In this document: positions 1-64,000 of the stretch, piece by piece
Numbering within the stretch: the stretch's first letter is position 1
Layout: each line of letters begins with the position of its first letter
Notes under the pieces: generated by a model
Databases searched by the model: none
Told to the model about the DNA's origin: nothing
Seen by the model: the letters and a program-made list of their open reading frames with translations, nothing else
Made by a program: the position numbers and the translations under genes
Source: Ahrensia marina
Lineage (GTDB): Bacteria > Pseudomonadota > Alphaproteobacteria > Rhizobiales > Rhizobiaceae
Assembly (NCBI RefSeq): GCF_001293565.1
Contig: NZ_JXMU01000005.1
Span: forward strand, 1 to 64,000
Direction of reading: 5' to 3'
DNA: 64,000 nucleotides

Positions 1-60
1 GCCTGGAACGCGTGTAGGCGGGGAACCGTCTCCAGGGTTCGAATCCCTGTCTGTCCGCCA
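1..60 (+). tRNA. tRNA-Ser (anticodon GGA), 3' part
   Basis: The window opens inside a tRNA. A 5-bp T stem (CAGGG/CCCTG) encloses the loop TTCGAAT, followed by the 3' acceptor strand TCTGTCC, discriminator G and an encoded CCA. A long variable arm lies between about 18 and 35, as expected of a class II tRNA. The bases CTGGAAC near the start fit an anticodon loop with GGA at 34-36, which gives Ser(GGA). The 5' half is outside the window. The discriminator G and long arm agree with serine; leucine would usually have A. Confidence 0.9.
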
Positions 61-211
61 TTTCCCGCTATAATAAACACCAACCCGTGAATTTCAGCGT
101 GGATATCTGTAACCCTGCCGCCTTAATCATAGTGCAAGACGTGGCCTTTGAAGCTCAAGGTAAGTGGCTTTGACTATTTAATCTATAAACCTGCGAACTC
201 AAATTCACCTA

Positions 212-240
212 TTGTGTTAAAGTTCACTTTAACTTTTATA
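212..240 (+). promoter_or_regulatory. Promoter with SoxR-box-like palindrome for the efflux gene
   Basis: A perfect 8+2+8 palindrome GTTAAAGTTCACTTTAAC (216-233) sits between a -35-like TTGTGT (212-217) and a -10-like TTTATA (235-240). The core AAGTT-N-ACTT with flanking T/A matches the SoxR box of enterobacteria (T-N-AAGTT-N-ACTT-N-A). SoxR and other MerR-type regulators bind between -35 and -10. A soxR gene lies at 3031 in the same cassette. The palindrome is seen directly; its binding by SoxR is inferred. Confidence 0.65.
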
Positions 241-273
241 GCTGTGTCTGTTGTTTTTCTACAGGATAAGAAA

Positions 274-1830
274 ATGCCCGACAGACCATCTTTGACACCT
301 TCTCCAAAGACTTTCGAACCGCGCGCATCACGGCGCGAATGGATTGGACTGGCAGTGCTTACACTTCCCACATTATTGCTTGCCATGGATATGACGGTTC
401 TTCATCTGGCTGTGCCTTCGCTCAGCGCGGCTTTGGAGCCAACCAGCGCACAATTGCTTTGGATCGTGGATATCTATGGCTTCATGATTGCCGGTTTCCT
501 GATCATAATGGGTAATATCGGCGACTGGATCGGAAGACGAAAACTGCTGCTACTGGGAGCGGCTGCGTTTGGAGCAGCCTCGGTCTTTGCCGCTTTCGCC
601 CCCAATGCCGAACTTCTGATCCTTGCCCGTTCCCTCTTGGGTATCAGCGGTGCCTGTCTCATGCCTTCAACGCTGTCACTAATCCGCAATATGTTCAAAG
701 TTGCAGCGGATCGAACCAAGGCGATCACAATATGGATGATGAGTTTCATGGTGGGGACAGTGATCGGACCGGTTGTCGGCGGCCTTCTATTGGAATGGTT
801 TTGGTGGGGTGCTGTGTTTCTTCTGGCTGTACCGATTATGGTGCTCATTTTGATTCTCGGACCAAAATTGCTGCCGGAGCATCGCAACGAAAACAAGACA
901 GGGATTGATCTTCTTTCCGCAGTTATGGCGCTTGCCGCAATTCTGCTGCTTGTCTTTGCACTCAAGGAGGCAGCGAGATACGGATTTGACGGGCGCGCCA
1001 TCTTCGCCGGAATTGCAGGGCTCGGCATCGGCACGGTTTTTGTCATACGGCAAACCCGTCTTGAAAATCCGCTGCTTGATCTTGCGCTGTTCCAATATGC
1101 CGGATTTTCCGCAGCGCTGGTTTCTTTAACTGTTTCAATCTTCACGATTGGCGGGTCGATGTTCCTGATATACCAATATCTGCAGGGTGTAGTGGGCCTT
1201 TCACCGCTGCAAGCCGGCCTCTGGTTATTGCCTTCAACATTGGCAGGCCCTATCGTGTCTTTTGCCGTTCCCGCACTTGCAGCACGTATCGCGCCTAACC
1301 GGCTAATTGGCGCTGGACTTGCCCTTGGAACGGTCAGCCTGGCCTCACTTGCCCTGATAGGGCCGCTTAACGGGCTGGCAGTCGTGGTTGTGGGGATGAC
1401 GCTACTCAGTATCGGCTTGGCTCCTGTCACCATTCTGGGAACCGACCTCATCGTCAGCGCGGCACCTGCCGAACAAGCCGGAGCAGCGTCAGCTGTTTCT
1501 GAAACCGGCACCGAGTTGGGTATGGCTTTGGGGGTCGCTGTTTTCGGTAGTTTAGCAACGGCTTTATACAGGTCAGGTTTTCAAGATAGAATTGGCGATG
1601 ACTTTCCAACGGGGCTTGATACGCGCGCGTCTGAGACACTAGGTGCGGCTATCGCCATAGCGAAATCTGCAGACGCCCAACTGGCGCAACAGATGATTAA
1701 AGTAGCAACGCAATCATTTACCAACGCGCTCCAGATATCCGTTTTGACAGCAGCTACTCTTCTCGGATTAATCTGTATCGTTGCACTGCGATCCCTTCCC
1801 CGTCATACAGGTGGAAGCGAGACGTCCTAA
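274..1830 (+). CDS. DHA2-family MFS drug efflux pump (SmvA-like)
   Basis: This 518-residue inner-membrane proton antiporter has 14 predicted hydrophobic segments. The N-terminal motif around AMDMTVLHLAVPSL and the following LLWIVDIYGF and GDWIGRR segments match the DHA2 (EmrB/QacA) class and most resemble SmvA, known for export of methyl viologen and quaternary cations. The start at 274 has AGGA 8 bases upstream and places the first membrane segment normally. An in-frame ATG at 148 would put the start upstream of the palindromic promoter and is unlikely. The SoxR-like operator and the downstream soxR suggest induction by redox-cycling compounds. Substrate is inferred. Confidence 0.85.
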   Translation: MPDRPSLTPSPKTFEPRASRREWIGLAVLTLPTLLLAMDMTVLHLAVPSLSAALEPTSAQLLWIVDIYGFMIAGFLIIMGNIGDWIGRRKLLLLGAAAFGAASVFAAFAPNAELLILARSLLGISGACLMPSTLSLIRNMFKVAADRTKAITIWMMSFMVGTVIGPVVGGLLLEWFWWGAVFLLAVPIMVLILILGPKLLPEHRNENKTGIDLLSAVMALAAILLLVFALKEAARYGFDGRAIFAGIAGLGIGTVFVIRQTRLENPLLDLALFQYAGFSAALVSLTVSIFTIGGSMFLIYQYLQGVVGLSPLQAGLWLLPSTLAGPIVSFAVPALAARIAPNRLIGAGLALGTVSLASLALIGPLNGLAVVVVGMTLLSIGLAPVTILGTDLIVSAAPAEQAGAASAVSETGTELGMALGVAVFGSLATALYRSGFQDRIGDDFPTGLDTRASETLGAAIAIAKSADAQLAQQMIKVATQSFTNALQISVLTAATLLGLICIVALRSLPRHTGGSETS

Positions 1831-1851
1831 CCGTGATTTTTAAATGTTCTT

Positions 1852-2481
1852 ATGGAAAAGAAGCCCACAAATTCTGAAATGACACAGAACCAGGTTTTAC
1901 ACGCGCTGCAACGCTATGCCCGCCTACACACGCGTGTTGACCATGAGGCGGATGATTTATTGCAGGACGTCCTGTTGATCGCGGTAAATAAGAAACGCGA
2001 TATAACAGATCCGGGATTTGTAGCTTGGGCTAAAGGCGCGATCCGCAACCATGCACGTTTTCTGGCAAGAACAGCCGGACGGCGGCGGAAGCGTGAGGCA
2101 AGTTGGGAGCCTCCATGCTCAGACTCACAATCATTTCCACGTTTCTCAATCGCGTTCGTGTCAGCGTTGCCTCCGTCACAACGCATTGTTGCTCACCTTG
2201 TAAACCTTGGATTAAATCGTACAGAAATCGTCCATCTTCTCGGTTTGAATGACGCCGCCTTCCGCCAACGTATGGCTGGACTGTGCAAGGCCTCCAAGCA
2301 TCGTAACCAAGATATTGAATTTCCGATAACCCCGATAAAGCAGCACGGCGGCCTCGCACGCCGTTCGTTAAAGCAATCGCTACAATTCGATGCGCCGCGC
2401 GGCTTCGCCATAAGAGATCCGGACGGAATACCTCTTTTCTTTTCCCGCCATGATCACAATTCGCGTAGCCGCGGCAACTAA
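1852..2481 (+). CDS. Sigma-70 (ECF)-like protein with C-terminal extension
   Basis: This protein has 209 residues. Residues about 20-85 resemble sigma region 2 (DHEADDLLQDVLL, then FVAWAKGAIRNHARF and a basic stretch). Residues about 105-150 resemble region 4 (LPPSQRIVAHLV, then a helix-turn-helix-like NRTEIVHLLGLNDAAFRQRM). A tail of about 50 residues follows that I cannot assign. It starts 22 bases after the efflux gene on the same strand and ends 25 bases before the VOC gene, so the genes are probably cotranscribed. No anti-sigma gene is adjacent. Region 2 is less well conserved than in standard ECF factors, so real promoter specificity is uncertain. Confidence 0.6.
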   Translation: MEKKPTNSEMTQNQVLHALQRYARLHTRVDHEADDLLQDVLLIAVNKKRDITDPGFVAWAKGAIRNHARFLARTAGRRRKREASWEPPCSDSQSFPRFSIAFVSALPPSQRIVAHLVNLGLNRTEIVHLLGLNDAAFRQRMAGLCKASKHRNQDIEFPITPIKQHGGLARRSLKQSLQFDAPRGFAIRDPDGIPLFFSRHDHNSRSRGN

Positions 2482-2505
2482 GCCAGAGTCACCAAGGAGG
2501 GTATT

Positions 2506-2892
2506 ATGACTTTAAAAATTGATAGCGTAACCATAATCTTCAACGTTGCCGACATAGAGCGCACACGCGCCTTCTATGGCCAGCATCTTGGCATACAGTT
2601 TGAGCACCACAGTGAGGAGGACGACAGCACTTATCTGAGCACCAAAATCAGCAAAGAAGTTGATTTAATGGTATTTCCCGGAACACCCAAGCCCGGCAAT
2701 ACACCTAACATCGTTTTCGGCTTGAGCGAGGGCGGTATCGACACACTAATTGAGCAATTGGCGGCCGATAATATCGAAATTGTAACGCCGGTATCGGAAG
2801 CTCCCGGCGGCTGGTTTGCTGATTTTCGCGATCCCGACGGTCAAACTATCTCGCTTTATCAATCCGGCAACATGCCAAGGACGCAAGCATAA
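2506..2892 (+). CDS. VOC (glyoxalase/bleomycin resistance) family protein
   Basis: This 128-residue protein has one vicinal-oxygen-chelate module. It shows the opening beta strand SVTIIFNVADIERTRAFY, the middle DSTYLSTKI and the closing metal-side motif FADFRDPDGQTISLYQ. Such proteins are either metal-dependent lyases/dioxygenases or metal-free drug-binding proteins. The strong Shine-Dalgarno AAGGAGG before ATG 2506 supports the start. Its place between an efflux pump and soxR suggests a role in handling a toxic compound, but no substrate can be named. Confidence 0.8.
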   Translation: MTLKIDSVTIIFNVADIERTRAFYGQHLGIQFEHHSEEDDSTYLSTKISKEVDLMVFPGTPKPGNTPNIVFGLSEGGIDTLIEQLAADNIEIVTPVSEAPGGWFADFRDPDGQTISLYQSGNMPRTQA

Positions 2893-2984
2893 CAGTGTTT
2901 TCGCTGCACATCTTCGGGTGAATTAACATTCATCCAAGCGCTGACGGACGATCTGAGTGTCCGCAGCGCTTCAGTTCTGCATTT

Positions 2985-3002
2985 ATTAAAGTTGGATTTA
3001 GA
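2985..3002 (+). promoter_or_regulatory. Weak SoxR-box-like site upstream of soxR
   Basis: The 18 bases ATTAAAGTTGGATTTAGA match the palindrome at 216-233 in 12 of 18 positions. They lie 29 bases before the soxR start. The left half TTAAAGTT is intact and the right half is degenerate. This could be an autoregulatory site, but the symmetry is poor. Confidence 0.3.
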
Positions 3003-3030
3003 ATTTAGTTTTGACTAATATCATTTTCGC

Positions 3031-3483
3031 ATGGAAACGACACTTTCAATTCAACAGACCGCACGGCGCAGCGGATTAGCTGCATCTGCACTGCGCTACT
3101 ATGAGCAACAGGGTCTGATAACGTCGGAGCGTAAAAATTCGGGCCATAGGCGGTTTCCCCGCCATGTGCTGCGTCGCCTGGCCTTCATCGTTTTCGCACA
3201 GCGGCTTGGCATGCGCCTTGAAGAGATCAAGCAAGAACTTGACAAGCTGCCGACAGATCATGTTCCGACCGGCGAAGACTGGGAGAAGCTTTCTGAAAAA
3301 TGGGTCGAGCGGGTTGAAGCGCAGATCGCCCAGTTGGAACAGCTCAGAACAGGACTTACCGGGTGTATTGGCTGCGGATGTCTGTCCCTGAAAGATTGCA
3401 AGGTCATCAATGCCGGAGACCGGTTTGCCAAAGAAGGCGCAGGCCCGCGTGGATGGATATTAGATGCAGATGCTGACAGCTAA
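3031..3483 (+). CDS. soxR: Redox-sensitive transcriptional activator SoxR
   Basis: This 150-residue MerR-family regulator has an N-terminal winged helix (SIQQTARRSGLAASALRYYE, then the wing SGHRRFPRH), a dimerising coiled coil at about 80-118, and the four-cysteine cluster CIGCGCLSLKDC that holds the [2Fe-2S] sensor of SoxR. Length and cysteine spacing equal those of the family. SoxR outside enterobacteria usually controls efflux pumps and small redox enzymes directly instead of soxS. The efflux gene at 274 with its SoxR-box-like promoter fits this. The stop codon lies 5 bases from the convergent cysG stop. Confidence 0.93.
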   Translation: METTLSIQQTARRSGLAASALRYYEQQGLITSERKNSGHRRFPRHVLRRLAFIVFAQRLGMRLEEIKQELDKLPTDHVPTGEDWEKLSEKWVERVEAQIAQLEQLRTGLTGCIGCGCLSLKDCKVINAGDRFAKEGAGPRGWILDADADS

Positions 3484-3488
3484 GCCTT

Positions 3489-4631
3489 TTAGAGGGCGAT
3501 TCTTTCCGATTTCTCATAGCGCACAAAAGGGTCAATTTGCGTTGCTTTATCAGCCGCAGCGATGATGCCCGGCACTACCGAGACCGGTATGCCTTCGGCG
3601 CAAAGACGTGTTATTTTTTCTTCAAATTGACCAAAGCGCTGAGGATTGCCGCTCTGTAACCAGACAACATTTTTGCCGGCCAAGGCAAGAGCGGCCAATT
3701 TATCTTCGCTGTCAGTTTTCCAGTTAGCGCCATGAATTTTGCTGTTATCAATCAGTATTCGTTCTGCTTCCCGGCGGGCCAACTCTAAAACATCGCTGGA
3801 AACATCATCATCAAACATAATTATATCAGCGGCCTGCAACGCACGCACCGCTTTCAATGTGAGCAATTCCGCATCGTCAGCACGAACATTCACAAAAGTG
3901 ATTTTTCCTTTTAGTGATGCATCGAAATTCGCAATTGTATCAGCTTCAGCAATAAGCCCTTCAATATCACCGTTTCGCGGGGAACGTTCAAAAGCGCGGT
4001 CCACAAAAGCTTCCCAGAATGTCCGCCGTTGCAGTCCCATCTCCAAACGGTCATTGACCACACTGCGAATTTCAAGAGCAAGTGTTGCCCATGCGGAAAC
4101 TGATTGCGCTATAACTGCTTCAATCCTGCGCCGGATCGCCTGCCCCAAAATCGGTGCCGCGCCATCTGTCGAGATCGATATAACAACCGGTGACCGGTTA
4201 ACGATGGAGCCGAACTGAAAATCGCAATAATCGGGTTTATCAATAATATTGACGGCAACGCCCGCCGCGTGAGCCGCACAATAAAACCGTTGCGCCTCCG
4301 CGTCTGTTTCTGCATCGCAAATTGCAATTTGCGAATGTGCAAAGCTAGCGTCTTCCCAATTTTTCTTATACCAAATAAAATGTCCGGAGACGCCAGGCTC
4401 TGCAATTAGTGCCGCAAAAGCCGGTTCAAGCTCTTGTGCGTAAATGTGAACATCTGCCCCCGCAGCAGCAAGAAGTTCCGCTTTCCATGCAGCAGCATCC
4501 GATCCGCCTGCCAGAACAACTTTCTTGCCGTGCAATTTATAAAATACCGGCAATGTGGCCAGTGCCTGCACTCTTGCACGGCGTTGTTTTTTGCCCGCAT
4601 TATTCTGCGGCAACGATCTGATATTCATCAA
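3489..4631 (-). CDS. cysG: Siroheme synthase with degenerate, truncated methyltransferase half
   Basis: This protein has 380 residues, whereas full CysG has about 460. Residues about 25-225 form the precorrin-2 dehydrogenase/ferrochelatase half (LPVFYKLHGKKVVLAGGSDAA, then NIIDKPDYCDFQFGSIVNRSP, with ISISTDGAAPILGQAIRRRIE). The remainder resembles uroporphyrinogen III methyltransferase (ELLTLKAVRALQAADIIMFDD). Its SAM loop, normally GAGPGD, reads NVRADD, and the GGDPFIFGRGGEE motif reads SGNPQRFGQFEEK. The domain stops after the PGI motif and lacks its C-terminal third. It probably supplies siroheme to NirB, with methylation done by a separate CobA. The start overlaps nasA by 32 bases; a later start is possible. 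Confidence 0.85.
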   Translation of the reverse strand: MMNIRSLPQNNAGKKQRRARVQALATLPVFYKLHGKKVVLAGGSDAAAWKAELLAAAGADVHIYAQELEPAFAALIAEPGVSGHFIWYKKNWEDASFAHSQIAICDAETDAEAQRFYCAAHAAGVAVNIIDKPDYCDFQFGSIVNRSPVVISISTDGAAPILGQAIRRRIEAVIAQSVSAWATLALEIRSVVNDRLEMGLQRRTFWEAFVDRAFERSPRNGDIEGLIAEADTIANFDASLKGKITFVNVRADDAELLTLKAVRALQAADIIMFDDDVSSDVLELARREAERILIDNSKIHGANWKTDSEDKLAALALAGKNVVWLQSGNPQRFGQFEEKITRLCAEGIPVSVVPGIIAAADKATQIDPFVRYEKSERIAL

Positions 4632-7263
4632 TAATCACCTTGAGTTCCGCTTTGCAAGACCCGCAATTCGTGCCCGCACAAGTCGCATTTCCAACTGCAT
4701 TTACCGTATGACAACCGGCACTAACCGCATCTCTGATCTGGTTGATTCCAACCCCCATACAGGAGCATATGATGGTCCCTTTATCCGGCACACCGGAAGC
4801 AGGGCGTCCTGCGACCACACGCCAGCGTGAAACCAAATCGGAAAAATCATCACCAAGTTGACTGCTCGCCCAATTGCGCGAGACGGCAACCGGAGAGCGC
4901 GACAAATAAACAACCCCAAGCAAAGCAGCTTTGTTAAAGGCGGCGATACGGGTCAAACCCAGTGCGTTGTCAGTATAAGAAAGCGTCTGCACTTGCTGCG
5001 GCAATTGCAGCATTTTATATGCAAGTTGAGCCATATCAACGATTGGATCAGTACTGGCAAATTCTGCACACCACCCATTTTCAGCTTTTGCCAATGCCCA
5101 GTAGGATAATTCGCTCAATTTAGGTTTTGCAGCGGAGACGACAAAACCGAACTGTTTTGCCGGATATTTAGCTATATCAACATGCGTGTTTTTAAGAGCA
5201 GGTTGGCCGGAAATCGGGTCCGTTGCCGGAGCAACCAATTTATCGACACGCGCATTAGCTGCTATCTGATCCGTGAAATGCATCGGTACAAATATATGCC
5301 CCTGCTTCACGCGGTCGGTAATCAAAGCCCGGACAATTATTTCACTGCGGCCATTTTTGATGCAGACCAAGTCAGCGTCACGTATATTCTTTTTCAAAGC
5401 ATCGCTTGGATGAATCTCCACAAACGGCTCTGCAATGTGGGCTGAAAGGCGAGGACTTTTCGCGGTTCGGGTCATCGTATGCCAATGATCACGTATCCGG
5501 CCGGTATTGAGCGTGAATGGGTAGTGTGCTTTTACGGCACTCTCGGATGGCTCGCTTGCAGCAACGAAGTTGGCTTTACCGTCAACCGTAAAAAAACCAC
5601 CATTGGCAAAGAAACGTTGATCTTGAGTGGTCTGCATTTTCCTCATCGGCGCGGGCCACTGGAAAGGTTTGAGTGCCGAATAATCTTGATCTGAAATTTC
5701 GGCATATGCGCCAATATCAAGATCGCGTTTGCCATTGTTTTCGAACGCTGTCAGCGCCGTATATTCACGAAAGATCGCAGCAGTACTGTCATAATCAAAT
5801 GCTTTACCAAACCCCATGCGCTTTGCGACTTCCGCCATTTGCCACCAGTCAGCTTTGGCATTTCCAGGAGAAGGCAGGAACTTTTTTTGATGAGAAATAC
5901 GGCGCTCGGAGTTTGTCACTGTTCCGTCTTTTTCACCCCATCCCAATGAGGGTAATTTCACATGCGCATGACGTACCGTATCTGTTTTACCCATGATGTC
6001 GGAAACAACGACAAATGGGCAGGCTTTCAGAGCGTTTTCAATTGCACCGGCATCAGGCATGGAAACAACAGGATTTGTCGCCATGATCCAGATGGCTTTG
6101 ATACGCCCGTCTGCAACCGCATCAAACATTTCAACTGCTTTAAGGCCGGGCTTATCCGCGATAACAGGCGCATTCCAGAACCGCTGCACCAGTTCCCGAT
6201 GCGCAGGCTCCTCCAACGCCATATGCGATGCAAGCATATTGGCCAGCCCGCCAACCTCACGGCCTCCCATTGCGTTGGGTTGACCTGTGATTGAGAACGG
6301 CCCCATCCCTGGCCGACCAATACGGCCCGTCGCCAAATGGCAATTGATGATCGCGTTGACTTTGTCGGTACCGCTAAGAGACTGGTTTACTCCTTGACTG
6401 TAAACAGTCACGACTTTTTCATTACCGGTCCACAATGCATAAAATGCACTCAGCTCTGCAGCCGGTAGTCCGGTTCGCTCTACCAATTTCTCGAATGATA
6501 ATGATTGTGCGGCTTCCAGCGCTTCCGGCAGTCCGTTCGTATGGCGTGCGACATAATCGGCATCTATCGCGCCTTGCTGTGAGATGTAGGAAAGAAGACC
6601 ATTGAAAAGTGCCACATCGCTATCGGGTGCGACAGCAAGATGAATATCGGCAATGTCGGCTGTCATTGTCCGGCGGGGATCAACAAGCACGACTTTCATA
6701 TTTGGGCGTATTGCTTTTGCCGCAACAATGCGTTGGTAAATCACGGGGTGGCACCATGCGAGGTTAGACCCCACCAATACGATAACATCTGCCAGTTCCA
6801 GATCTTCATAAATACCAGGAACGGTATCAGAACCGAATGCCCGGCGATGGCCGGCAACAGAGGATGCCATGCAAAGGCGTGAATTTGTGTCGATATTGGC
6901 AGAGCCGAAAAAGCCTTTCATCAATTTGTTGGCGACGTAATAATCTTCGGTCAGCATTTGACCGGAAACATAAAATGCCACGCTGTCGGGGCCGTAATCA
7001 GCGATTGTCTGTTTGAATTTTTGCGCAACCAAATCAAGCGCATCATCCCAAGATGCAGCTTTACCGTTGATTTCAGGTGAGAGTAGCCTTCCTTCCAGAT
7101 CCAGCGTTTCGCCAAGCGCCGCACCTTTTGAACATAGTTTGCCGAAATTCGAAGGGTGATCTTCATCGCCTTTTATATCCACACGCCCGTTCGGCATCGG
7201 CGTTGCAACAACGCCGCAGCCAACACCGCAATAAGGACATGTGGTTTTCGTGGAGCATCCCAT
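4600..7263 (-). CDS. nasA: Assimilatory nitrate reductase catalytic subunit
   Basis: This 887-residue cytoplasmic molybdenum enzyme reduces nitrate to nitrite. Cys9, Cys12, Cys16 and Cys44 form the N-terminal [4Fe-4S] site. The molybdopterin oxidoreductase core follows with the stretch NSRLCMASSVAGHRRAFG and the dinucleotide-binding C-terminal domain near LNTGRIRDHWHTMTR. The last 65 residues (IICSCMGVG, later CAGTNCGSC) are a BFD-like [2Fe-2S] domain, as in the Klebsiella-type NasA. ATG 7263 follows the nirD stop directly, so the genes are translationally close. It is cotranscribed with nirBD and the nitrate importer. Confidence 0.95.
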   Translation of the reverse strand: MGCSTKTTCPYCGVGCGVVATPMPNGRVDIKGDEDHPSNFGKLCSKGAALGETLDLEGRLLSPEINGKAASWDDALDLVAQKFKQTIADYGPDSVAFYVSGQMLTEDYYVANKLMKGFFGSANIDTNSRLCMASSVAGHRRAFGSDTVPGIYEDLELADVIVLVGSNLAWCHPVIYQRIVAAKAIRPNMKVVLVDPRRTMTADIADIHLAVAPDSDVALFNGLLSYISQQGAIDADYVARHTNGLPEALEAAQSLSFEKLVERTGLPAAELSAFYALWTGNEKVVTVYSQGVNQSLSGTDKVNAIINCHLATGRIGRPGMGPFSITGQPNAMGGREVGGLANMLASHMALEEPAHRELVQRFWNAPVIADKPGLKAVEMFDAVADGRIKAIWIMATNPVVSMPDAGAIENALKACPFVVVSDIMGKTDTVRHAHVKLPSLGWGEKDGTVTNSERRISHQKKFLPSPGNAKADWWQMAEVAKRMGFGKAFDYDSTAAIFREYTALTAFENNGKRDLDIGAYAEISDQDYSALKPFQWPAPMRKMQTTQDQRFFANGGFFTVDGKANFVAASEPSESAVKAHYPFTLNTGRIRDHWHTMTRTAKSPRLSAHIAEPFVEIHPSDALKKNIRDADLVCIKNGRSEIIVRALITDRVKQGHIFVPMHFTDQIAANARVDKLVAPATDPISGQPALKNTHVDIAKYPAKQFGFVVSAAKPKLSELSYWALAKAENGWCAEFASTDPIVDMAQLAYKMLQLPQQVQTLSYTDNALGLTRIAAFNKAALLGVVYLSRSPVAVSRNWASSQLGDDFSDLVSRWRVVAGRPASGVPDKGTIICSCMGVGINQIRDAVSAGCHTVNAVGNATCAGTNCGSCKAELKVIIDEYQIVAAE

Positions 7264-7590
7264 TTATCTGCTCACTTCGAGCAAGATTTTATCGCCCTCA
7301 AGCTTGACAGGGAACGATAGTGTCTGCCCTTCATCGGCCCCTTGTGCTATGCCTGTCTCAAGGCTGATCACCCAATTATGCAGCGGGCAGGTAACGCAGC
7401 CATCATGAACTATGCCCTGGCTCAGTGGGCCATTTTTATGCGGGCAATTATCCTCTAAAGCAAACACGCGACCATCGGCAGTTCGGAAAACAGCAATCGT
7501 CATGTCGCCATTTTTAATGCACCGTGCGCCGCGTATTGGAATATCCGACAATAGGCCGACAGTTACCCATGTTTGTGTTAACGCGTTCAT
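7264..7590 (-). CDS. nirD: Nitrite reductase (NADH) small subunit
   Basis: This 108-residue subunit has a Rieske-like fold. Both ligand pairs of a [2Fe-2S] Rieske centre are present (CPH and CPLHNW), whereas enterobacterial NirD lacks them. It partners NirB in six-electron reduction of nitrite to ammonium. Its start codon overlaps the nirB stop by 4 bases, which indicates translational coupling. Confidence 0.93.
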   Translation of the reverse strand: MNALTQTWVTVGLLSDIPIRGARCIKNGDMTIAVFRTADGRVFALEDNCPHKNGPLSQGIVHDGCVTCPLHNWVISLETGIAQGADEGQTLSFPVKLEGDKILLEVSR

Positions 7591-10040
7591 TCGGCAGCCT
7601 CCAGTGACAAGGTCGCCATTGGCTTGAACTCATGCTTATCCTTGCCGGAAACTCTTTCGCTCCAAGGGTCGACTTGGGCAAACTTTTGACTGAAAACAAA
7701 GCGCTCGTAATACGCTTTTCGCTTTTCTTCATCGTCCATGATCTGACGCCGGATTTCATCAAAACCGACACGCTTTGCCCATTTGTAAATGCGTTCCAGA
7801 TACCATCCCTGCTCACGGTACATCTGCGCCAACGCGACGACATGCTCTATGACCGCCTCTTCCGTTTTCACATTGCCAAGGATTTCAGTGCCTTTGATAT
7901 CAAGACCGGCAGCACCGGCAAAATGAATTTCATAACCGCTGTCGACACAGATAACGCCGATATCCTTGCACGTTGCTTCAGCACAATTTCGCGGACAACC
8001 TGAAACCGCGAGCTTTAGCTTTGCAGGTGTCCAGGAGCCCCACATGAATTTTTCGAGCTTGATACCAAGGCCCGTTGAATCCTGCGTTCCAAAACGGCAC
8101 CAATCCGATCCAACGCAGGTTTTAACCGTACGCAGCCCCTTGGCATATGCCTGACCCGATACGAAGCCGGCCTTTCCCAAATCTTCCCATACCGCGGGCA
8201 GATCTTCCTTCTTGATGCCAAGCATATCGATGCGCTGCCCGCCTGTGCATTTGACCGCCGGAATTTGAAATTTATCGACAACATCAGCGATCGCACGCAA
8301 CTCGGTGGAGTTGGTCATTCCGCCCCACATGCGCGGCACAACTGAATATGTGCCATCTTTTTGGATGTTGGCATGGACGCGCTCGTTGATGAAGCGAGAC
8401 TGGTAGTCATCGGCATATTCATCCGGCCAGTCACAAACCAGATAATAGTTGAGTGCCGGTCGACATTTGCTGCATCCGCAGGATGTTTTCCATTCAAGCT
8501 CTTGCATCACTTCGGGAATGGTTTTCAGTTCTTTTGCCTTTATCAGGCGGCGCACATCTGAATGACCCAAATCCGCGCAGCCACATATGGCGGATACAGC
8601 TGACGGATTATAAGCATCGCCCAATGTTAAACCGAGTAATTGCTCGACCAATCCTGTGCAGGTACCACACGAAGCCGATGCTTTTGTGTGCGCACGCACA
8701 TCATCAAGATTTGTCAGCCCTTTTGAAGAAATCGCACTTGTAATCGTGCCTTTGCAAATGCCGTTACAACCGCAGATTTCCGCATCATCTGGTAAGGCTG
8801 CAACGGCCGCCGAGGGGTCCAGCGCTGCCCCTCCCTGATAGGCTTGGCCGAAGATCAAGGTTTCACGAAGTTCAGAAACATCGCTACCCTTTTTGAGCAT
8901 GTCATAATACCACGCACCATCACCGGTATCGCCATAAAGCACGACGCCGATTATTTTGTCGTCTTTAAGTACAAGCCTTTTGTAGATGCCCGCATTTGCA
9001 TCACGCAGTACGATTTCTTCGCGGTCATCTGCCTCTGCAAAATCACCGACAGAATAAAGATCGATACCGGTTACTTTAAGCTTTGTTGCGGTTGAGGTTT
9101 CGACAAAATTCTTGCCGCCACCATTTGCGAGGTGACCTGCCGCAACTTCAGCCATCTGATAAAGCGGCGCAACGAGCCCGTAGACATTGCCATTAATCTC
9201 AGCACATTCGCCGACGGCAAAGATATCGGGATCACTTGTCTGCATGCTGTCAGAGACGACAATACCCCGGTTAACGGATAGCCCTGCCTCTTTGGCCAGC
9301 GCGCCATTCGGCCTGATACCGACGGCCATAACCACCAGCGTCGCCGGGATGACCGTGCCGTCTTCAAGCTCGATGCTCTCAACCCGCGTGTCGCCCGTAA
9401 TGCGCTTGGTACTTGCACTTGTTATTACTTTTATTCCGCGTTCTTCAAAGGCGCGCTCAAGCAAGTAACCGGCCGCAGGATCAAGTTGCCGCTCCATCAA
9501 ATTGGGCATCAAATGGATGACTGTGACATCCATGCCTCTTTCCTTGAGACCGGCTGCCGCTTCAAGTCCAAGCAAACCACCGCCGATCACAACCGCTTTG
9601 CCACGCGATTGGGCTGCAAGCAACATTGCATCCACATCATCAAGATCGCGGTAAGTCAAAACACCGGGAAGATCATGACCGGGCACAGGAATTATGAAAG
9701 GCGCGGAGCCAGTCGCTATTACCAGCTTGTCATATTCGGCAATCTCGCCATGTTCGGAAGTGACGGTTTTTGCCTTGCGGTCAATCCCGACAACTTTATG
9801 CCCTTTATAGAGCATCACGCCATGCTCGATATACCAGCCATCGCCATGGATAATAATGTCTTCAAAACTCTTTTCACCCGATAGGACCGGCGAGAGCATG
9901 ATGCGGTCATAATTTACGCGTGGCTCAGCGTTAAAAATGGTGACATCATAGGCATCCGGTGCCTTTTCGAACAAATGTTCGAGCATCCGGCCCGGTGCCA
10001 TACCATTACCAATAACGACCAGTTTTTGTTTCTCTGTCAT
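7587..10040 (-). CDS. nirB: Nitrite reductase (NAD(P)H) large subunit
   Basis: This 817-residue soluble enzyme reduces nitrite to ammonium. Domains in order: FAD/NAD(P)H pyridine nucleotide-disulphide oxidoreductase (1-about 310; LVVIGNGMAPGR, later VVIGGGLLGLEAA), a rubredoxin-reductase C-terminal-like part, two BFD-type [2Fe-2S] modules (CGCNGICKGTI with CGTCTG, and ICGCADLGH with CGCSKC), then the ferredoxin half-domain and the siroheme/[4Fe-4S] domain (TCVGSDWCRFG and SGCPRNCAEA). All siroheme-cluster cysteines are present. Full family length. It lies 4 bases downstream of nrtC. Confidence 0.96.
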   Translation of the reverse strand: MTEKQKLVVIGNGMAPGRMLEHLFEKAPDAYDVTIFNAEPRVNYDRIMLSPVLSGEKSFEDIIIHGDGWYIEHGVMLYKGHKVVGIDRKAKTVTSEHGEIAEYDKLVIATGSAPFIIPVPGHDLPGVLTYRDLDDVDAMLLAAQSRGKAVVIGGGLLGLEAAAGLKERGMDVTVIHLMPNLMERQLDPAAGYLLERAFEERGIKVITSASTKRITGDTRVESIELEDGTVIPATLVVMAVGIRPNGALAKEAGLSVNRGIVVSDSMQTSDPDIFAVGECAEINGNVYGLVAPLYQMAEVAAGHLANGGGKNFVETSTATKLKVTGIDLYSVGDFAEADDREEIVLRDANAGIYKRLVLKDDKIIGVVLYGDTGDGAWYYDMLKKGSDVSELRETLIFGQAYQGGAALDPSAAVAALPDDAEICGCNGICKGTITSAISSKGLTNLDDVRAHTKASASCGTCTGLVEQLLGLTLGDAYNPSAVSAICGCADLGHSDVRRLIKAKELKTIPEVMQELEWKTSCGCSKCRPALNYYLVCDWPDEYADDYQSRFINERVHANIQKDGTYSVVPRMWGGMTNSTELRAIADVVDKFQIPAVKCTGGQRIDMLGIKKEDLPAVWEDLGKAGFVSGQAYAKGLRTVKTCVGSDWCRFGTQDSTGLGIKLEKFMWGSWTPAKLKLAVSGCPRNCAEATCKDIGVICVDSGYEIHFAGAAGLDIKGTEILGNVKTEEAVIEHVVALAQMYREQGWYLERIYKWAKRVGFDEIRRQIMDDEEKRKAYYERFVFSQKFAQVDPWSERVSGKDKHEFKPMATLSLEAAE

Positions 10041-10044
10041 GATT

Positions 10045-11805
10045 TCACTCCGCTGCCGTCAATTGCGCTGATGATTTCTTTTGGCGTGCTATGCGCTCAG
10101 CGCTTTTTTCCGATATGGATTTCAACTGATCCTGGCTCGGGTTTGCACCGCCCTCATAAGCTTCCAAGAACTCGAGAAGCTCTTCGCGATAGGCGTAATA
10201 GTCCGGATGTTTGAGCAAGGCTTTGCGCGAACGCGGACGCTCTAAATCCACAGTCATGATATTGCCGATTTTTGCATTCGGACCGTTGGACATCATCACC
10301 ACACGGTCTGCTAGCAAGATTGCTTCATCAACATCATGGGTCACGCAAATTGCTGTGACCTGTGTACGTTTCCAAACGTCCATCAACACATCTTGAAGCT
10401 CCCAGCGGGTAAGACTGTCGAGCATACCGAATGGCTCATCCAGCAGGAGTAATTTGGGTGAAAGGGCGAAGGCACGTGCAATACCGACCCGTTGCTTCAT
10501 ACCGTTTGATAAATCAGAAGCAGAGCGGTGCATCGAATCGATCAAGCCAACGCGCTGAAGATAATATTCAACGACATCATTACGCTCGGCTTTACTCGCG
10601 TTGGGATATACACGGTCAGCGCCAAGTGCGACATTCTCATAAGCCGTGAGCCACGGCATCAATGAAGGTGCCTGAAAAACCACCGCGCGATCCGGTCCTG
10701 CCTCGGTAATGTGATGGCCATCAAGAATGATGGCGCCTTCAGTGATCGGATTAAGCCCTGCCGCCATGGAAAGCACCGTGGACTTGCCACAACCCGAGTG
10801 GCCGATCAGTGTTGTGAACTCGCCCTTCTTCATCGACATTTCAAAGCCGTCGACCACGGTCAACGGCCCTTTGGGTGTCGGATAGACCTTTTTCAGCTGG
10901 CTGAATTCCAGAAACCGCTCTTCGCGAACGCTTTTAGAAGCATCAGCATAAGTTGAAGGCAATTGGTCCTTATCTTTAGAAATCGGCACAACGTTGGGTA
11001 GATTGATCTGGCGCTCTGAGTCGGCATTGCGCGCTGAGCCAACCTCCATGAGATAGCTGGTCACCTCTGCCCTTAACCCGATAAAGTCATCATTCGAGTT
11101 CATGTCTGCGCGGTCACGCGGGCGCGGAATATCAACTGTGAAGTCCGGGCCAAGCGTTGCCTTGGGAGCAGGTGTGAGCGGAATGATCCTGTCAGCAAGA
11201 AGGATAGCTTCATCCACATCATTGGTGATGAGAATGATTGTCTTTTTCTCTTTCTGGCAAATATCGGCAAACTCGTCCTGAAGCTTTGCACGCGTTAATG
11301 CGTCGAGCGCAGAAAGCGGTTCATCAAGTAAAAGTACCTCCGGTTGCATAGCCAATGCACGGGCAACAGCCACGCGCTGGCGCATGCCGCCGGAAAGTTC
11401 CGAAGGTTTGCGGTCTGCCGCATGGCTCAAGCCAACCATGTCGATATATTTATCAACAATGGCTTTGCGTTCGGTTCTGGATTTTTTGCCAAATACGCTG
11501 TCCACCGCGAGGCCGACATTTCCAGCCACTGTCATCCAAGGCATGAGCGAGTAGGATTGAAAGACAACACCACGTTCAGCGCCCGGTCCATCAATCTCGG
11601 CACCCTTGAAAATGACACCGCCCGAATCCGGCTTGATTAGTCCTGCCAAAGCAGAGATGAGCGTTGTTTTGCCTGAGCCGGAAAATCCGACAATAGCGAT
11701 AAACTCGCCTTCATTGACTTTGAGATTTATATTGCTCAGCACCTCGGTGAGATTTTCACCCTCACCGTAAGATTTCGACATTGCCGATATTTCTAGAAAA
11801 CTCAT
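10045..11805 (-). CDS. nrtC: Nitrate ABC transporter, double ATP-binding protein
   Basis: This 586-residue protein contains two complete ABC domains joined by a linker of about 40 residues. The first has Walker A GFSGSGKTT, signature LSGGMRQR and Walker B LLLDEP. The second has GHSGCGKST, signature LSNGMKQR and LLLDEP. Both belong to the nitrate/sulfonate/taurine class. Cyanobacteria encode these as NrtC and NrtD, and NrtC carries a solute-binding-like tail; here two ATPase units are fused and there is no such tail. The second signature has Asn for the usual first Gly, a mild deviation. It energises NrtB and probably forms the cytoplasmic pair in a single chain. Confidence 0.9.
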   Translation of the reverse strand: MSFLEISAMSKSYGEGENLTEVLSNINLKVNEGEFIAIVGFSGSGKTTLISALAGLIKPDSGGVIFKGAEIDGPGAERGVVFQSYSLMPWMTVAGNVGLAVDSVFGKKSRTERKAIVDKYIDMVGLSHAADRKPSELSGGMRQRVAVARALAMQPEVLLLDEPLSALDALTRAKLQDEFADICQKEKKTIILITNDVDEAILLADRIIPLTPAPKATLGPDFTVDIPRPRDRADMNSNDDFIGLRAEVTSYLMEVGSARNADSERQINLPNVVPISKDKDQLPSTYADASKSVREERFLEFSQLKKVYPTPKGPLTVVDGFEMSMKKGEFTTLIGHSGCGKSTVLSMAAGLNPITEGAIILDGHHITEAGPDRAVVFQAPSLMPWLTAYENVALGADRVYPNASKAERNDVVEYYLQRVGLIDSMHRSASDLSNGMKQRVGIARAFALSPKLLLLDEPFGMLDSLTRWELQDVLMDVWKRTQVTAICVTHDVDEAILLADRVVMMSNGPNAKIGNIMTVDLERPRSRKALLKHPDYYAYREELLEFLEAYEGGANPSQDQLKSISEKSAERIARQKKSSAQLTAAE

Positions 11806-11813
11806 TTCAATTC

Positions 11814-12881
11814 CTACCGGTTTGACGAAAATGTAAAGGCGCGCTGGAGAGCAAACATCAGCCGGTCAAGCATGAAGCCAATGATGCCAATGGTTAGAAC
11901 CGCGACCATGATTTTCGCCAGTGATTGGGACGAGCCGTTTTGAAATTCATCCCACACGAATTTGCCAAGGCCGGGGTTTTGCGCCAGCATTTCAGCGGCG
12001 ATCAACACCATCCAGCCCACACCCAAAGACAAACGCAGTCCTGTGAAAATTAGCGGCAGGGAAGACGGCAATACGACTTGAGTGATCGTTTTGCTGGTCG
12101 GCAATTGCAGAACACGGCCCACATTCATTAAATCCTTATCCACCGAAGCCACGCCCAATGCCGTATTAATCAAGGTAGGCCACATCGAACAAAGCGTTAC
12201 GGTTACGGCTGAAACCAAAAGCGATTTCGGCATCCAGTCGTATGGGTCGGCATAGACCGCGGAAATGATCATGGTGACAATCGGCAACCATGCGAGCGGT
12301 GATACCGGTTTGAATATCTGGACAAGCGGGTTGATTGCGCCGTTGAAACTACGCGACAGGCCAGACGCAATACCAAGCGGTACCGCAACCACTGTCGCGA
12401 TTAAAAAACCCAGACCGACAGTGAAGAGAGATGTAACAATTTGATCGAAAAATGTGGGCTTACCGGTATAATCGCGATACTTCGGCTGCTTTCCATCTGC
12501 AACACGCTTTTCATTGCGCTGATCCTGACGCTCGTAAAATGCATCAGCTTTTTCCCTCTCGCGGATATGATCATCAATCAGATTACCGGCTTGCTCCCAG
12601 ACTTGAACCGGGCCCGGCACGGCCCCAAGCGAGGTTTGTACTTTTGGCGCAAGCACACCCCACGCAAGCAGGAAGGCAAGTATACCCAAGAGCGGAATCA
12701 GCAGAACACGTTTCAACTCGCCAAGTTGTTCACGCGGATTATCGCCTGCAAGCATACGTAAGATTGGCGTCACCCAAGAAAAACCCAGAGCATCCAGCCA
12801 GCCGCTGGCTTTCGTAATAATTGAAAATATCTTCTCACGGCTCTTTGCGGCGGCCGGTATTGTGTTGGTGACATTTACCAT
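11814..12881 (-). CDS. nrtB: Nitrate ABC transporter permease
   Basis: This 355-residue inner-membrane permease belongs to the BPD/CmpB-NrtB family. One hydrophobic segment occurs near 55-75, followed by a soluble insert of about 70 residues rich in charged residues, then the five-helix permease core with the EAA loop near VGRVLQLPTSKTI and VVLPSSLPLIFTGLRL. It lies 8 bases upstream of nrtC and downstream of nrtA. The start at 12881 gives a cytoplasmic N terminus of normal length. Confidence 0.93.
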   Translation of the reverse strand: MVNVTNTIPAAAKSREKIFSIITKASGWLDALGFSWVTPILRMLAGDNPREQLGELKRVLLIPLLGILAFLLAWGVLAPKVQTSLGAVPGPVQVWEQAGNLIDDHIREREKADAFYERQDQRNEKRVADGKQPKYRDYTGKPTFFDQIVTSLFTVGLGFLIATVVAVPLGIASGLSRSFNGAINPLVQIFKPVSPLAWLPIVTMIISAVYADPYDWMPKSLLVSAVTVTLCSMWPTLINTALGVASVDKDLMNVGRVLQLPTSKTITQVVLPSSLPLIFTGLRLSLGVGWMVLIAAEMLAQNPGLGKFVWDEFQNGSSQSLAKIMVAVLTIGIIGFMLDRLMFALQRAFTFSSNR

Positions 12882-12937
12882 GTCGTCAGATCCTTTGATC
12901 TTAAAATCATTTGTTATCAGGGCGCGATAAAGTGGTC

Positions 12938-14314
12938 TCAGCCGGCGACATCGTCGCCTTTCAGGCCAATGGTAAGAGAGTTGATGTACTCGTTTGGCTT
13001 TTTGCCGTCGTAGGGAATGCCATCGATGATATCTTCAACCGGGGTCGGGGCTCTGTAGCCATCGCTTTCCCATGGAAAATCAGCTTCTGCGACATGACCC
13101 TCATCGACCAACATGCGCGCTGCTTTCAGATATATATCCGGCAGGTAGACTGACTTGGCGGTTTCATCGAACCAGGCATCGTCTTTGGCTTCGGTGATTT
13201 GTCCCCAGCGGCGCATTTGCGTCAAATACCAGACCGCATCCGAGTAATATGGGTAGGTCGCGTAATAGCGATAAAAGACATTGAAGTCAGGTGCGGCGCG
13301 CTTATCGCCTTTCTCAAATTCAAATGTGCCGCTCATTGAATTGGCAATAACTTCTTCGTCAGCGCCCACATATTCAGACCGCGCTAATATTTCGACGGCT
13401 TCTGCCCGATTGGCATTGTCGTTTTCATCAAGCCATTTGGCCGCGCGAATAAGGGCTTTGGTCAGTGCCAGCGTGGTGTTGGGATTTTCTTCGGCAAATT
13501 CCTTGGTCAGACCGAAAACTTTTTCCGGATTGTTTTTCCACATGTCGTAGTCAGTGATGACCGGTACACCAATGCCTTTAAATACAGCGGCCTGATTCCA
13601 AGGCTCACCAACGCTGTAGCCAAGAATAGTACCGGCTTCCATTGTCGAAGGCATTTGCGGCGGTGGTGTTACAGATAATAGTACATCCGCATTGATCTGG
13701 CCGGAGACATCACTTTCAGAATAAAACCCCGGATGCAGACCGCCCGCAGCGAGCCAATAGCGAATTTCGTAATTATGTGTCGACACCGGGAAAACCATTC
13801 CCATATTGAACGGCTTACCTTCATTTTTAAACTGTTCAACAACTGGCTTGAGTGTTTCTGCGGAAATGGGATGGATTGGTTTTCCGTCAGCATCGGTTGG
13901 GATATTGGGCTTCATCATGGCCCATATGTCATTGGATACAGTGATGGCGTTTCCATTCAAATCCATCGAAAATGGCGTGACGATATGTGCTTTTGTACCG
14001 AATCCGATTGTGGCGGCTATAGGCTGTCCGGCAAGCATGTGGGCGCCGTCAAGTTCTCCTGTGATCACACGGTCCAGCAATACTTTCCAGTTGGCTTGCG
14101 GCTCGAGCGTTACGAAGAGACCTTCATCTTCGAAGTAATTTTTTTCATAAGCGATCGCCAATGGTGCCATATCGGTCAGCTTGATAAAGCCGAGCGTTAA
14201 TTCATCTTTTTCTACATCCAGCATTTCAGCCATTGCAGGCGAGAGGAATGTCGATGCGGCTAGAGCCACGACACCCCATGTCAAAGCTGAGCGGTTGATG
14301 AAACGAGTTGTCAT
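12938..14314 (-). CDS. nrtA: Nitrate ABC transporter substrate-binding protein
   Basis: This 458-residue precursor has a signal peptide ending near LSPAMAEM and then an NMT1/NrtA-type periplasmic binding fold ([44 protein letters not shown]). It captures nitrate, possibly nitrite. ATG 14314 is chosen because AGGAGA stands 9 bases upstream and the signal peptide starts there. An in-frame ATG at 14467 lies on the sigma-54 promoter and upstream of the leader terminator, so it cannot be the real start. It is the first gene of the nrtABC-nirBD-nasA-cysG operon and is controlled by the leader upstream. Confidence 0.95.
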
Positions 14315-14456
14315 TTTCCTGTCTCCTGGTTGCGGAAATTCCGCATAAAAAAACCGCCAAGCCAAAGTGTTCGCGGGAGGATGCGAAACTTTGATTTGGC
14401 GGCGTTGCCTATAAATGGTCCCCTCATTGGAACCGAAAAATAGCCGTTTGAAGCTA
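14315..14456 (-). promoter_or_regulatory. NasT-responsive antitermination leader of the nrtA operon
   Basis: The 5' leader holds three stem-loops in transcript order. P1 is UAGCU/GGCUA at 14456-14441. P2 is GGUUCC/GGGACC with hexaloop AAUGAG at 14434-14417. A long intrinsic terminator follows at 14402-14347. The P2 loop has A at position 1 and G at position 4, the signature of RNA bound by ANTAR proteins. The P1 loop (UCAAAC) does not fit that rule as read. By analogy with NasR/NasT systems, NasT binds P1-P2 and prevents the terminator when nitrate frees it from NasS. The structures are seen; the mechanism is inferred from the family. Confidence 0.8.
14347..14402 (-). terminator. Intrinsic terminator within the nrtA leader
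   Basis: On the minus strand CCGCCAAATCAAAGTTTCGC (14402-14383) pairs, with few mismatches, with a 3' arm ending GGCTTGGCGG at 14354. The loop is ATCCTCCC and the stem is followed directly by TTTTTTT (14353-14347). The position 33 bases before the nrtA start codon makes it an attenuator and not an end-of-gene terminator. Confidence 0.85.
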
Positions 14457-14466
14457 GTTACTGTCA

Positions 14467-14482
14467 TGCATAGGGCGTGCCA
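14467..14482 (-). promoter_or_regulatory. Sigma-54 promoter of the nitrate operon
   Basis: The minus strand reads TGGCACGCCCTATGCA, with the GG and GC doublets 10 bases apart as in the -24/-12 consensus TGGCACG-N4-TTGCA. A start about 12 bases after the GC falls near 14456, exactly at the base of leader hairpin P1. This links the operon to nitrogen limitation through NtrC and RpoN, neither of which is encoded here. Confidence 0.75.
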
Positions 14483-14569
14483 GTTTTTGGAGTTTTAAAA
14501 AGTGTATTACTTTTCAATAGGTTATAAAAATTCGCTTCTAAGCGCACATATAAACGCTGAACAGGAATT

Positions 14570-14636
14570 GTGCACTGCGACAGTATTTTATGCCTGTTAA
14601 ATGTGCACTGCGGTACGATGCCTTATTTTTGTGCAC
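14570..14636. promoter_or_regulatory. Three GTGCAC sites, possible NtrC enhancer half-sites
   Basis: GTGCAC occurs at 14570-14575, 14603-14608 and 14631-14636, the first two within the shared string TGTGCACTGCG. They lie about 90-160 bases upstream of the -24/-12 promoter, a usual distance for NtrC enhancers, and contain the TGCAC half of the NtrC consensus (TGCAC-N7-GTGCA). None is a full consensus dyad. The third lies inside the 3' end of nasS. Confidence 0.4.
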
Positions 14637-15831
14637 TTATGTATACTTCAATTTCATCAGGATCAAAAACTTTACGATCAAAGAAACCGTCAGGCCCAAG
14701 AAACAGCGTGCGGGCCGACACACCAACGGCGGTCATTTCTGCCAGAGCACCCTCGACTTTCGAATTGGCGGTGGGCACTGCCGCGCCTGACGCCGACAAG
14801 CTTTCGCGGTAGATATCCGGCCTAAAGCTCTCAGCCGCAATCTTGATGTTTCCGGCTTCATGGACGACATGTCCCCAACGCACCATCTGCGTGTAAAGCC
14901 AAAGCGCATGGCTTTGCCATGGAAAGGTCGCTGCACGCGCGTAAGGTTCAAAAAATGGCAAATCATTTCCGAGCTTGGCACCTGAAAGGATACTGCCAGT
15001 CAAAGCCGGTTCAAGAAGCGTAACATCCTGGTTTAAATATTCGCGGCGCGCCAGGATTTCCGCGAGCACCGGACTGTTTTCAGCATCCGCACACCACTGA
15101 GCAGCGGCATAAAGAGAAGACAGAAGCCTGCCAACAACATCCCTATTTTCGCCAGCCCACGTCTCGCGCATCGCGAGCACTTTTTCGGGGCTGGATGACC
15201 ATATAGCCGCTTTGACGGTCACAATCTTTGCCACATTTCTTGCAACAGCAACGCTGTTCCAAGGTTCGCCAACGCAATAGCCGTCGACTTGTCCAGCAGC
15301 CAAAGCGTCCGCCATCAGTTGCGGCGGCAACACCACAATATCAACATCAATATCCGGCCGAATACCGGACGCTGACAACCAATAGCGAAGTTCATAATTA
15401 TGAACGGAGAAAGGATGAACCACACCAAACTGAAGCCGTTTCCCCTGCACCCCTGCGCGCTCGTTAACGACTGCGCCCAAAGCGCTCCCGGCTGCTGCAG
15501 CGTCGGTAATTGAAAAAGCACCTGCCACGCGCATGGCATCAAAAACAGTATTGCTGACAGTGATAGCATTGCCCCCCAAGCCCAGTGCCATTGGCGCAAT
15601 CAGTTTTGCATCAAATGGCGTGAGCCCTAGGTTGGCGGCAAGCGGCATCGGCGCCAATGAATGGGCAATGTCGAACTGCCCGATTGAGAGCCGGTCGCGC
15701 ATATTCGCCCATGAACTCTCACGCACAAGATCAAGAGATATTCCTTCGGCTTCGGCAAAGCCCTGTTCTTTGGCGATGATTAAAATAGCGCAGTCTGTTA
15801 ACGGCATGAAGCCCGCAGTTAACTCAATCAT
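14623..15831 (-). CDS. nasS: Nitrate sensor NasS (NrtA-like, cytoplasmic)
   Basis: This 402-residue protein is homologous to NrtA (ELTAGFMPLTDCAILIIAKEQGF, YCVGEPWNSVAVARN) but has no signal peptide, so it stays in the cytoplasm. In the known NasS-NasT systems of Azotobacter, Paracoccus and Bradyrhizobium, NasS binds nitrate or nitrite and holds NasT inactive when ligand is absent. The start overlaps the nasT stop by 8 bases. It is transcribed toward the nrtA operon, which it regulates. Confidence 0.92.
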   Translation of the reverse strand: MIELTAGFMPLTDCAILIIAKEQGFAEAEGISLDLVRESSWANMRDRLSIGQFDIAHSLAPMPLAANLGLTPFDAKLIAPMALGLGGNAITVSNTVFDAMRVAGAFSITDAAAAGSALGAVVNERAGVQGKRLQFGVVHPFSVHNYELRYWLSASGIRPDIDVDIVVLPPQLMADALAAGQVDGYCVGEPWNSVAVARNVAKIVTVKAAIWSSSPEKVLAMRETWAGENRDVVGRLLSSLYAAAQWCADAENSPVLAEILARREYLNQDVTLLEPALTGSILSGAKLGNDLPFFEPYARAATFPWQSHALWLYTQMVRWGHVVHEAGNIKIAAESFRPDIYRESLSASGAAVPTANSKVEGALAEMTAVGVSARTLFLGPDGFFDRKVFDPDEIEVYISAQK

Positions 15832-16423
15832 CGAGCCCTCCTAACAGGCCTGCAGAAATGACGAGGTTTTCGGCAATCTCGACAATCTTGCGGTTCTGGT
15901 TCATCGCGGTCTTGCGCAGTAATTTATAGGCGGCATCTTCGTCCAGCCCTCGCGATTTCATAATAAGGCTTTTTGCCTGATCAATGGTCTTGCGCCCCTG
16001 CAAAGCACCGCGCGCCTCTTCGAGCTCCCGCTCAAGACGCGAATATGCGTTAAAACGGCTAATAGCCATATCGAGAATGTTCTTCACCCGCTCCTGACGC
16101 AGCCCGTCGACAACATAGGCAGAGACACCGGCATCAATTGCAGACTGCATTGTTTCCGCATCGGACTGGTCAACGAACATCGCTATGGGTCTTTTGACCG
16201 CGCGGGTAAGCTGGAAAATGTTTTCAAGCATATCCCTGTTTGGGTTTTCCAAATCTATGACAATGACATCCGGTTCCAATGCTGCAATTCTGGCGGCAAT
16301 TCCTTTAACGCTGTCAAAGATGGTCACTTTGCTGTGCCCTGCAGCCAGCAATCCCGCTTCAATGATTGAAGCGCGTTCGGCATTTTCATCAATGATCAGA
16401 ACAGATGGAAGGCGGTCAGACAT
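15824..16423 (-). CDS. nasT: ANTAR-domain antiterminator NasT
   Basis: This 199-residue protein has an N-terminal receiver-like domain (VLIIDENAERASII, then VIVIDLENP) and a C-terminal ANTAR RNA-binding domain (GRKTIDQAKSLIMKSRGLDEDAAYKLLRKTAMNQNRKIVEIAE). The receiver fold lacks the usual acidic pair, as in other NasT proteins, so control by NasS binding is more likely than by phosphorylation. The start MSDRLPS at 16423 is preferred to an ATG 36 bases upstream. Its target is the leader at 14315-14456. Confidence 0.93.
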   Translation of the reverse strand: MSDRLPSVLIIDENAERASIIEAGLLAAGHSKVTIFDSVKGIAARIAALEPDVIVIDLENPNRDMLENIFQLTRAVKRPIAMFVDQSDAETMQSAIDAGVSAYVVDGLRQERVKNILDMAISRFNAYSRLERELEEARGALQGRKTIDQAKSLIMKSRGLDEDAAYKLLRKTAMNQNRKIVEIAENLVISAGLLGGLDD

Positions 16424-16543
16424 GATCGCTATACTGCGCAATTTGAAAAAATTGTGCAATGCACAAATGCGATCTTTGTATCAGATAGTTATTTTGAAAA
16501 TCACAGAATCTGTATTCTTACGCCTGCGCACAAGGCTTCACTT

Positions 16544-17749
16544 TTATTGAACTTCCGCCAATCCGACATTGGTGTTCAATAGATATTGGGCGAAAATCGG
16601 TCCGCTGGCAGCGCCCAGCGCGCGGGCATTGCCGCCAATGCTTCCGGCTTCGATTTTGGGCGGAATAAGGCCGCGCATATCCTGATTTGCAATATAGCGC
16701 GATGTCCTTTCAGCCAGCTCGAATCGGATATTTTCGGGAAAAGCACCATCGATAAGAACCGCTTCGAAATCGATGACCGAACAGGTTGATAACGCCGCCT
16801 TTGCCAGTTCCTGAGCCGTTTCGCCCATCCACGCATCGACATATCGCGTTAAACCACTCCAGTCTTGAGGCTGCTTCCACAGTATACTTTTATCGATACC
16901 GGCCTGTTCCAAGCGCGCTTCAAGCAAGTGAATTGATGCAATATCAATTAGCTGACGGCTCTCACCGTTCGGCCCTGTACTTCTGAGAGAGCCAAGCGCA
17001 CCGGCATTACCTTGATGTCCTTCAAAGACCGAATGGTTCAACACGATGCCACCGCCAACAAAAGCCGCAATGAAGAAATAAGCGTAATCGCGAAATTCTT
17101 TTCCGCGGCCATAGACATGCTCGGCGCGGCAAGCGGCTGTCGCATCGTTCATGATATAGATCGGTAAGGCGCTGAACCGCGAAACCTGTTCGCGAAGATC
17201 AATATCGCGCCACCGCAAAAACTCCTCAGCCGGCGCGCCGGCCAGCTCATACCAGTTCCACAACTCGAATGGTGCCGCCAATCCAATCCCGCAAACCCGT
17301 TCGCGCTCCAAGGGTGACAAATTTGAATTTATGTCAGCCATACCCGCTTCCAGAAATCCGAAAATCTGGTCCGGCATCGGATAATCATAGGCAATGTTTT
17401 TTTGCGCGCGAATACCGCCCTTAAAGTCGATAAGGATTAGATCAGCATTGCGTCTGCCGATTTTCAATCCAAATGCATAGGCTCCGCTTGCGGCCAATCC
17501 CATCGGGATGGACGGTTTGCCGACCCTTCCGCGCTGAGGTGCGCCCCGCTCCAAAAATCCGTCATTTTCCAATTTGCGCAAAATGATCGAGACGGTCTGC
17601 GCCGACAAGCCTGCACGGCGCGCCAGATCACTGCCCGGCATCGGCCCATTGCGCAAAAGCATGGACAGAAGCAAGCGCTCATTATAGTCGCGCAAACCGC
17701 TTTGGTTAGCGCCGCCACTGAGAGATCTGACTTTTGGCACGTTCATCAC
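16544..17749 (-). CDS. frcR: ROK-family transcriptional regulator, probable FrcR
   Basis: This 401-residue protein has an N-terminal winged helix (residues about 20-80: NERLLLSMLLRNGPMPGSDLARR, SAQTVSIILRKLENDGFL) followed by a ROK/NagC sugar-kinase-like fold with GIGLAAP and an active-site-like region MNDATAACRAEHVYG. The ROK zinc motif CxCGxxGCxE is not present; the corresponding place reads GALGSLRSTGPNGE, so metal binding is doubtful. It is divergent from frcB, and the operator at 17793-17825 lies between them. Regulation of frcBCAK is inferred from that arrangement, as in Sinorhizobium. Confidence 0.8.
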   Translation of the reverse strand: MMNVPKVRSLSGGANQSGLRDYNERLLLSMLLRNGPMPGSDLARRAGLSAQTVSIILRKLENDGFLERGAPQRGRVGKPSIPMGLAASGAYAFGLKIGRRNADLILIDFKGGIRAQKNIAYDYPMPDQIFGFLEAGMADINSNLSPLERERVCGIGLAAPFELWNWYELAGAPAEEFLRWRDIDLREQVSRFSALPIYIMNDATAACRAEHVYGRGKEFRDYAYFFIAAFVGGGIVLNHSVFEGHQGNAGALGSLRSTGPNGESRQLIDIASIHLLEARLEQAGIDKSILWKQPQDWSGLTRYVDAWMGETAQELAKAALSTCSVIDFEAVLIDGAFPENIRFELAERTSRYIANQDMRGLIPPKIEAGSIGGNARALGAASGPIFAQYLLNTNVGLAEVQ

Positions 17750-17792
17750 GTCTCCTCTATTCTATTTATTGCAGCATATAAAGCACGGACAA

Positions 17793-17825
17793 TCAATTAA
17801 TAAATAAACTTGATTTATTAATTGA
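17793..17825. promoter_or_regulatory. Perfect 13-bp inverted repeat operator between frcR and frcB
   Basis: TCAATTAATAAAT (17793-17805) and ATTTATTAATTGA (17813-17825) are exact inverted repeats with a 7-base spacer. The A/T-rich arms with ATTAATAAAT are typical of ROK repressor sites in alphaproteobacteria. The dyad lies 44 bases from the frcR start and 98 bases from frcB, so one site could control both directions. Confidence 0.8.
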
Positions 17826-17922
17826 CTCTGTTAAATTTTTGAGTCTGAATAGTGCGGGCTCACCGAATACTCGGTGCCTGCTATTTGTTTCGCGGCATGG
17901 TGCCGCTTTTGGGAGGAACATC

Positions 17923-18954
17923 ATGAAAAATACTATTCTGGCGGCCGCCGCCAGCGCTCTTGTCGCATCTGCAGCCTTCATCACACCAGCATCTGCTGAA
18001 AGTCATTCAGCCAGCGCCTGCCTGATTACAAAAACCGATACGAATCCGTTTTTTGTGAAGATGAAAGAGGGCGCGGAAGCCAAAGCTGCAGAGCTTGGTG
18101 TTGAGCTGAAGACTTTTGCGGGAAAGATTGACGGTGACCATGAAACTCAGGTCGCGGCGATTGAAACATGCATCGCCGATGGTGCAAAAGGCATATTGAT
18201 AACCGCATCTGACACATCATCCATTGTTTCATCAGTACAGCAGGCACGTGATGCCGGTTTGCTTGTTATTGCGCTCGATACACCGCTCAATCCGATTGAT
18301 GCGGCCGATGCCACATTCGCAACAGATAACTTTCTGGCCGGTGAATTGATCGGCAAATGGGCAGCCGCAACGCTCGGCGATGAAGCGGCCAATGCAAAGA
18401 TTGCCATGCTCGACCTTGGCGTGTCACAGCCGACCGTTGGCGTTTTGCGCGACCAGGGTTTCCTGCAGGGATTTGGCATTGAGCTTGGTGATCCAAACAA
18501 ATGGGGTGATGAGACAGACCCGCGTATCGTCGGCAATGATGTAACAGCAGGCAATGAAGAGGGCGGCCGCAAGGCGATGGAAAACCTTCTGGCAAAAGAT
18601 TCTGAAATCAATGTCGTTTATACCATCAACGAACCTGCGGCAGCCGGTGCCTATGAGGCACTGAAATCCATCGGCCGTGAGAATGACGTGCTTATCGTTT
18701 CTGTTGATGGCGGATGCCCGGGTGTTCAAAATGTTGCCGATGGCGTTATCGGTGCAACATCACAGCAATACCCGCTTCTCATGGCATCCAAAGGAATTGA
18801 AGCCATTGCAGCATGGGCCAAAGACGGCACCAAACCTGCACTCACTGAAGGCAAAAACTTCTTTGATACAGGCGTTGCACTTGTCACCGACAAGCCCGCC
18901 GAAGGTGTAGAATCAATCAGCGTCAAAGAAGGCATGGACAAGTGCTGGGGTTGA
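17923..18954 (+). CDS. frcB: Fructose ABC transporter substrate-binding protein
   Basis: This 343-residue precursor has a signal peptide (about 1-24, ending PASA) and a periplasmic-binding-protein type 1 (ribose/galactose) fold ([52 protein letters not shown]). Close agreement in gene order with Sinorhizobium FrcBCAK, importer of fructose, ribose and mannose. ATG 17923 follows GGGAGGAA and begins the signal peptide; the frame is open 84 bases further upstream without a good start. Confidence 0.92.
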
Positions 18955-19039
18955 TCTGCCAGTCTTTTAGATAAACTCTCGCTTGGGGCGGCTGCAATGC
19001 AGCCGCCACATTGCCAAAATATCAGGGTCGGGGAAAATT

Positions 19040-20122
19040 ATGGCTGACGCACAAGAATATGAGAAATCTGCGACAAGCAGCGCCCAAACAATTGCGCAAT
19101 TTGATGACGATAACCGCAGCTTTGTCAGTCAACTGCAGCATCGACTGCACCTAACGCCATCCCTTGTACCGCTAATTGTTCTCATTCTTGCGATCATTGT
19201 TTTCGGCATATTGCTTGGTAGCAAATTCTTTTCACCTTTTGCGCTCACACTCATTCTTCAGCAAGTTGCCATTGTCGGCATTGTGGGTGCCGCACAGTCG
19301 CTTGTTATTCTAACGGCGGGCATTGATTTGTCGGTCGGTGCCATCATGGTTCTGTCATCTGTCGTTATGGGACAGTTTACATTCCGTTATGGCCTTCCGG
19401 TTGAGGTGGCTGTTGCCTGCGGTCTCTTATGCGGAACGCTGTGCGGCTTTATCAACGGATGGCTGGTTGCGGTCATGCGCCTTCCGCCTTTCATTGTGAC
19501 ACTGGGCATGTGGCAGATCATACTGGCGACTAATTTCCTTTTTTCGGCCAATGAAACCATTCGCAGTCAGGAAATTGCAAGCGAAGCGCCTCTTTTACAA
19601 TTTTTCGGCACGACACTGACAATTGGTGCAGATGAAGCAGGGCGGGGCGGCGCAAACTTTACATACGGTGTTGTCTTTCTCGTCTCGCTGGTTCTTGTTC
19701 TTGCCTATGTATTGCGCGAAACGGCTTGGGGCAGACATGTTTACGCTGTTGGTGATGACCCCGATGCTGCGGAACTTTCAGGCGTTCAGGTCAAGCGCAC
19801 ACTTATTTCCGTTTACATGTTGTCAGGACTAATCTGCGCCTTTGCGGGCTGGGCACTTATCGGCCGTATCGGCTCTGTCTCGCCAACGTCGGGCCAGCTT
19901 GCGAATATTGAATCGATCACAGCTGTTGTAATCGGCGGTATCTCGCTGTTTGGCGGGCGCGGGTCTGTTCTTGGCATGTTATTTGGAGCGCTTATCGTCG
20001 GTGTCTTTACACTTGGTTTGCGTCTACTTGGCGCAGATGCGCAATGGACTTATCTACTGATTGGTCTGCTCATCATTGCAGCTGTTGCCGTCGACCAATG
20101 GATCAGAAAGGTGTCAAACTAA
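19040..20122 (+). CDS. frcC: Fructose ABC transporter permease
   Basis: This 360-residue inner-membrane protein of the CUT2 permease family (RbsC-like) has about ten hydrophobic segments. Family motifs include LTAGIDLSVGAIMVLSSVV, RLPPFIVTLGMW and VIGGISLFGGRGSVLGMLFGAL. It lies 85 bases after frcB. Its stop codon overlaps the frcA start by one base (TAATG). ATG 19040 is chosen over an ATG 57 bases upstream, which would add an unrelated leader. Confidence 0.92.
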   Translation: MADAQEYEKSATSSAQTIAQFDDDNRSFVSQLQHRLHLTPSLVPLIVLILAIIVFGILLGSKFFSPFALTLILQQVAIVGIVGAAQSLVILTAGIDLSVGAIMVLSSVVMGQFTFRYGLPVEVAVACGLLCGTLCGFINGWLVAVMRLPPFIVTLGMWQIILATNFLFSANETIRSQEIASEAPLLQFFGTTLTIGADEAGRGGANFTYGVVFLVSLVLVLAYVLRETAWGRHVYAVGDDPDAAELSGVQVKRTLISVYMLSGLICAFAGWALIGRIGSVSPTSGQLANIESITAVVIGGISLFGGRGSVLGMLFGALIVGVFTLGLRLLGADAQWTYLLIGLLIIAAVAVDQWIRKVSN

Positions 20123-20898
20123 TGGAACCGATTTTGAAAGGCCGGAATCTGGTCAAGCGCTATGGCAGAGTAACCGCGCTGGATCATTGTGATTTTGATT
20201 TGATGCCAGGTGAAATACTTGCAGTTATCGGCGACAATGGCGCGGGAAAATCAACCCTGATCAAAGCCTTGTCGGGGGCCGTTATTCCCGATGCGGGCAC
20301 CATATACATTGAAGGCAAAGAGGTGAAGTTCACCTCGCCTATTCAAGCCCGCACCCACGGCATTGAAACTGTTTATCAGACGCTTGCGATGTCTCCCGCA
20401 CTGTCAATTGCGGATAATATGTTTATGGGCCGAGAAATTAGAAAAGAAGGTTTTATGGGCACTGTTTTCAGACAGCTCGACCGCAAGAAGATGGAGACCC
20501 TTGCCCGTGAAAAACTGACCGAACTCGGCTTGATGACAATCCAGAATATCAATCAGGCAGTCGAAACCCTCTCCGGTGGCCAGCGTCAGGGCGTTGCGGT
20601 TGCACGCGCTGCTGCCTTCGGCTCGAAAGTCATTATTCTTGACGAGCCGACGGCCGCACTCGGCGTAAAAGAATCTCGTAAAGTGCTGGAACTTATCCAG
20701 GATGTGAAAGCACGCGGCATTCCGATTATATTAATCTCACACAACATGCCGCACGTCTTTGAAGTTGCTGACCGCATTCATATTCACCGGCTTGGAAAGC
20801 GCCTATGTGTCATTGACCCCAAGGACTACACCATGTCTGACGCGGTCGCATTTATGACCGGAGCCAAGGAACCGCCATCAGAAGCTGTGGCAGCGTGA
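20122..20898 (+). CDS. frcA: Fructose ABC transporter ATP-binding protein
   Basis: This protein has 258 residues with one ABC domain: Walker A GDNGAGKSTLI, signature LSGGQRQGVAVAR, Walker B IILDEPTAAL, switch His in LISHNMPHV. Most CUT2 ATPases are double-length; FrcA is known for having a single domain, which matches. ATG 20122 overlaps the frcC stop by one base; upstream in-frame ATGs lie inside frcC and are not used. Confidence 0.92.
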   Translation: MEPILKGRNLVKRYGRVTALDHCDFDLMPGEILAVIGDNGAGKSTLIKALSGAVIPDAGTIYIEGKEVKFTSPIQARTHGIETVYQTLAMSPALSIADNMFMGREIRKEGFMGTVFRQLDRKKMETLAREKLTELGLMTIQNINQAVETLSGGQRQGVAVARAAAFGSKVIILDEPTAALGVKESRKVLELIQDVKARGIPIILISHNMPHVFEVADRIHIHRLGKRLCVIDPKDYTMSDAVAFMTGAKEPPSEAVAA

Positions 20899-20904
20899 AG
20901 GCTT

Positions 20905-21540
20905 ATGTTCGAAGATGAACGAGCTACCATTCTGGCACGGATTGATAAGCTGTCCACAAATGCCAGCCGATTAATGATCGCTATCGCCGGTCCGCCTGCG
21001 GCCGGTAAATCTACATTGGCAGAACTCGCGGTCAATGATTTGAACGCTCAGACTGACGGTAAAGCTGCCCTTGTGCCGATGGACGGATTTCATCTGGACA
21101 ATTTAACCCTTGATGAAATGGGTCTGCGCCAACGAAAGGGCGCGGCCGAGACATTTGATGCGGCGGGTTTTGTAAGCCTCGTCCGTCAGATTTCACATCA
21201 GGGACACGAAGTTTTCTATCCGGTTTTTGATCGCTCGCTTGATAAAGCTATTCCCAATGCAGCATCGGTTTCCAAAAACACCCAGATTGTTGTCATTGAA
21301 GGAAATTATCTTCTTTTGAAAGAAAAGCCGTGGTCTGATCTGAATCAGTTCTTCGACCTTACTATCTTTGTTCGACCGGACATTGATGTGCTGCAAAGCC
21401 GTTTAATCGACAGATGGCATCAATATGGTTTTGATGCAGATAGCGCCTTTCAAAAGGCGATGGGGAACGACATACCAAACGCACTTTATGTTCTTGAAAA
21501 CAGCAGTGCTGCTGATCTGGAATTTAGTGCGAAAACTTAA
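20905..21540 (+). CDS. frcK: P-loop sugar/nucleoside-type kinase FrcK
   Basis: This 211-residue P-loop kinase of the uridine kinase/pantothenate kinase fold has Walker A IAGPPAAGKSTLAE (residues about 26-39), a substrate loop MDGFHLDN, and VIEGNYLLL before the lid with RLIDRW. It is the last gene of frcBCAK, 6 bases after frcA. The position indicates phosphorylation of the imported sugar or a derivative, but the substrate has not been firmly set even for the Sinorhizobium protein. Confidence 0.85.
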   Translation: MFEDERATILARIDKLSTNASRLMIAIAGPPAAGKSTLAELAVNDLNAQTDGKAALVPMDGFHLDNLTLDEMGLRQRKGAAETFDAAGFVSLVRQISHQGHEVFYPVFDRSLDKAIPNAASVSKNTQIVVIEGNYLLLKEKPWSDLNQFFDLTIFVRPDIDVLQSRLIDRWHQYGFDADSAFQKAMGNDIPNALYVLENSSAADLEFSAKT

Positions 21541-21570
21541 CCGGCGACGTTTCGTTGGCCGTACCAATAA

Positions 21571-22032
21571 TTACGGCAATGACAATGGCCTGTTTTCCAA
21601 AATTGCTTCCATTGCAAACAGGCCTGTAACAGTTTCCAGCTCAACTTTTGATGTAAGTCGCTGATACACAGCGTCGTAACCGGCCATTGATGTTGTCACC
21701 ACTTTGATCAAATAATCCCAGTCGCCGCCGATCCGGTAGACATCAACAATTTCCGGTATATTGGCCACCTGCTTGCGAAAGGACTGTGACCATTCTTCAC
21801 TATGCTGACGGGTACGGATCATCATGAAAACCGTTAAATCCAAACCGACCGCTTCCGGTGAGATACGGGCGTGGTTGCCTTCAATAATACCACTGTCAGC
21901 CAATCGACGCATCCGTCGCCAGCATGCATTTTGAGACAGGCCTACCTCGGCAGCAATGTCACGTTGCGACAACGTACAGTCCCTTTGCAGAACTGTGATA
22001 ATTTTTCGATCAATATCATCATAATCAATCAT
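21571..22032 (-). CDS. Lrp/AsnC-family transcriptional regulator
   Basis: This 153-residue protein has an N-terminal HTH (IDRKIITVLQRDCTLSQRDIAAEVGLSQNACWRRMRRL) and a C-terminal RAM/ligand domain (FMMIRTRQHSEEW, VDVYRIGGDWDYLIKVV). It is divergent from the class V aminotransferase-like gene with 94 bases between starts, so it probably regulates that gene in response to an amino acid. ATG 22032 (MIDYDD) is preferred to TTG 22041. Confidence 0.88.
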   Translation of the reverse strand: MIDYDDIDRKIITVLQRDCTLSQRDIAAEVGLSQNACWRRMRRLADSGIIEGNHARISPEAVGLDLTVFMMIRTRQHSEEWSQSFRKQVANIPEIVDVYRIGGDWDYLIKVVTTSMAGYDAVYQRLTSKVELETVTGLFAMEAILENRPLSLP

Positions 22033-22126
22033 TTGACCCAATATTCATATAAAATATGCAAAAACAAGTGAAATCTTTTGCCCTGCGATCAGTTAATTAT
22101 AGAACATCATCTTAGGGAGCAGACCA

Positions 22127-23575
22127 ATGAACAAGCAATCCGGTCAAGATTTGTTTGAGCGTTTTCAAATAAACATCCAATCTGAAACTATTGTGCAAGA
22201 TCTGATCGACGGATTGATCGGGCATGATGCTGTCATCGAAGGGCCGTTCGGGAAAAAACCTTTGATCTATGCGGATTACGTCGCTTCAGGGCGCGCGCTG
22301 CGGCAAATCGAAGAATTTGTTATGTCGGAATTGCTGCCCTTCTATGCCAATAGCCATACAGAGGCATCCTTTGTTGGCGGCATGATGACACGGCTGCGCC
22401 GTCAGGCGCGTGATATTATCCGCGGCGAATACAACGCATCTCAAGATCATGCCGTCATCTTTACCGGTTCAGGAGCAACTAGCGGCATCAACCGGCTTGT
22501 GCACCTGTTAGGACTGCGCAACATGGTCCAGCAGGGCAAGGCGCCGGTGGTTCTGATTGGCCCTTATGAGCATCACTCCAATATTTTGCCTTGGCGGGAA
22601 AGCGGCGCGGAAGTGATCGAAGTGCCGGAAGCAGCTCATGGCGGACCGTGTATGTCAGTACTCCAGCAAACGCTGGGACAGGTTCAGGGGCGGCCAGTTA
22701 TCGGTGCTTTTTCGGCAGCCTCTAACGTTACCGGTATTGTCACTGATGTTGTTGCTGTCAGCCGTATCTTAAAAGCGGCCGGTGCTACAGTGGTCTGGGA
22801 TTATGCGGGCGGTGCGCCCTATCTTTCAATCGACCTTTGTCCTTCTTTCGATGCTTTGATTGATGCGGTAGTATTATCGCCTCATAAGTTTGTCGGCGGG
22901 CCGCAAGCCTCCGGCATTCTTATCCTTCGCCATGATGCGATACGCACTGACAAACCAACCTTACCTGGTGGCGGTACTGTCAAATTTGTCTCGCCAACCG
23001 CCCATGATTATTCCGGCAGTGTTGAGGCGCGTGAAGAAGCAGGCACTCCAAATGTCATTGGCGACCTGCGCTCTGCCCTGTGCTTGCTGGTTAAATCGGC
23101 AATTGGCCAAGATTACATTACTAAACGCAATAAAGAGAATTGCGCTAGGGCGTTGCAGGCATGGGGCAACCATCCCAATATCGTGCTGCTTGGCAATATC
23201 GGCTGCGACCGGCTTCCCATCTTCTCATTTAGAATAAAAAACAGCGCAGGCGGCTATGTTCACCAGCAATTGATCACACGCCTGCTTTCAGATTGCTATG
23301 GTATTCAGGCGCGCGGTGGCTGTGCTTGCGCCGGGCCTTATGTACACCGTGCTATGGGTATTGACGGAAATGCCTCCGATCAGATGCGCGCCGCAATTCT
23401 TGCAGGGCATGAGATCGAGAAACCCGGTTTTGCGCGTTTGAACTTCAGCTTTCTTGCAACAGATGCAGAGATCGATGCCATTTTGAAAGCCGTGTTGGAA
23501 TTGGCAGACAGCGCAGGCGGATATGAAAGTTCTTATAAATGCGATCCGGCAACAGCGATTTTCACACCGGCATAG
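22127..23575 (+). CDS. Class V aminotransferase / cysteine desulfurase-like PLP enzyme
   Basis: This 482-residue fold-type I PLP enzyme has an early motif YADYVASGRALRQIE, a phosphate loop FTGSGATSGINRLVHLLG, cofactor Asp/His region VVWDYAGGAPY and PLP lysine in VLSPHKFVGGPQASG. A cysteine-rich C-terminal stretch RGGCACAGPYVHRAMGID is typical of the SufS/CsdB-like group of unknown substrate. The Lrp-type gene next to it suggests amino acid metabolism. A start with GGGAG 8 bases upstream supports 22127. Confidence 0.85.
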   Translation: MNKQSGQDLFERFQINIQSETIVQDLIDGLIGHDAVIEGPFGKKPLIYADYVASGRALRQIEEFVMSELLPFYANSHTEASFVGGMMTRLRRQARDIIRGEYNASQDHAVIFTGSGATSGINRLVHLLGLRNMVQQGKAPVVLIGPYEHHSNILPWRESGAEVIEVPEAAHGGPCMSVLQQTLGQVQGRPVIGAFSAASNVTGIVTDVVAVSRILKAAGATVVWDYAGGAPYLSIDLCPSFDALIDAVVLSPHKFVGGPQASGILILRHDAIRTDKPTLPGGGTVKFVSPTAHDYSGSVEAREEAGTPNVIGDLRSALCLLVKSAIGQDYITKRNKENCARALQAWGNHPNIVLLGNIGCDRLPIFSFRIKNSAGGYVHQQLITRLLSDCYGIQARGGCACAGPYVHRAMGIDGNASDQMRAAILAGHEIEKPGFARLNFSFLATDAEIDAILKAVLELADSAGGYESSYKCDPATAIFTPA

Positions 23576-23592
23576 GCACTTGAATATACAAA

Positions 23593-23624
23593 AGTGCCGA
23601 AGCGTCTGAAATCACTCCGGCACT
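23593..23624. terminator. Weak hairpin between convergent genes
   Basis: AGTGCCG (23593-23599) pairs with CGGCACT (23618-23624) across an 18-base loop. It lies between the convergent genes ending at 23575 and 23657. There is no clear U tract, so the terminator role is tentative. Confidence 0.35.
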
Positions 23625-23656
23625 GTTAAATTATCTTAGCTATGCGATTCCGTCGA

Positions 23657-24124
23657 TTAAGCCGGTTCGCTGTTTTTCATATATTCGCTCAATACTGCCT
23701 TGTTGGTTGTACCTGCTTCCTGACTTTCTGAAGCAAACAGGCTTATCAAAGCATTTGATTGGGTTTTCGAAGTGAAGACAGAGTTCATAATCATTTCAGC
23801 CTGGACACGCTCGGCCACGCGGCGTGTATAAGCGCTATCATCAAATGATGATGACGCTACTGCATTTTCATTTGAAGCAGCCTGCGAGGACGCAGAAGGC
23901 TGTGCGCTTTTAGACGAGGCATTAGCCGCTTTGCTAGAGCTTACTGCAGTCTGTGCCTGTGCAGCTCCGCCTGCATTTGAGCTTTGGCTGCTGCCAGAGT
24001 TAGACTGCGATGGTGCAGCTTCAGACTGCCCTTGCTCTTCAGTATTTGGCTGAGCTTGCTGATTTTGGTTTTCTGCAGGCTTTTGGCCTGAAGGTGTAAA
24101 AACATTCGAAACGCCGGTTAGCAT
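23657..24124 (-). CDS. Ser/Ala/Gln-rich low-complexity protein
   Basis: This 155-residue protein is not recognised. Residues about 15-95 are a low-complexity tract of Gln, Asn, Ser and Ala with little charge. The last 60 residues look folded and helical (YTRRVAERVQAEMIMNSVF and later LISLFASES). No signal peptide or membrane segment is visible. ATG 24124 has AGGA 11 bases upstream. It is isolated, convergent with the PLP enzyme and followed at distance by kdgK. Coding is supported by a clean 155-codon frame with a ribosome site, though composition is biased. Confidence 0.6.
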   Translation of the reverse strand: MLTGVSNVFTPSGQKPAENQNQQAQPNTEEQGQSEAAPSQSNSGSSQSSNAGGAAQAQTAVSSSKAANASSKSAQPSASSQAASNENAVASSSFDDSAYTRRVAERVQAEMIMNSVFTSKTQSNALISLFASESQEAGTTNKAVLSEYMKNSEPA

Positions 24125-24280
24125 ATTGGTTGGTCCTAGTTAGTTGTTCTGACCAGGTTTCTAATTGTAATTTTTTAAAATAACTTCCTTGAACTTCCTG
24201 CAATTTCTCTCAAATTAAAATTGTATTTTAAGTAATTGAGTTCTTAGCAAACTAATTTGGAAGGTGATGGATTTCTCGAT

Positions 24281-25198
24281 TTATTCGATAATAGCGCCGC
24301 GGAAACCGACAACCCGCGAAGCCATTGCATGGGCTTGATGACACGCCTCATGCACGGAGCATCCGTTGAGAAGTGCACCTAAAAAAGTACCGTTAAAGCT
24401 GTCTCCGGCACCTGTTGTATCGACAACATTTTCCGCAGGCGCAAAATTGGCATCACCCAATGCTTCCGCGCCGCTGATAACAACCGGTCCCTTGTCACCA
24501 CGTTTTAATATACAAAGAGGCATTTTATATCCGGCGAGACGTTCGGTCGTAGCCTCGGCATCCTGATCAAACAAAGCCATCTCATCATCAACTGATGGGA
24601 AACCAATATCCGTCTGTTTCCAGAAATCAGAAACAACGCTGCGTGCCGTCTCGTTAGATTCCCAAAGCGTAGGACGATAGTTGGAATCAAAAGCAACAAG
24701 AACGCCATTCTTGCGCAGCTCTGATAGCTGTTTCAATAATGCGTCACGTATAGCCGGCGCTAGTACAGCAACTGTTATCGCTGAAAGGTAGATCAAATCC
24801 GCGCCATCCAATGAGGAAAAGTCCGGCGCATCATCAGTGCCAAACATGATGCGCGCTGCGGACTGGTTTCTCCAATACTGGAAGGTACGCTCGCCCTGTG
24901 CATCTGTACTGATCACATAAAGACCGACAGTACGCTGCTTATCGGTCGCAACCAATTGCGCGTTAATATTATTGGCTTCGACAACAGATCGAAGGCGCGC
25001 GGAAAATTTATCATTACCTGCGCGGGATACAAAAGAGACGGATGCACCACTCTTTAAAGTTCGCCTTAAATAAATTGCCGAATTCAGAACATCGCCAGCG
25101 ATACCTATTCGGGCTGTACTGCCGTCTGCATCAACGCTCAATTCTACCATCGCCTCGCCAGCGCATCGTATATCTTTTACGTTTTCAAACGGAATCAT
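24281..25198 (-). CDS. kdgK: PfkB-family sugar kinase, probably 2-keto-3-deoxygluconate kinase
   Basis: This 305-residue ribokinase-fold kinase shows CAGEAMVELS near the start, GIAGDVLNSAIYLRR (KDG-type sugar site), FQYWRNQSAAR as in KdgK, and the C-terminal catalytic signature DTTGAGDSFNGTFLGAL with the base Asp. KdgK phosphorylates 2-keto-3-deoxygluconate before KDPG aldolase. No other Entner-Doudoroff gene is adjacent, so identity rests on motifs only. Start at 25198 (MIPFEN) has AAAGG upstream; an ATG 30 bases earlier is possible. Confidence 0.78.
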   Translation of the reverse strand: MIPFENVKDIRCAGEAMVELSVDADGSTARIGIAGDVLNSAIYLRRTLKSGASVSFVSRAGNDKFSARLRSVVEANNINAQLVATDKQRTVGLYVISTDAQGERTFQYWRNQSAARIMFGTDDAPDFSSLDGADLIYLSAITVAVLAPAIRDALLKQLSELRKNGVLVAFDSNYRPTLWESNETARSVVSDFWKQTDIGFPSVDDEMALFDQDAEATTERLAGYKMPLCILKRGDKGPVVISGAEALGDANFAPAENVVDTTGAGDSFNGTFLGALLNGCSVHEACHQAHAMASRVVGFRGAIIE

Positions 25199-25282
25199 CT
25201 CATATTGCCTTTCAACTATGCGCACCAAGCACGGAATAGGCGGAGTAATAATTATCGCTGGGTAAAGTGCAAGGCGTGAAAA

Positions 25283-28200
25283 TCAATAATCACGCTCGAA
25301 GAAAACACCAAGGCTGGTATCACCTTCAGAGCTCACAGCGCCGCGTGCAGTCAAACTCTCCGTAATATCCAAATTGATCGTTGCTTCGGTTTCCTGACCG
25401 GCCTGTACGCCAAGATAAACATTATCGGAAATATATTTACCGGCTCTAACGGCTGCGTTTCCATCGCTGTCCTGAACAATATCAAGATCATCAAAGCCAA
25501 GACTGCTGCGGATACCATCAACCAAGCCCGGACTGTTACCGCCGGTCAACTCAACTGCAATCGATGCAAGGCGTGCGATCTGGGTCGGTGTCAGTTCACC
25601 GATATTGCGATCGAAGATAATTGCAGCAAGAACCTCATCTTCCGGCAATTCGGGTGATGAAGAAAATGAAACATCAAGATCAGAAACCCGTCCGCTCAAA
25701 ATAATAGAGGCTGTCACATCACCTGACTGTGTTGTCGCAACAAACCGCAATGTTGGATCAAGGTCGCCCGTCAGCGTGACCGAACCCTCGTTAAGATCAA
25801 AGCGTTTGCCGATGATACTCAGCCGGCCCCTGCGCAAATCGAAACGTCCACTTGGCTGCACATTTGTCACCGGTCCTTTAATCGCTATTCTGCCGCCCAG
25901 TTCCGCGTCCAAGCCGCGGCCACGCACAAAAATCTGCGACGGAGCATTGATTGTCAGGTTCAACTGGATGATGCTTGGCCGACTTGATGGTTTTGGCAAT
26001 GGGGATGCTTTTGCCAAACGGTCCAGTGTGCGCTGGACATCCGGAGCAGCATTAACGTTTTTCACGTCAAGCAGTTCGACATCACCGCCAAATGTTTCTG
26101 GCACAGTAATTTCAGTTTTGCCCAGATTGATCTGACCGGACAGGACCGGATCACGCAGCAGATTGCCTTTTAAAGCCAAATTACCGTCGGCGCGTGTAGA
26201 GAAAGTCTGACCATCGCTATAGGCAGCATTATTAATCTGGATTGACAAATCAGCAGGCATGTCACCGGTAATACCAACGGTACCCGACCCTGACACCGAG
26301 CCGCCGCGCGCCAATTGCGCATTAAGGCGCTGAACAACCACAGCATCACCGCGCAGTCCTGCGAGCAAGCCGATATTTTCAAGCCGGAGATTAGACAACG
26401 GGTCGGTGACGGTACCGCCTGAAACAGACAATATGCCTTCAGTATTCGGCCTACTCAAACTGCCCGTTGCTGTTACGTTGAAACGCGCCTGACCGCTCAG
26501 CCGGGTTCCGCGGTCTGCCAGGAAGCGTTCAGCGATGCCAAGCGGCGCTGTCCCTTCCGCAGAAACTCTTAGTCCATTTCCCTGTAGCGGGATTTCCCCC
26601 GACCCTCTGATCTGAACATTTTGAGCATTCGATACGCTCAAGCTGTTCAGCGATACGCGCTGGTTAGCTCCATTAAAGTCACCATTTATGGAAAGTGTAA
26701 GCGGCAAAATACCATTTTGCTGAAGCTGAGTTGCTGTAATGCCGCTTCCATCCACACCAAAACTCGCTTTTGGCGCAGCAGTTGCGCCGGTTGCAACAAC
26801 GCGCCCGTTGATTGAACCGCCCAGTCCCAGTCCGGGGCTGAACGCATTGGCAATACGAAGCGGTAAACCGGAAATATTTGCCGTAACATTGATGGTGTCG
26901 CTTACGCTGCCAGCTATATCAATTGTGCCGCCGGCCACATTGAGCCGGGCATCTGAAATTGTCGTCTTGCCGTCGCGGATTGTAACTTTGGCCGGATTGA
27001 CCAGTGCGGCGTCACCCTTATCGGAGCGCAATGTCAACGTATCGATATTAATTGTTTGCTGGTTATCACCCTGCTTAAACCGGCCGACTGTTGTCAGCCG
27101 GGCATTCTCCTGAACCATAGTTGCGGCCAGATCAAAATCGGTAATTTTGCCATCTGTATCCACATTTCCGGTGAGCGACCTAACCTCAATTCCGCCCGCA
27201 ACGATTTCCCGTGCCGACACATCCGCATTCACAACAGGAGATTTTAGAAGGGTCTTGATTTGGGCATCGATATTGGCGCTTCCGACTTTATTCTCGGCAT
27301 AAACAAGATTGTTTGCGGTAGCCGTTACTTCAGCGGACTGGCCATTATCTACCGTCGTTAACACAATATCCGCATTCAAACTTCCCGAAGCATCCTGCAG
27401 GGCAAGGGCGGCCAATGACGATATGTCTGTCGCCTTTACGGCTGCACGTCCTTTCATCAGGCCGGATGTGTTTTGCCGCGTTAAATCAAGCGCGATATCT
27501 GCGCCGCCGATTTTTGCAGCAATATTGTCCAAGACAAGTTCCGGTTCGGTGCGCTTGACCTTACCGGCAAGCGATAATGCCTGACCATCAATGAAACCGC
27601 TGCCGGAAAGCTCACCTTCAATAAGCTCGGCGCCCATGACACCGCGATAAGCCGCTTCCAAACCGCTCACTTGCTTTTCGGATAAAATACCATTTTCAAT
27701 ATTGATCACAATGTCCGTGTCATAGGGCTGTTCAACACCTTTGATTGTGCCGACCAGCGACACGGCACCTTCACCGGCATCGGAAATATCCGCAATATCG
27801 CGTAAATCCGCGGTGGCAGTAATACTTGTATTGTCAGATGCATAATTACCGATGAGGAGAATATCTGCCTGATTGTTCAATAGGCGCAAGCGGTCAAATG
27901 ACAGCCCGTCCGCATTTCGCGTAACACCGCCTGACAGTTTTGTACCACCGGCCAGAAGCTTATCTGCGGTCTCGTCGCCTGTACGAATACCATTGGCTAC
28001 GCCATTCAAATCAAGATCGAAAGCGCCGAGAATATATTGAATATTACCCGTCGCCACCAGTGCAATATTACCCGCCAACTCGCGTTCCAATAAATCACTG
28101 AAAGATGAGAGCCGTGTTGCTTCCAGACCAATTTGCCCGTCAAAATTGCCGGTCGTCAACGCACCATTGGTACGCAATGCATAATCGCGCCCTTCAATAT

Positions 28201-29587
28201 CCAACTGTGCAAGCTGCAAAGGCTCTCCCGTGCGCCAGGAACCGGAACCGGCAATTTTTATATTTTTTCCGACAGCTGTCGTCAGTGCCTCGTCATCAAA
28301 CGTAATCCCGTCCACCGTACCGCGTGTAATAAATTCAATCGAACGGTTTTCCGGCACGGTAAAATTGGCAATTGCGCCTTCTGTTGCCAATCGCACTTCT
28401 TCAATAACCACGTCTGTTGTCTGGAGGCCGGACAGCAATAGTGTTTGCTCAAAACGATCATCATTGGCCGCGTCATAAGTTATGTTGAAGTCAGCCTGTT
28501 GAAATCTTGCTGCTGCTGCATTTTCCGCAGTTGGCAATGCAACGCGTTTGCCATCTTCGTCAGCAATTTCAGCGTTTAAATTCAACTGGCTTAAGAACCC
28601 GTCAGCCAGAATTCGCGCATTGGCATCAAAACGAATGGCACCGCTATTGAGTGTCAAACGGTCAATTTGAGTAAATCCCGCATTTGACAACAATAGCTGG
28701 GCTTCAAGACGGCTCGCATCACCTAAAAGCGTTTGGTATTGCGGCGGCATAATGCTGGATAAAGGGCCACCAAGCTCGGCAAGAATTTGCCGCCCTTCAT
28801 CAATATCGTTGACGTTTACCTGACCATTCACAATGCGCTTGTTGTCAACATCGAGACCGATATCAACACGCAACTCATGGATGGGGGCATCGCCTTTAAC
28901 AGCAAGCGCAACAGGCGGTTTACCGTCCAGATCAAGCAGATTTGCGATAATACCTTCTTCAGGCTCCTGCAAAAGAAGGTCGAGTTTAACGGTCTCATCG
29001 TTATCATTATAAACCACATCAAGCTTTAAAGAGCCGCCCGGACCATCTAAACGAACAATGTCCAAATCAGTGGTTAGAGAGCTGTCAATCAGCGAAATCG
29101 CACCATTAACAGCCAACTCTGATTCAAGGCCGAAAACGCTGGGACCGAATTTAATGGATGGAACATCAAGTTCTTCCAAATTGATCGAGACCGGCAATTC
29201 AGGAAGTGAAAATTCACTTGCTTCTGCTGGCGGCGCACTATCATCGGCCTTGGGTCCGCGGGGCATATCGATGCTTGTGGCTGACAGTTTTTCAATCTCC
29301 AGCCGGCCACGTAGCAGCGCTACACGGCTCCATATCAGCTGGGGTTCCGTGATGGTCAGCCAAACACCGTCTTCATCGGAGATTGTAATGCTCTCAAAAG
29401 AAACATTTGAAGAAAGCGTGCCCTTAATGCCGTTTAAACGTATCTGACGGCTATCAGTTGAAAGCTTGTTTTCGACAAATGTTATAAATGCGGAATGCTC
29501 TTCAGATTCTTGCGCCAAAGCTTGATGGCCAAGCGAAAACGCCAAGACCCACATTATGAGAAATGTTTTCACAATACGCGCCATCAA
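25283..29587 (-). CDS. tamB: Translocation and assembly module protein TamB
   Basis: This 1434-residue protein has an N-terminal hydrophobic signal/anchor (about 5-25), a very long repetitive beta-rich AsmA/bridge-like body and the TamB C-terminal domain (DUF490) in the last 350 residues, with ELPEDEVLAAIIFDR and GKYISDNVYLGV. TamB spans the periplasm and works with the outer-membrane protein TamA in lipid transport and outer-membrane protein assembly. Its start overlaps the tamA stop by 4 bases. Length is usual for alphaproteobacteria. Confidence 0.93.
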   Translation of the reverse strand: MMARIVKTFLIMWVLAFSLGHQALAQESEEHSAFITFVENKLSTDSRQIRLNGIKGTLSSNVSFESITISDEDGVWLTITEPQLIWSRVALLRGRLEIEKLSATSIDMPRGPKADDSAPPAEASEFSLPELPVSINLEELDVPSIKFGPSVFGLESELAVNGAISLIDSSLTTDLDIVRLDGPGGSLKLDVVYNDNDETVKLDLLLQEPEEGIIANLLDLDGKPPVALAVKGDAPIHELRVDIGLDVDNKRIVNGQVNVNDIDEGRQILAELGGPLSSIMPPQYQTLLGDASRLEAQLLLSNAGFTQIDRLTLNSGAIRFDANARILADGFLSQLNLNAEIADEDGKRVALPTAENAAAARFQQADFNITYDAANDDRFEQTLLLSGLQTTDVVIEEVRLATEGAIANFTVPENRSIEFITRGTVDGITFDDEALTTAVGKNIKIAGSGSWRTGEPLQLAQLDIEGRDYALRTNGALTTGNFDGQIGLEATRLSSFSDLLERELAGNIALVATGNIQYILGAFDLDLNGVANGIRTGDETADKLLAGGTKLSGGVTRNADGLSFDRLRLLNNQADILLIGNYASDNTSITATADLRDIADISDAGEGAVSLVGTIKGVEQPYDTDIVINIENGILSEKQVSGLEAAYRGVMGAELIEGELSGSGFIDGQALSLAGKVKRTEPELVLDNIAAKIGGADIALDLTRQNTSGLMKGRAAVKATDISSLAALALQDASGSLNADIVLTTVDNGQSAEVTATANNLVYAENKVGSANIDAQIKTLLKSPVVNADVSAREIVAGGIEVRSLTGNVDTDGKITDFDLAATMVQENARLTTVGRFKQGDNQQTINIDTLTLRSDKGDAALVNPAKVTIRDGKTTISDARLNVAGGTIDIAGSVSDTINVTANISGLPLRIANAFSPGLGLGGSINGRVVATGATAAPKASFGVDGSGITATQLQQNGILPLTLSINGDFNGANQRVSLNSLSVSNAQNVQIRGSGEIPLQGNGLRVSAEGTAPLGIAERFLADRGTRLSGQARFNVTATGSLSRPNTEGILSVSGGTVTDPLSNLRLENIGLLAGLRGDAVVVQRLNAQLARGGSVSGSGTVGITGDMPADLSIQINNAAYSDGQTFSTRADGNLALKGNLLRDPVLSGQINLGKTEITVPETFGGDVELLDVKNVNAAPDVQRTLDRLAKASPLPKPSSRPSIIQLNLTINAPSQIFVRGRGLDAELGGRIAIKGPVTNVQPSGRFDLRRGRLSIIGKRFDLNEGSVTLTGDLDPTLRFVATTQSGDVTASIILSGRVSDLDVSFSSSPELPEDEVLAAIIFDRNIGELTPTQIARLASIAVELTGGNSPGLVDGIRSSLGFDDLDIVQDSDGNAAVRAGKYISDNVYLGVQAGQETEATINLDITESLTARGAVSSEGDTSLGVFFERDY

Positions 29588-31509
29588 AATGCCTGCCCAA
29601 TTCCGGCATAGATGCCAAAGCGCGGGTCTGTGCTGCGCCGGTTAAGCGGCAGAGCCACATCCACACGAATAGGCCCGAGACCCGTGAAATAACGCACGCC
29701 GAACCCGGCGCCCAATCGCACATCCTGATCAAAGCTTGGCAGAGAATCAGCGGAAACCGTACCGGCATCAATGAATATTGCACCGCCAAAATTGCCACCG
29801 GTCTTGAAACGCAGTTCTGCGGAGGCTTCCAATTTCGATTTACCGCCTGTTATATCGCCGTTGGCTTCAACGACACCGATGTCATTGAAATTATAACCGC
29901 GTACCGAACCGCCACCACCTGCAAAATAGAGAAAATTATCAGGTGTTTCAGCGCGCTCGGGGCCGACAATGGAAGCAACCATAGCCCGTCCGGCCAGCAC
30001 AATTCGGTCTTCATCATCAAATGAGAAATAGGTACGCGCCTCTGCCTCAACCGCAGCGCCAAAGTTCTGATAGTTAAATTCGTAAAATGGTTTTGCCGCA
30101 GCACTTAGGTAAAAGCCCTCACTGGCATCAAGCTTATTATCACGCGAGTCATAAATTGCTGAAAAATCGAGCCCCGCTGTCACAAAATCTCTTTCCCCAA
30201 GATCGCTCTCAAATTTCGCGGCCTCGACAAACACTCCGCCATTGAAAACCAGCTCATCGGAGTAATAATGCGTAAGGCCAAGATTGCCGCCCGCTGACGT
30301 TTCTGTGAAACTTTCGTTGACCTCACGGCGCGCATACAGCTTAAAATTGAGGTCGGTGTCCGGTGTAAAAACGCCCGGCTTTGTAAATGCCGCTCCGACT
30401 TCATAGTCAAACTTCTGATAATCAAAAGTCGAGCCCAAGCCGCCTACTTTCGCATCCAAACGCAACCGCTCCGCCTTGCCGAACAGGTTGCGGTGCAGCC
30501 AATAACTTTCCAGTCCGACACCTTCGAGACTGGAAACTGTCGCGCCCAAACCTATACGTCGTAACTTGCGCTCTTTGACAATCAGCGTCATCGGCAAAGT
30601 ACCGTCTTCGGAGACAGTTTCACCTTCTACGATTTTCTGAGTCGAGAAAACGCCTAGACGGTCCAGCCGCTTTTTCGCCTTTTCAAGATCGTCCGGATCA
30701 AATTCATTACCTGCAACCAAGCCGGTCTGCCGTGCGACAAAAGCCGGGTCCATACGATCCGTGCCTTGTACGTCAACATTTCCATAGCTAGCCGGAGGCC
30801 CGCTTTCGACTTCCAGAACAACATTGAGTTCGCGTGCAGGGTGATTTGCTGTCACACGCCTATTGGTTACTTTCGCTGTTGCAAAACCCTGCTGGCGCCA
30901 TTTGTCTTTTACAAGCTTTGACGCTTTGCCGACTGCTCCGGCCTTTGCTTCTGCTCCTGTATTAAAGCCGACATCTTCCAGTTCGGGCAACACATCGTCG
31001 CGCATGGTAGGCTCCGGTGGCGCACCCTCAACCTGGGCTGTGCCGAACAGATAAACTGGGCCGGGATCAACCACAACGCTGATGGTGTCACCGGAGTTGA
31101 ATTCCGTTCCAACCGGAAGGTTTGCGGCTTCCGTACCGTTGATTTTGATAGAAATTGTACCGCCGTAACGGCCTTCATTATAAAGCGAAGCCAATATGCG
31201 TCGATAATCACCTTTGGCACGCGCGATTACGCCTGCAGACCCGCCCACAGCACGGTCCCTGCCTTGCCAAAGCTGGGAACCTGATTTTATCGCATCCCCG
31301 ACAGCATCTTCATCGCTTACAATTAAAAAGTCTACATCATAGCGCTTCGGATCGATCAGCTCGGCATTGTCTTTCTCTTCATCCGAGGTGCATTCGCCAA
31401 AAATGCAGCGTCCAAAAAGCTCCAGCGCATAAGCACGTGACATCGGCGCTGTGCTGCACAAAAGCACCAGCCCGGCAGCACATAGAAACTGCAACCGACG
31501 ATTTGTCAC
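29584..31509 (-). CDS. tamA: Outer membrane assembly protein TamA (BamA/Omp85 family)
   Basis: This precursor of about 641 residues has a signal peptide ending APMSRAYA, POTRA-like modules up to about residue 280 and a 16-strand Omp85 barrel with VRGYN (barrel lid motif) and a terminal aromatic F as expected for BAM recognition. GTG 31509 is chosen because it begins the signal peptide directly; an ATG at 31563 would add 18 residues before it. It forms an operon with tamB. Confidence 0.9.
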   Translation of the reverse strand: MTNRRLQFLCAAGLVLLCSTAPMSRAYALELFGRCIFGECTSDEEKDNAELIDPKRYDVDFLIVSDEDAVGDAIKSGSQLWQGRDRAVGGSAGVIARAKGDYRRILASLYNEGRYGGTISIKINGTEAANLPVGTEFNSGDTISVVVDPGPVYLFGTAQVEGAPPEPTMRDDVLPELEDVGFNTGAEAKAGAVGKASKLVKDKWRQQGFATAKVTNRRVTANHPARELNVVLEVESGPPASYGNVDVQGTDRMDPAFVARQTGLVAGNEFDPDDLEKAKKRLDRLGVFSTQKIVEGETVSEDGTLPMTLIVKERKLRRIGLGATVSSLEGVGLESYWLHRNLFGKAERLRLDAKVGGLGSTFDYQKFDYEVGAAFTKPGVFTPDTDLNFKLYARREVNESFTETSAGGNLGLTHYYSDELVFNGGVFVEAAKFESDLGERDFVTAGLDFSAIYDSRDNKLDASEGFYLSAAAKPFYEFNYQNFGAAVEAEARTYFSFDDEDRIVLAGRAMVASIVGPERAETPDNFLYFAGGGGSVRGYNFNDIGVVEANGDITGGKSKLEASAELRFKTGGNFGGAIFIDAGTVSADSLPSFDQDVRLGAGFGVRYFTGLGPIRVDVALPLNRRSTDPRFGIYAGIGQAF

Positions 31510-31659
31510 GATAACTCTGGACCCACATTCGAAAAACAAGATGACCTTATAACACGACATCATGAATAAAATAAGTCGTGATGACGCGAAAATTAATTCT
31601 CACTTTCAATAACTTGACGGCCTTGACGGGCGAAAAAACTTAACAATATTTCAAATGTT

Positions 31660-31697
31660 ATATGCATATCCGGACAAATGTCATATGCATATCCGGA
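31660..31697. repeat. Tandem 15-bp repeat ATATGCATATCCGGA, 23-bp period
   Basis: ATATGCATATCCGGA occurs at 31660-31674 and again at 31683-31697. Each copy consists of two small palindromes, ATATGCATAT and TCCGGA. The 23-bp spacing puts both on nearly the same helical face. They lie about 150-190 bases upstream of tamA and may be a regulator's operator pair. Confidence 0.7.
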
Positions 31698-31792
31698 TTT
31701 GTCGGACACGTTCTTTGCTGTCGCAGAAATCAACTAAGCAGCGCATATGGCACCTTGAAGCGTCTACTTCATAAATTTGAAGACATTATACA

Positions 31793-31889
31793 CGAAAGGA
31801 GAGAGCACCGAGATGCTCTCTCCTTTAATCACGACCAGAAGATGGGGAAGGGGTTTAGGTCGCTGGGCGAAAACTGAGGGTGTGTTTTC
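31793..31889 (-). ncRNA. Candidate general-stress small RNA with two C-rich loops
   Basis: From the expected start of the EcfG-type promoter the minus strand folds into three consecutive hairpins. The first is GAAAAC/GUUUUC (31889-31869) with loop ACACCCUCA. The second is CGACC/GGUCG (31862-31832) with a 21-base loop containing CCCCUUCCCC. The third is a 13-bp perfect stem AAAGGAGAGAGCA/UGCUCUCUCCUUU (31826-31795). C-rich loops exposed on stems, with a terminal hairpin, resemble anti-Shine-Dalgarno sRNAs of alphaproteobacteria and the stress sRNA GsrN of Caulobacter in layout. No protein frame fits. The U tail after the last stem is short. Expression is inferred. Confidence 0.6.
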
Positions 31890-31897
31890 AAAATCGT

Positions 31898-31922
31898 AAC
31901 GCATGGATTCAATATTGGTTCC
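31898..31922 (-). promoter_or_regulatory. EcfG-type promoter (GGAAC-N17-GTT) before the candidate sRNA
   Basis: The minus strand carries GGAAC at 31922-31918 and GTT at 31900-31898 with a 17-base spacer and C before GTT, the consensus of EcfG/RpoE2 promoters. A start 8-9 bases downstream falls at the first base of hairpin 1 of the candidate sRNA. Confidence 0.65.
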
Positions 31923-31972
31923 AGCCATTTCAAATTTTTTTGAAATTTCAATCAGCGGCCGGTTTTCCGAAG

Positions 31973-33091
31973 CTAGAGCTTGGCAACACCCCGCCTGCGT
32001 TCCGGTGCGGCAAACATATGCAAATAGATAACATTTATTATAAGCAAGGACGGAATAGCGATAAATCCGCCGATCGGCCCCCAAAGCCAAATCCAGAACA
32101 CCAAGCTCAAGAAAACGAAAAACGGGTTCATTGTCATCCTTCTGCCGATAACTGTAGGGGTAACAAACTGTGCTTCGAGGAAATTACAGCATAGGAAAAC
32201 AGCTGCCGGCGTTAAGATTGCCAATGTTTCCGTATGTGTTGCCAAGCCCACACCGATCAGGATTATGCTCATGATCGCAGGGCCGATATAGACAACATAG
32301 TTCAATACGCCCGCCAGCATTCCCCATAACAGGGGCGAAGGAACACCCAGAAGCCAGAAAAGCAGCGATACGCTCAATCCTAGCCCCAGATTTATGTATG
32401 TAATTGAGATTAGATATCCTGATACGCTGTCTTCGACATCCTTGAAAACACGGGCCAAATGCCAACGTGTTTTACGGCGGACACATAACCTTAGAATGAG
32501 TAGGCGCAGTTCATGTCTTGTGGCCACGAAAAAGTAGAAGCTTGCCAAAAATATAGCGACCTGCCCCAAAATTACCGGTGCCAAAAAAGCCGCATCTTCC
32601 AGCGGGCCACCTTCATCGACTTCCACTTTCATCGCCGTTGCTTCGCCGCCAGCAATCTTCTGTAATTCCTGCTGAAACGAGCCGACAGTATCAAACATGC
32701 CCTTCCAGTCAGCCAAACTTATTTGAAATTGATTCCAAATTCTTGGTACCCGATCTATCCAGCTCGACAATGGCACGGCGAAAGCCGCAAAACTTGCAGC
32801 GATCAATCCGGCAAATAAAGCAACGACAAGCATTGCAGATACTGAGGGAGGAATTTTATTCTTCTCAATCTTATCGGCAATCGGGCCAAACATGATCCCG
32901 ATGACAATGGCAAGCGCGATTGGAGCAATGATTGTTTTGCCTAAATACAAAGCGACAAGGCAGCCGAGCAAGCCGCCAACCACAACCGAGAGGTTTGCTG
33001 CAGTTTGTAAGTTCTTTTCTATCGCGTTTGCGGCTCTTTTTTCAAAGAGATCGTCAGCGTTCAAACTCAATGGCTTCAACCTCCCATCCAT
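31973..33091 (-). CDS. AI-2E family transporter (PerM/TqsA-like permease)
   Basis: This 372-residue inner-membrane protein has two N-terminal hydrophobic segments, a soluble stretch at about 105-175, and a group of membrane segments containing GYLISITYINLGLGL and VGPAI-like YIGPAIMSIILIG followed by VTPTVIGRRMTMNP, the hallmark of the family. Members export autoinducer-2, sodium or unknown solutes, so the substrate is open. It lies next to the general stress region and upstream of the candidate sRNA on the same strand. Confidence 0.85.
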   Translation of the reverse strand: MDGRLKPLSLNADDLFEKRAANAIEKNLQTAANLSVVVGGLLGCLVALYLGKTIIAPIALAIVIGIMFGPIADKIEKNKIPPSVSAMLVVALFAGLIAASFAAFAVPLSSWIDRVPRIWNQFQISLADWKGMFDTVGSFQQELQKIAGGEATAMKVEVDEGGPLEDAAFLAPVILGQVAIFLASFYFFVATRHELRLLILRLCVRRKTRWHLARVFKDVEDSVSGYLISITYINLGLGLSVSLLFWLLGVPSPLLWGMLAGVLNYVVYIGPAIMSIILIGVGLATHTETLAILTPAAVFLCCNFLEAQFVTPTVIGRRMTMNPFFVFLSLVFWIWLWGPIGGFIAIPSLLIINVIYLHMFAAPERRRGVAKL

Positions 33092-33142
33092 GACAATGTC
33101 AGGCGTGCTAAATGGTTCCCAAATGGGCCATGTTATTACAGG

Positions 33143-34780
33143 TCAGCGGCTAAGCGGCACGTCAATTTTTACGACCATGCCCTTCTCGTCAAAACTACGG
33201 TCAAAAGAACCGCCTAATTCTCCAACGATATTCGCATTGATGAGCTTCGTTCCAAACCCGCCACCGGTACTGGCTGTTTCCTGCTTTTCCCCGTCGAAGT
33301 ACTCCCGCCATACTATCGATAAACCACGCTTACGCTTGGGTAGTTTTTTTATTTTCCAAGTAATTTGCATGTCATTTTTGATATCTGCCATGCCACCATA
33401 TTTCAGCGAGTTGGTTGCCAGCTCATGCAGCACCAAGCCAAAGGCCTGACTGTATTTTTCATCCAAAGAGATTTCAGGTCCGCTTAGTTTTACTTCCGTT
33501 GCATTTTTACCGAAAACCTGCTCAAGCTCACTTCTCAAAAGATCACCAAAGCTGGCACGTTGCCATTTAGAGCGCGCCAAAACATCTTGCGCGGTTGCCA
33601 TTGCTTGAAGGCGTTCGGAAAAAGACTTGATAAACTCCGGCAGATCTTCCGAACTACGTGCTGTTTGCCGCGCGATAGAATTGATGCGCGCAATCGAATT
33701 TTTGATGCGATGCTTCATCTCCTGAAGCATCAGATCCTTATCTTGCGCGGCTTTTTCCGAATAGATGCGCAACTCTTCAGACGTACGCAGCGAATTTAGC
33801 TGAAGTTTGGAGGATGAGGCCAAGGCACCAGCAAACAAGAATGACATAAGGCCGGTTAAAAGCGCATATAGCAGGCTATTATCGAGAGAACCGCTGGCAG
33901 GCTTTAGTACCTCCACCTCCCAAACACGGCCCGCAATATTAATCGATTTGACCGACCGCAGTCCGTTTTTATCCGCATAATCCTCATAATTATTGGTTTG
34001 AAAAACAACCGTTTCTGTATTGTCAGTTTTATCTTTCGTTTGCACATACAGTCCCAAGGCTGACGATAAGGTGCGAGACAAAGCAGCACTGTGAAGATCG
34101 CCTATGCGAAATGCAGCATAGACAAATCCGGTAATCGGCTTTGAGCCGTCATCAAGCTGGACTGCCTCTATATTCTTCTGCGCTATGGGTGCATAAATCA
34201 AAAAGCCATGCTGGGTCTCAGTATCAAGCTCTTGGACCAGACGAACCGGTGCAGAAGCGCTCGGACGTCGGTCACGCGCGGCGGCTATCATAGCATCACG
34301 GCGAGAGATGTCTGAAAACATGTCATAGCCCAGCGCTTTTTCATTACGCTCATCGTTTGGCTCAAGCAAAAGAATAGGAGTGCGAAACTCCTGATCTGTT
34401 TCAGGGTAGATTGCCCGAGTTAACCCGTACTTTTTTTCAAGCTCGGCTTCCGCATCAACGTCACCGTTGATTTCCAGTAATGGAGCTAAGCCTATGCCTT
34501 GGATGCCTCTATAATTGTCAGCCAAACCTAAATCGGCAATAAACTCTTTAAACCCTGCCCCTCTTGCATCGAAATCAATCGTATTGACCAAAGCCCGGGT
34601 CGCAGTCAGAAGCGCAATATGCTGCTTTACACCTTCTTCCAGATTATCAATGATGTCGTCAGCAACAATATCAAAACTTGAACGTTCCGCCTGTCGTGTA
34701 GAGTTGAACACTGCATAGGCGGCAATCATGCCCAATAACATCGTCACTGAAAATAAAATTGTCGGAAGGCGGTTACGCAT
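33143..34780 (-). CDS. CHASE-domain HWE-family sensor histidine kinase
   Basis: This 545-residue protein has an N-terminal membrane segment (about 7-25), an extracytoplasmic CHASE-like domain (about 40-290, with YRGIQGIGLAP and DMFSDISRRDAM), a second membrane segment near 305-325, a phosphoacceptor His in LQEMKHRIKNSIARINSIA and an HWE-type ATPase domain (LHELATNSLKYGG, the W-x-E of VWREYF, and GGGFGTKLI). Kinases of this class phosphorylate PhyR in the general stress response. Being 1.5-2 kb from phyR, it is a good candidate for the PhyR kinase here; the signal is unknown. Confidence 0.88.
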   Translation of the reverse strand: MRNRLPTILFSVTMLLGMIAAYAVFNSTRQAERSSFDIVADDIIDNLEEGVKQHIALLTATRALVNTIDFDARGAGFKEFIADLGLADNYRGIQGIGLAPLLEINGDVDAEAELEKKYGLTRAIYPETDQEFRTPILLLEPNDERNEKALGYDMFSDISRRDAMIAAARDRRPSASAPVRLVQELDTETQHGFLIYAPIAQKNIEAVQLDDGSKPITGFVYAAFRIGDLHSAALSRTLSSALGLYVQTKDKTDNTETVVFQTNNYEDYADKNGLRSVKSINIAGRVWEVEVLKPASGSLDNSLLYALLTGLMSFLFAGALASSSKLQLNSLRTSEELRIYSEKAAQDKDLMLQEMKHRIKNSIARINSIARQTARSSEDLPEFIKSFSERLQAMATAQDVLARSKWQRASFGDLLRSELEQVFGKNATEVKLSGPEISLDEKYSQAFGLVLHELATNSLKYGGMADIKNDMQITWKIKKLPKRKRGLSIVWREYFDGEKQETASTGGGFGTKLINANIVGELGGSFDRSFDEKGMVVKIDVPLSR

Positions 34781-34892
34781 TATATCTCCATGAACGCGAA
34801 GATATTTAACGTCAAATCCAGCTTTTACAACTACTTATGTGGGGGCAAGCAAGCTCGTCCACGTGCCTTTGAAGTGTCGGCGCTTCAATAAA

Positions 34893-35891
34893 TTAATTAA
34901 AGCGGTTTTCAGCAGACGGGAATACCAGCGAATAGCTGACGGTATCGCCATCCATATCAATTTCAGCCGAACCACTTACAGATGCAGGTATGATACGCTG
35001 CAACATGGGCTCGCTAAACACATTCGTAAATTCAGGTTGCAACGCACCTGAATTAGCACTTTCGCGCCAAGTAATATGCGTTTCATCAACGCCTTCTTCA
35101 TTGGGCAAAACCCAACAATCGATGACCGCAGAAACAGCACCGCCGTTTTGCGCGTCACGGCTTGCCAGATTTACAATGAGCTCATGAAGTGCCAGCCCGA
35201 CATGAGTTGCCGCATTGGGTGTCAAAACAGGGTCATCGCCCTTTACTTTTACTCTCGTAATATCGTCCGGGAAATATTTTTTCACTTGGTTTTCAACCAG
35301 ATCGTGAAACCCTGCTCCGGACCAGCTCATATCTGTGACCAAATCCTGCGACGCAGATAAAGAAAAGATGCGGCCGCGAAAGATTTTTAGGAAACTCGCA
35401 AGATCGGACTGCCCGCGTGCTGTTTGGGAGGCCAAGCTCAAAACGATTGCAAGTAGGTTTTTTGACCGGTGGCTCAACTCACGCAAAAGGTTCTTGAGAA
35501 CCTGCTCACGGTGGCGCTCTTCGGAAATGTCTTTGATCATTGTCAATATGAGCGGTTCGCCATAGGCGCCGCCGACAAGATCAATAACAATCTGAAAAAA
35601 ACCGTCGTTGGCAATATGGATTTCAAACTCTTCGGTCTTTTTGCTTTCCAAGACCCGCCTTTTGGCAAGCTTCAACCTTTGTCCCAAATCTTCGCCGAAT
35701 ATCTCTGTATCAACAGGGTCGGTATCCTGATTGAATTGCCAAGATTTATGCATGTTGGCAACGAATAAATATTCTCCGCTTTCAGCCTGCGCACATACGC
35801 AAACACCTGAATGAACAAGTGCAAGGATAAGGCCATCACGAAAGCGATCTTCCCTGTAATCCTTACGATGCCACGTCAGGTTTCTTTTCAC
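34893..35891 (-). CDS. PAS-type HWE-family histidine kinase with degenerate ATP lid
   Basis: This 332-residue protein is probably cytoplasmic. Residues about 20-130 form a PAS-like domain ending ILTMIKDISEER. The phosphoacceptor region RELSHRSKNLLAIVLSLASQT and the W-x-E of THITWRESA place it in the HWE family. The N box (ALHELIVNLAS) is present, but the GFG motif expected before the last helix reads NVFSEPMLQRI, so ATP binding may be weakened. It lies between the CHASE kinase and phyR on the same strand. It could be a regulator or a weak phosphatase in the PhyR pathway. Confidence 0.82.
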   Translation of the reverse strand: MKRNLTWHRKDYREDRFRDGLILALVHSGVCVCAQAESGEYLFVANMHKSWQFNQDTDPVDTEIFGEDLGQRLKLAKRRVLESKKTEEFEIHIANDGFFQIVIDLVGGAYGEPLILTMIKDISEERHREQVLKNLLRELSHRSKNLLAIVLSLASQTARGQSDLASFLKIFRGRIFSLSASQDLVTDMSWSGAGFHDLVENQVKKYFPDDITRVKVKGDDPVLTPNAATHVGLALHELIVNLASRDAQNGGAVSAVIDCWVLPNEEGVDETHITWRESANSGALQPEFTNVFSEPMLQRIIPASVSGSAEIDMDGDTVSYSLVFPSAENRFN

Positions 35892-35924
35892 AGTCCAGCC
35901 CTTTTATTGCCCGAATTACTCAGT

Positions 35925-35958
35925 AAGTGGTGCCGCATAAGCGGCACCACTTTTTTTT
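35925..35958 (+). terminator. Strong hairpin between HWE kinase and DUF1328 gene
   Basis: AAGTGGTGCCGC (35925-35936) and GCGGCACCACTT (35941-35952) form a 12-bp perfect stem with loop ATAA, followed on the plus strand by a T run to 35958. Only minus-strand genes flank it. On the minus strand the stem is followed by just two T, so it may still separate DUF1328 from the kinase gene, but less classically. Confidence 0.6.
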
Positions 35959-35969
35959 AATACTCAAAA

Positions 35970-36131
35970 CTATCTACGCACCAGCGACAAGACTGCTGAC
36001 AGCAACAGAAAAACCAAAAATGCATAAAATAGAATTTGTGCGATTCCCACTGACGCTCCTGCAATTCCGCTAAAGCCTAAAAGGCCTGCGACAAGTGCAA
36101 CAACGAGAAACAGAAGTGCGTAATGTAACAT
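35970..36131 (-). CDS. DUF1328-family small membrane protein
   Basis: This 53-residue protein consists of two hydrophobic helices ([19 protein letters not shown] and [19 protein letters not shown]) and a final VRR. Length and pattern are those of the DUF1328/YtjA family. AGGAG stands 7 bases before ATG 36131. A GGAAC-N17-GTT promoter lies just upstream, so it is probably a general stress gene. Confidence 0.88.
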
Positions 36132-36161
36132 TGTTTTCTCCTAACTTATTCTTGAGAACTC

Positions 36162-36186
36162 AACGCTCAATGACGCAATGTGTTCC
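36162..36186 (-). promoter_or_regulatory. EcfG-type promoter of the DUF1328 gene
   Basis: Minus strand GGAAC (36186-36182), 17 bases, GTT (36164-36162) with C before GTT. It lies 31 bases upstream of the DUF1328 start and just after the phyR stop codon. Confidence 0.75.
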
Positions 36187-36189
36187 AAC

Positions 36190-36984
36190 TTAGGCAGCTT
36201 CGCTTTCCGCTTCATTGAAGAAAAGTGCCTGACTGATCAGCGCTTTGACCATCTGTGGATCGAACGGTTTGGTGACGAGGAAAGCAGGCTCCGGCCGCTC
36301 GCCAGTCAATAGTTTTTCGGGGAAAGCAGTAATGAAGATGACAGGAATATCTGCCGTTTTCAAAATATCATTCACAGCATCAATGCCCGAACTACCGTCT
36401 GCCAGTTGAATATCCGCAAGCACCATTTTAGGGCTCGAGCGGTTGAAAAGCTCCACAGCTTCCGAATGGGTCCGTGCAATGCCTGATACGCTATGACCCA
36501 AATCTTCAACCATCGCTTCGATATCCATTGCGATCAACGGCTCGTCTTCGATGATCATAATTTCGGTCGCTACCTGATCTGCGATCTGAGAAGATGCTTC
36601 ATCAAGCAGGTCTCCGACCTCATTCTTTTCGCGATCCAGAATTTCACCGATTTCGTCAACGGTGAAATTTTCCAATGATGCTAGAAGAAAAGCCTGGCGC
36701 GCCGCAGTACCGACATTTGATAAATTTCTGGCGGCATTCTTTTCCCATGCGAATGGTGAATTCATTTCCGGAATTTTCACATCCGATGATGCGAAAATAC
36801 CTGCAAACATTTTAAAAAGAGCGACGCGATCGCTTGTAGCAGTCGGAAACGCGCCCACATCCGCAATAAGAGCTTCAAGCGTTGCGGCAACGTAAGCATC
36901 GCCCGATGTCTGTGAGCCAGTTACGGCACGTGCATACCGGCGCAGAAGTGGTAAATGCCCTGCAATACGCGTAGATAATGTCAT
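36190..36984 (-). CDS. phyR: Anti-anti-sigma response regulator PhyR
   Basis: This 264-residue protein has an N-terminal sigma-like domain (about 1-130: HLPLLRRYARAVTGSQTSGDAYV, then LENFTVDEIGEIL) followed by a receiver domain (IMIIEDEPLIAMDIEAM, phosphoacceptor Asp in MVLADIQLADGSSG, and LVTKPFDPQMV with the conserved Lys). When phosphorylated, PhyR binds NepR and releases EcfG. ATG 36984 gives the usual length; an upstream ATG at 37047 would add an unrelated stretch. It is divergent from nepR-ecfG, the classical arrangement. Confidence 0.96.
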   Translation of the reverse strand: MTLSTRIAGHLPLLRRYARAVTGSQTSGDAYVAATLEALIADVGAFPTATSDRVALFKMFAGIFASSDVKIPEMNSPFAWEKNAARNLSNVGTAARQAFLLASLENFTVDEIGEILDREKNEVGDLLDEASSQIADQVATEIMIIEDEPLIAMDIEAMVEDLGHSVSGIARTHSEAVELFNRSSPKMVLADIQLADGSSGIDAVNDILKTADIPVIFITAFPEKLLTGERPEPAFLVTKPFDPQMVKALISQALFFNEAESEAA

Positions 36985-37053
36985 TCCTAGTATTCCTTTG
37001 AAGATCTTCATCGTAAGATAAATGGGGCATAACAAAAAAAGTTCCAAGTGAAT

Positions 37054-37078
37054 GGAACTTTATTTTTGTTAGCGCGTT
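37054..37078 (+). promoter_or_regulatory. EcfG-type promoter of nepR-ecfG
   Basis: GGAAC (37054-37058), 17 bases, GTT (37076-37078), with C before GTT. It lies 32 bases upstream of nepR and indicates positive autoregulation of the stress sigma factor, as known in related bacteria. Confidence 0.85.
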
Positions 37079-37109
37079 TAAGATGGCTAGATTAATTACC
37101 GAGAGTTAA

Positions 37110-37313
37110 ATGACGCATTCACAAAGTAAAAAACTAGGGCAAGAAAGAGCGAACAGCAACAATGCCGCCAGTGAGGTCACCAATCAAATTTCAAACAAGC
37201 TTCAGGCTCTTTACAAATCAGTAGAAGATCAAACGATTCCGGATAGGTTTCTTGACCTGCTGGAACAGCTTGATGCCGCTGAGAGTAAACATTCAAAGGA
37301 CGGCCATCAATGA
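37110..37313 (+). CDS. nepR: Anti-sigma factor NepR
   Basis: This 67-residue protein has the NepR core in ISNKLQALYKSVEDQTIPDRFLDLLEQLD, two short helices that clamp either EcfG or the sigma-like domain of PhyR. The flanks are polar and probably disordered, as usual. Its stop overlaps the ecfG start by 4 bases (ATGA), giving coupled synthesis of the sigma and anti-sigma factors. Confidence 0.93.
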   Translation: MTHSQSKKLGQERANSNNAASEVTNQISNKLQALYKSVEDQTIPDRFLDLLEQLDAAESKHSKDGHQ

Positions 37314-37876
37314 GCGCTGCGGAACAAGATTTGGACCCGGGATTCAAAAAAGAATTGCTGGGCAGCCTGCCCAGCCTGCGCGCTTTTGCCTATTCGCTGA
37401 CCGGCGCATCCGACAAAGCAGATGACCTTGTGCAGGACACTGTTTTAAAAGCTTGGGCCAAAAACAAGAGTTTCCAAATGGGAACCAATATGAAGGCTTG
37501 GCTTTTCACAATTCTGCGCAATGAATTCTACAGCCAGATGCGCAAGAAAGGCCGTGAGGTACAAGATACCGAAGGCACATTTACAGACAGCCTTGCGGTG
37601 CATCCCGGACAGGATAGCGCTCTGGACATGCAAGATTTTAAAAAAGCTCTCGATCAACTGCCTGAAGACCAACGTGAAGCGATCGTTTTGATCGGCGCCT
37701 CAGGCTTTTCATATGAAGAAGCCGCAGAAATTTGTGATTGCGCGGTCGGGACCATAAAAAGCCGTGTCAGCCGAGCCCGCATACGACTGACGGAAATTCT
37801 GGATGTCAAAGGTGCGTCAGATTATGTGATGGACGCAAACGCAGCATCAATCGGTTCACGCGCCTATTCCAGGTAA
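37310..37876 (+). CDS. ecfG: General stress ECF sigma factor EcfG
   Basis: This 188-residue ECF15-type sigma factor has region 2 in RAFAYSLTGASDKADDLVQDTVLKAW and NMKAWLFTILRNEFYSQMRKKG, and region 4 in LDQLPEDQREAIVLIGASGFSYEEAAEI followed by the recognition helix VGTIKSRVSRAR. It recognises GGAAC-N16/17-GTT promoters, of which five are visible in this window. It is coupled to nepR by a 4-base overlap. Confidence 0.95.
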   Translation: MSAAEQDLDPGFKKELLGSLPSLRAFAYSLTGASDKADDLVQDTVLKAWAKNKSFQMGTNMKAWLFTILRNEFYSQMRKKGREVQDTEGTFTDSLAVHPGQDSALDMQDFKKALDQLPEDQREAIVLIGASGFSYEEAAEICDCAVGTIKSRVSRARIRLTEILDVKGASDYVMDANAASIGSRAYSR

Positions 37877-37930
37877 GTCTTTCTTTCCTAACGATATTGA
37901 TATTTCACGCGAATTCTGGATTCATGCCGC

Positions 37931-38290
37931 TTAAGCCAGTAAAGGCGTCAGTTTTTCGACTACTTGCTCGTCGGTAAACGGTTTGGCAAGTGCGGCATGA
38001 AAAGGGAGTTGAAAATAGGTTTTCGGGTCAGTATCGCTAACAGTCATCAATACAATTGAAGGGTTAGAAGCTGCGACGATTTCATCAAAGCTACTGATAA
38101 TTTCGGCAGGCATGTCTGCATCGAGAATCAAGATATCGCAGCCGGTTTTCGGAAGTTTTTCAAGAGCCTCATCGGGCATAATTACATGGGTTTTACAGGT
38201 AAAATTCTCAGTAATAATGCGCTCTACATCAATTGCGATAAGGTATTCGCGCTCTATTATTGCTATAACCTGACCAGAAACAGTTGACAT
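37931..38290 (-). CDS. Stand-alone receiver-domain protein
   Basis: This 119-residue protein contains one receiver domain and no output. The phosphoacceptor Asp is in DILILDADMP, Thr in IVLMTVSD and Lys in AALAKPFTDEQ. The acidic pair is replaced by E-R-E near the N terminus. It is convergent with ecfG and 54 bases away. Single-domain regulators next to PhyR loci often modulate phosphate flow from HWE kinases; that role is inferred. ATG 38290 (MSTVSG) is preferred to one 24 bases upstream. Confidence 0.8.
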   Translation of the reverse strand: MSTVSGQVIAIIEREYLIAIDVERIITENFTCKTHVIMPDEALEKLPKTGCDILILDADMPAEIISSFDEIVAASNPSIVLMTVSDTDPKTYFQLPFHAALAKPFTDEQVVEKLTPLLA

Positions 38291-38403
38291 TTTCCGCTCC
38301 GAAAATAATGCCATTCGCAGGACTTGCAGAGACTGTCATTTAAAAAAGACATATACAGCAACATTATTTATGTTCCTGCCTTGCCATAATTAAAGGAAAT
38401 TAC

Positions 38404-39165
38404 ATGAAAGACGGGCAGCCCAACACCGCAGGCGCAGGTCGCACAGATTGTGCTCATTGCCCGTTAGGTAAACTGGATCATTTCCGCCGTTTTGATGACG
38501 ACGAACAGGATTATGTCGAAGGATTTAAGACCGGCGAACTTATCACGGAGACCGGCGCGACCATCATTGTTGATGGAGCTCATAACGCGCATCTTTATAC
38601 TTTACTGTCCGGCTGGGCGTTCAGATATAAAATAATGGAAGACGGCCGAAGGCAGATATTAAACTATGCCGTGCCAGGCGATTTGTTGGGGTTACAAGGC
38701 AGTATAACCGGCGAAATGCAGCATTCAGTGGAAGCGCTCAGTCCGCTGACATTATGTGTGTTCGAACGCGACAGAGTTAATGAGCTTTTTTCGAACCACC
38801 CTGACCTTGCATTTGACATCACATGGATCGCCGCCCGGGAGGAGCGTATACTCGACGAACACCTGCTTTCGATTGGCCGCCGCTCTGCCTATGAACGCGC
38901 GGCATATTTATTGGCTTTCTTGAACCGGCGCGGACGTCTTTCGGGTATTTTGACATCCAAGCACAATGTCATCCCCATCACACAACAACATGTTGCCGAT
39001 ACGCTTGGTCTGTCGATTGTCCATACAAACAAAACGCTAAAAAAGCTGAAAGATCGGAAGCTGATCGCTTGGGGCGATGGCGGTTGTCGCGTGATTGACG
39101 AAAACCAATTGGCAGAAATCGCCGGATGGGAAGAAACAGAAGAGAAGCGCCGCCCCTTTATTTAA
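38404..39165 (+). CDS. Crp/Fnr-family transcriptional regulator
   Basis: This 253-residue protein has a cyclic-nucleotide-type beta barrel at about 45-150 (LYTLLSGWAFRYKIMEDGRRQILNYAVPGDLLG) and a winged helix at about 170-235 (ITQQHVADTLGLSIVHTNKTLKKLKDRKL). Two cysteines near the N terminus (CAHCPLG) are not enough for an FNR [4Fe-4S] site. Such regulators often flank GSR loci in Hyphomicrobiales. AAGGA is 8 bases before ATG 38404. The effector is unknown. Confidence 0.87.
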   Translation: MKDGQPNTAGAGRTDCAHCPLGKLDHFRRFDDDEQDYVEGFKTGELITETGATIIVDGAHNAHLYTLLSGWAFRYKIMEDGRRQILNYAVPGDLLGLQGSITGEMQHSVEALSPLTLCVFERDRVNELFSNHPDLAFDITWIAAREERILDEHLLSIGRRSAYERAAYLLAFLNRRGRLSGILTSKHNVIPITQQHVADTLGLSIVHTNKTLKKLKDRKLIAWGDGGCRVIDENQLAEIAGWEETEEKRRPFI

Positions 39166-39200
39166 GCCAGCCCCAGTTACCTGCATAATCATATCATATA

Positions 39201-39232
39201 AAAACGCACCGCCTGAAAAGGCGGTGCGTTTT
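39201..39232. terminator. Bidirectional terminator between the Crp/Fnr gene and dps
   Basis: AAAACGCACCGCC (39201-39213) and GGCGGTGCGTTTT (39220-39232) form a 13-bp perfect stem with loop TGAAAA, with A and T runs on the two sides. It serves the convergent genes ending at 39165 and 39253. Confidence 0.9.
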
Positions 39233-39252
39233 GTTATTCATGAAGAATAAAA

Positions 39253-39762
39253 TCAGTCTGAAATGATAGACTTGAGCATCCAGAGTGCCTTCTCGTGGAA
39301 AGTCAGACGTTCTGTCAGCATATCTTCGGTTACCAGATCGCCGGCATCGCCTGCTTTTTCGCCTAGCTCACGAATTTGACGGGACGCGGCTTCATGGTCC
39401 TTGATCAGATCAGCGACCATGTCATGTGCACTTGAATTATCAACGCTATGACCAGTCGGCGCGAAATTTTTCATGTCACCAAAGTTTACTGGCGCAATAT
39501 GACCTAATGCACGCACACGCTCGGCGATGACATCGGCAGCTTCAAACAGCGCGTTATACTGATCTTCAGTCAGCTCATGGATGGGGCCAAACAAAGGGCC
39601 AACAACGTTCCAATGATAAACCTGCGTTTTGATCATCAGCTTGTAAGTCGATGCAAGAACATCAGAAAGACCCTCAGAAGCTTTTTCTAAATAGCTTTCA
39701 TCAAGGCCGATTTTCGGCTTAACTTCCTTGGTTTCTGGTTTTAAAGCTGTCACTTTAGCCAT
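39253..39762 (-). CDS. dps: Dps-family DNA-protecting ferritin-like protein
   Basis: This 169-residue protein has the Dps ferroxidase signature: YHWNVVGPLFGPIHELTEDQYNALFEAADVIAERVRALG carries the His, Asp and Glu ligands, and the C-terminal part has KDHEAASRQIREL. A Lys-rich N-terminal tail of about 20 residues may bind DNA. Dps takes up iron with hydrogen peroxide and compacts DNA under stress. It is the last gene of a four-gene run whose first gene has an EcfG-type promoter. AAGGAG precedes the start. Confidence 0.94.
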   Translation of the reverse strand: MAKVTALKPETKEVKPKIGLDESYLEKASEGLSDVLASTYKLMIKTQVYHWNVVGPLFGPIHELTEDQYNALFEAADVIAERVRALGHIAPVNFGDMKNFAPTGHSVDNSSAHDMVADLIKDHEAASRQIRELGEKAGDAGDLVTEDMLTERLTFHEKALWMLKSIISD

Positions 39763-39779
39763 AATTGAAACTCCTTAAT

Positions 39780-39971
39780 TTAATTAGATTGCGTTTCGCT
39801 TTGAACATTTTCATTCGGAACCATTCCCCCAGTTTGGGAATCGCTGAAGATCAACTCGACGCCAAACCAGACAGCAAGAGCCAGACCAATGGCGATAAGC
39901 AGTACTTTCAGTACCGGCATGCCCTTTCTGCCTTGCCGTGCTTCAACTTCTGTTTCTACGGTTCTAGGCAT
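39780..39971 (-). CDS. Small single-pass membrane protein
   Basis: This 63-residue protein is not recognised as a named family. After a charged N terminus (MPRTVETEVEARQGRKG) comes one membrane helix (about 18-38, VLKVLLIAIGLALAVWFGVEL), then a short polar tail. ATG 39971 follows AGGAAAGGA. It lies between a holin-like membrane protein and dps in the presumed stress operon. Confidence 0.75.
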   Translation of the reverse strand: MPRTVETEVEARQGRKGMPVLKVLLIAIGLALAVWFGVELIFSDSQTGGMVPNENVQSETQSN

Positions 39972-40030
39972 GATAAATCCTTTCCTGACTGTTTGTGCAG
40001 AATGCTTTGCAAACAAAATTTGGTGCGATT

Positions 40031-40450
40031 TTACTTACGCGATTGAGATAATTTGGTTGCCGCAAATGCTGCAGCGGCAACCATAAGTAGCTTTTTAAGA
40101 TCCATTGGACCGGCCGCAGATGACACAGAACTCGCGCCCATCTGCGCAACCGCTGCTGTATTGTGGATCATTCCGCGTCGAAGCCTTTTATCCCGGTAAC
40201 TCAGGACCGCAATAATGGCGAGAACGAGCAAGCTTGTCGCCGCTGCGATCAAGGCCGCTGCCACAACTGCTTCAAGCGCGCCATAATGATCGGCGGCGTA
40301 AATGATCGCAGATATAATCGCCAGCACATAAGTCGTTAGCGCGAACAAGCCAAGCAATGCGTACAGTAAAGCCTGACGTTTTGTTCGCTTCACCGTTGTC
40401 GCCACATCGGATTTAACGGCAGTAAACAATAGGGGCAAAAAGGCGTTCAT
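40031..40450 (-). CDS. YqjE/phage-holin-III-like membrane protein
   Basis: This 139-residue protein has two adjacent membrane helices (about 28-52 and 58-83), separated by a short ADHYGALEA turn, and a third weak hydrophobic stretch near the C terminus. It resembles DUF1469/holin superfamily III members (YqjE), which commonly follow a DUF883 gene. Here it starts 5 bases before the DUF883-like stop in the same order, which supports the call. Confidence 0.7.
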   Translation of the reverse strand: MNAFLPLLFTAVKSDVATTVKRTKRQALLYALLGLFALTTYVLAIISAIIYAADHYGALEAVVAAALIAAATSLLVLAIIAVLSYRDKRLRRGMIHNTAAVAQMGASSVSSAAGPMDLKKLLMVAAAAFAATKLSQSRK

Positions 40451-40454
40451 GGTA

Positions 40455-40805
40455 TTATCTGCGCAAAATCAGCGCTGCCAAAACACCGACACCCGCGGCA
40501 ATGCCAAGGGCCTGATACGGCTTTTCGCGAACCTGATCAGAAACTTTGCGGTCAAGCGCTTCCATTTCTTTGCGCAAACGATCAATCGTCTGCTGGGCGG
40601 TTTCGGATGCGTATTCAGACTTTTGAAGCGCGTTTGCTTTAACTTCTTTCACCCGGTCACTGCCAGCTTCTGTAAGCGCTTGTGCCAATCTACCTACATC
40701 TTCTTTCAACGCTTCAAGTTGAGCTTCAACATTATTGGCGTTGTTTGCACCATTTATCACTTCTTTAGCGCGGCTTGCCGCGCTTGTTTTTGATGCCGCT
40801 GCCAT
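40455..40805 (-). CDS. DUF883 (ElaB/YqjD)-like protein
   Basis: This 116-residue protein has a charged helical body with an even heptad-like pattern (VEAQLEALKEDVGRLAQALTEAG, TIDRLRKEMEALDRKV) and a C-terminal membrane anchor with the family motif REKPYQALGIAAGVGVLAALILRR. YqjD/ElaB proteins bind ribosomes at the inner membrane in stationary phase. GGAGG precedes ATG 40805, and an EcfG-type promoter lies upstream. Confidence 0.85.
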   Translation of the reverse strand: MAAASKTSAASRAKEVINGANNANNVEAQLEALKEDVGRLAQALTEAGSDRVKEVKANALQKSEYASETAQQTIDRLRKEMEALDRKVSDQVREKPYQALGIAAGVGVLAALILRR

Positions 40806-40846
40806 TTGGGCCTCCAAAATTCGTTGTTGATCTTACTTGTCCGAAC

Positions 40847-40871
40847 AACGAGGCAGCCCTGTTTTGGTTCC
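40847..40871 (-). promoter_or_regulatory. EcfG-type promoter of the DUF883-holin-dps gene run
   Basis: Minus strand GGAAC (40871-40867), 17 bases, GTT (40849-40847) with C before GTT, 42 bases upstream of the DUF883-like start. The following four minus-strand genes down to dps have no other promoter of this type, so one stress transcript is likely. Confidence 0.8.
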
Positions 40872-40888
40872 AACTTTAACGGCCAGAT

Positions 40889-42058
40889 TTATAGAAAAAC
40901 GCGCTCAATGAACCAGTAGGCGCCAATCAAGCCGATGATGACCGATGCTGGATTTGAAATATAAGTCCGGTAAAACGGCCGATAACTGAACCATAATCCG
41001 ACAGCAAGGTAAGCCAGAGCGATCACTGTCAATTGTCCCAGTTCCACGCCGATATTAAATCCGATCAGGCTCGTGACAAAACGGCTTCCATCCAAGCCGA
41101 ACTCGCCCAGTACAGAGGCAAAGCCCAGCCCGTGCAGCAAACCAAACAGCAGCACAATAATGAGGCGCCAAGGTTTCATTTCACTGGAAATAATATTTTC
41201 GACCGCAACATAGACGATTGAAGCAGCAATCAACGGCTCCACAATTTCTGGCGCAATATTAATAATGCCCAGAATACCCAGCGCCAGAGTCAAAGTGTGC
41301 GCCAAAGTGAATGTCGTTACCTGAAGCAGCAATGGCTTGAGCTTTGGAGATAGGAAGAACAGCCCCAATACGAAAAGAATATGGTCTAGACCCAACGGCA
41401 GGATGTGCTCAAAGCCGGCAACCACATAACGCTTGAATACCGACCAGGTACTCTCGTCAACGGTCCCTGAACGCGGGATTGCAGCGGAGACCTCACCGTT
41501 GCGTAGAAACGCGGTATAAGCATCCGGACCAGCATCTTGTTGGCGCAAAACCAACTGGCCAAACTTTTGATCCCAGCCTACAGTTACCGGTGTATTATCG
41601 TCAGGTAATTCGGCCCGTAATGTGAGCTTGGAATCTCGCAGCAGTTCGACATTTGCCTCATCCGTCACTTCCACTTCGGCAAGCTCAGGCACTATCTTTG
41701 TTTCACCCGCCATGATCTTGAAACCGGTCTGCATCTGCGGCCAGAATGTTCGGAATTGCTGTTCCAGTTCACCGGGCGGTAATGCGCGCAAATTGTCATA
41801 TTCAGCGGCCTGATCGGACAAGTTTGTGTCTTCAACATCGCTCAAATCCACGCCGGCCACAAACGCTTCCAAATTAACGTCAAGATTCAACGTTATTTCG
41901 TTGTTATCAATGACCAGATCACCAATAGCGGGTCGTGTCTCATGGGCCTGCGCTGCCGTCAGCATTGCAACAAACAACAGCATGACCATTGTTAAGCTTG
42001 ACTTGAGCCAAGACACATTCAAACTGATAGCCATGGAATTACAAAGGTTTCGGAGCAT
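40889..42058 (-). CDS. HupE/UreJ family membrane protein
   Basis: This 389-residue protein has a signal peptide ending TAAQAHE, a soluble domain of about 190 residues, and then six or seven membrane helices with the HupE/UreJ signatures FEHILPLGLDHILFVLGLFF, FTLAHTLTLAL and GLLHGLGFASVL. Related short proteins move nickel or cobalt; this long form is common and untested. ATG 42058 has AAGGCGG 9 bases upstream. That ATG lies on the same CATG as the start of the divergent gene at 42057. Confidence 0.82.
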   Translation of the reverse strand: MLRNLCNSMAISLNVSWLKSSLTMVMLLFVAMLTAAQAHETRPAIGDLVIDNNEITLNLDVNLEAFVAGVDLSDVEDTNLSDQAAEYDNLRALPPGELEQQFRTFWPQMQTGFKIMAGETKIVPELAEVEVTDEANVELLRDSKLTLRAELPDDNTPVTVGWDQKFGQLVLRQQDAGPDAYTAFLRNGEVSAAIPRSGTVDESTWSVFKRYVVAGFEHILPLGLDHILFVLGLFFLSPKLKPLLLQVTTFTLAHTLTLALGILGIINIAPEIVEPLIAASIVYVAVENIISSEMKPWRLIIVLLFGLLHGLGFASVLGEFGLDGSRFVTSLIGFNIGVELGQLTVIALAYLAVGLWFSYRPFYRTYISNPASVIIGLIGAYWFIERVFL

Positions 42059-42881
42059 GTGGATTAACCGCCTTAGAATTTATATTTCTGTTGCCTGTTT
42101 GATCAGCACGCCGGCTTATTCGCATGAATTGTGGCTGGAAGGCGCTGATTATGAAATTGCTATTAATGAAAAAATCGTCAGTGACCTTAAGGTGGGGCAA
42201 AACTTTCAGGGCAGCACCTACTCCTTTTTTCCGGACAGTTTTCAACGCTTTGATGTTGCCCTTGCTGGTCAAGTTAAACCCGTAGAGGGGCGGCTTGGCA
42301 ACCGCCCTGCTGTTGATATTAATGCATTAGGCGAAGGATTAAATATTCTTGTATATCAGTCAAACAATATGATTGTGACCTATACGGAATTTGAAAAATT
42401 CGCATCATTTGTTGAACATAAAGCGCTTGAGAATGCACTTTCAAGACATGAGGAATTAGAATTTCCCAAAGACAAATTTAGAGAAGTTTATTCACGCTAT
42501 GCCAAAAGCCTTGTTGGCGTTGGCAACGCGAAAGGCGCTGATAAAGCTTATGGACTGGAAACAGAGATCGTTGCCCTTAAAAACCCCTACACCGATGATC
42601 TTGATGACGGGTTTGATGTCAAAGTGCTTTATCAGGGAAAACCGCGCAAAAATGCGCAGGTGGAAATTTACGAAAAAAAGGCCAACAGCGAAGAGGCCGC
42701 AGAGGTTTTCACGACAACCACCAATGATAAAGGCATTGCCTCCATTGATGTAAAACCGGGTTATGTTTACCAGCTTGATGCTGTTGTAATCCGCCAACCC
42801 GCCAAAGAACTGGCAGAAGAAAAAGATGCCGTATGGGAGACGTTGTGGGCCAACATGACCTTTGCGACACCGCCATCCTGA
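42057..42881 (+). CDS. DUF4198-like periplasmic protein
   Basis: This 274-residue precursor has a signal peptide (MWINRLRIYISVACLISTPAYS) and the HELWLEG opening typical of DUF4198/NikK-like proteins. The C-terminal part (DDGFDVKVLYQGKPRKNAQVEIYEKK, TNDKGIASIDVKPGYVYQL) is an immunoglobulin-like domain. DUF4198 genes often sit beside metal uptake genes, which fits the divergent HupE/UreJ partner. Start 42057 gives the signal peptide directly; an upstream in-frame ATG at 42033 is possible. The frame is open much further upstream, but that part lies inside the opposite gene. Confidence 0.78.
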   Translation: MWINRLRIYISVACLISTPAYSHELWLEGADYEIAINEKIVSDLKVGQNFQGSTYSFFPDSFQRFDVALAGQVKPVEGRLGNRPAVDINALGEGLNILVYQSNNMIVTYTEFEKFASFVEHKALENALSRHEELEFPKDKFREVYSRYAKSLVGVGNAKGADKAYGLETEIVALKNPYTDDLDDGFDVKVLYQGKPRKNAQVEIYEKKANSEEAAEVFTTTTNDKGIASIDVKPGYVYQLDAVVIRQPAKELAEEKDAVWETLWANMTFATPPS

Positions 42882-43097
42882 TTACCAGTGCGGCGGCTTT
42901 TGTGTTGGTGCTGAAACATTGGCATCTGCTTCAAACTCAACGATACGGGCTGTCAGTGCTTCAACGCGCCGCCGCAAATCAGCGATGATTTTGCCCTGAT
43001 CAACAACAACACTGTTTAAGTCCTCAAGCATCTGGGCTTGATGCGCCGCTAGAATTTCCAGATCATCAAGTCGCGTCGTTTCGGGCCGCTCCATCAT
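42882..43097 (-). CDS. slyX: SlyX family protein
   Basis: This 71-residue protein is one coiled coil (LDDLEILAAHQAQMLEDLNSVVVDQGKIIADLRRRVEALTARI) ending with a Pro-rich PTQKPPHW tail, the SlyX pattern. Function unknown. Its stop codon abuts the stop of the DUF4198-like gene. Confidence 0.88.
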   Translation of the reverse strand: MMERPETTRLDDLEILAAHQAQMLEDLNSVVVDQGKIIADLRRRVEALTARIVEFEADANVSAPTQKPPHW

Positions 43098-43273
43098 AAA
43101 TCCTTTTGTGTAAATGTTTCTGAAAGCAGCATAACACTTTCCAAATGGGGCTGTCTCTTGCGATTTTAAGTTGATATCATCGAAATTGTTCAGCTACAGC
43201 TAATAGACGGGACTGGATTATCACGCTAGACCTGTTAAACTTTGACCAATTGATCAAATTTTGAGTGTGTTGT

Positions 43274-44812
43274 ATGGCAGAATATGCAATCGAACTGGCC
43301 GGGATTAATAAAAGTTTCGGGCCGGTGAAAGCGAACCGCGATATCAACCTGCAGATTAAGCAGGGAACTATTCACGGCATTATCGGCGAAAACGGTGCGG
43401 GCAAATCCACGCTCATGTCGATCCTTTATGGTTTCTACCAAGCAGATTCCGGCGAGATCAGCATTAATGGCAAAAACACAAAGATCAATTCATCCAATGA
43501 CGCCATAGCACTTGGTATCGGTATGGTTCACCAGCACTTCATGTTGGTCGAAAATTTTACAGTTCTTGAAAACATCATTCTCGGCGCTGAAGATTCTCAG
43601 CTTCTGTCAGGCAGCATATCCAAAGCGCGTTCAGAGCTTATCCGCTTGGAAAAAGAATATGAGCTTAATGTTGACCCCGATGCCATTATTGAAGAACTGC
43701 CCGTTGGCATCCAGCAGCGTGTTGAGATTCTAAAAGCACTTTATCGCGGTGCCGAAATTCTTATTCTCGATGAGCCAACCGGTGTGTTAACGCCTTCAGA
43801 GGCAGACCATCTGTTCCGTATTCTTGAACAATTAAAAGCACAGGGAAAAACGATTGTTCTGATCACGCATAAGCTGCGTGAAATCATGGCTGTGACCGAC
43901 GAAGTGTCTGTCATGCGTCAGGGCACGATCGTTGCGACCCGCGAAACAGCGCAAACTTCGGTTGAAGAACTGGCCGAACTTATGGTCGGGCGCCGTGTGC
44001 TGCTTCGCGTAGAAAAAGGTGAACCGAACCCAGGCGAAATCAAGCTGTCTGTTCAAAATCTCACCGTTCGGGATTCGCGCGGCATTGATATGGTCAAAAA
44101 TGTATCCCTTGACGTGCGCGCCGGTGAAATTGTCGGCATTGCCGGCGTGGCAGGCAACGGGCAAAGCCAGCTTATTGAAGCTATTGCAGGTATTAGGGCC
44201 GCAAAAGAAGGACGCGTTTTGCTGGACGGCGAACCCATTGACGTTACCGGACAGGCCGATCCAGCAATGTTGCGCAAGCGCGGCTTGGCTCATGTTCCTG
44301 AAGACCGTCACCATATGGGCCTTGTTCTGGCATTTGAAGAATCCGAGAACTCAATTCTGGGCTATCATGACAATGAGCAATATTTGTCCGGCCCCATGCT
44401 AAACATCGAAGCAATTCGCGATGACGCGCGTGAGAAAATTGAAAAATATGATATCCGTCCTGCAAATTGCCGCCTGAAAACGGCAAACTTTTCCGGCGGC
44501 AACCAACAAAAGATTGTCCTTGCGCGCGAAATGGAAACCGACCCTGCGGTTTTGATCGTCGGTCAGCCGACACGCGGCGTTGACGTAGGTGCCATCGAGT
44601 TCATTCACAAACGCATCATTGAAATGCGTGATGCAGGCAAAGCTGTTTTGCTGGTATCGGTTGAGCTGGATGAAATTCGTTCGCTGGCTGACCGCATCAT
44701 CGTCATGTTCGATGGCAATGTCGTGGGAGAGTGCGGACCGGAAGCAACCGAAGGCGAACTTGGTCTCTTAATGGCCGGTGTTACAAACGACAAAATGGCA
44801 GCGGCGGAGTAA
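43274..44812 (+). CDS. Nucleoside ABC transporter, double ATP-binding protein
   Basis: This 512-residue protein has two ABC domains. Domain 1 has Walker A GENGAGKSTLM, signature PVGIQQRVEI and LILDEPTGVL. Domain 2 has an altered Walker A (GVAGNGQSQLIE) and signature FSGGNQQKIVLAREM. This pattern is that of BmpA-linked nucleoside importers (YufO/NupA-type) and not of sugar CUT2 systems. Two permeases and the nucleoside salvage genes follow without gaps. No substrate-binding lipoprotein gene is present up- or downstream in the window. ATG 43274 is chosen; a GTG 9 bases earlier is possible. Confidence 0.92.
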   Translation: MAEYAIELAGINKSFGPVKANRDINLQIKQGTIHGIIGENGAGKSTLMSILYGFYQADSGEISINGKNTKINSSNDAIALGIGMVHQHFMLVENFTVLENIILGAEDSQLLSGSISKARSELIRLEKEYELNVDPDAIIEELPVGIQQRVEILKALYRGAEILILDEPTGVLTPSEADHLFRILEQLKAQGKTIVLITHKLREIMAVTDEVSVMRQGTIVATRETAQTSVEELAELMVGRRVLLRVEKGEPNPGEIKLSVQNLTVRDSRGIDMVKNVSLDVRAGEIVGIAGVAGNGQSQLIEAIAGIRAAKEGRVLLDGEPIDVTGQADPAMLRKRGLAHVPEDRHHMGLVLAFEESENSILGYHDNEQYLSGPMLNIEAIRDDAREKIEKYDIRPANCRLKTANFSGGNQQKIVLAREMETDPAVLIVGQPTRGVDVGAIEFIHKRIIEMRDAGKAVLLVSVELDEIRSLADRIIVMFDGNVVGECGPEATEGELGLLMAGVTNDKMAAAE

Positions 44813-44816
44813 ACCC

Positions 44817-45959
44817 ATGGCACAGCCTTATTCACAATTACCACGTTGGGTGAACTATGGACTTATTCCGCTTGTTAACCTGAGTGTTGCATTTCTGGTC
44901 GCAGGACTGGTTGTTCTAGCTGTTGGAGAAAACCCGCTACGTGCGGCAGTTTTAATGATCGACGGTGCTTTCGGTTCGGGCGATGGCATAGGCTATACGC
45001 TTTACTATGCAACCAACTTTATATTCACGGGGCTTGCGGTCGCCGTCGCGTTTCACTGCGGTCTCTTTAATATTGGCGGCGAGGGCCAAGCCTATATTGG
45101 CGGCTTGGGTGTTGCTGTTGGCTGCCTTGCCTTTGACAGTATCTTTCCGTGGTGGATAAACCTGCCAATCGCCACGCTTTGCGCGGCAGCTTTTGGCGGT
45201 CTGTGGGCGCTTATTCCGGCTTTGCTTCAGGCCAAACGCGGCAGCCACGTTGTTATTACCACAATCATGTTCAACTTTATTGCCGCGTCCTTGATGGTCT
45301 TTCTTCTTGTCGATGTTTTAAAGCCTGCGGGTCAAATGGCTGTTGAAACGCGTCCATTTGCAGAAGGCGCATCGCTTCCACGACTGGATTGGATGATCGA
45401 AGCCTTTGGCTATACAATCCGCCGTGCACCTCTCAATATCATTTTCCTTCTCGCTCTGGTGACATCGTTCCTTGTCTGGGTTCTGATCTGGCGCACACGT
45501 CTGGGCTATGAAATCCGCACGATGGGCCACAGCCCGAAAGCGGCACAATATGCAGGCATCAACACGACCAAAATCATTGTGATCACAATGATGATTTCAG
45601 GCGGACTTGCCGGCATGATGGCTCTGAACCCTGTTATGGGCGCGCAAGAGCGATTGCAGCTTGATTTTGTAACCGGTGCCGGATTTGTCGGCATTGCCGT
45701 TGCGCTTATGGGCCGCTCACACCCGGCCGGGATCATTCCCGCCGCCATTTTATTTGGAATGCTTTATCAAGGCGGCGCTGAAATGTCGTTTGAAATGCCG
45801 GCGATCACCCGCGACATGATTGTCATTATTCAGGGCCTCGTCATTCTTTTTGCAGGTGCCCTCGAACATATGTTCCGCCCTTATATTTCAATGTTTTTCG
45901 GACGTGTCGCTGACAGCTCCCTTAAAGCAGCACCAGCCACAACGGGGGAGAGCCACTGA
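44817..45959 (+). CDS. Nucleoside ABC transporter permease 1
   Basis: This 380-residue inner-membrane permease (YufP/NupB-type) has about ten hydrophobic segments, with FNIGGEGQAYIGGLGVAVG, VVITTIMFNFIAASLMVFLL and GFVGIAVALMGRSHPAG as family motifs. It begins 4 bases after the ATPase stop and its stop overlaps the next start (TGATG). Confidence 0.93.
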   Translation: MAQPYSQLPRWVNYGLIPLVNLSVAFLVAGLVVLAVGENPLRAAVLMIDGAFGSGDGIGYTLYYATNFIFTGLAVAVAFHCGLFNIGGEGQAYIGGLGVAVGCLAFDSIFPWWINLPIATLCAAAFGGLWALIPALLQAKRGSHVVITTIMFNFIAASLMVFLLVDVLKPAGQMAVETRPFAEGASLPRLDWMIEAFGYTIRRAPLNIIFLLALVTSFLVWVLIWRTRLGYEIRTMGHSPKAAQYAGINTTKIIVITMMISGGLAGMMALNPVMGAQERLQLDFVTGAGFVGIAVALMGRSHPAGIIPAAILFGMLYQGGAEMSFEMPAITRDMIVIIQGLVILFAGALEHMFRPYISMFFGRVADSSLKAAPATTGESH

Positions 45960-46933
45960 TGGACACGTTTAACACAATCATCCTGGTATTTGATTCAACC
46001 GTGCGGTTATCAGTGCCGTTGCTGCTGGCCTGCCTTGCCGGTCTTTATTCTGAACGCTCCGGTGTTTTCGATATTGGCCTTGAAGGCAAAATGCTGGCTG
46101 GTGCGTTTGCCGGTGCTGCCGCCGCCTCCGTTTACGGTTCCGCGTGGATTGGTCTTGGTGCGGCTGTTTTGATATCTATTGCGCTATCACTGGTTCATGG
46201 TTTTGCCTCTATCACACACCGCGGCAACCAGATCGTGTCAGGTGTTGCGATCAACTTTATTGCCGCCGGTTCAACGATTATTCTTGGTCAGGCATGGTTT
46301 AAGCAAGGTGGCAGAACACCGGCGCTTGCCTCGGACGGGAGCCGCTTTGAATCAATCACCTTGCCATTTGCTGATGCACTAAGCGATGTGCCGATCATCG
46401 GACAGATCTATTCAGAGCTTTTATCAGGCCATTCAATTCTTGTATATGTCGCCTTTTTAGCGGTGCCATTAACGTGGTGGATTTTGTTTAGAACACGGTT
46501 TGGCCTGCGTCTGCGCGCTGTTGGTGAAAATCCAGGTGCCGTGGACACTGCAGGAATTTCAGTCGTCTGGCTGCGTTACCGCGCTGTCATTTTTTGCGGT
46601 TTTCTTTGCGGTTTGGCCGGTGCGTATTTATCGGTCGCCCAGAATGCCGGCTTTGTAAAAGACATGACCGCTGGCAAGGGCTTTATCGCACTTGCGGCAC
46701 TGATCTTTGCAAAATGGCGTCCCATCAATGCCATGTATGCGTGTCTTCTTTTCGGTTTCCTTGATGCTCTGGCAATCCGTTTCTCAGGCATCAAAATTCC
46801 GGGGCTGTTTGAAATTCCGCCGCAGTTTATGCAGGCACTTCCGTATATTTTGACGGTTATTCTGCTGGCCGGTTTCATCGGCAAGGCGATACCGCCAAAA
46901 GCCGGCGGACAGCCTTATGTGAAGGAACGCTAA
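45959..46933 (+). CDS. Nucleoside ABC transporter permease 2
   Basis: This 324-residue permease (YufQ/NupC-type) has eight or more hydrophobic segments. Family motifs: FDIGLEGKMLAGAFAGA, HRGNQIVSGVAINF and GKGFIALAALIFAKWRP. It pairs with permease 1 and is followed after one base by cdd. Confidence 0.93.
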   Translation: MDTFNTIILVFDSTVRLSVPLLLACLAGLYSERSGVFDIGLEGKMLAGAFAGAAAASVYGSAWIGLGAAVLISIALSLVHGFASITHRGNQIVSGVAINFIAAGSTIILGQAWFKQGGRTPALASDGSRFESITLPFADALSDVPIIGQIYSELLSGHSILVYVAFLAVPLTWWILFRTRFGLRLRAVGENPGAVDTAGISVVWLRYRAVIFCGFLCGLAGAYLSVAQNAGFVKDMTAGKGFIALAALIFAKWRPINAMYACLLFGFLDALAIRFSGIKIPGLFEIPPQFMQALPYILTVILLAGFIGKAIPPKAGGQPYVKER

Positions 46934-46934
46934 A

Positions 46935-47342
46935 ATGGCAGAACTGGATAGGCTTTTTCAGGCAGCTAAAACCGCTATGGAAAAGGCGCATGCAAAATAT
47001 TCGGACTTTCCGGTTGGTGCGGCCATTTTGACAAAAGACGGCAAAATTTATTCAGGTGCGAATATTGAAGTTATCTCTTTTCCCGAAGGCTGGTGCGCCG
47101 AAACAACTGCGATCTCTCATTATGTGATGGCGGGCGGCGGCGAAATAACCGATATTTGCGTTATTGCCGAGAAAAAAGACATCTGCACACCTTGCGGCGG
47201 ATGCCGCCAGCGCTTGGCTGAATTTGCCCCATCGGATGCGAAAGTACATTTGTGCACGATGGACGGCATAGTTGAAACCATAACGATGGCCGATCTTTTG
47301 CCGCACGGATTTGAATCCGACGCTTTAATAAAAGCAAACTAG
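46935..47342 (+). CDS. cdd: Cytidine deaminase
   Basis: This 135-residue zinc enzyme converts cytidine to uridine. The zinc and catalytic residues are in WCAET (Cys, Glu) and TPCGGCRQRLAEF (two Cys). FPVGAAILTKDG matches the substrate region. It is the short tetrameric type. Embedded in the nucleoside uptake operon, it starts the salvage of imported cytidine. Confidence 0.95.
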   Translation: MAELDRLFQAAKTAMEKAHAKYSDFPVGAAILTKDGKIYSGANIEVISFPEGWCAETTAISHYVMAGGGEITDICVIAEKKDICTPCGGCRQRLAEFAPSDAKVHLCTMDGIVETITMADLLPHGFESDALIKAN

Positions 47343-47354
47343 AACAGGTGGCGC

Positions 47355-48152
47355 TTGAAAACCACAATTGACACAATCATTGAGAAACTGGACGGTCTGG
47401 CACCGCGAATCGCGCTTGTGCTTGGGTCGGGGCTAGGCGGACTTGTCGACGCTATCGAAGATCCTATTCGATTTCCGTATGAGGAACTCGAAGGGTTTCC
47501 TGTTAGCGGCGTTTCCGGCCATGCCGGTGAACTCGTCGCAGGCACGATAAACGGCAAGCCTGTATTTATTCTATCAGGGCGCGCTCATTATTATGAACAC
47601 GGCAATGCCAACGCCATGCGCCCCGCGCTTGAGCTTCTTAAAGGCTTGGGTGTCGAACATCTCATACTGACGAACTCCGCCGGTTCGTTGCGCGATGATA
47701 TGCCGCCCGGTTCTGTGATGATGCTTACCGATCATATCAATTTTTCCGGTACCAACCCGCTTATTGGCGAAGAAACGGATGATCGATTTACTGGCATGAC
47801 CTCAGCCTATGACACGCAAATGTGCGGCGCACTTGAATCCGCGGCGACCGAAAAAGATATCGCGCTACATAAGGGCGTATATATGTGGTTTTCCGGCCCG
47901 AGCTTTGAAACGCCTGCCGAAATCCGCATGGCTCGGACATTGGGTGCCGACGCAGTCGGTATGTCTACGGTGCCTGAAGTAATCCTAGGCCGGTTTCTCG
48001 GCCTAAAATGTGCGGCCTGTTCTGTCATTACCAATTATGGTGCCGGTATGACCGGTTCTGAACTGAGCCATGAAGAAACCAAAGAGATGGCCCCTATTGG
48101 CGGAAAGCGCCTTCAGACCATCTTGGTAAAAGCCATCGGAGACATTGCGTAA
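47355..48152 (+). CDS. punA: Purine-nucleoside phosphorylase (trimeric type)
   Basis: This 265-residue enzyme cleaves purine nucleosides with phosphate. Motifs: ALVLGSGLGGLVDAI, SGRAHYYEHG, LTNSAGSLRDDMPPGSVMMLTDHINF, and GVYMWFSGPSFETPAEIRM with MSTVPEVI. It appears to start at TTG 47355, preceded by CAGGTGG; no in-frame ATG precedes the conserved core. It ends directly before deoC. Confidence 0.92.
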   Translation: MKTTIDTIIEKLDGLAPRIALVLGSGLGGLVDAIEDPIRFPYEELEGFPVSGVSGHAGELVAGTINGKPVFILSGRAHYYEHGNANAMRPALELLKGLGVEHLILTNSAGSLRDDMPPGSVMMLTDHINFSGTNPLIGEETDDRFTGMTSAYDTQMCGALESAATEKDIALHKGVYMWFSGPSFETPAEIRMARTLGADAVGMSTVPEVILGRFLGLKCAACSVITNYGAGMTGSELSHEETKEMAPIGGKRLQTILVKAIGDIA

Positions 48153-48917
48153 ATGAGTAGCCGAAAAGAAATAGCAGAACGTGCCCTCGGTCTGATCGAC
48201 CTGACCAATCTGAATGACGATTGCACATCGGATGCAATTATTGAGCTGTGTGAACGCGCCCGCACCAAGTTCGGCAATACCGCCGCAGTATGTGTCTTTC
48301 CCGACTTTGTGTCGCAATCCAAAGAATTATTATCAGGCAGCGGCGTTAAAGTTGCGACTGTCGTCAATTTTCCGTCGGGCGGCGATGAGGTGCGTGCGAC
48401 AATGCATGAAACGAAAAAAGCCGTCGCCGATGGCGCTGACGAAATTGATCTCGTCCTGCCCTATACGGCGTTTAAAAACGGTGACAGTGACACTGCTCGC
48501 AGTATGGTTTCCACTATTCAGGCGGTCACACATAATCAGGCAAAACTGAAAGTGATTATTGAATCGGGAAAGCTGGTTGATCCAACCCTTATAAAGCAGG
48601 CATCGCTGCTTTCCTTGGAAGAAGGGGCCGATTTCATCAAAACCTCAACCGGAAAAGTCGAAATCAATGCAACGCTGGAAACAGCGGAAATCATGCTTTC
48701 GGCTCTGGCTGAATTTGGCGACAAAACACGCGGTTTCAAACCGGCCGGCGGTATAAAAACCGTTGAGGATTGCGGCGCATATCTTGATCTCGCCGACCGT
48801 ATCATGGGCGCAGGCTGGGCCAGCGCTGCGACGTTCCGGTTTGGAGCTTCCGGTGTGCTGGGTGATGTTCTGGCTGCGCTTGAAGGCGGCAGTGCTGACA
48901 CGGTTGAAGGCTACTAG
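48153..48917 (+). CDS. deoC: Deoxyribose-phosphate aldolase
   Basis: This 254-residue class I aldolase splits deoxyribose 5-phosphate into glyceraldehyde 3-phosphate and acetaldehyde. The Schiff-base Lys is in FIKTSTGKVEI and the second catalytic Lys in GFKPAGGIKT. The early part VCVFPDFV and VVNFPSGGD also match. ATG 48153 follows the punA stop with no gap. Confidence 0.95.
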   Translation: MSSRKEIAERALGLIDLTNLNDDCTSDAIIELCERARTKFGNTAAVCVFPDFVSQSKELLSGSGVKVATVVNFPSGGDEVRATMHETKKAVADGADEIDLVLPYTAFKNGDSDTARSMVSTIQAVTHNQAKLKVIIESGKLVDPTLIKQASLLSLEEGADFIKTSTGKVEINATLETAEIMLSALAEFGDKTRGFKPAGGIKTVEDCGAYLDLADRIMGAGWASAATFRFGASGVLGDVLAALEGGSADTVEGY

Positions 48918-48919
48918 AA

Positions 48920-50236
48920 TTGGCAATTTTGCTACAGGAGATTATCCGCAAAAAGCGCGACGGGATAAAACTTAACGAAGATGAAATTCGAAGCTTTGTT
49001 GACGCTATCCAAGACAAAACGGCAAGCGACGCCCATATAGCCGCTTTCGCTATGGCAATATATTTTCAAGGCATGGACGATGAAGAGACCGTTGCGCTGA
49101 CACTTGCCATGCGTGACAGTGGTGATGTTTTAAGCTGGCCAAGTCTCAAACGTCCGATTGCCGACAAACATTCGACCGGTGGTGTAGGCGATAATGTCTC
49201 GCTTATTCTTGCGCCGCTGGCTTCGGCATGCGGCCTAGATGTGCCGATGATTTCAGGACGCGGTCTTGGGCACACCGGCGGCACGCTTGATAAAATGGAC
49301 GCAATACCCGGCTATCAATCCGAGCCTGAAACCGCACAATTTTTAGAGACAACCCGCCAGACCGGCTGCGCGATCATTGGCGCGTCGACTGCATTGGCTC
49401 CGGCAGATAAACGGTTCTACGCCGTGCGCGACGTAACCGCGACGGTGGAAAATATATCTTTAATCACAGCGTCAATTTTATCGAAAAAACTTGCTGCCGG
49501 TCTTGGCTGGCTGGTGCTTGATGTCAAATTTGGTGATGGTGCCTTCATGCGTGAACAGGATGATGCGCGAAAGCTCGCGCAAAGTCTGGTCCGCGTCGGC
49601 AATGGCGCTGGAACGAAAACAATCGCGCTTTTGAGCGATATGAATGAGCCTCTTGCCAGCGCCGTTGGCAATGCGGTTGAAGTCAGGAACGCCATCGAAT
49701 TTCTAAACGGCACACACCGCGATGCCCGCCTTGAAGCCGTCACGATAGCGCTCGTTACGCAAATGGTACTCATTGCGGGCCTGGCCAAAAATGAGCAGGA
49801 AGCTGAAAGCCATGTCCGTTCTGCGCTGGAAAGCGGCCGTCCGGCTGAAATATTTGGACAGATGGTTCACGGATTGGGCGGCCCTGCCGACATAATGGAA
49901 AATTATGACAAGCACCTGCCGTCTGCGCCGGTCATCAGAGATATTCCTGCGCCGAAAAGCGGGTTTGTGACTGATATAAAAACACGCGCTATCGGCGTTG
50001 CCGTTGTAGAAATGGGCGGCGGGCGGCGCGCTGCAGGCGATGAAATTGACTATTCTGTCGGCTTTAGCAAACTGAAAAAGATTGGCGACCAGATTGCAAA
50101 AGGTGAAGCTCTTTGTACTGTTCACGCAAAAAGCGAGGCGGATGCAGAGCGCGCTCAGGAAGCTATTTTATCCGCTTATAATCTGGCTTCCAAAGCGCCG
50201 ACTTCCAGAGCCATTATCGCTGGTCTGATCGACTAA
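48920..50236 (+). CDS. deoA: Thymidine phosphorylase
   Basis: This 438-residue enzyme releases thymine from thymidine. Motifs: LQEIIRKKRDG at the N terminus, DKHSTGGVGDNVSLILAPL (phosphate site), SGRGLGHTGGTLDKMDAI and LVLDVKFGDGAF. It appears to start at TTG 48920, two bases after the deoC stop; the enzyme family begins at this point. Last gene of the nucleoside operon. Confidence 0.95.
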   Translation: MAILLQEIIRKKRDGIKLNEDEIRSFVDAIQDKTASDAHIAAFAMAIYFQGMDDEETVALTLAMRDSGDVLSWPSLKRPIADKHSTGGVGDNVSLILAPLASACGLDVPMISGRGLGHTGGTLDKMDAIPGYQSEPETAQFLETTRQTGCAIIGASTALAPADKRFYAVRDVTATVENISLITASILSKKLAAGLGWLVLDVKFGDGAFMREQDDARKLAQSLVRVGNGAGTKTIALLSDMNEPLASAVGNAVEVRNAIEFLNGTHRDARLEAVTIALVTQMVLIAGLAKNEQEAESHVRSALESGRPAEIFGQMVHGLGGPADIMENYDKHLPSAPVIRDIPAPKSGFVTDIKTRAIGVAVVEMGGGRRAAGDEIDYSVGFSKLKKIGDQIAKGEALCTVHAKSEADAERAQEAILSAYNLASKAPTSRAIIAGLID

Positions 50237-50257
50237 AAAACTTTTCTGCGGAGTGCT

Positions 50258-50794
50258 CTAACGCCGCAAGACAAGATTACCGGATTTATACTCAAAACCA
50301 CGCAGCTTGTTCATAAAACTCATACCGATCAGAACCGTGCTGAGCGAGCTGTCTTCCATCACGAGCGCTTCGACATTCATGATGCGGATAGAGCCAACGG
50401 TAACTTGCCCTATGATTGCGCGGGCAGCTTTTGCTCGACCGTTGGCTGTTATGACTTCGTGAATATAGTCGGATGGTTGAAGACGGATACCTGCGCGTCT
50501 GGCGATTGTTTCATTGAGCGCAATTGTCGTTGCACCCGTATCGATGAGGCCTTGCACGTTATAATTGTTAAGCCGGATATTGGTTCGGTAATGGCCTGAC
50601 TGGTCACGCCCAATTTTTTCAACACCGGAAAGGCGAAGCGCTGTGTTTTTGTCCGCTTGGGGTTTGGTTTCTGGAATTGCGTCTTGACGCTTCGCGGTCA
50701 GCGCACTCGCGGTGTCCTGATCTCGCGTCAGATATTCTACCGTGCCCAGAGCAGCAGCAGAAATTAAACTTGCAGCAAGTAAAAGTCTCAACAT
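50258..50794 (-). CDS. Retropepsin-like aspartic protease (TIGR02281 type)
   Basis: This 178-residue protein has an N-terminal membrane anchor or signal (about 2-22) and one clan AA aspartic protease domain with the active-site motif GLIDTGATTIALN. It has a single-lobe size, so it must dimerise like retropepsins. VLIGMSFMNKLRGFEYKSGNLVL at the end is the family closing motif. Probably periplasmic; substrate unknown. Confidence 0.85.
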   Translation of the reverse strand: MLRLLLAASLISAAALGTVEYLTRDQDTASALTAKRQDAIPETKPQADKNTALRLSGVEKIGRDQSGHYRTNIRLNNYNVQGLIDTGATTIALNETIARRAGIRLQPSDYIHEVITANGRAKAARAIIGQVTVGSIRIMNVEALVMEDSSLSTVLIGMSFMNKLRGFEYKSGNLVLRR

Positions 50795-50906
50795 CCAGAA
50801 GTCTCCTTACCCCGACAATAGGCAAGAAAACTGGCTGTCTTGTTAACGCTGCCAGCAATCAGCCAGCAACGTAAAAGAAACGTAAAATGTTTTGTTAAAA
50901 TGCGAT

Positions 50907-51536
50907 CTATTTTGTGCCGTACATGCGGTCACCGGCATCGCCCAGACCCGGCACAATATAGCCGCTTTCATTTAAATGACTGTCGATTGATGCGGTAATA
51001 ATCGGTACATCAGGATGCGCTTTGGTGAAGTTCTCAACGCCCTCCGGCGCGGCAAGCAGGCACACAAAGCGCAAATTGTTTGCGCCGCGTTCTTTCAGTT
51101 TATCAACGGCCATAATGGCCGAATTAGCTGTGGCCAGCATCGGGTCGACGACAATTGTCAATCGTTCGTCCAGGCTTTCAGGCGCTTTGAAATAATATTC
51201 GACCGCTTCCAACGTGTCATGATCGCGGTAAAGCCCGACATGCGCCACGCGCGCTGAAGGCACAAGATCAAGCATACCGTCAAGAAGGCCGTTACCGGCG
51301 CGAAGAACCGATGCAAAAACAAGCTTTTTTCCGTCAAGTATCGGCGCTTCCATTTCAACCATCGGTGTATTGATCGTTTCCGATGTCATGGGCAACTCGC
51401 GTGTCACTTCATAGCAAAGGAGCAAAGATATTTCCCTTAGCAGCCTTCGAAAACCAGCCGTCGAGGTTTCAAGCTTGCGCATTTGTGTCAGCTTATGCTG
51501 AACCAAAGGGTGGGAAACGACGGTTACACCATTCAT
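50907..51536 (-). CDS. upp: Uracil phosphoribosyltransferase
   Basis: This 209-residue enzyme makes UMP from uracil and PRPP. Motifs: [15 protein letters not shown] at the start, [12 protein letters not shown], the PRPP site [13 protein letters not shown] and the C-terminal [21 protein letters not shown]. It is in the salvage cluster on the strand opposite to deoA and lies after add, probably cotranscribed with it. Confidence 0.96.
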
Positions 51537-51593
51537 AAAAAACTCTCCTGATATTTCAGCGACCTTAATACGTGTAAAACGAGCGTGAAAGCT

Positions 51594-52556
51594 TTAATCG
51601 AGTTTTGCCAGCAATTGCTTGCGCGTTTCCTCATCGACAAATGCGGCTTTAACGGCTGTGCGGGTGATTTCTGTCAACTCAGCGGCGCTCAAGCCAAACT
51701 CTTTGGCACCAATCTCATATTCGCGTTTTAGCGATGTATGAAAATGCGGTGGATCGTCAGAGTTAAGCGTTACCGGCACCCCCGCAGCACGCAATGCCAT
51801 AAAGGGATGCTCATCAAACCCGCCATATACTTTTAATGAAATATTGGAGCCCGGGCAGCACTCAAGAACAATTTGCTCGTCAGCCAAACGCTTTACCAGT
51901 TCAGCATCTTCAATGGCGCGAACACCGTGACCAATCCGCGACGGCTTAATATAATCAAGCGAATCACGTACCGATTCCGGTCCAACCAGTTCACCGGCAT
52001 GTGTCGTTATGCCCAACCCGGCAGCGCGCGCAACCTCAAAGCCCGGCGCTAAATCTTTGGGGTGATGCATACGTTCATCGCCGCCCATACCAAAGCCCGT
52101 GATCAGCGGATGCGGGTTGTCGGCAACATATTGCGCCGCGCGCAAAACAGATTCAGGACCGCCGTGGCGCAAGCCCGTCGCGATCATTCTGGCTTCAATG
52201 CCGGTTTCTTCCTTGGCGCGCCGCATGCCTTCGGCAATGCCGTCGATATAATCTTTTTCGGATATGCCAATCGCACGGGCGTGGTCAGTAGAAATGAACA
52301 ATTCCGAATAAATGCAATCATCGGCCGCCAGTTCGGATAAATAGCTTTCAGTCAACAGGGCGTAATCTTCACTGGAGCGGAAAAGATCTGCTGCGCCATC
52401 ATAACATTTTAGAAATTGCGTAAAATCTTCCCAGACAAATTTGCCATCTGAAATTATACCGGACACATCTACATTGTATTTTCTCGCCTGACCCTCGACA
52501 AGCGCAGGACTGGCCGCACCCTCCAAGTGGCAATGAATTTCAGCTTTAAGAACCAT
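51594..52556 (-). CDS. add: Adenosine deaminase
   Basis: This 320-residue zinc amidohydrolase converts adenosine to inosine. Metal and catalytic residues: HCHLEGA near the N terminus, THAGE, RIGHGVRA, and NSDDPPHFHTS. It is of the shorter bacterial ADA type, which can also include adenine deaminases; the SxxExxLE region was not decisive. Located 57 bases upstream of upp. Confidence 0.92.
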   Translation of the reverse strand: MVLKAEIHCHLEGAASPALVEGQARKYNVDVSGIISDGKFVWEDFTQFLKCYDGAADLFRSSEDYALLTESYLSELAADDCIYSELFISTDHARAIGISEKDYIDGIAEGMRRAKEETGIEARMIATGLRHGGPESVLRAAQYVADNPHPLITGFGMGGDERMHHPKDLAPGFEVARAAGLGITTHAGELVGPESVRDSLDYIKPSRIGHGVRAIEDAELVKRLADEQIVLECCPGSNISLKVYGGFDEHPFMALRAAGVPVTLNSDDPPHFHTSLKREYEIGAKEFGLSAAELTEITRTAVKAAFVDEETRKQLLAKLD

Positions 52557-52681
52557 ATCGGATGCACCTACTTTTTTCTTTTTGCCAACCTATTTACTAT
52601 TGTTGCATGCGGCAACTTGGCAAAGCGGCTATTTTTGCGGCATAGGGTATGCTGCCGCTAAACGAAACCAAGGATTTTCAG

Positions 52682-53458
52682 ATGTCCACAGCGCGTACAA
52701 GTGTCGGCGAAGACATGAAACAATCATTCGGCTTTGACAATGTCGAAGACGGTCACAAGCAGCAAAAGGTTGACGCGGTATTCCATCACGTTGCCAAGCG
52801 CTACGACATTATGAACGATTTCATGTCGGCAGGCATTCACCGTACGTGGAAGCAGGCGATGGTGGCACAGCTTAACCCGCCAAAACGCGGCCACTGGCAG
52901 TCGCTGGATGTGGCAGGCGGCACCGGCGATATTGCCTTCAAGATCGTTGAGGCTTCCGGCCGCAATGTCCACACAACCGTTCTTGATATCAATGGCTCCA
53001 TGCTGGAAGTCGGACGCGAACGCGCCAACAAAAACGGCCTGATCGACAATCTGGATTTTGTTGAAGCCAATGCGGAAGAACTGCCTTTCGAAGACAATAC
53101 ATTTGATGCCTACACCATTGCTTTCGGTATTCGCAATGTGCCGGACATCAACAAAGCTCTGAGGGAAGCACGGCGTGTCCTAAAGCGCGGTGGCCGCTTT
53201 ATGTGTCTGGAATTTTCTGAAGTTGATGTGCCCTTGCTTGAACAGTTTTACGAGACCTGGTCGTTCAAGGTTATTCCGCCTGTCGGCAAATTAGTGACTG
53301 GTGACGCGCAGCCTTATCAATATCTGGTTGAATCCATCCGCAAGTTTCCCAACCAAAAAGACTTTGCCGCCATGATTGAAATGGCAGGTTTTGAACGGGT
53401 AACGTACCGCAACTATACCGGCGGTATTGCTGCCCTTCACTCCGGATGGAAGCTCTGA
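52682..53458 (+). CDS. ubiE: Demethylmenaquinone/2-polyprenyl-benzoquinol methyltransferase
   Basis: This 258-residue SAM methyltransferase C-methylates the quinone precursor. The SAM motif is [13 protein letters not shown], with [24 protein letters not shown] and the C-terminal SGWKL as family signatures. ATG 52682 (MSTART) is preferred because AAGGA stands 9 bases upstream; an ATG at 52649 is possible. ubiB follows directly. Confidence 0.95.
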
Positions 53459-53459
53459 C

Positions 53460-55037
53460 GTGTCATCAATCTTAGCAGGACTTCGCCTTATCAAAGCTGG
53501 CTGGGTTTTTGCGCGCGAAGGCGTTATTGCCTCAATGCCGCGCGAGGGTTTGAGCGGACCTGCGCTGACGGCACATAAGATTGCTACAAAAATGTCGCGA
53601 AGACGCGCCGGACGCCTGAACAATGTCGAGCGCATGAATAATGCGATCGCGCGGCTTGGCCCGTCCTATGCAAAGCTCGGCCAGTTTTTGGCAACGAGGC
53701 CCGATATTATCGGTTTGGAAATGGCCGTCGATCTTGCGACCTTGCAGGATCAGATGAAGCAATTTCCAAAGTCACAATCCATCGCGCGGCTGGAAGACTC
53801 ACTTGGCGCAAAATGGGATACATTTTTTACTCGCATAGAAGAACCCGTCGCAGCGGCATCTATCGCGCAGGTGCATCCTGCTTATGTACGCATGCCGGAC
53901 GGATCTGAGAAAAAAGTCGCGGTCAAGATTATTCGTCCCGGTGTTCGCCAGCGCTTCCAAAAGGATCTTGAAACATTCTTCATGTTTGCGAATTTGCAGG
54001 AGAAATATTTTCCGGCGACCCGCAGATTACGGCCCACTGCGATTGCACAAACGCTTGCACAGTCCACACGCATCGAGATGGACCTGCGTCTTGAAGCTGC
54101 CGCGCTTTCCGAAATTGCCGAAAACACCAAAGACGACACTGATTTTCGCGTGCCGAAAGTCGATTGGGTGCGCACAGGCCGCAATGTGCTGACAATGGAG
54201 TGGGTGGACGGCATCAAAATGAGCGATACATTAGCGCTCAAACAAGCCGGACACGACCTTAACAAGCTCGCCGTCAATGTCATACAAAGCTTTTTGCGCC
54301 ATGCGATGCGCGACGGTTTTTTTCACGCTGACATGCATCCCGGCAACTTATTCGTGGACGCCAAAGGCGATATCGTTGCCGTAGATATGGGCATTGCAGG
54401 ACGCATAGGCATGAAGGAGAGGCGGTTTCTTGCCGAAATCCTCTATGGCTTTATCCAACGCGATTACAGGCGTGTCGCAGAGGTTCACTTTGAAGCGGGC
54501 TATGTACCACCTCACCACGATATAGAAGCGTTTGCACAGGCCATTCGCGCTGTCGGCGAACCTATTCACGACCAGCCCGCTGAAACAATTTCAATGGGCA
54601 ACCTTCTCACCCTACTGTTCGATGTGACAGATATTTTTGACATGCAAACCCGCCCTGAACTGCTGCTATTGCAAAAGACAATGGTTGTTGTTGAGGGTAA
54701 TGCCCGTATGCTCGATCCTCAATTCAATATGTGGAAAGCGGCTGAACCGGTTGTCGGTGATTGGGTACGGCAAAACCTTGGACCTGCCGCTGTCGTCAAT
54801 GATGCGCGCAATGGCATCAAGGCCGGATTGCGCCTTATGAAAGCGGTGCCGGAACTTGCCAACCGTACCGAACAACTTGCCCGTGAAGTTGGCGATATGG
54901 CTGAGAACGGGATGAAGCTTGATCCTTCTACGGTCAAGGCGATCGGAAAGGCCGAAGCCAAGGAAAGCCGATGGGGACGACGGGCCTTATGGGTTATTGC
55001 GCTGTCGTCGCTTTATATCGCATGGTCGCTTAGCTAA
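53460..55037 (+). CDS. ubiB: Ubiquinone biosynthesis kinase-like protein UbiB
   Basis: This 525-residue ABC1/ADCK atypical kinase has the KxGQ motif as YAKLGQFLATRPD, ALQDQ-like TLQDQMKQF, the invariant Lys in KKVAVKIIRPGV, QRFQKDLE, and FHADMHPGNLFVD as catalytic loop. Two hydrophobic segments at the C terminus anchor it in the membrane. GTG 53460 begins one base after the ubiE stop; the frame is open 33 bases further, but that encodes ubiE in another frame. Confidence 0.94.
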   Translation: MSSILAGLRLIKAGWVFAREGVIASMPREGLSGPALTAHKIATKMSRRRAGRLNNVERMNNAIARLGPSYAKLGQFLATRPDIIGLEMAVDLATLQDQMKQFPKSQSIARLEDSLGAKWDTFFTRIEEPVAAASIAQVHPAYVRMPDGSEKKVAVKIIRPGVRQRFQKDLETFFMFANLQEKYFPATRRLRPTAIAQTLAQSTRIEMDLRLEAAALSEIAENTKDDTDFRVPKVDWVRTGRNVLTMEWVDGIKMSDTLALKQAGHDLNKLAVNVIQSFLRHAMRDGFFHADMHPGNLFVDAKGDIVAVDMGIAGRIGMKERRFLAEILYGFIQRDYRRVAEVHFEAGYVPPHHDIEAFAQAIRAVGEPIHDQPAETISMGNLLTLLFDVTDIFDMQTRPELLLLQKTMVVVEGNARMLDPQFNMWKAAEPVVGDWVRQNLGPAAVVNDARNGIKAGLRLMKAVPELANRTEQLAREVGDMAENGMKLDPSTVKAIGKAEAKESRWGRRALWVIALSSLYIAWSLS

Positions 55038-55101
55038 TGACTTTAGAATAAAACGCAATCATTGATTGCGTATTTTCAAATTTCATGATTTCATTGCAAT
55101 C

Positions 55102-56523
55102 ATGGCATCCATTACAATTCGCAATCTCGACCCTGAAATAAAAGAAGCGCTTCGCAAGCGTGCGGCCCATAACGGGCGCTCTATGGAAGAGGAGGCAAGG
55201 CACTATTTTGCACAGATGGCCGCCCCTTTAGCGCCCCTACCCGAAACACCTGTTGCCGCATCTGTGACAGTTTCCGACCCTTCGTCTCAAACTTTGGCAG
55301 GCAAACGCATATGCCTGATTATAGGCGGCGGTATTGCTGCTTATAAATGCCTTGATCTTATACGCCGCCTGCGCGAACGCGGCGCGTCGGTTCGCCCCGT
55401 AATGACAAACGCAGCAACCGAATTTGTTACAGAACTATCTGTTGGCGCGATTGCCAACGATATTGTCTTTTCTGAATTGTTTGACCGCGAGGCGGAGCAT
55501 GATGTTGGTCATATACGTCTTTCACGTGAAGCAGACCTGATTGTCGTTGCACCTGCTACGGCTGATCTTATGGGGAAAATGTCCCACGGACTGGCCAATG
55601 ATCTTGCCTCCACGGTATTGATGGCAACCGACAAGCCGGTTCTCATCGCGCCGGCCATGAACCCGAAAATGTGGGATCATCCGGCTACCCGGCGCAACCG
55701 CAAAACCCTTCAGGATGACGGAATACATTTTATCGGACCACGTGCCGGAGAAATGGCCGAAAGCGGTGAAGCCGGCTATGGACGCATGGCTGAACCATTG
55801 GAAATTGTTAGCGCCATTGAGCAATTATTGGATGATCGCCCAAAGCCTTTGGCCGGCAAAAAAATTATTATGACATCCGGTCCGACACATGAACCGATCG
55901 ATCCGGTGCGCTACATCGCAAACCGATCATCGGGCAAACAGGGATATGCCATCGCCTCGGCCTTGGCCGATCTTGGCGCGGATGTTTATCTGGTTTCCGG
56001 ACCAACCAATTTATCCAGACCACATGGCGTTAATGTCGTTGACGTAGAAACCGCGCGCGAAATGCATGATGCGGTTCATCAATTACTGCCCGCCGATGCC
56101 GCGATATTCGTGGCGGCTGTTGCCGACTATCGCGCAGCCAGCGAAGCTGATGAGAAAATCAAAAAGGAAAAAGGCGGCATCAATGCCATCGCATTGACTG
56201 AAAATCCTGACATCCTCGCTTCAATCGGCAATCATAAAACGAAAAGGCCGCACCTCGTGATCGGTTTTGCAGCTGAAACACAGGACCTTATCAAACACGG
56301 TGCCTCGAAGCTTAAACGAAAAGGTGCGGACTATATCGTTGCCAACGATGTTTCGCCTGATACAGGCATTGGCGGCAATACCGGTGTGATGGGCGGTGAC
56401 AGAAACCGTGTGACGCTGATTACAAAGAAAAAGAATGATGCCTGGCCCGAAATGAGCAAAAAGCAAGTCGCGCAGGAACTGGCAGCGCTTGTTGCCCGTC
56501 AGCTTGTCACCACCAAGGTTTAG
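55102..56523 (+). CDS. coaBC: CoaBC with N-terminal ribbon-helix-helix domain
   Basis: This 473-residue protein is about 70 residues longer than usual CoaBC. Residues 1-40 (MASITIRNLDPEIKEALRKR, then GRSMEEEARHYF) match FitA-type ribbon-helix-helix antitoxin or DNA-binding domains. A Pro/Ala linker of about 25 residues follows. From about 70 comes phosphopantothenoylcysteine decarboxylase (GGGIAAYKCLDLIRRL, His in HVGHIRLSR-like EHDVGHIRLS, APAMNPKMW) and from about 255 phosphopantothenate-cysteine ligase (MTSGPTHEPIDPVRYIANRSSGKQG). It makes 4'-phosphopantetheine for CoA. The frame is continuous. ATG 55102 begins the extra domain. Confidence 0.93.
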   Translation: MASITIRNLDPEIKEALRKRAAHNGRSMEEEARHYFAQMAAPLAPLPETPVAASVTVSDPSSQTLAGKRICLIIGGGIAAYKCLDLIRRLRERGASVRPVMTNAATEFVTELSVGAIANDIVFSELFDREAEHDVGHIRLSREADLIVVAPATADLMGKMSHGLANDLASTVLMATDKPVLIAPAMNPKMWDHPATRRNRKTLQDDGIHFIGPRAGEMAESGEAGYGRMAEPLEIVSAIEQLLDDRPKPLAGKKIIMTSGPTHEPIDPVRYIANRSSGKQGYAIASALADLGADVYLVSGPTNLSRPHGVNVVDVETAREMHDAVHQLLPADAAIFVAAVADYRAASEADEKIKKEKGGINAIALTENPDILASIGNHKTKRPHLVIGFAAETQDLIKHGASKLKRKGADYIVANDVSPDTGIGGNTGVMGGDRNRVTLITKKKNDAWPEMSKKQVAQELAALVARQLVTTKV

Positions 56524-57314
56524 GCTACAGCTTCGGCTTTTGTTGATAAGAAAGGCGCAACACGCAGCTTGCCATCGGCAATCCTCACGTGAGAATTTGC
56601 CGGCACCGCAGTCCAATTTCTGTCAGGATGGTCGAACGGCTCCGATACCAGACATATGCTCTGATCGGATGCGCAGCTTGCATAATAAAGACTTGGCGGA
56701 TGGTTATCCGTTGAAAACCTAATGGCATGCAGCGCATTTCCATCGCTGTAACACGCGGTAAAACGAATGATTGTGTCCAAATCCCGCGCTGCGGCTTGTG
56801 CAATCACAAATTCCAGCATTCGCTCGAACGCCTGAACCGGATCATCAGACAGCCCGAACTCGACGGCCAATAGGAACATTAATTCAGAATCAGTGCTGCC
56901 TTGCCGCAGAGCGTAAACTTCATCACTTAACCGGAATTCCAAACTGCGCCGCAGAGCATCAAAATTACCGATCTGGCCATTGTGCATGAAGCTCCAGTTT
57001 TTATACGTAAACGGATGGCAGTTATCGCGGTTTGTGCCGCCTCCGGTTGAGGCGCGTACATGGGCCAGAAACAGGCCTGAACGTATTTGGCGGGCAAGGG
57101 AATGCAAATTCGTGTCCGACCAAGCTGGCAAAATATCGCGGTAAAGGCCGGGCGTTTTGCGCTCGCCATACCAGGCCAGACCAAATCCATCGCCGTTAAT
57201 CGCCGTTTTTGCTTCAGAAGCACGTTGGGATTGCTCAATCAATGAGTGAGCGGGAGAGAGGATCATATCCTCCATAAAAATCGGCGGTCCGGCATAAGCA
57301 GCCCAGCGGCACAT
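56520..57314 (-). CDS. Class II glutamine amidotransferase (YafJ/EgtC-like)
   Basis: This 264-residue protein has the N-terminal nucleophile Cys2 (MCRWAAYAGPP) and the glutaminase motifs GDGFGLAWYG, FLAHVRASTGG and FMHNGQIGNFD. No synthase domain is attached, as in YafJ. Its acceptor is unknown; the EgtC type acts in ergothioneine synthesis, but no other egt gene is here. The 3' end overlaps coaBC by 4 bases tail to tail. Confidence 0.88.
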   Translation of the reverse strand: MCRWAAYAGPPIFMEDMILSPAHSLIEQSQRASEAKTAINGDGFGLAWYGERKTPGLYRDILPAWSDTNLHSLARQIRSGLFLAHVRASTGGGTNRDNCHPFTYKNWSFMHNGQIGNFDALRRSLEFRLSDEVYALRQGSTDSELMFLLAVEFGLSDDPVQAFERMLEFVIAQAAARDLDTIIRFTACYSDGNALHAIRFSTDNHPPSLYYASCASDQSICLVSEPFDHPDRNWTAVPANSHVRIADGKLRVAPFLSTKAEAVA

Positions 57315-57535
57315 ATTTGCTTCCTGTTTTGCAGCCCCGCACCTGTTTTATCTGCAAAGCCGATTCACTTTGACACAACAATTACATCAAATAGTTGCGC
57401 CAGAACAGTCTTCTAAATCCAGTCTTTGTAAAACTGGAAGTTTTATTGTTCTCAAAATGTAGACAGTATGTCCGTTATTGTTCACTTTAATGACACGATA
57501 GGACGCTCTATTTTAACGGTCAAAGGAGACGCAAA

Positions 57536-58453
57536 ATGTCTATTAGACCGATAAAACAAATCTCGGACGCCCAGCCGACAATGGAAGGTGCAGGCGTTCA
57601 TTTAAGCCGCGCTTTCGGGTTTGGTGACCCTGCGCTTGCTGACCCGTTTTTACTTTTCGATGATTTTCGCAATGACAATCCCGAACATTACAAAAAAGGG
57701 TTCCCATGGCATCCGCATCGCGGCATTGAAACCATCACTTATGTGTTGGCAGGCAGCGTTGACCATGCCGATTCGCTGGGTAATTCAGGGTCGCTTGGTG
57801 CAGGTTCCGTTCAATGGATGACGGCCGGTTCAGGCATCATGCATCAGGAAATGCCTAAAGGCGATGCAAGTGGTAAAATGCACGGCTTTCAATTATGGGC
57901 CAATCTGCCCTCTGATCTGAAAATGACGTCACCGCGTTATCAGGATATTTCAGGCAGCGATATTCCTGAAATTATCGATGATGACGGTACGATCGTGCGC
58001 GTTGTCGTCGGTGAGTTCTGGGGCAAGAAGGGACCAGTTGACGGTATTGCGTCCGAGCCGCAATATCTCGACATAACGGTGCCTGCCGGAAAGAAAAAGT
58101 CATTTAAGATCGATACTTACCGATCTGCCTTTGCTTACATTTTTGATGGATCAGGAACGTTCCGTGATGCTTCACGACCGTTTGGGGTTCTGGTGGAAAA
58201 AGAGGTCGAGGGCAATGAACTGCATCTACGCGATATGACCGGTGACCGCACACTTGTTGTTTTTGACAAAGGTGATGAGGTGACTGTTCAAGCCGGTGAA
58301 CGCGGCATCCGGTTTTTACTTGTCTCAGGGAAACCTATTCAGGAACCTGTTGCATGGCATGGACCTATTGTCATGAATACCCGCCAGGAACTGGAACAGG
58401 CTTTTCATGAATTGCGTAACGGCAGTTTTATTCGTGAAAAAGCGGTAATTTAA
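57536..58453 (+). CDS. Pirin family protein
   Basis: This 305-residue two-cupin protein has metal-binding residues in FPWHPHRGIETITYVLAGSVDH and the Glu in SGIMHQEMP of the first cupin; the second cupin is less conserved. Some bacterial pirins have quercetinase activity or bind metabolic enzymes. AAAGGAG precedes ATG 57536, and a strong terminator follows. Confidence 0.92.
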   Translation: MSIRPIKQISDAQPTMEGAGVHLSRAFGFGDPALADPFLLFDDFRNDNPEHYKKGFPWHPHRGIETITYVLAGSVDHADSLGNSGSLGAGSVQWMTAGSGIMHQEMPKGDASGKMHGFQLWANLPSDLKMTSPRYQDISGSDIPEIIDDDGTIVRVVVGEFWGKKGPVDGIASEPQYLDITVPAGKKKSFKIDTYRSAFAYIFDGSGTFRDASRPFGVLVEKEVEGNELHLRDMTGDRTLVVFDKGDEVTVQAGERGIRFLLVSGKPIQEPVAWHGPIVMNTRQELEQAFHELRNGSFIREKAVI

Positions 58454-58460
58454 TACAAAC

Positions 58461-58488
58461 AAAAAGCCCGGCGATTGCCGGGCTTTTT
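58461..58488. terminator. Bidirectional terminator after the pirin gene
   Basis: AAAAAGCCCGGC (58461-58472) and GCCGGGCTTTTT (58477-58488) form a 12-bp perfect stem with loop GATT. It separates the convergent pirin gene and the 66-residue gene. Confidence 0.93.
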
Positions 58489-58505
58489 AAATTCTATGGT
58501 CGCTC

Positions 58506-58706
58506 TTACTCATCAATACGGGCCATTGCCACCTGTATGTCCTGCAAAGCGCGCGATGCAAGCCCCGGATCCAAAGTACCATCTGACTGCTGTGATGTAA
58601 TTTCTTCGCGCAATTGAAGAAGTGCAGTTTCTTTTTCGTCACGGCTCAATGAATCATCGGCAACTATGCCGAGAGCGCTTTTTGTCGATAACAGTTCGTC
58701 TGCCAT
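58506..58706 (-). CDS. Small acidic protein under an EcfG-type promoter
   Basis: This 66-residue soluble protein is not recognised. It is helical in appearance (DDSLSRDEKETALLQLREEITSQQ, then GLASRALQDIQVAMARID) and acidic. AAGGAGA stands before ATG 58706, and GGAAC-N17-GTT lies 31 bases upstream, which marks it as a general stress gene. The downstream end faces a shared terminator. Confidence 0.8.
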   Translation of the reverse strand: MADELLSTKSALGIVADDSLSRDEKETALLQLREEITSQQSDGTLDPGLASRALQDIQVAMARIDE

Positions 58707-58736
58707 TCATTTTTCTCCTTCGTTACTTGAGGAGAA

Positions 58737-58761
58737 AACGGAGAGCGGAAAGAATCGTTCC
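58737..58761 (-). promoter_or_regulatory. EcfG-type promoter of the 66-residue protein gene
   Basis: Minus strand GGAAC (58761-58757), 17 bases, GTT (58739-58737) with C before GTT. It lies between the peroxiredoxin stop (58778) and the small gene, about 21 kb from the EcfG locus. Confidence 0.75.
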
Positions 58762-58777
58762 GCCCTCCTTTAAAAAA

Positions 58778-59434
58778 TCAGTTCTTTGGTAATGGCGCGG
58801 TGCGAAGATAAGGAAAGTGCGTTTTAAAATCGCCAAACTTTGCAGCCGCATCTTCATTTGAAACTGTTGCCGGGATGACGACATCATCGCCGACATTCCA
58901 GTTCGCAGGTGTTGCCACAGTATTGGCAGCAGCGGTTTGCAAACCGTCAAGCGCACGAAGAACTTCAGCAAAATTCCGCCCGACATTCATTGGATATGTC
59001 ATTGACAGTTTTAGCTTTTTATCAGGGCCGATAATGAATACCACGCGCACTGTCGCGGTGTCATTTGGCGTGCGCCCTTCCGGCAAGTAGGCTTCGGCCG
59101 GCAACATATCAAAAGCCTTGGCTACAGCTAGGTCAGTATCCGCGATAATCGGAAAACCTGCTTTTGCGCCAGAGAATGTTTCAATATCGCCTTTCCATTT
59201 TTTGTGATCTTCAACACCGTCCACGGAAATACCAAGAACCTTGGTGCCGCGTTTTTCCCATTCATCGGAAAGTTGGGCCACAGCGCCGAATTCCGTTGTA
59301 CATACAGGTGTAAAATCTTTCGGGTGCGAGAATAAAATAGCCCAGCTATCGCCGATAAATTCGTGCAGTGAAAACGAACCCTGATCGGTATCGACCGTGA
59401 TATCAGGAATTGTGTCGTTGATACGCAAACCCAT
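58778..59434 (-). CDS. 1-Cys peroxiredoxin (Prx6 type)
   Basis: This 218-residue thiol peroxidase has the peroxidatic Cys in SHPKDFTPVCTTEFGAVA. Its length and the long C-terminal part (YPMNVGRNFAEVLRALDGLQ, then WNVGDDVVIPATVS) are those of the Prx6 subfamily; no second resolving Cys is visible. It reduces hydrogen and organic peroxides. GGAGAG precedes ATG 59434. Confidence 0.93.
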   Translation of the reverse strand: MGLRINDTIPDITVDTDQGSFSLHEFIGDSWAILFSHPKDFTPVCTTEFGAVAQLSDEWEKRGTKVLGISVDGVEDHKKWKGDIETFSGAKAGFPIIADTDLAVAKAFDMLPAEAYLPEGRTPNDTATVRVVFIIGPDKKLKLSMTYPMNVGRNFAEVLRALDGLQTAAANTVATPANWNVGDDVVIPATVSNEDAAAKFGDFKTHFPYLRTAPLPKN

Positions 59435-59536
59435 AATGCTCTCCTTTGGTGATTGCCTTTGTCTCTACATAGGTATGCTTGGCGCCATTCAACAGGAACA
59501 ACTTGCTAAATAATGTCGAAAGGCTGGAACGCCATT

Positions 59537-61126
59537 TCACGCCGCTTTACTGACTTGATAATCCTTAATTGTCTTGAAAACCATATCCGGCGCACGTTCT
59601 GCCTCATAGTTTAAAGAAAACCCATTTTCGGCCAGAAAGACCGGATCGCCATCCAGATCTTTCGCGGTTGAAGACCGGTGTTTATTCAAGAACGCATCGA
59701 AGGATGCCTTGTTTTCAGATGAAATCCAGCGGCAAACTGAAAAACGCGCTGTCTCAAACTCAACAGGCAGCGAATACTCCGCATCAAGGCGCGCTTTTAG
59801 AACATCAAGCTGCAAAGCGCCAATAACGCCGACTATCGACGGAGAACCGTCATCGGGAATAAACAGCTGCACCACACCTTCTTCAGCCATTTGCTGTAGG
59901 GCCTCGGTCAGCTTTTTACCTTTCATGGCATCTTTCAGACGCACGCGGCGCAGAATTTCCGGCGCAAAGTTCGGCACGCCGCGGAACACAAAATCTTCGC
60001 CCTCGGTCAGCGTATCACCGATACGCAATGAACCATGGTTGGGAATGCCGACAACATCGCCCGCATGGGCGGTATCGGCTGTCTGGCGCTGGTGCGCAAA
60101 AAAGAATTGTGGTGCCGACAAAGTCAGCGATTTTCCTGTCCGAACAAGTCTGGCTTTCATACCGCGATCAAGCGCACCGGAACAAACCCGCGCAAATGCA
60201 ATGCGGTCACGGTGGTTAGGGTCCATATTGGCCTGAATTTTAAAAACAAAGGCGCTCATGCCTTTTTCAGACGCTTCCACCTTTCGTTTGTCGGCTTCCT
60301 GCGCGCGCGGTGGCGGCGCGAATTGTGCCAAGGCGTGAATGAGATCACGCACGCCGAAATTTTTCAGCGCCGACCCAAAATAAACCGGCGTCAAATGGCC
60401 TTCCAGATAGGATTCCTGATCAAAAGGACGGCAGGCTTCGCGTGCCAGATTGACACCTTCGATGAAACCCTCACGCTCATTTTCAGGCAGCAGTCCCGCT
60501 GCCGCATCGGCTTCAGGGCCATTGACCTGTGTGCGTTCCACTTCGGAATCTGAACCGCGCACAGCATTGTCAGCCAAATGATAAGTGCCGGCGAATGATT
60601 TGGCCCGTCCGATCGGCCAGGTGATCGGCGCGGTGTCAAGCGCCAGCTTTTCTTCAACCTCGTCCAGAATTTCAAACGGATCGCGGCTCTCGCGGTCCAT
60701 TTTATTGACGAAAGTTATGATCGGAATATCGCGCAGACGACACACTTCAAAAAGTTTAAGTGTGCGCGGCTCGATACCTTTGGCGGCATCCAGAACCATG
60801 ACCGCACTGTCAACAGCCGACAGTGTTCTATAGGTGTCATCGGCAAAATCTTCGTGGCCAGGCGTATCCAAAAGATTGAATATGTTGTCACCATATTCGA
60901 ATGTCATCACTGAGGTTGCGACAGAAATACCGCGCTCACGCTCGATTTTCATCCAGTCTGAACGGGAATGAGTGCGGTTCTTCTTGGCTTTAACCTCACC
61001 AGCCAGCTGAATAGCACCACCAAAAAGCAGCAGCTTTTCAGTTAATGTCGTTTTACCAGCATCAGGGTGCGCGATGATCGCAAATGTGCGGCGGCGCTTG
61101 GCTTCTGTCTCGATTGTCGAAGGCAT
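59537..61126 (-). CDS. prfC: Peptide chain release factor 3
   Basis: This 529-residue translational GTPase recycles RF1 and RF2 after termination. G motifs: AHPDAGKTTLTEKLL (G1), DTPGHEDF (G3) and NKMDRE (G4). The C-terminal domains have VVGIPNHGSLRIGDTLTEGE and GVIGALQLDVLKARLDAEY. ATG 61126 (MPSTIETEAKRR) is preferred over one 54 bases upstream. Confidence 0.95.
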   Translation of the reverse strand: MPSTIETEAKRRRTFAIIAHPDAGKTTLTEKLLLFGGAIQLAGEVKAKKNRTHSRSDWMKIERERGISVATSVMTFEYGDNIFNLLDTPGHEDFADDTYRTLSAVDSAVMVLDAAKGIEPRTLKLFEVCRLRDIPIITFVNKMDRESRDPFEILDEVEEKLALDTAPITWPIGRAKSFAGTYHLADNAVRGSDSEVERTQVNGPEADAAAGLLPENEREGFIEGVNLAREACRPFDQESYLEGHLTPVYFGSALKNFGVRDLIHALAQFAPPPRAQEADKRKVEASEKGMSAFVFKIQANMDPNHRDRIAFARVCSGALDRGMKARLVRTGKSLTLSAPQFFFAHQRQTADTAHAGDVVGIPNHGSLRIGDTLTEGEDFVFRGVPNFAPEILRRVRLKDAMKGKKLTEALQQMAEEGVVQLFIPDDGSPSIVGVIGALQLDVLKARLDAEYSLPVEFETARFSVCRWISSENKASFDAFLNKHRSSTAKDLDGDPVFLAENGFSLNYEAERAPDMVFKTIKDYQVSKAA

Positions 61127-61265
61127 TATTCTATCCGTTGTTTTGCACATTCCAATGGCAGGCAAGCAGGTTTGTGTCAAACATCCTGAGTCGACAAAAT
61201 CTCCGGTCGAAGTAAACTCAACTCTTCGTGCAACAATTTATCTCATATCAAGTTTGTGAGGAGAA

Positions 61266-61619
61266 ATGGCGTTTTTCAATGTTTACGTAGCAGCCGTGCC
61301 AAAAGCGAACAAAGACCGCTTCATCAAACATGCTGAAAACGTCTCCATGGCTTTTAAAGACCATGGAGCAACAAAATATGTTGAGACATGGGGCATTGAT
61401 GTTCCCGATGGTGAAATCACGTCCTTGCATAAAGCGGTACAGAAAACCGATGATGAAGATGTCATCGTGGGCTGGGTAGAATGGCCGTCGAAAGATATTG
61501 CAGATGCGGCATGGCCCAAAATCATGGAAGACCCGCGTATGGCCATAGAATCGGCCCAAATGCCATTTGATGGAAAGCGTATGATATTTGGTGGCTTTGA
61601 GGACGTTGTAAACGCTTGA
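61266..61619 (+). CDS. DUF1428 family protein
   Basis: This 117-residue protein has the family pattern: [49 protein letters not shown] and [11 protein letters not shown] at the end. It has a dimeric alpha-beta barrel-like fold. Function unknown. GAGGAG is 6 bases upstream of ATG 61266. It lies 46 bases before the dut frame. Confidence 0.88.
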
Positions 61620-61650
61620 CGGAAGCCGCGATGAACTGCATCAGAACCAT

Positions 61651-62103
61651 ATGATGACATTACCTTTTTATCGCCTTGCCCATAGCGAAGGCATCACACT
61701 GCCAAGCTATGAAACAGCCGGTGCAGCAGGCATGGATCTTCGCGCTGCCGTGCCGGAAGATGAGCCGCTTGTATTGGCAAGCGGTGCGCGGGTTCTTGTG
61801 CCAACCGGCTTAATCGCTGCCATTCCAGATGGCTATGAGGGTCAGGTAAGGCCCCGCTCGGGCCTCGCGCTTAAACATGGAATTACGTGCCTTAATACGC
61901 CCGGCACGATTGATTGCGATTATCGCGGTGAATTGATGGTTTTACTCATCAATCATGGCGATACAGAATTTACTGTTTCGCGCGGAATGCGTATTGCGCA
62001 ATTGGTTATCGCGCCGGTAACACAGCTAAAACCGGAAGAAACCACCAGTCTGCCCGAGCCGACAATGCGCGGTGCCGGCGGGTTTGGATCAACAGGGGTA
62101 TAA
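61651..62103 (+). CDS. dut: dUTP diphosphatase
   Basis: This 150-residue trimeric dUTPase has all five motifs: AGMDLRAAV (1), [10 protein letters not shown] (2), [17 protein letters not shown] (3), [13 protein letters not shown] (4) and the C-terminal P-loop-like [10 protein letters not shown] (5). It hydrolyses dUTP to dUMP. MM at the start leaves two adjacent ATGs as options. Its stop is one base from the LysE-type start. Confidence 0.96.
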
Positions 62104-62104
62104 A

Positions 62105-62722
62105 ATGGAACTTACAGGCTTTGTGACCTATGCTGTAGCGCTCGGTATTGCGGCAGCCATTCCCGGCCCTGGCGTCATTGCTTTGGTTGCAAGAGCGCTC
62201 GGTTCAGGCTTTAAGCCAACATTGCCGATGCTGTTTGGTTTGGTGCTGGGCGATGTAACTTATCTTGCCGCAGCTGTTTTGGGACTGGCATATATTGCCA
62301 CGACTTTTGGCTGGGTTATTGTGGCTCTTAAATATGCCGGTGCAGCATATCTGCTTTATATGGCGTGGGGTTTCTGGCGCGACGGAATCACAGCAGAAAA
62401 GATATCGGCTAAAAAAGTTGGCGGTTCATGGTCCAGTTTTCTGGCAGGGCTGTTTGTCACATTAGGCAATCCCAAAACGATTATCTTCTATCTTGCCCTG
62501 CTACCAAACCTGCTTGATCTGACAATGATCACTGCTGCCGACTTTTCAATTCTGGTCGTGCTCACCTTTATTGTATTGATGATAGCGCTGTTGCCTTATA
62601 TCGCAGCGGCAGGCAAAGCCCGTATGTTCTTACAAACGCCAAAAGCGCTCAAACTGCTTAACCGTTTCGCCGCCACGTGTCTGGCTGGCGCGGCAACGGC
62701 AATCGCGGTACGCAGCAGTTAA
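62105..62722 (+). CDS. LysE/RhtB family exporter
   Basis: This 205-residue inner-membrane exporter has five or six hydrophobic segments and the family motif AAIPGPGVIALVARALGSGFKP, followed by GNPKTIIFYLALLPNLL. Substrates of the family are amino acids and analogues; none can be named here. ATG 62105 is preferred to an in-frame start inside dut. Confidence 0.9.
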   Translation: MELTGFVTYAVALGIAAAIPGPGVIALVARALGSGFKPTLPMLFGLVLGDVTYLAAAVLGLAYIATTFGWVIVALKYAGAAYLLYMAWGFWRDGITAEKISAKKVGGSWSSFLAGLFVTLGNPKTIIFYLALLPNLLDLTMITAADFSILVVLTFIVLMIALLPYIAAAGKARMFLQTPKALKLLNRFAATCLAGAATAIAVRSS

Positions 62723-62735
62723 TCCGTTGGCCGTA

Positions 62736-63638
62736 TCAGGCGGCGGCCGACAACTGGTCGCCTGCGATACGGTAAGAGATTGCCTCTGCGATATGAATGC
62801 GGCCGATGCAGTCGCTATCGTCAAGATCTGCCAATGTGCGCGCTACCTTTAATATCCGGTGATAGGCACGCGCAGAAAACTTCATCTTATCAGCTGCGTC
62901 CGCAAGCAGATGTGTACTGCCGTCATCCATTTGTGCGACATCTTCAATAAGCGCTGTCGGGCAATGTGCGTTCATTGTGATGTCTTGCTGGCCTAAAGCG
63001 GCATATCGCTCGGATTGCCGGACACGCGCACGGGCAACACGTTTGGCAACCGATGCACTCGCTTCTCCGGGTTTTGCACGGATCAAATCGCCGGGCGAAA
63101 CACTTGGCACCTCCACACGTAAATCAATACGGTCCATCAACGGACCCGAAATTCGCGCCTGATAATCGGTTTTGCACCGAGCACCGCGCGCGCAACTATG
63201 GCCCGGCTCACCCGCCATACCGCAACGGCACGGGTTCATGGCCGCAATGAGCTGTATTCTTGCAGGATATGTCACACGATGGTTGGCACGTGCGATCATA
63301 CATTCCCCCACCTCAAGCGGCTGCCTGAGACTATCGAGCACTTGCGGCGTAAATTCAGGAAACTCATCGAGAAAAAGTACGCCGTTATGCGCAAGTGAAA
63401 CCTCGCCTGGCCGCGCTTTAAAGCCTCCGCCGACCATAGCAGCCATTGAAGCCGAATGATGCGGCGCTCTAAAGGGCCGCCGGTCGGATAACTCGCCACC
63501 TGCCAATTCACCGGCAATTGAAGCGACCATCGACACATCCAAAAGCTCCCGCGGGCTAAGCGATGGTAAAATTGATGCTAATCGCTGTGCCAACATTGAT
63601 TTTCCCGATCCGGGCGGACCAACAAGAAGCATATTATG
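62736..63638 (-). pseudogene. comM: comM interrupted, C-terminal 300 codons
   Basis: This AAA+ Mg-chelatase-like protein (ComM/YifB), a helicase in natural transformation, is normally about 510 residues. The remaining part begins HNMLLVGPPGSGKSMLAQRL, exactly at the Walker A motif, and continues with Walker B (NGVLFLDEFPEF), a four-Cys loop (CRCGMAGEPGHSC, then ARC) and the C-terminal domain to a normal stop. The conserved AAAGGHN before Walker A reads SIVHN, and further upstream the frame is the antisense of a recombinase gene. So about 210 N-terminal residues are absent here, probably displaced to the far end of an inserted element. The ATG at 63632 gives an open frame but not a functional protein. 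Confidence 0.88.
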
Positions 63639-63672
63639 GACAATAGACCTACATTCAAATATTGTGCTCCAT
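63633..63672. mobile_element. Left junction of an element integrated in comM
   Basis: ComM coding identity ends at the His-Asn codons (63633-63638). Beyond 63639 the sequence no longer encodes the conserved Gly-Gly of the motif, and the recombinase starts at 63673. A small imperfect dyad GGACAATAGACC lies at 63638-63649. The crossover is therefore within a few bases of 63639. Only this end is in the window, so the core repeat cannot be fixed. Confidence 0.75.
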
Positions 63673-64000
63673 ATGAAAAGTTCTCCTTTACCCCGCGCTT
63701 ATTCTTACATTCGTTTTTCTACTCCTGATCAGATGAAAGGTGATAGTCTAAGAAGGCAAATTGAAGCCGCCGAAAGTTATGCAAGAACTCATGGGCTTCA
63801 CCTCGATGATCAATTGACATTTCAGGATTTGGGCGTCTCAGCTTTCCGCGGGGCGAATGTGGAGACCGGCCGCCTGGGGGACTTCTTGCAAGCAATCCGT
63901 TTCAAAGACATTGCGCCTGGCAGCTATCTTATAGTTGAAAGCCTAGACCGGCTAAGTCGCAGAACGCCCCGCAAAGCCGTTAGAATGCTAGAAGAAATAT
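63673..64000 (+). CDS. Serine recombinase/integrase, N-terminal part
   Basis: The gene runs off the window after 109 codons. The resolvase catalytic domain is clear: YSYIRFSTPDQ with the nucleophile Ser, then DSLRRQIEAAESYAR, a GVSAFRG loop and LIVESLDRLSRR with the Arg pair of the active site. A recombinase and zinc-ribbon C terminus cannot be seen. Its start lies 35 bases from the comM break and it reads into the element, the usual place of a large serine integrase. No clear Shine-Dalgarno; a GTG 9 bases upstream is an alternative start. Confidence 0.92.
   Translation, partial: MKSSPLPRAYSYIRFSTPDQMKGDSLRRQIEAAESYARTHGLHLDDQLTFQDLGVSAFRGANVETGRLGDFLQAIRFKDIAPGSYLIVESLDRLSRRTPRKAVRMLEEI

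Follow-up and report, generated by a model that had tools for sequence, protein, structure and literature searches.

A 9,443-bp element encoding a large serine recombinase (LSR) is, with very little doubt, integrated in comM at a CT dinucleotide of codon 214, and this is the best explanation of the locus as a whole. The split gene, its empty site in related genomes and the crossover core shared by both junctions are evident from the anatomy of the locus, and catalysis of an attP x attB exchange by the LSR may be presumed from the class of the enzyme. The window, i.e. the whole stretch of 64,000 nucleotides that was analyzed (G000:C44:1-64000), lies on a contig of 204,743 bp in a genome of 3.44 Mb and 65 contigs. 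The features at and around the break are listed below, with codons in congener numbering.

62736 to 63632, minus strand: C-terminal half of comM (YifB-family Mg chelatase-like AAA ATPase), codons 213-510
63628 to 63629, minus strand: inferred crossover dinucleotide CT, codon 214 bases 1-2; partner copy at G000:C44:73071-73072
63630 to 63649, minus strand: element half of the attachment site, with the GGTC arm at 63646-63649, 16 bases off the core
63664 to 64000, plus strand: 5' part of the LSR gene within the window (Resolvase, Recombinase and zinc beta-ribbon domains)
G000:C44:63664-65202, plus strand: full LSR gene, 512 aa from GTG or 509 aa from ATG at 63673
G000:C44:73061-73711, minus strand, outside the window and reached by contig extension: N-terminal half of comM, ending in AAAGGH

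Anatomy of the interrupted comM locus

The comM frame is cut just before Walker A (GPPGSGKS), the first codons of the C-terminal half standing immediately ahead of this motif and the crossover CT three codons ahead of it. Close to the cut a serine recombinase frame starts at 63664 (GTG) or 63673 (ATG) on the plus strand and reads away from comM. Both observations agree with the earlier note on this DNA, which had further taken the GGH motif and about 210 N-terminal residues to be lost. These are in fact displaced: on rightward extension the N-terminal comM codons ending in AAAGGH appear on the same contig, 9.4 kb to the right of the C-terminal half. The element that separates the two halves spans 9,443 bp between C44:63628/9 and 73071/2 and has a GC content of 46.7%, with 52.1% and 51.1% in its flanks.

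When the flanks are joined at the core, they give 510 codons and a stop, with no inner stop and no gaps, at 94.1% identity to the comM of the congener G002. In both G002 and a further congener, G001, comM is a single uninterrupted frame, which represents the unoccupied site, and no relative was seen whose comM ends naturally at the codon-214 break. The element is bounded by the two halves of its target gene, and the 2-base core CT is common to both junctions, as is characteristic of an LSR-integrated element. Chance is a poor explanation of this arrangement because the split frame rejoins gap-free without an inner stop and a like split near a related LSR recurs in 59 of 80 named loci. The LSR domains, the core and the flank join together bear out the proposal of the earlier note that a serine-recombinase element sits at the Walker A boundary of comM, having arrived by a route distinct from the Tn7-like one of AbaR.

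The element would have entered comM through LSR-catalyzed attP x attB recombination at the CT of codon 214, the enzyme probably recognizing attP by its GGTC...GACC arms and taking the neighboring comM codons for attB. Such integration would part the N-terminal domain and the pre-P-loop strand from Walker A, and precise excision, judging by the joined flanks, would restore comM exactly.

The large serine recombinase

The LSR matches PF00239, PF07508 and PF13408, all over the cut-off, which is the domain set of a large serine recombinase. In an alignment of seven LSR members R14 and S16, which we take to be the catalytic residues, are invariant. Among solved structures, the SPbeta integrase YokA comes closest in sequence (E 7.6e-9). 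A comparison with 50,697 phage records returned 76 matches, all below 60% identity (the best among the matches listed at about 31%), and no close phage relative of the LSR was found among these records.

Crossover core and attachment-site arms

The core was analyzed in the 26 loci that hold both junctions, comprising 25 named loci (from the best 80 of 291 relatives) and that of the window. Within a locus the core dinucleotide is the same at both junctions in 25 of 26 cases, the exception being L092. At codon 214 base 1, 16.2 matches of 26 were expected by permutation of partners and none of 20,000 permutations reached 25; this permutation ignores the kinship of one genome's halves, and in other columns the same-locus excess is at most 0.20 vs 0.35 at codon 214 base 1. 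At codon 211 base 3 the same-locus agreement is 0.65 vs a crossed agreement of 0.45. Base 2 of codon 214 is T in nearly all junctions and adds little. Across all junctions, every one of the 51 C junctions has CT or TT as its core, and so do 33 of the 35 N junctions.

On the element side GGTC stands before the core and GACC after it, at offsets of mostly 16 or 17 and sometimes 18 bases. The two offsets are equal (16/16, 17/17 or 18/18) in 21 of the 22 loci with both arms, including 16/16 in the window element, and L056 with 16/17 is the exception. Both arms are absent in 4 of the 26 two-junction loci (L066, L081, L097 and L100), and an exact GGTC/GACC arm is absent within 6-29 bases in 13 of 51 C junctions and 8 of 35 N junctions. 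Junction identity and the symmetric GGTC/GACC arms are two agreeing tests, and they place the crossover at the CT of codon 214. The resulting attP arm rule, GGTC - 16-18 bases - core - 16-18 bases - GACC, is possibly new. A built-in restart codon for the C-half was considered and set aside: an in-frame ATG, GTG or TTG between the last stop and codon 216 occurs in 46 of 51 C-halves, but this is an uncontrolled count and the att stretch itself is rich in such codons.

At the DNA level, selection of a conserved motif is only weakly favored: the core-centered 42-bp window ranks 146th of 496 for conservation across 25 intact comM genes. A choice of site governed by exceptional DNA conservation finds no support in this rank.

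Gene content of the element

Of the frames between the comM halves, eight larger, non-overlapping ORFs on the plus strand were scanned. Beyond the LSR gene, the cargo is as follows.

C44:65269-66504, plus strand: McrB-N and NO-VEIN-C protein
C44:66892-67452, plus strand: small serine resolvase
C44:67531-68166, plus strand: weakly GNAT-like protein (E 0.036, below the cut-off)
C44:68261-69535, plus strand: phrog_4756 protein of 424 aa, likely PolA-like
C44:69656-70339, plus strand: weakly HNH-like protein (E 5e-4)
C44:70458-71699, plus strand, outside the window: DzbA (PADLOC)
C44:71712-72941, plus strand, outside the window: DzbB (PADLOC)

DzbA and DzbB occur together and form a predicted Dazbog defence pair, matching the PADLOC Dazbog models at E 5.6e-127 (profile 2-392 of 393) and E 7.9e-61 (profile 10-338 of 341) respectively. 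In Pfam the sole match of DzbA is to GmrSD_N (DUF262 type), below the cut-off. Dazbog resistance is abolished when the DUF262 gene is mutated or deleted, according to passages of a review (PMC10952713).

The phrog_4756 protein was modeled with AlphaFold2 from seven sequences at a mean pLDDT of 76, and Foldseek matched the model to DNA polymerase I structures (best E 6.9e-7, probability 1.00, TM-scores of about 0.3). Searched by sequence against solved structures, the same protein had a single match, which was meaningless (E 0.57). At TM-scores of this size, a PolA-like polymerase is a likely assignment for the protein and not a proven one. The PolA-like and zinc-motif proteins adjoin each other (G000:C44:68261-70339) and are paired in the reverse order in the Ahrensia element L059:15713-17679. 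This pair may act as a replication set, and the cargo could possibly hold one made up of the PolA-like polymerase, the zinc-motif protein and the resolvase. No helicase match was found among the eight ORFs.

With reference to PHROGs, none of the eight ORFs is a phage structural gene; at E <= 1e-3 the matches fall into integrase, invertase, transposase, DNA-binding, HNH and unknown classes only, and the resolvase has one lysis-class match at E 0.088. Pfam and NCBIfam revealed no relaxase or conjugation gene of the ICE/IME kind among the same ORFs. The prophage and ICE readings of the element were ruled out on the eight ORFs scanned. These ORFs likewise hold no match to the Tns transposition genes of Tn7-like AbaR/Tn6022, nor to the tyrosine recombinase that accompanies TnsF in Tsy. 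No recombination directionality factor was recognized in the element.

Related recombinases and their comM targets

When the seven-LSR alignment was used for a scan, 335 pattern matches and 291 relatives emerged; the named loci are the best 80 of these relatives. A comM split near codon 214 lies close to the LSR in 59 of these 80, with the LSR by the C-half in 40 loci and by the N-half in 18; the remaining locus, L066, was assigned by hand, its comM alignment extending 84 bases into the LSR match. The comM alignments of the 18 N-halves end at residues 212-219, and those of the C-halves start at 210-214 in 34 of 40 and at 190-201 in the other 6, where the alignment continues into the element. 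The LSR match starts at most 150 bases from the comM break in 52 of 58 loci and 247 to 1,901 bases from it in L064, L065, L059, L074, L100 and L097. All 59 loci contributed at least one junction to the core analysis.

Seven other loci among the best 80 of 291 (L071, L095, L102, L108, L110, L115 and L118) have the LSR by only the first 27-35 or so codons of comM; in L118 the comM start is 4.4 kb from the LSR. For six of the seven, the remainder of comM is located elsewhere in the genome and matches from codon 29-30; for L115, solely codons 285-505 were found elsewhere. A second comM site near codon 30-34 is possibly new. This second target site lies at the edge of the most DNA-conserved comM windows.

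The other 14 of the best 80 showed no tie to comM within the stored flanks. Seven of these were looked up, and comM matches were present in all seven genomes, some of them whole or nearly so. Among the untied loci, the comM of L124 is in three pieces, that of L098 in two frames and that of L126 runs from residue 31.

A tree was built from 79 LSR sequences, i.e. 81 minus the fragments L096 and L099. The window LSR groups with those of Rhizobium, Mesorhizobium, Ensifer (two) and Aquamicrobium at a support of 100/99, and all five lie near the C-half. On this tree, LSRs located at the same side of comM tend somewhat to cluster, yet the side often switches, the well-supported branches forcing at least 11 changes of the N label. 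Such frequent switching requires that the attachment site flip with respect to the integrase gene.

The 26 elements bounded on both sides have a median length of 7.5 kb, a sample biased to small elements by flanks of at most 10 kb. The LSR is present in 26 of 26, and BLASTP clustering places a PolA-like protein in 3 and a zinc-motif protein in 3. A resolvase of 140-260 aa is found in at least 14 of the 26 bounded comM elements, the window's included, and this count is a lower bound as ORF picking hid one in L048. The DzbA, DzbB, McrB-N/NO-VEIN and GNAT-like proteins were without a match at E 1e-5 when the stored DNA of the 80 loci was searched, from which it follows that the cargo varies and that the Dazbog pair is peculiar to the window's element within this sample.

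Turning to relatives of the host, a comM match was obtained in 58 of 61 genomes. A comM half that ends near codon 214 by an LSR occurs in 6 of the 58 (the host's own genome, G004, G010, G024, G025 and G041), and among these six a second half was seen only for the own genome and for G004, on a different contig in the latter. The comM of G044 is cut by a contig end, and the other 49 of the 58 genomes have one comM frame of at least 453 aa. In L130 (G040:C1:192000-203000) the comM parts are adjacent without an insert, with a frame break at about codon 218, near the LSR site; in L129 (G014:C22:86000-96000) the frame breaks without an insert at about codons 235-240. Sequencing error is possible in both. 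L139 (G055:C1:522001-542000) carries a related LSR of 38.6% identity outside comM, with a small-resolvase match about 7 kb away, and the comM of this genome is intact although the related LSR is present.

Alternative explanations

Tn7-like (AbaR/Tn6022) and tyrosine-recombinase (Tsy) elements both insert in comM, as passages of PMC10293859 describe, and an insertion of either kind with the LSR as a mere passenger would also split the gene. Such an origin is exceedingly improbable here, as the eight ORFs lack any Tns or tyrosine-recombinase match, the LSR is located at the junction itself and relatives of it are repeatedly found at the comM break; moreover, in the passages cited Tn6022 and Tsy are reported at Walker B, whereas the present break is at codon 214, before Walker A. 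An assembly artefact or a chimeric contig might be suspected in a draft genome of 65 contigs, but it is scarcely credible given that both comM halves are on a single contig, that the flanks join gap-free and that both halves occur within one locus in 25 other named loci.

The present state of the element admits somewhat more latitude. It could be a fixed relic, now immobile, that has left comM a plain pseudogene, and a recently fixed element would appear nearly identical to an active one. We consider this unlikely, though it carries some weight: the LSR reads through at full length and retains all three domains, both comM halves remain open and jointly reach 94% identity to the congener, and core and arms are present on both sides. 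The element could also be a regulated switch whose excision restores comM under competence or stress, as has been reported for the comK prophages of Listeria. Excision would indeed be exact at the sequence level, but neither a directionality factor nor a regulator was identified in the element, and a switch of this sort is quite improbable.

Functional implications

The comM gene aids the uptake of foreign DNA. With the LSR element integrated at codon 214, Walker A is cut off from the N-terminal domain, so that loss of ComM activity is to be expected. ComM should consequently be inactive, and transformation with heterologous DNA should be reduced. In Acinetobacter, transformation went up when AbaR was cured and comM restored, and comM deletion gave a transformation level like that of the island-bearing strain, as described in passages of PMC7508600. 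The host has ComEC and DprA matches, genes which alone are no proof of transformability.

The reports of comM as a target of Tn7-like, tyrosine and serine elements are in line with a published proposal in which mobile DNA benefits from a block to transformation. The window element is a clean example: both junctions and an empty-site relative are available, the 2-bp core is mapped, and the cargo includes a predicted defence pair. The attP arm rule provides a testable handle on a large LSR family. A broader joint claim would be that this LSR clade consists of dedicated, small, self-replicating non-phage satellites whose integrases have evolved to two comM sites (codon 214 and about 30-34), which shut off transformation to keep the cell from curing them through recombination, compensate with Dazbog-like defence and restore comM exactly on leaving; taken jointly, we hold this to be rather doubtful.

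Comparison with known systems

LSR insertion into comM is an already known kind of event, and the view in the earlier note of a different, new route to this gene has to be given up, LSR targeting of the gene having been published as frequent in the passages cited from PMC10083194 and PMC9203015. In the relevant portions of Durrant et al. 2022 (PMC10083194), the magnesium chelatase/ATP-dependent protease gene is the target of 12.4% of predicted site-specific LSRs, and competence genes are enriched among LSR targets. Those elements resemble the present one in having a serine integrase and the same kind of target gene, the split gene here matching YifB-family Mg chelatase-like AAA ATPase models and being equated with their target by name. 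The same portions give no codon or core for the gene, which are codon 214 and CT in the present case.

According to passages of PMC9203015, the recombinase sr1WO of phage WO uses the magnesium chelatase gene of Wolbachia, with portions of the gene on either side. It is likened to the window LSR by description, as a large serine recombinase at an alphaproteobacterial magnesium chelatase gene, and not by LSR sequence or codon. The sr1WO element, as those passages present it, is a prophage, whereas the window element has no phage structural gene in the eight ORFs scanned.

Searches of an open-licence library, none of them specific to these features, turned up no paper that names the core at codon 214, the GGTC/GACC arms or the second comM site, and the supplementary tables of Durrant et al. 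may hold such sites. A literature search for yifB with serine integrase found no paper. The main text of a 2026 integrase paper (PMC12884075) has no occurrence of comM, chelatase or yifB, and the passages searched in a rhizobial hot-spot paper (PMC11476347) and a Vibrio element paper (PMC9345347) contain nothing on comM.

The SCC elements with the CcPol-MP primase, as passages of PMC10061031 portray them, likewise combine an LSR with an A-family polymerase-like protein, which is only a likely assignment here. Those elements sit at rlmH, whereas the window element is in comM with no helicase match in its eight ORFs, so that the SCC-like combination of an A-family polymerase-SSB pair and a helicase at rlmH is not seen.

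The AbaR/Tn6022 and Tsy elements share the target gene and inactivate comM, as the cited parts of PMC7508600, PMC10293859 and PMC11472951 indicate, and resistance or defence cargo on Acinetobacter comM elements is described in the same three sources. In passages of PMC11472951, the comM of Acinetobacter is interrupted by varied elements, often with defence systems; Dazbog cargo in a comM element is possibly new. Tn6022 and Tsy target the Walker B region of comM in the passages cited from PMC10293859. Those elements, on the accounts cited, rely on Tn7-like or tyrosine chemistry guided to Walker B by TnsF, whereas the element described here uses serine chemistry and lies before Walker A.
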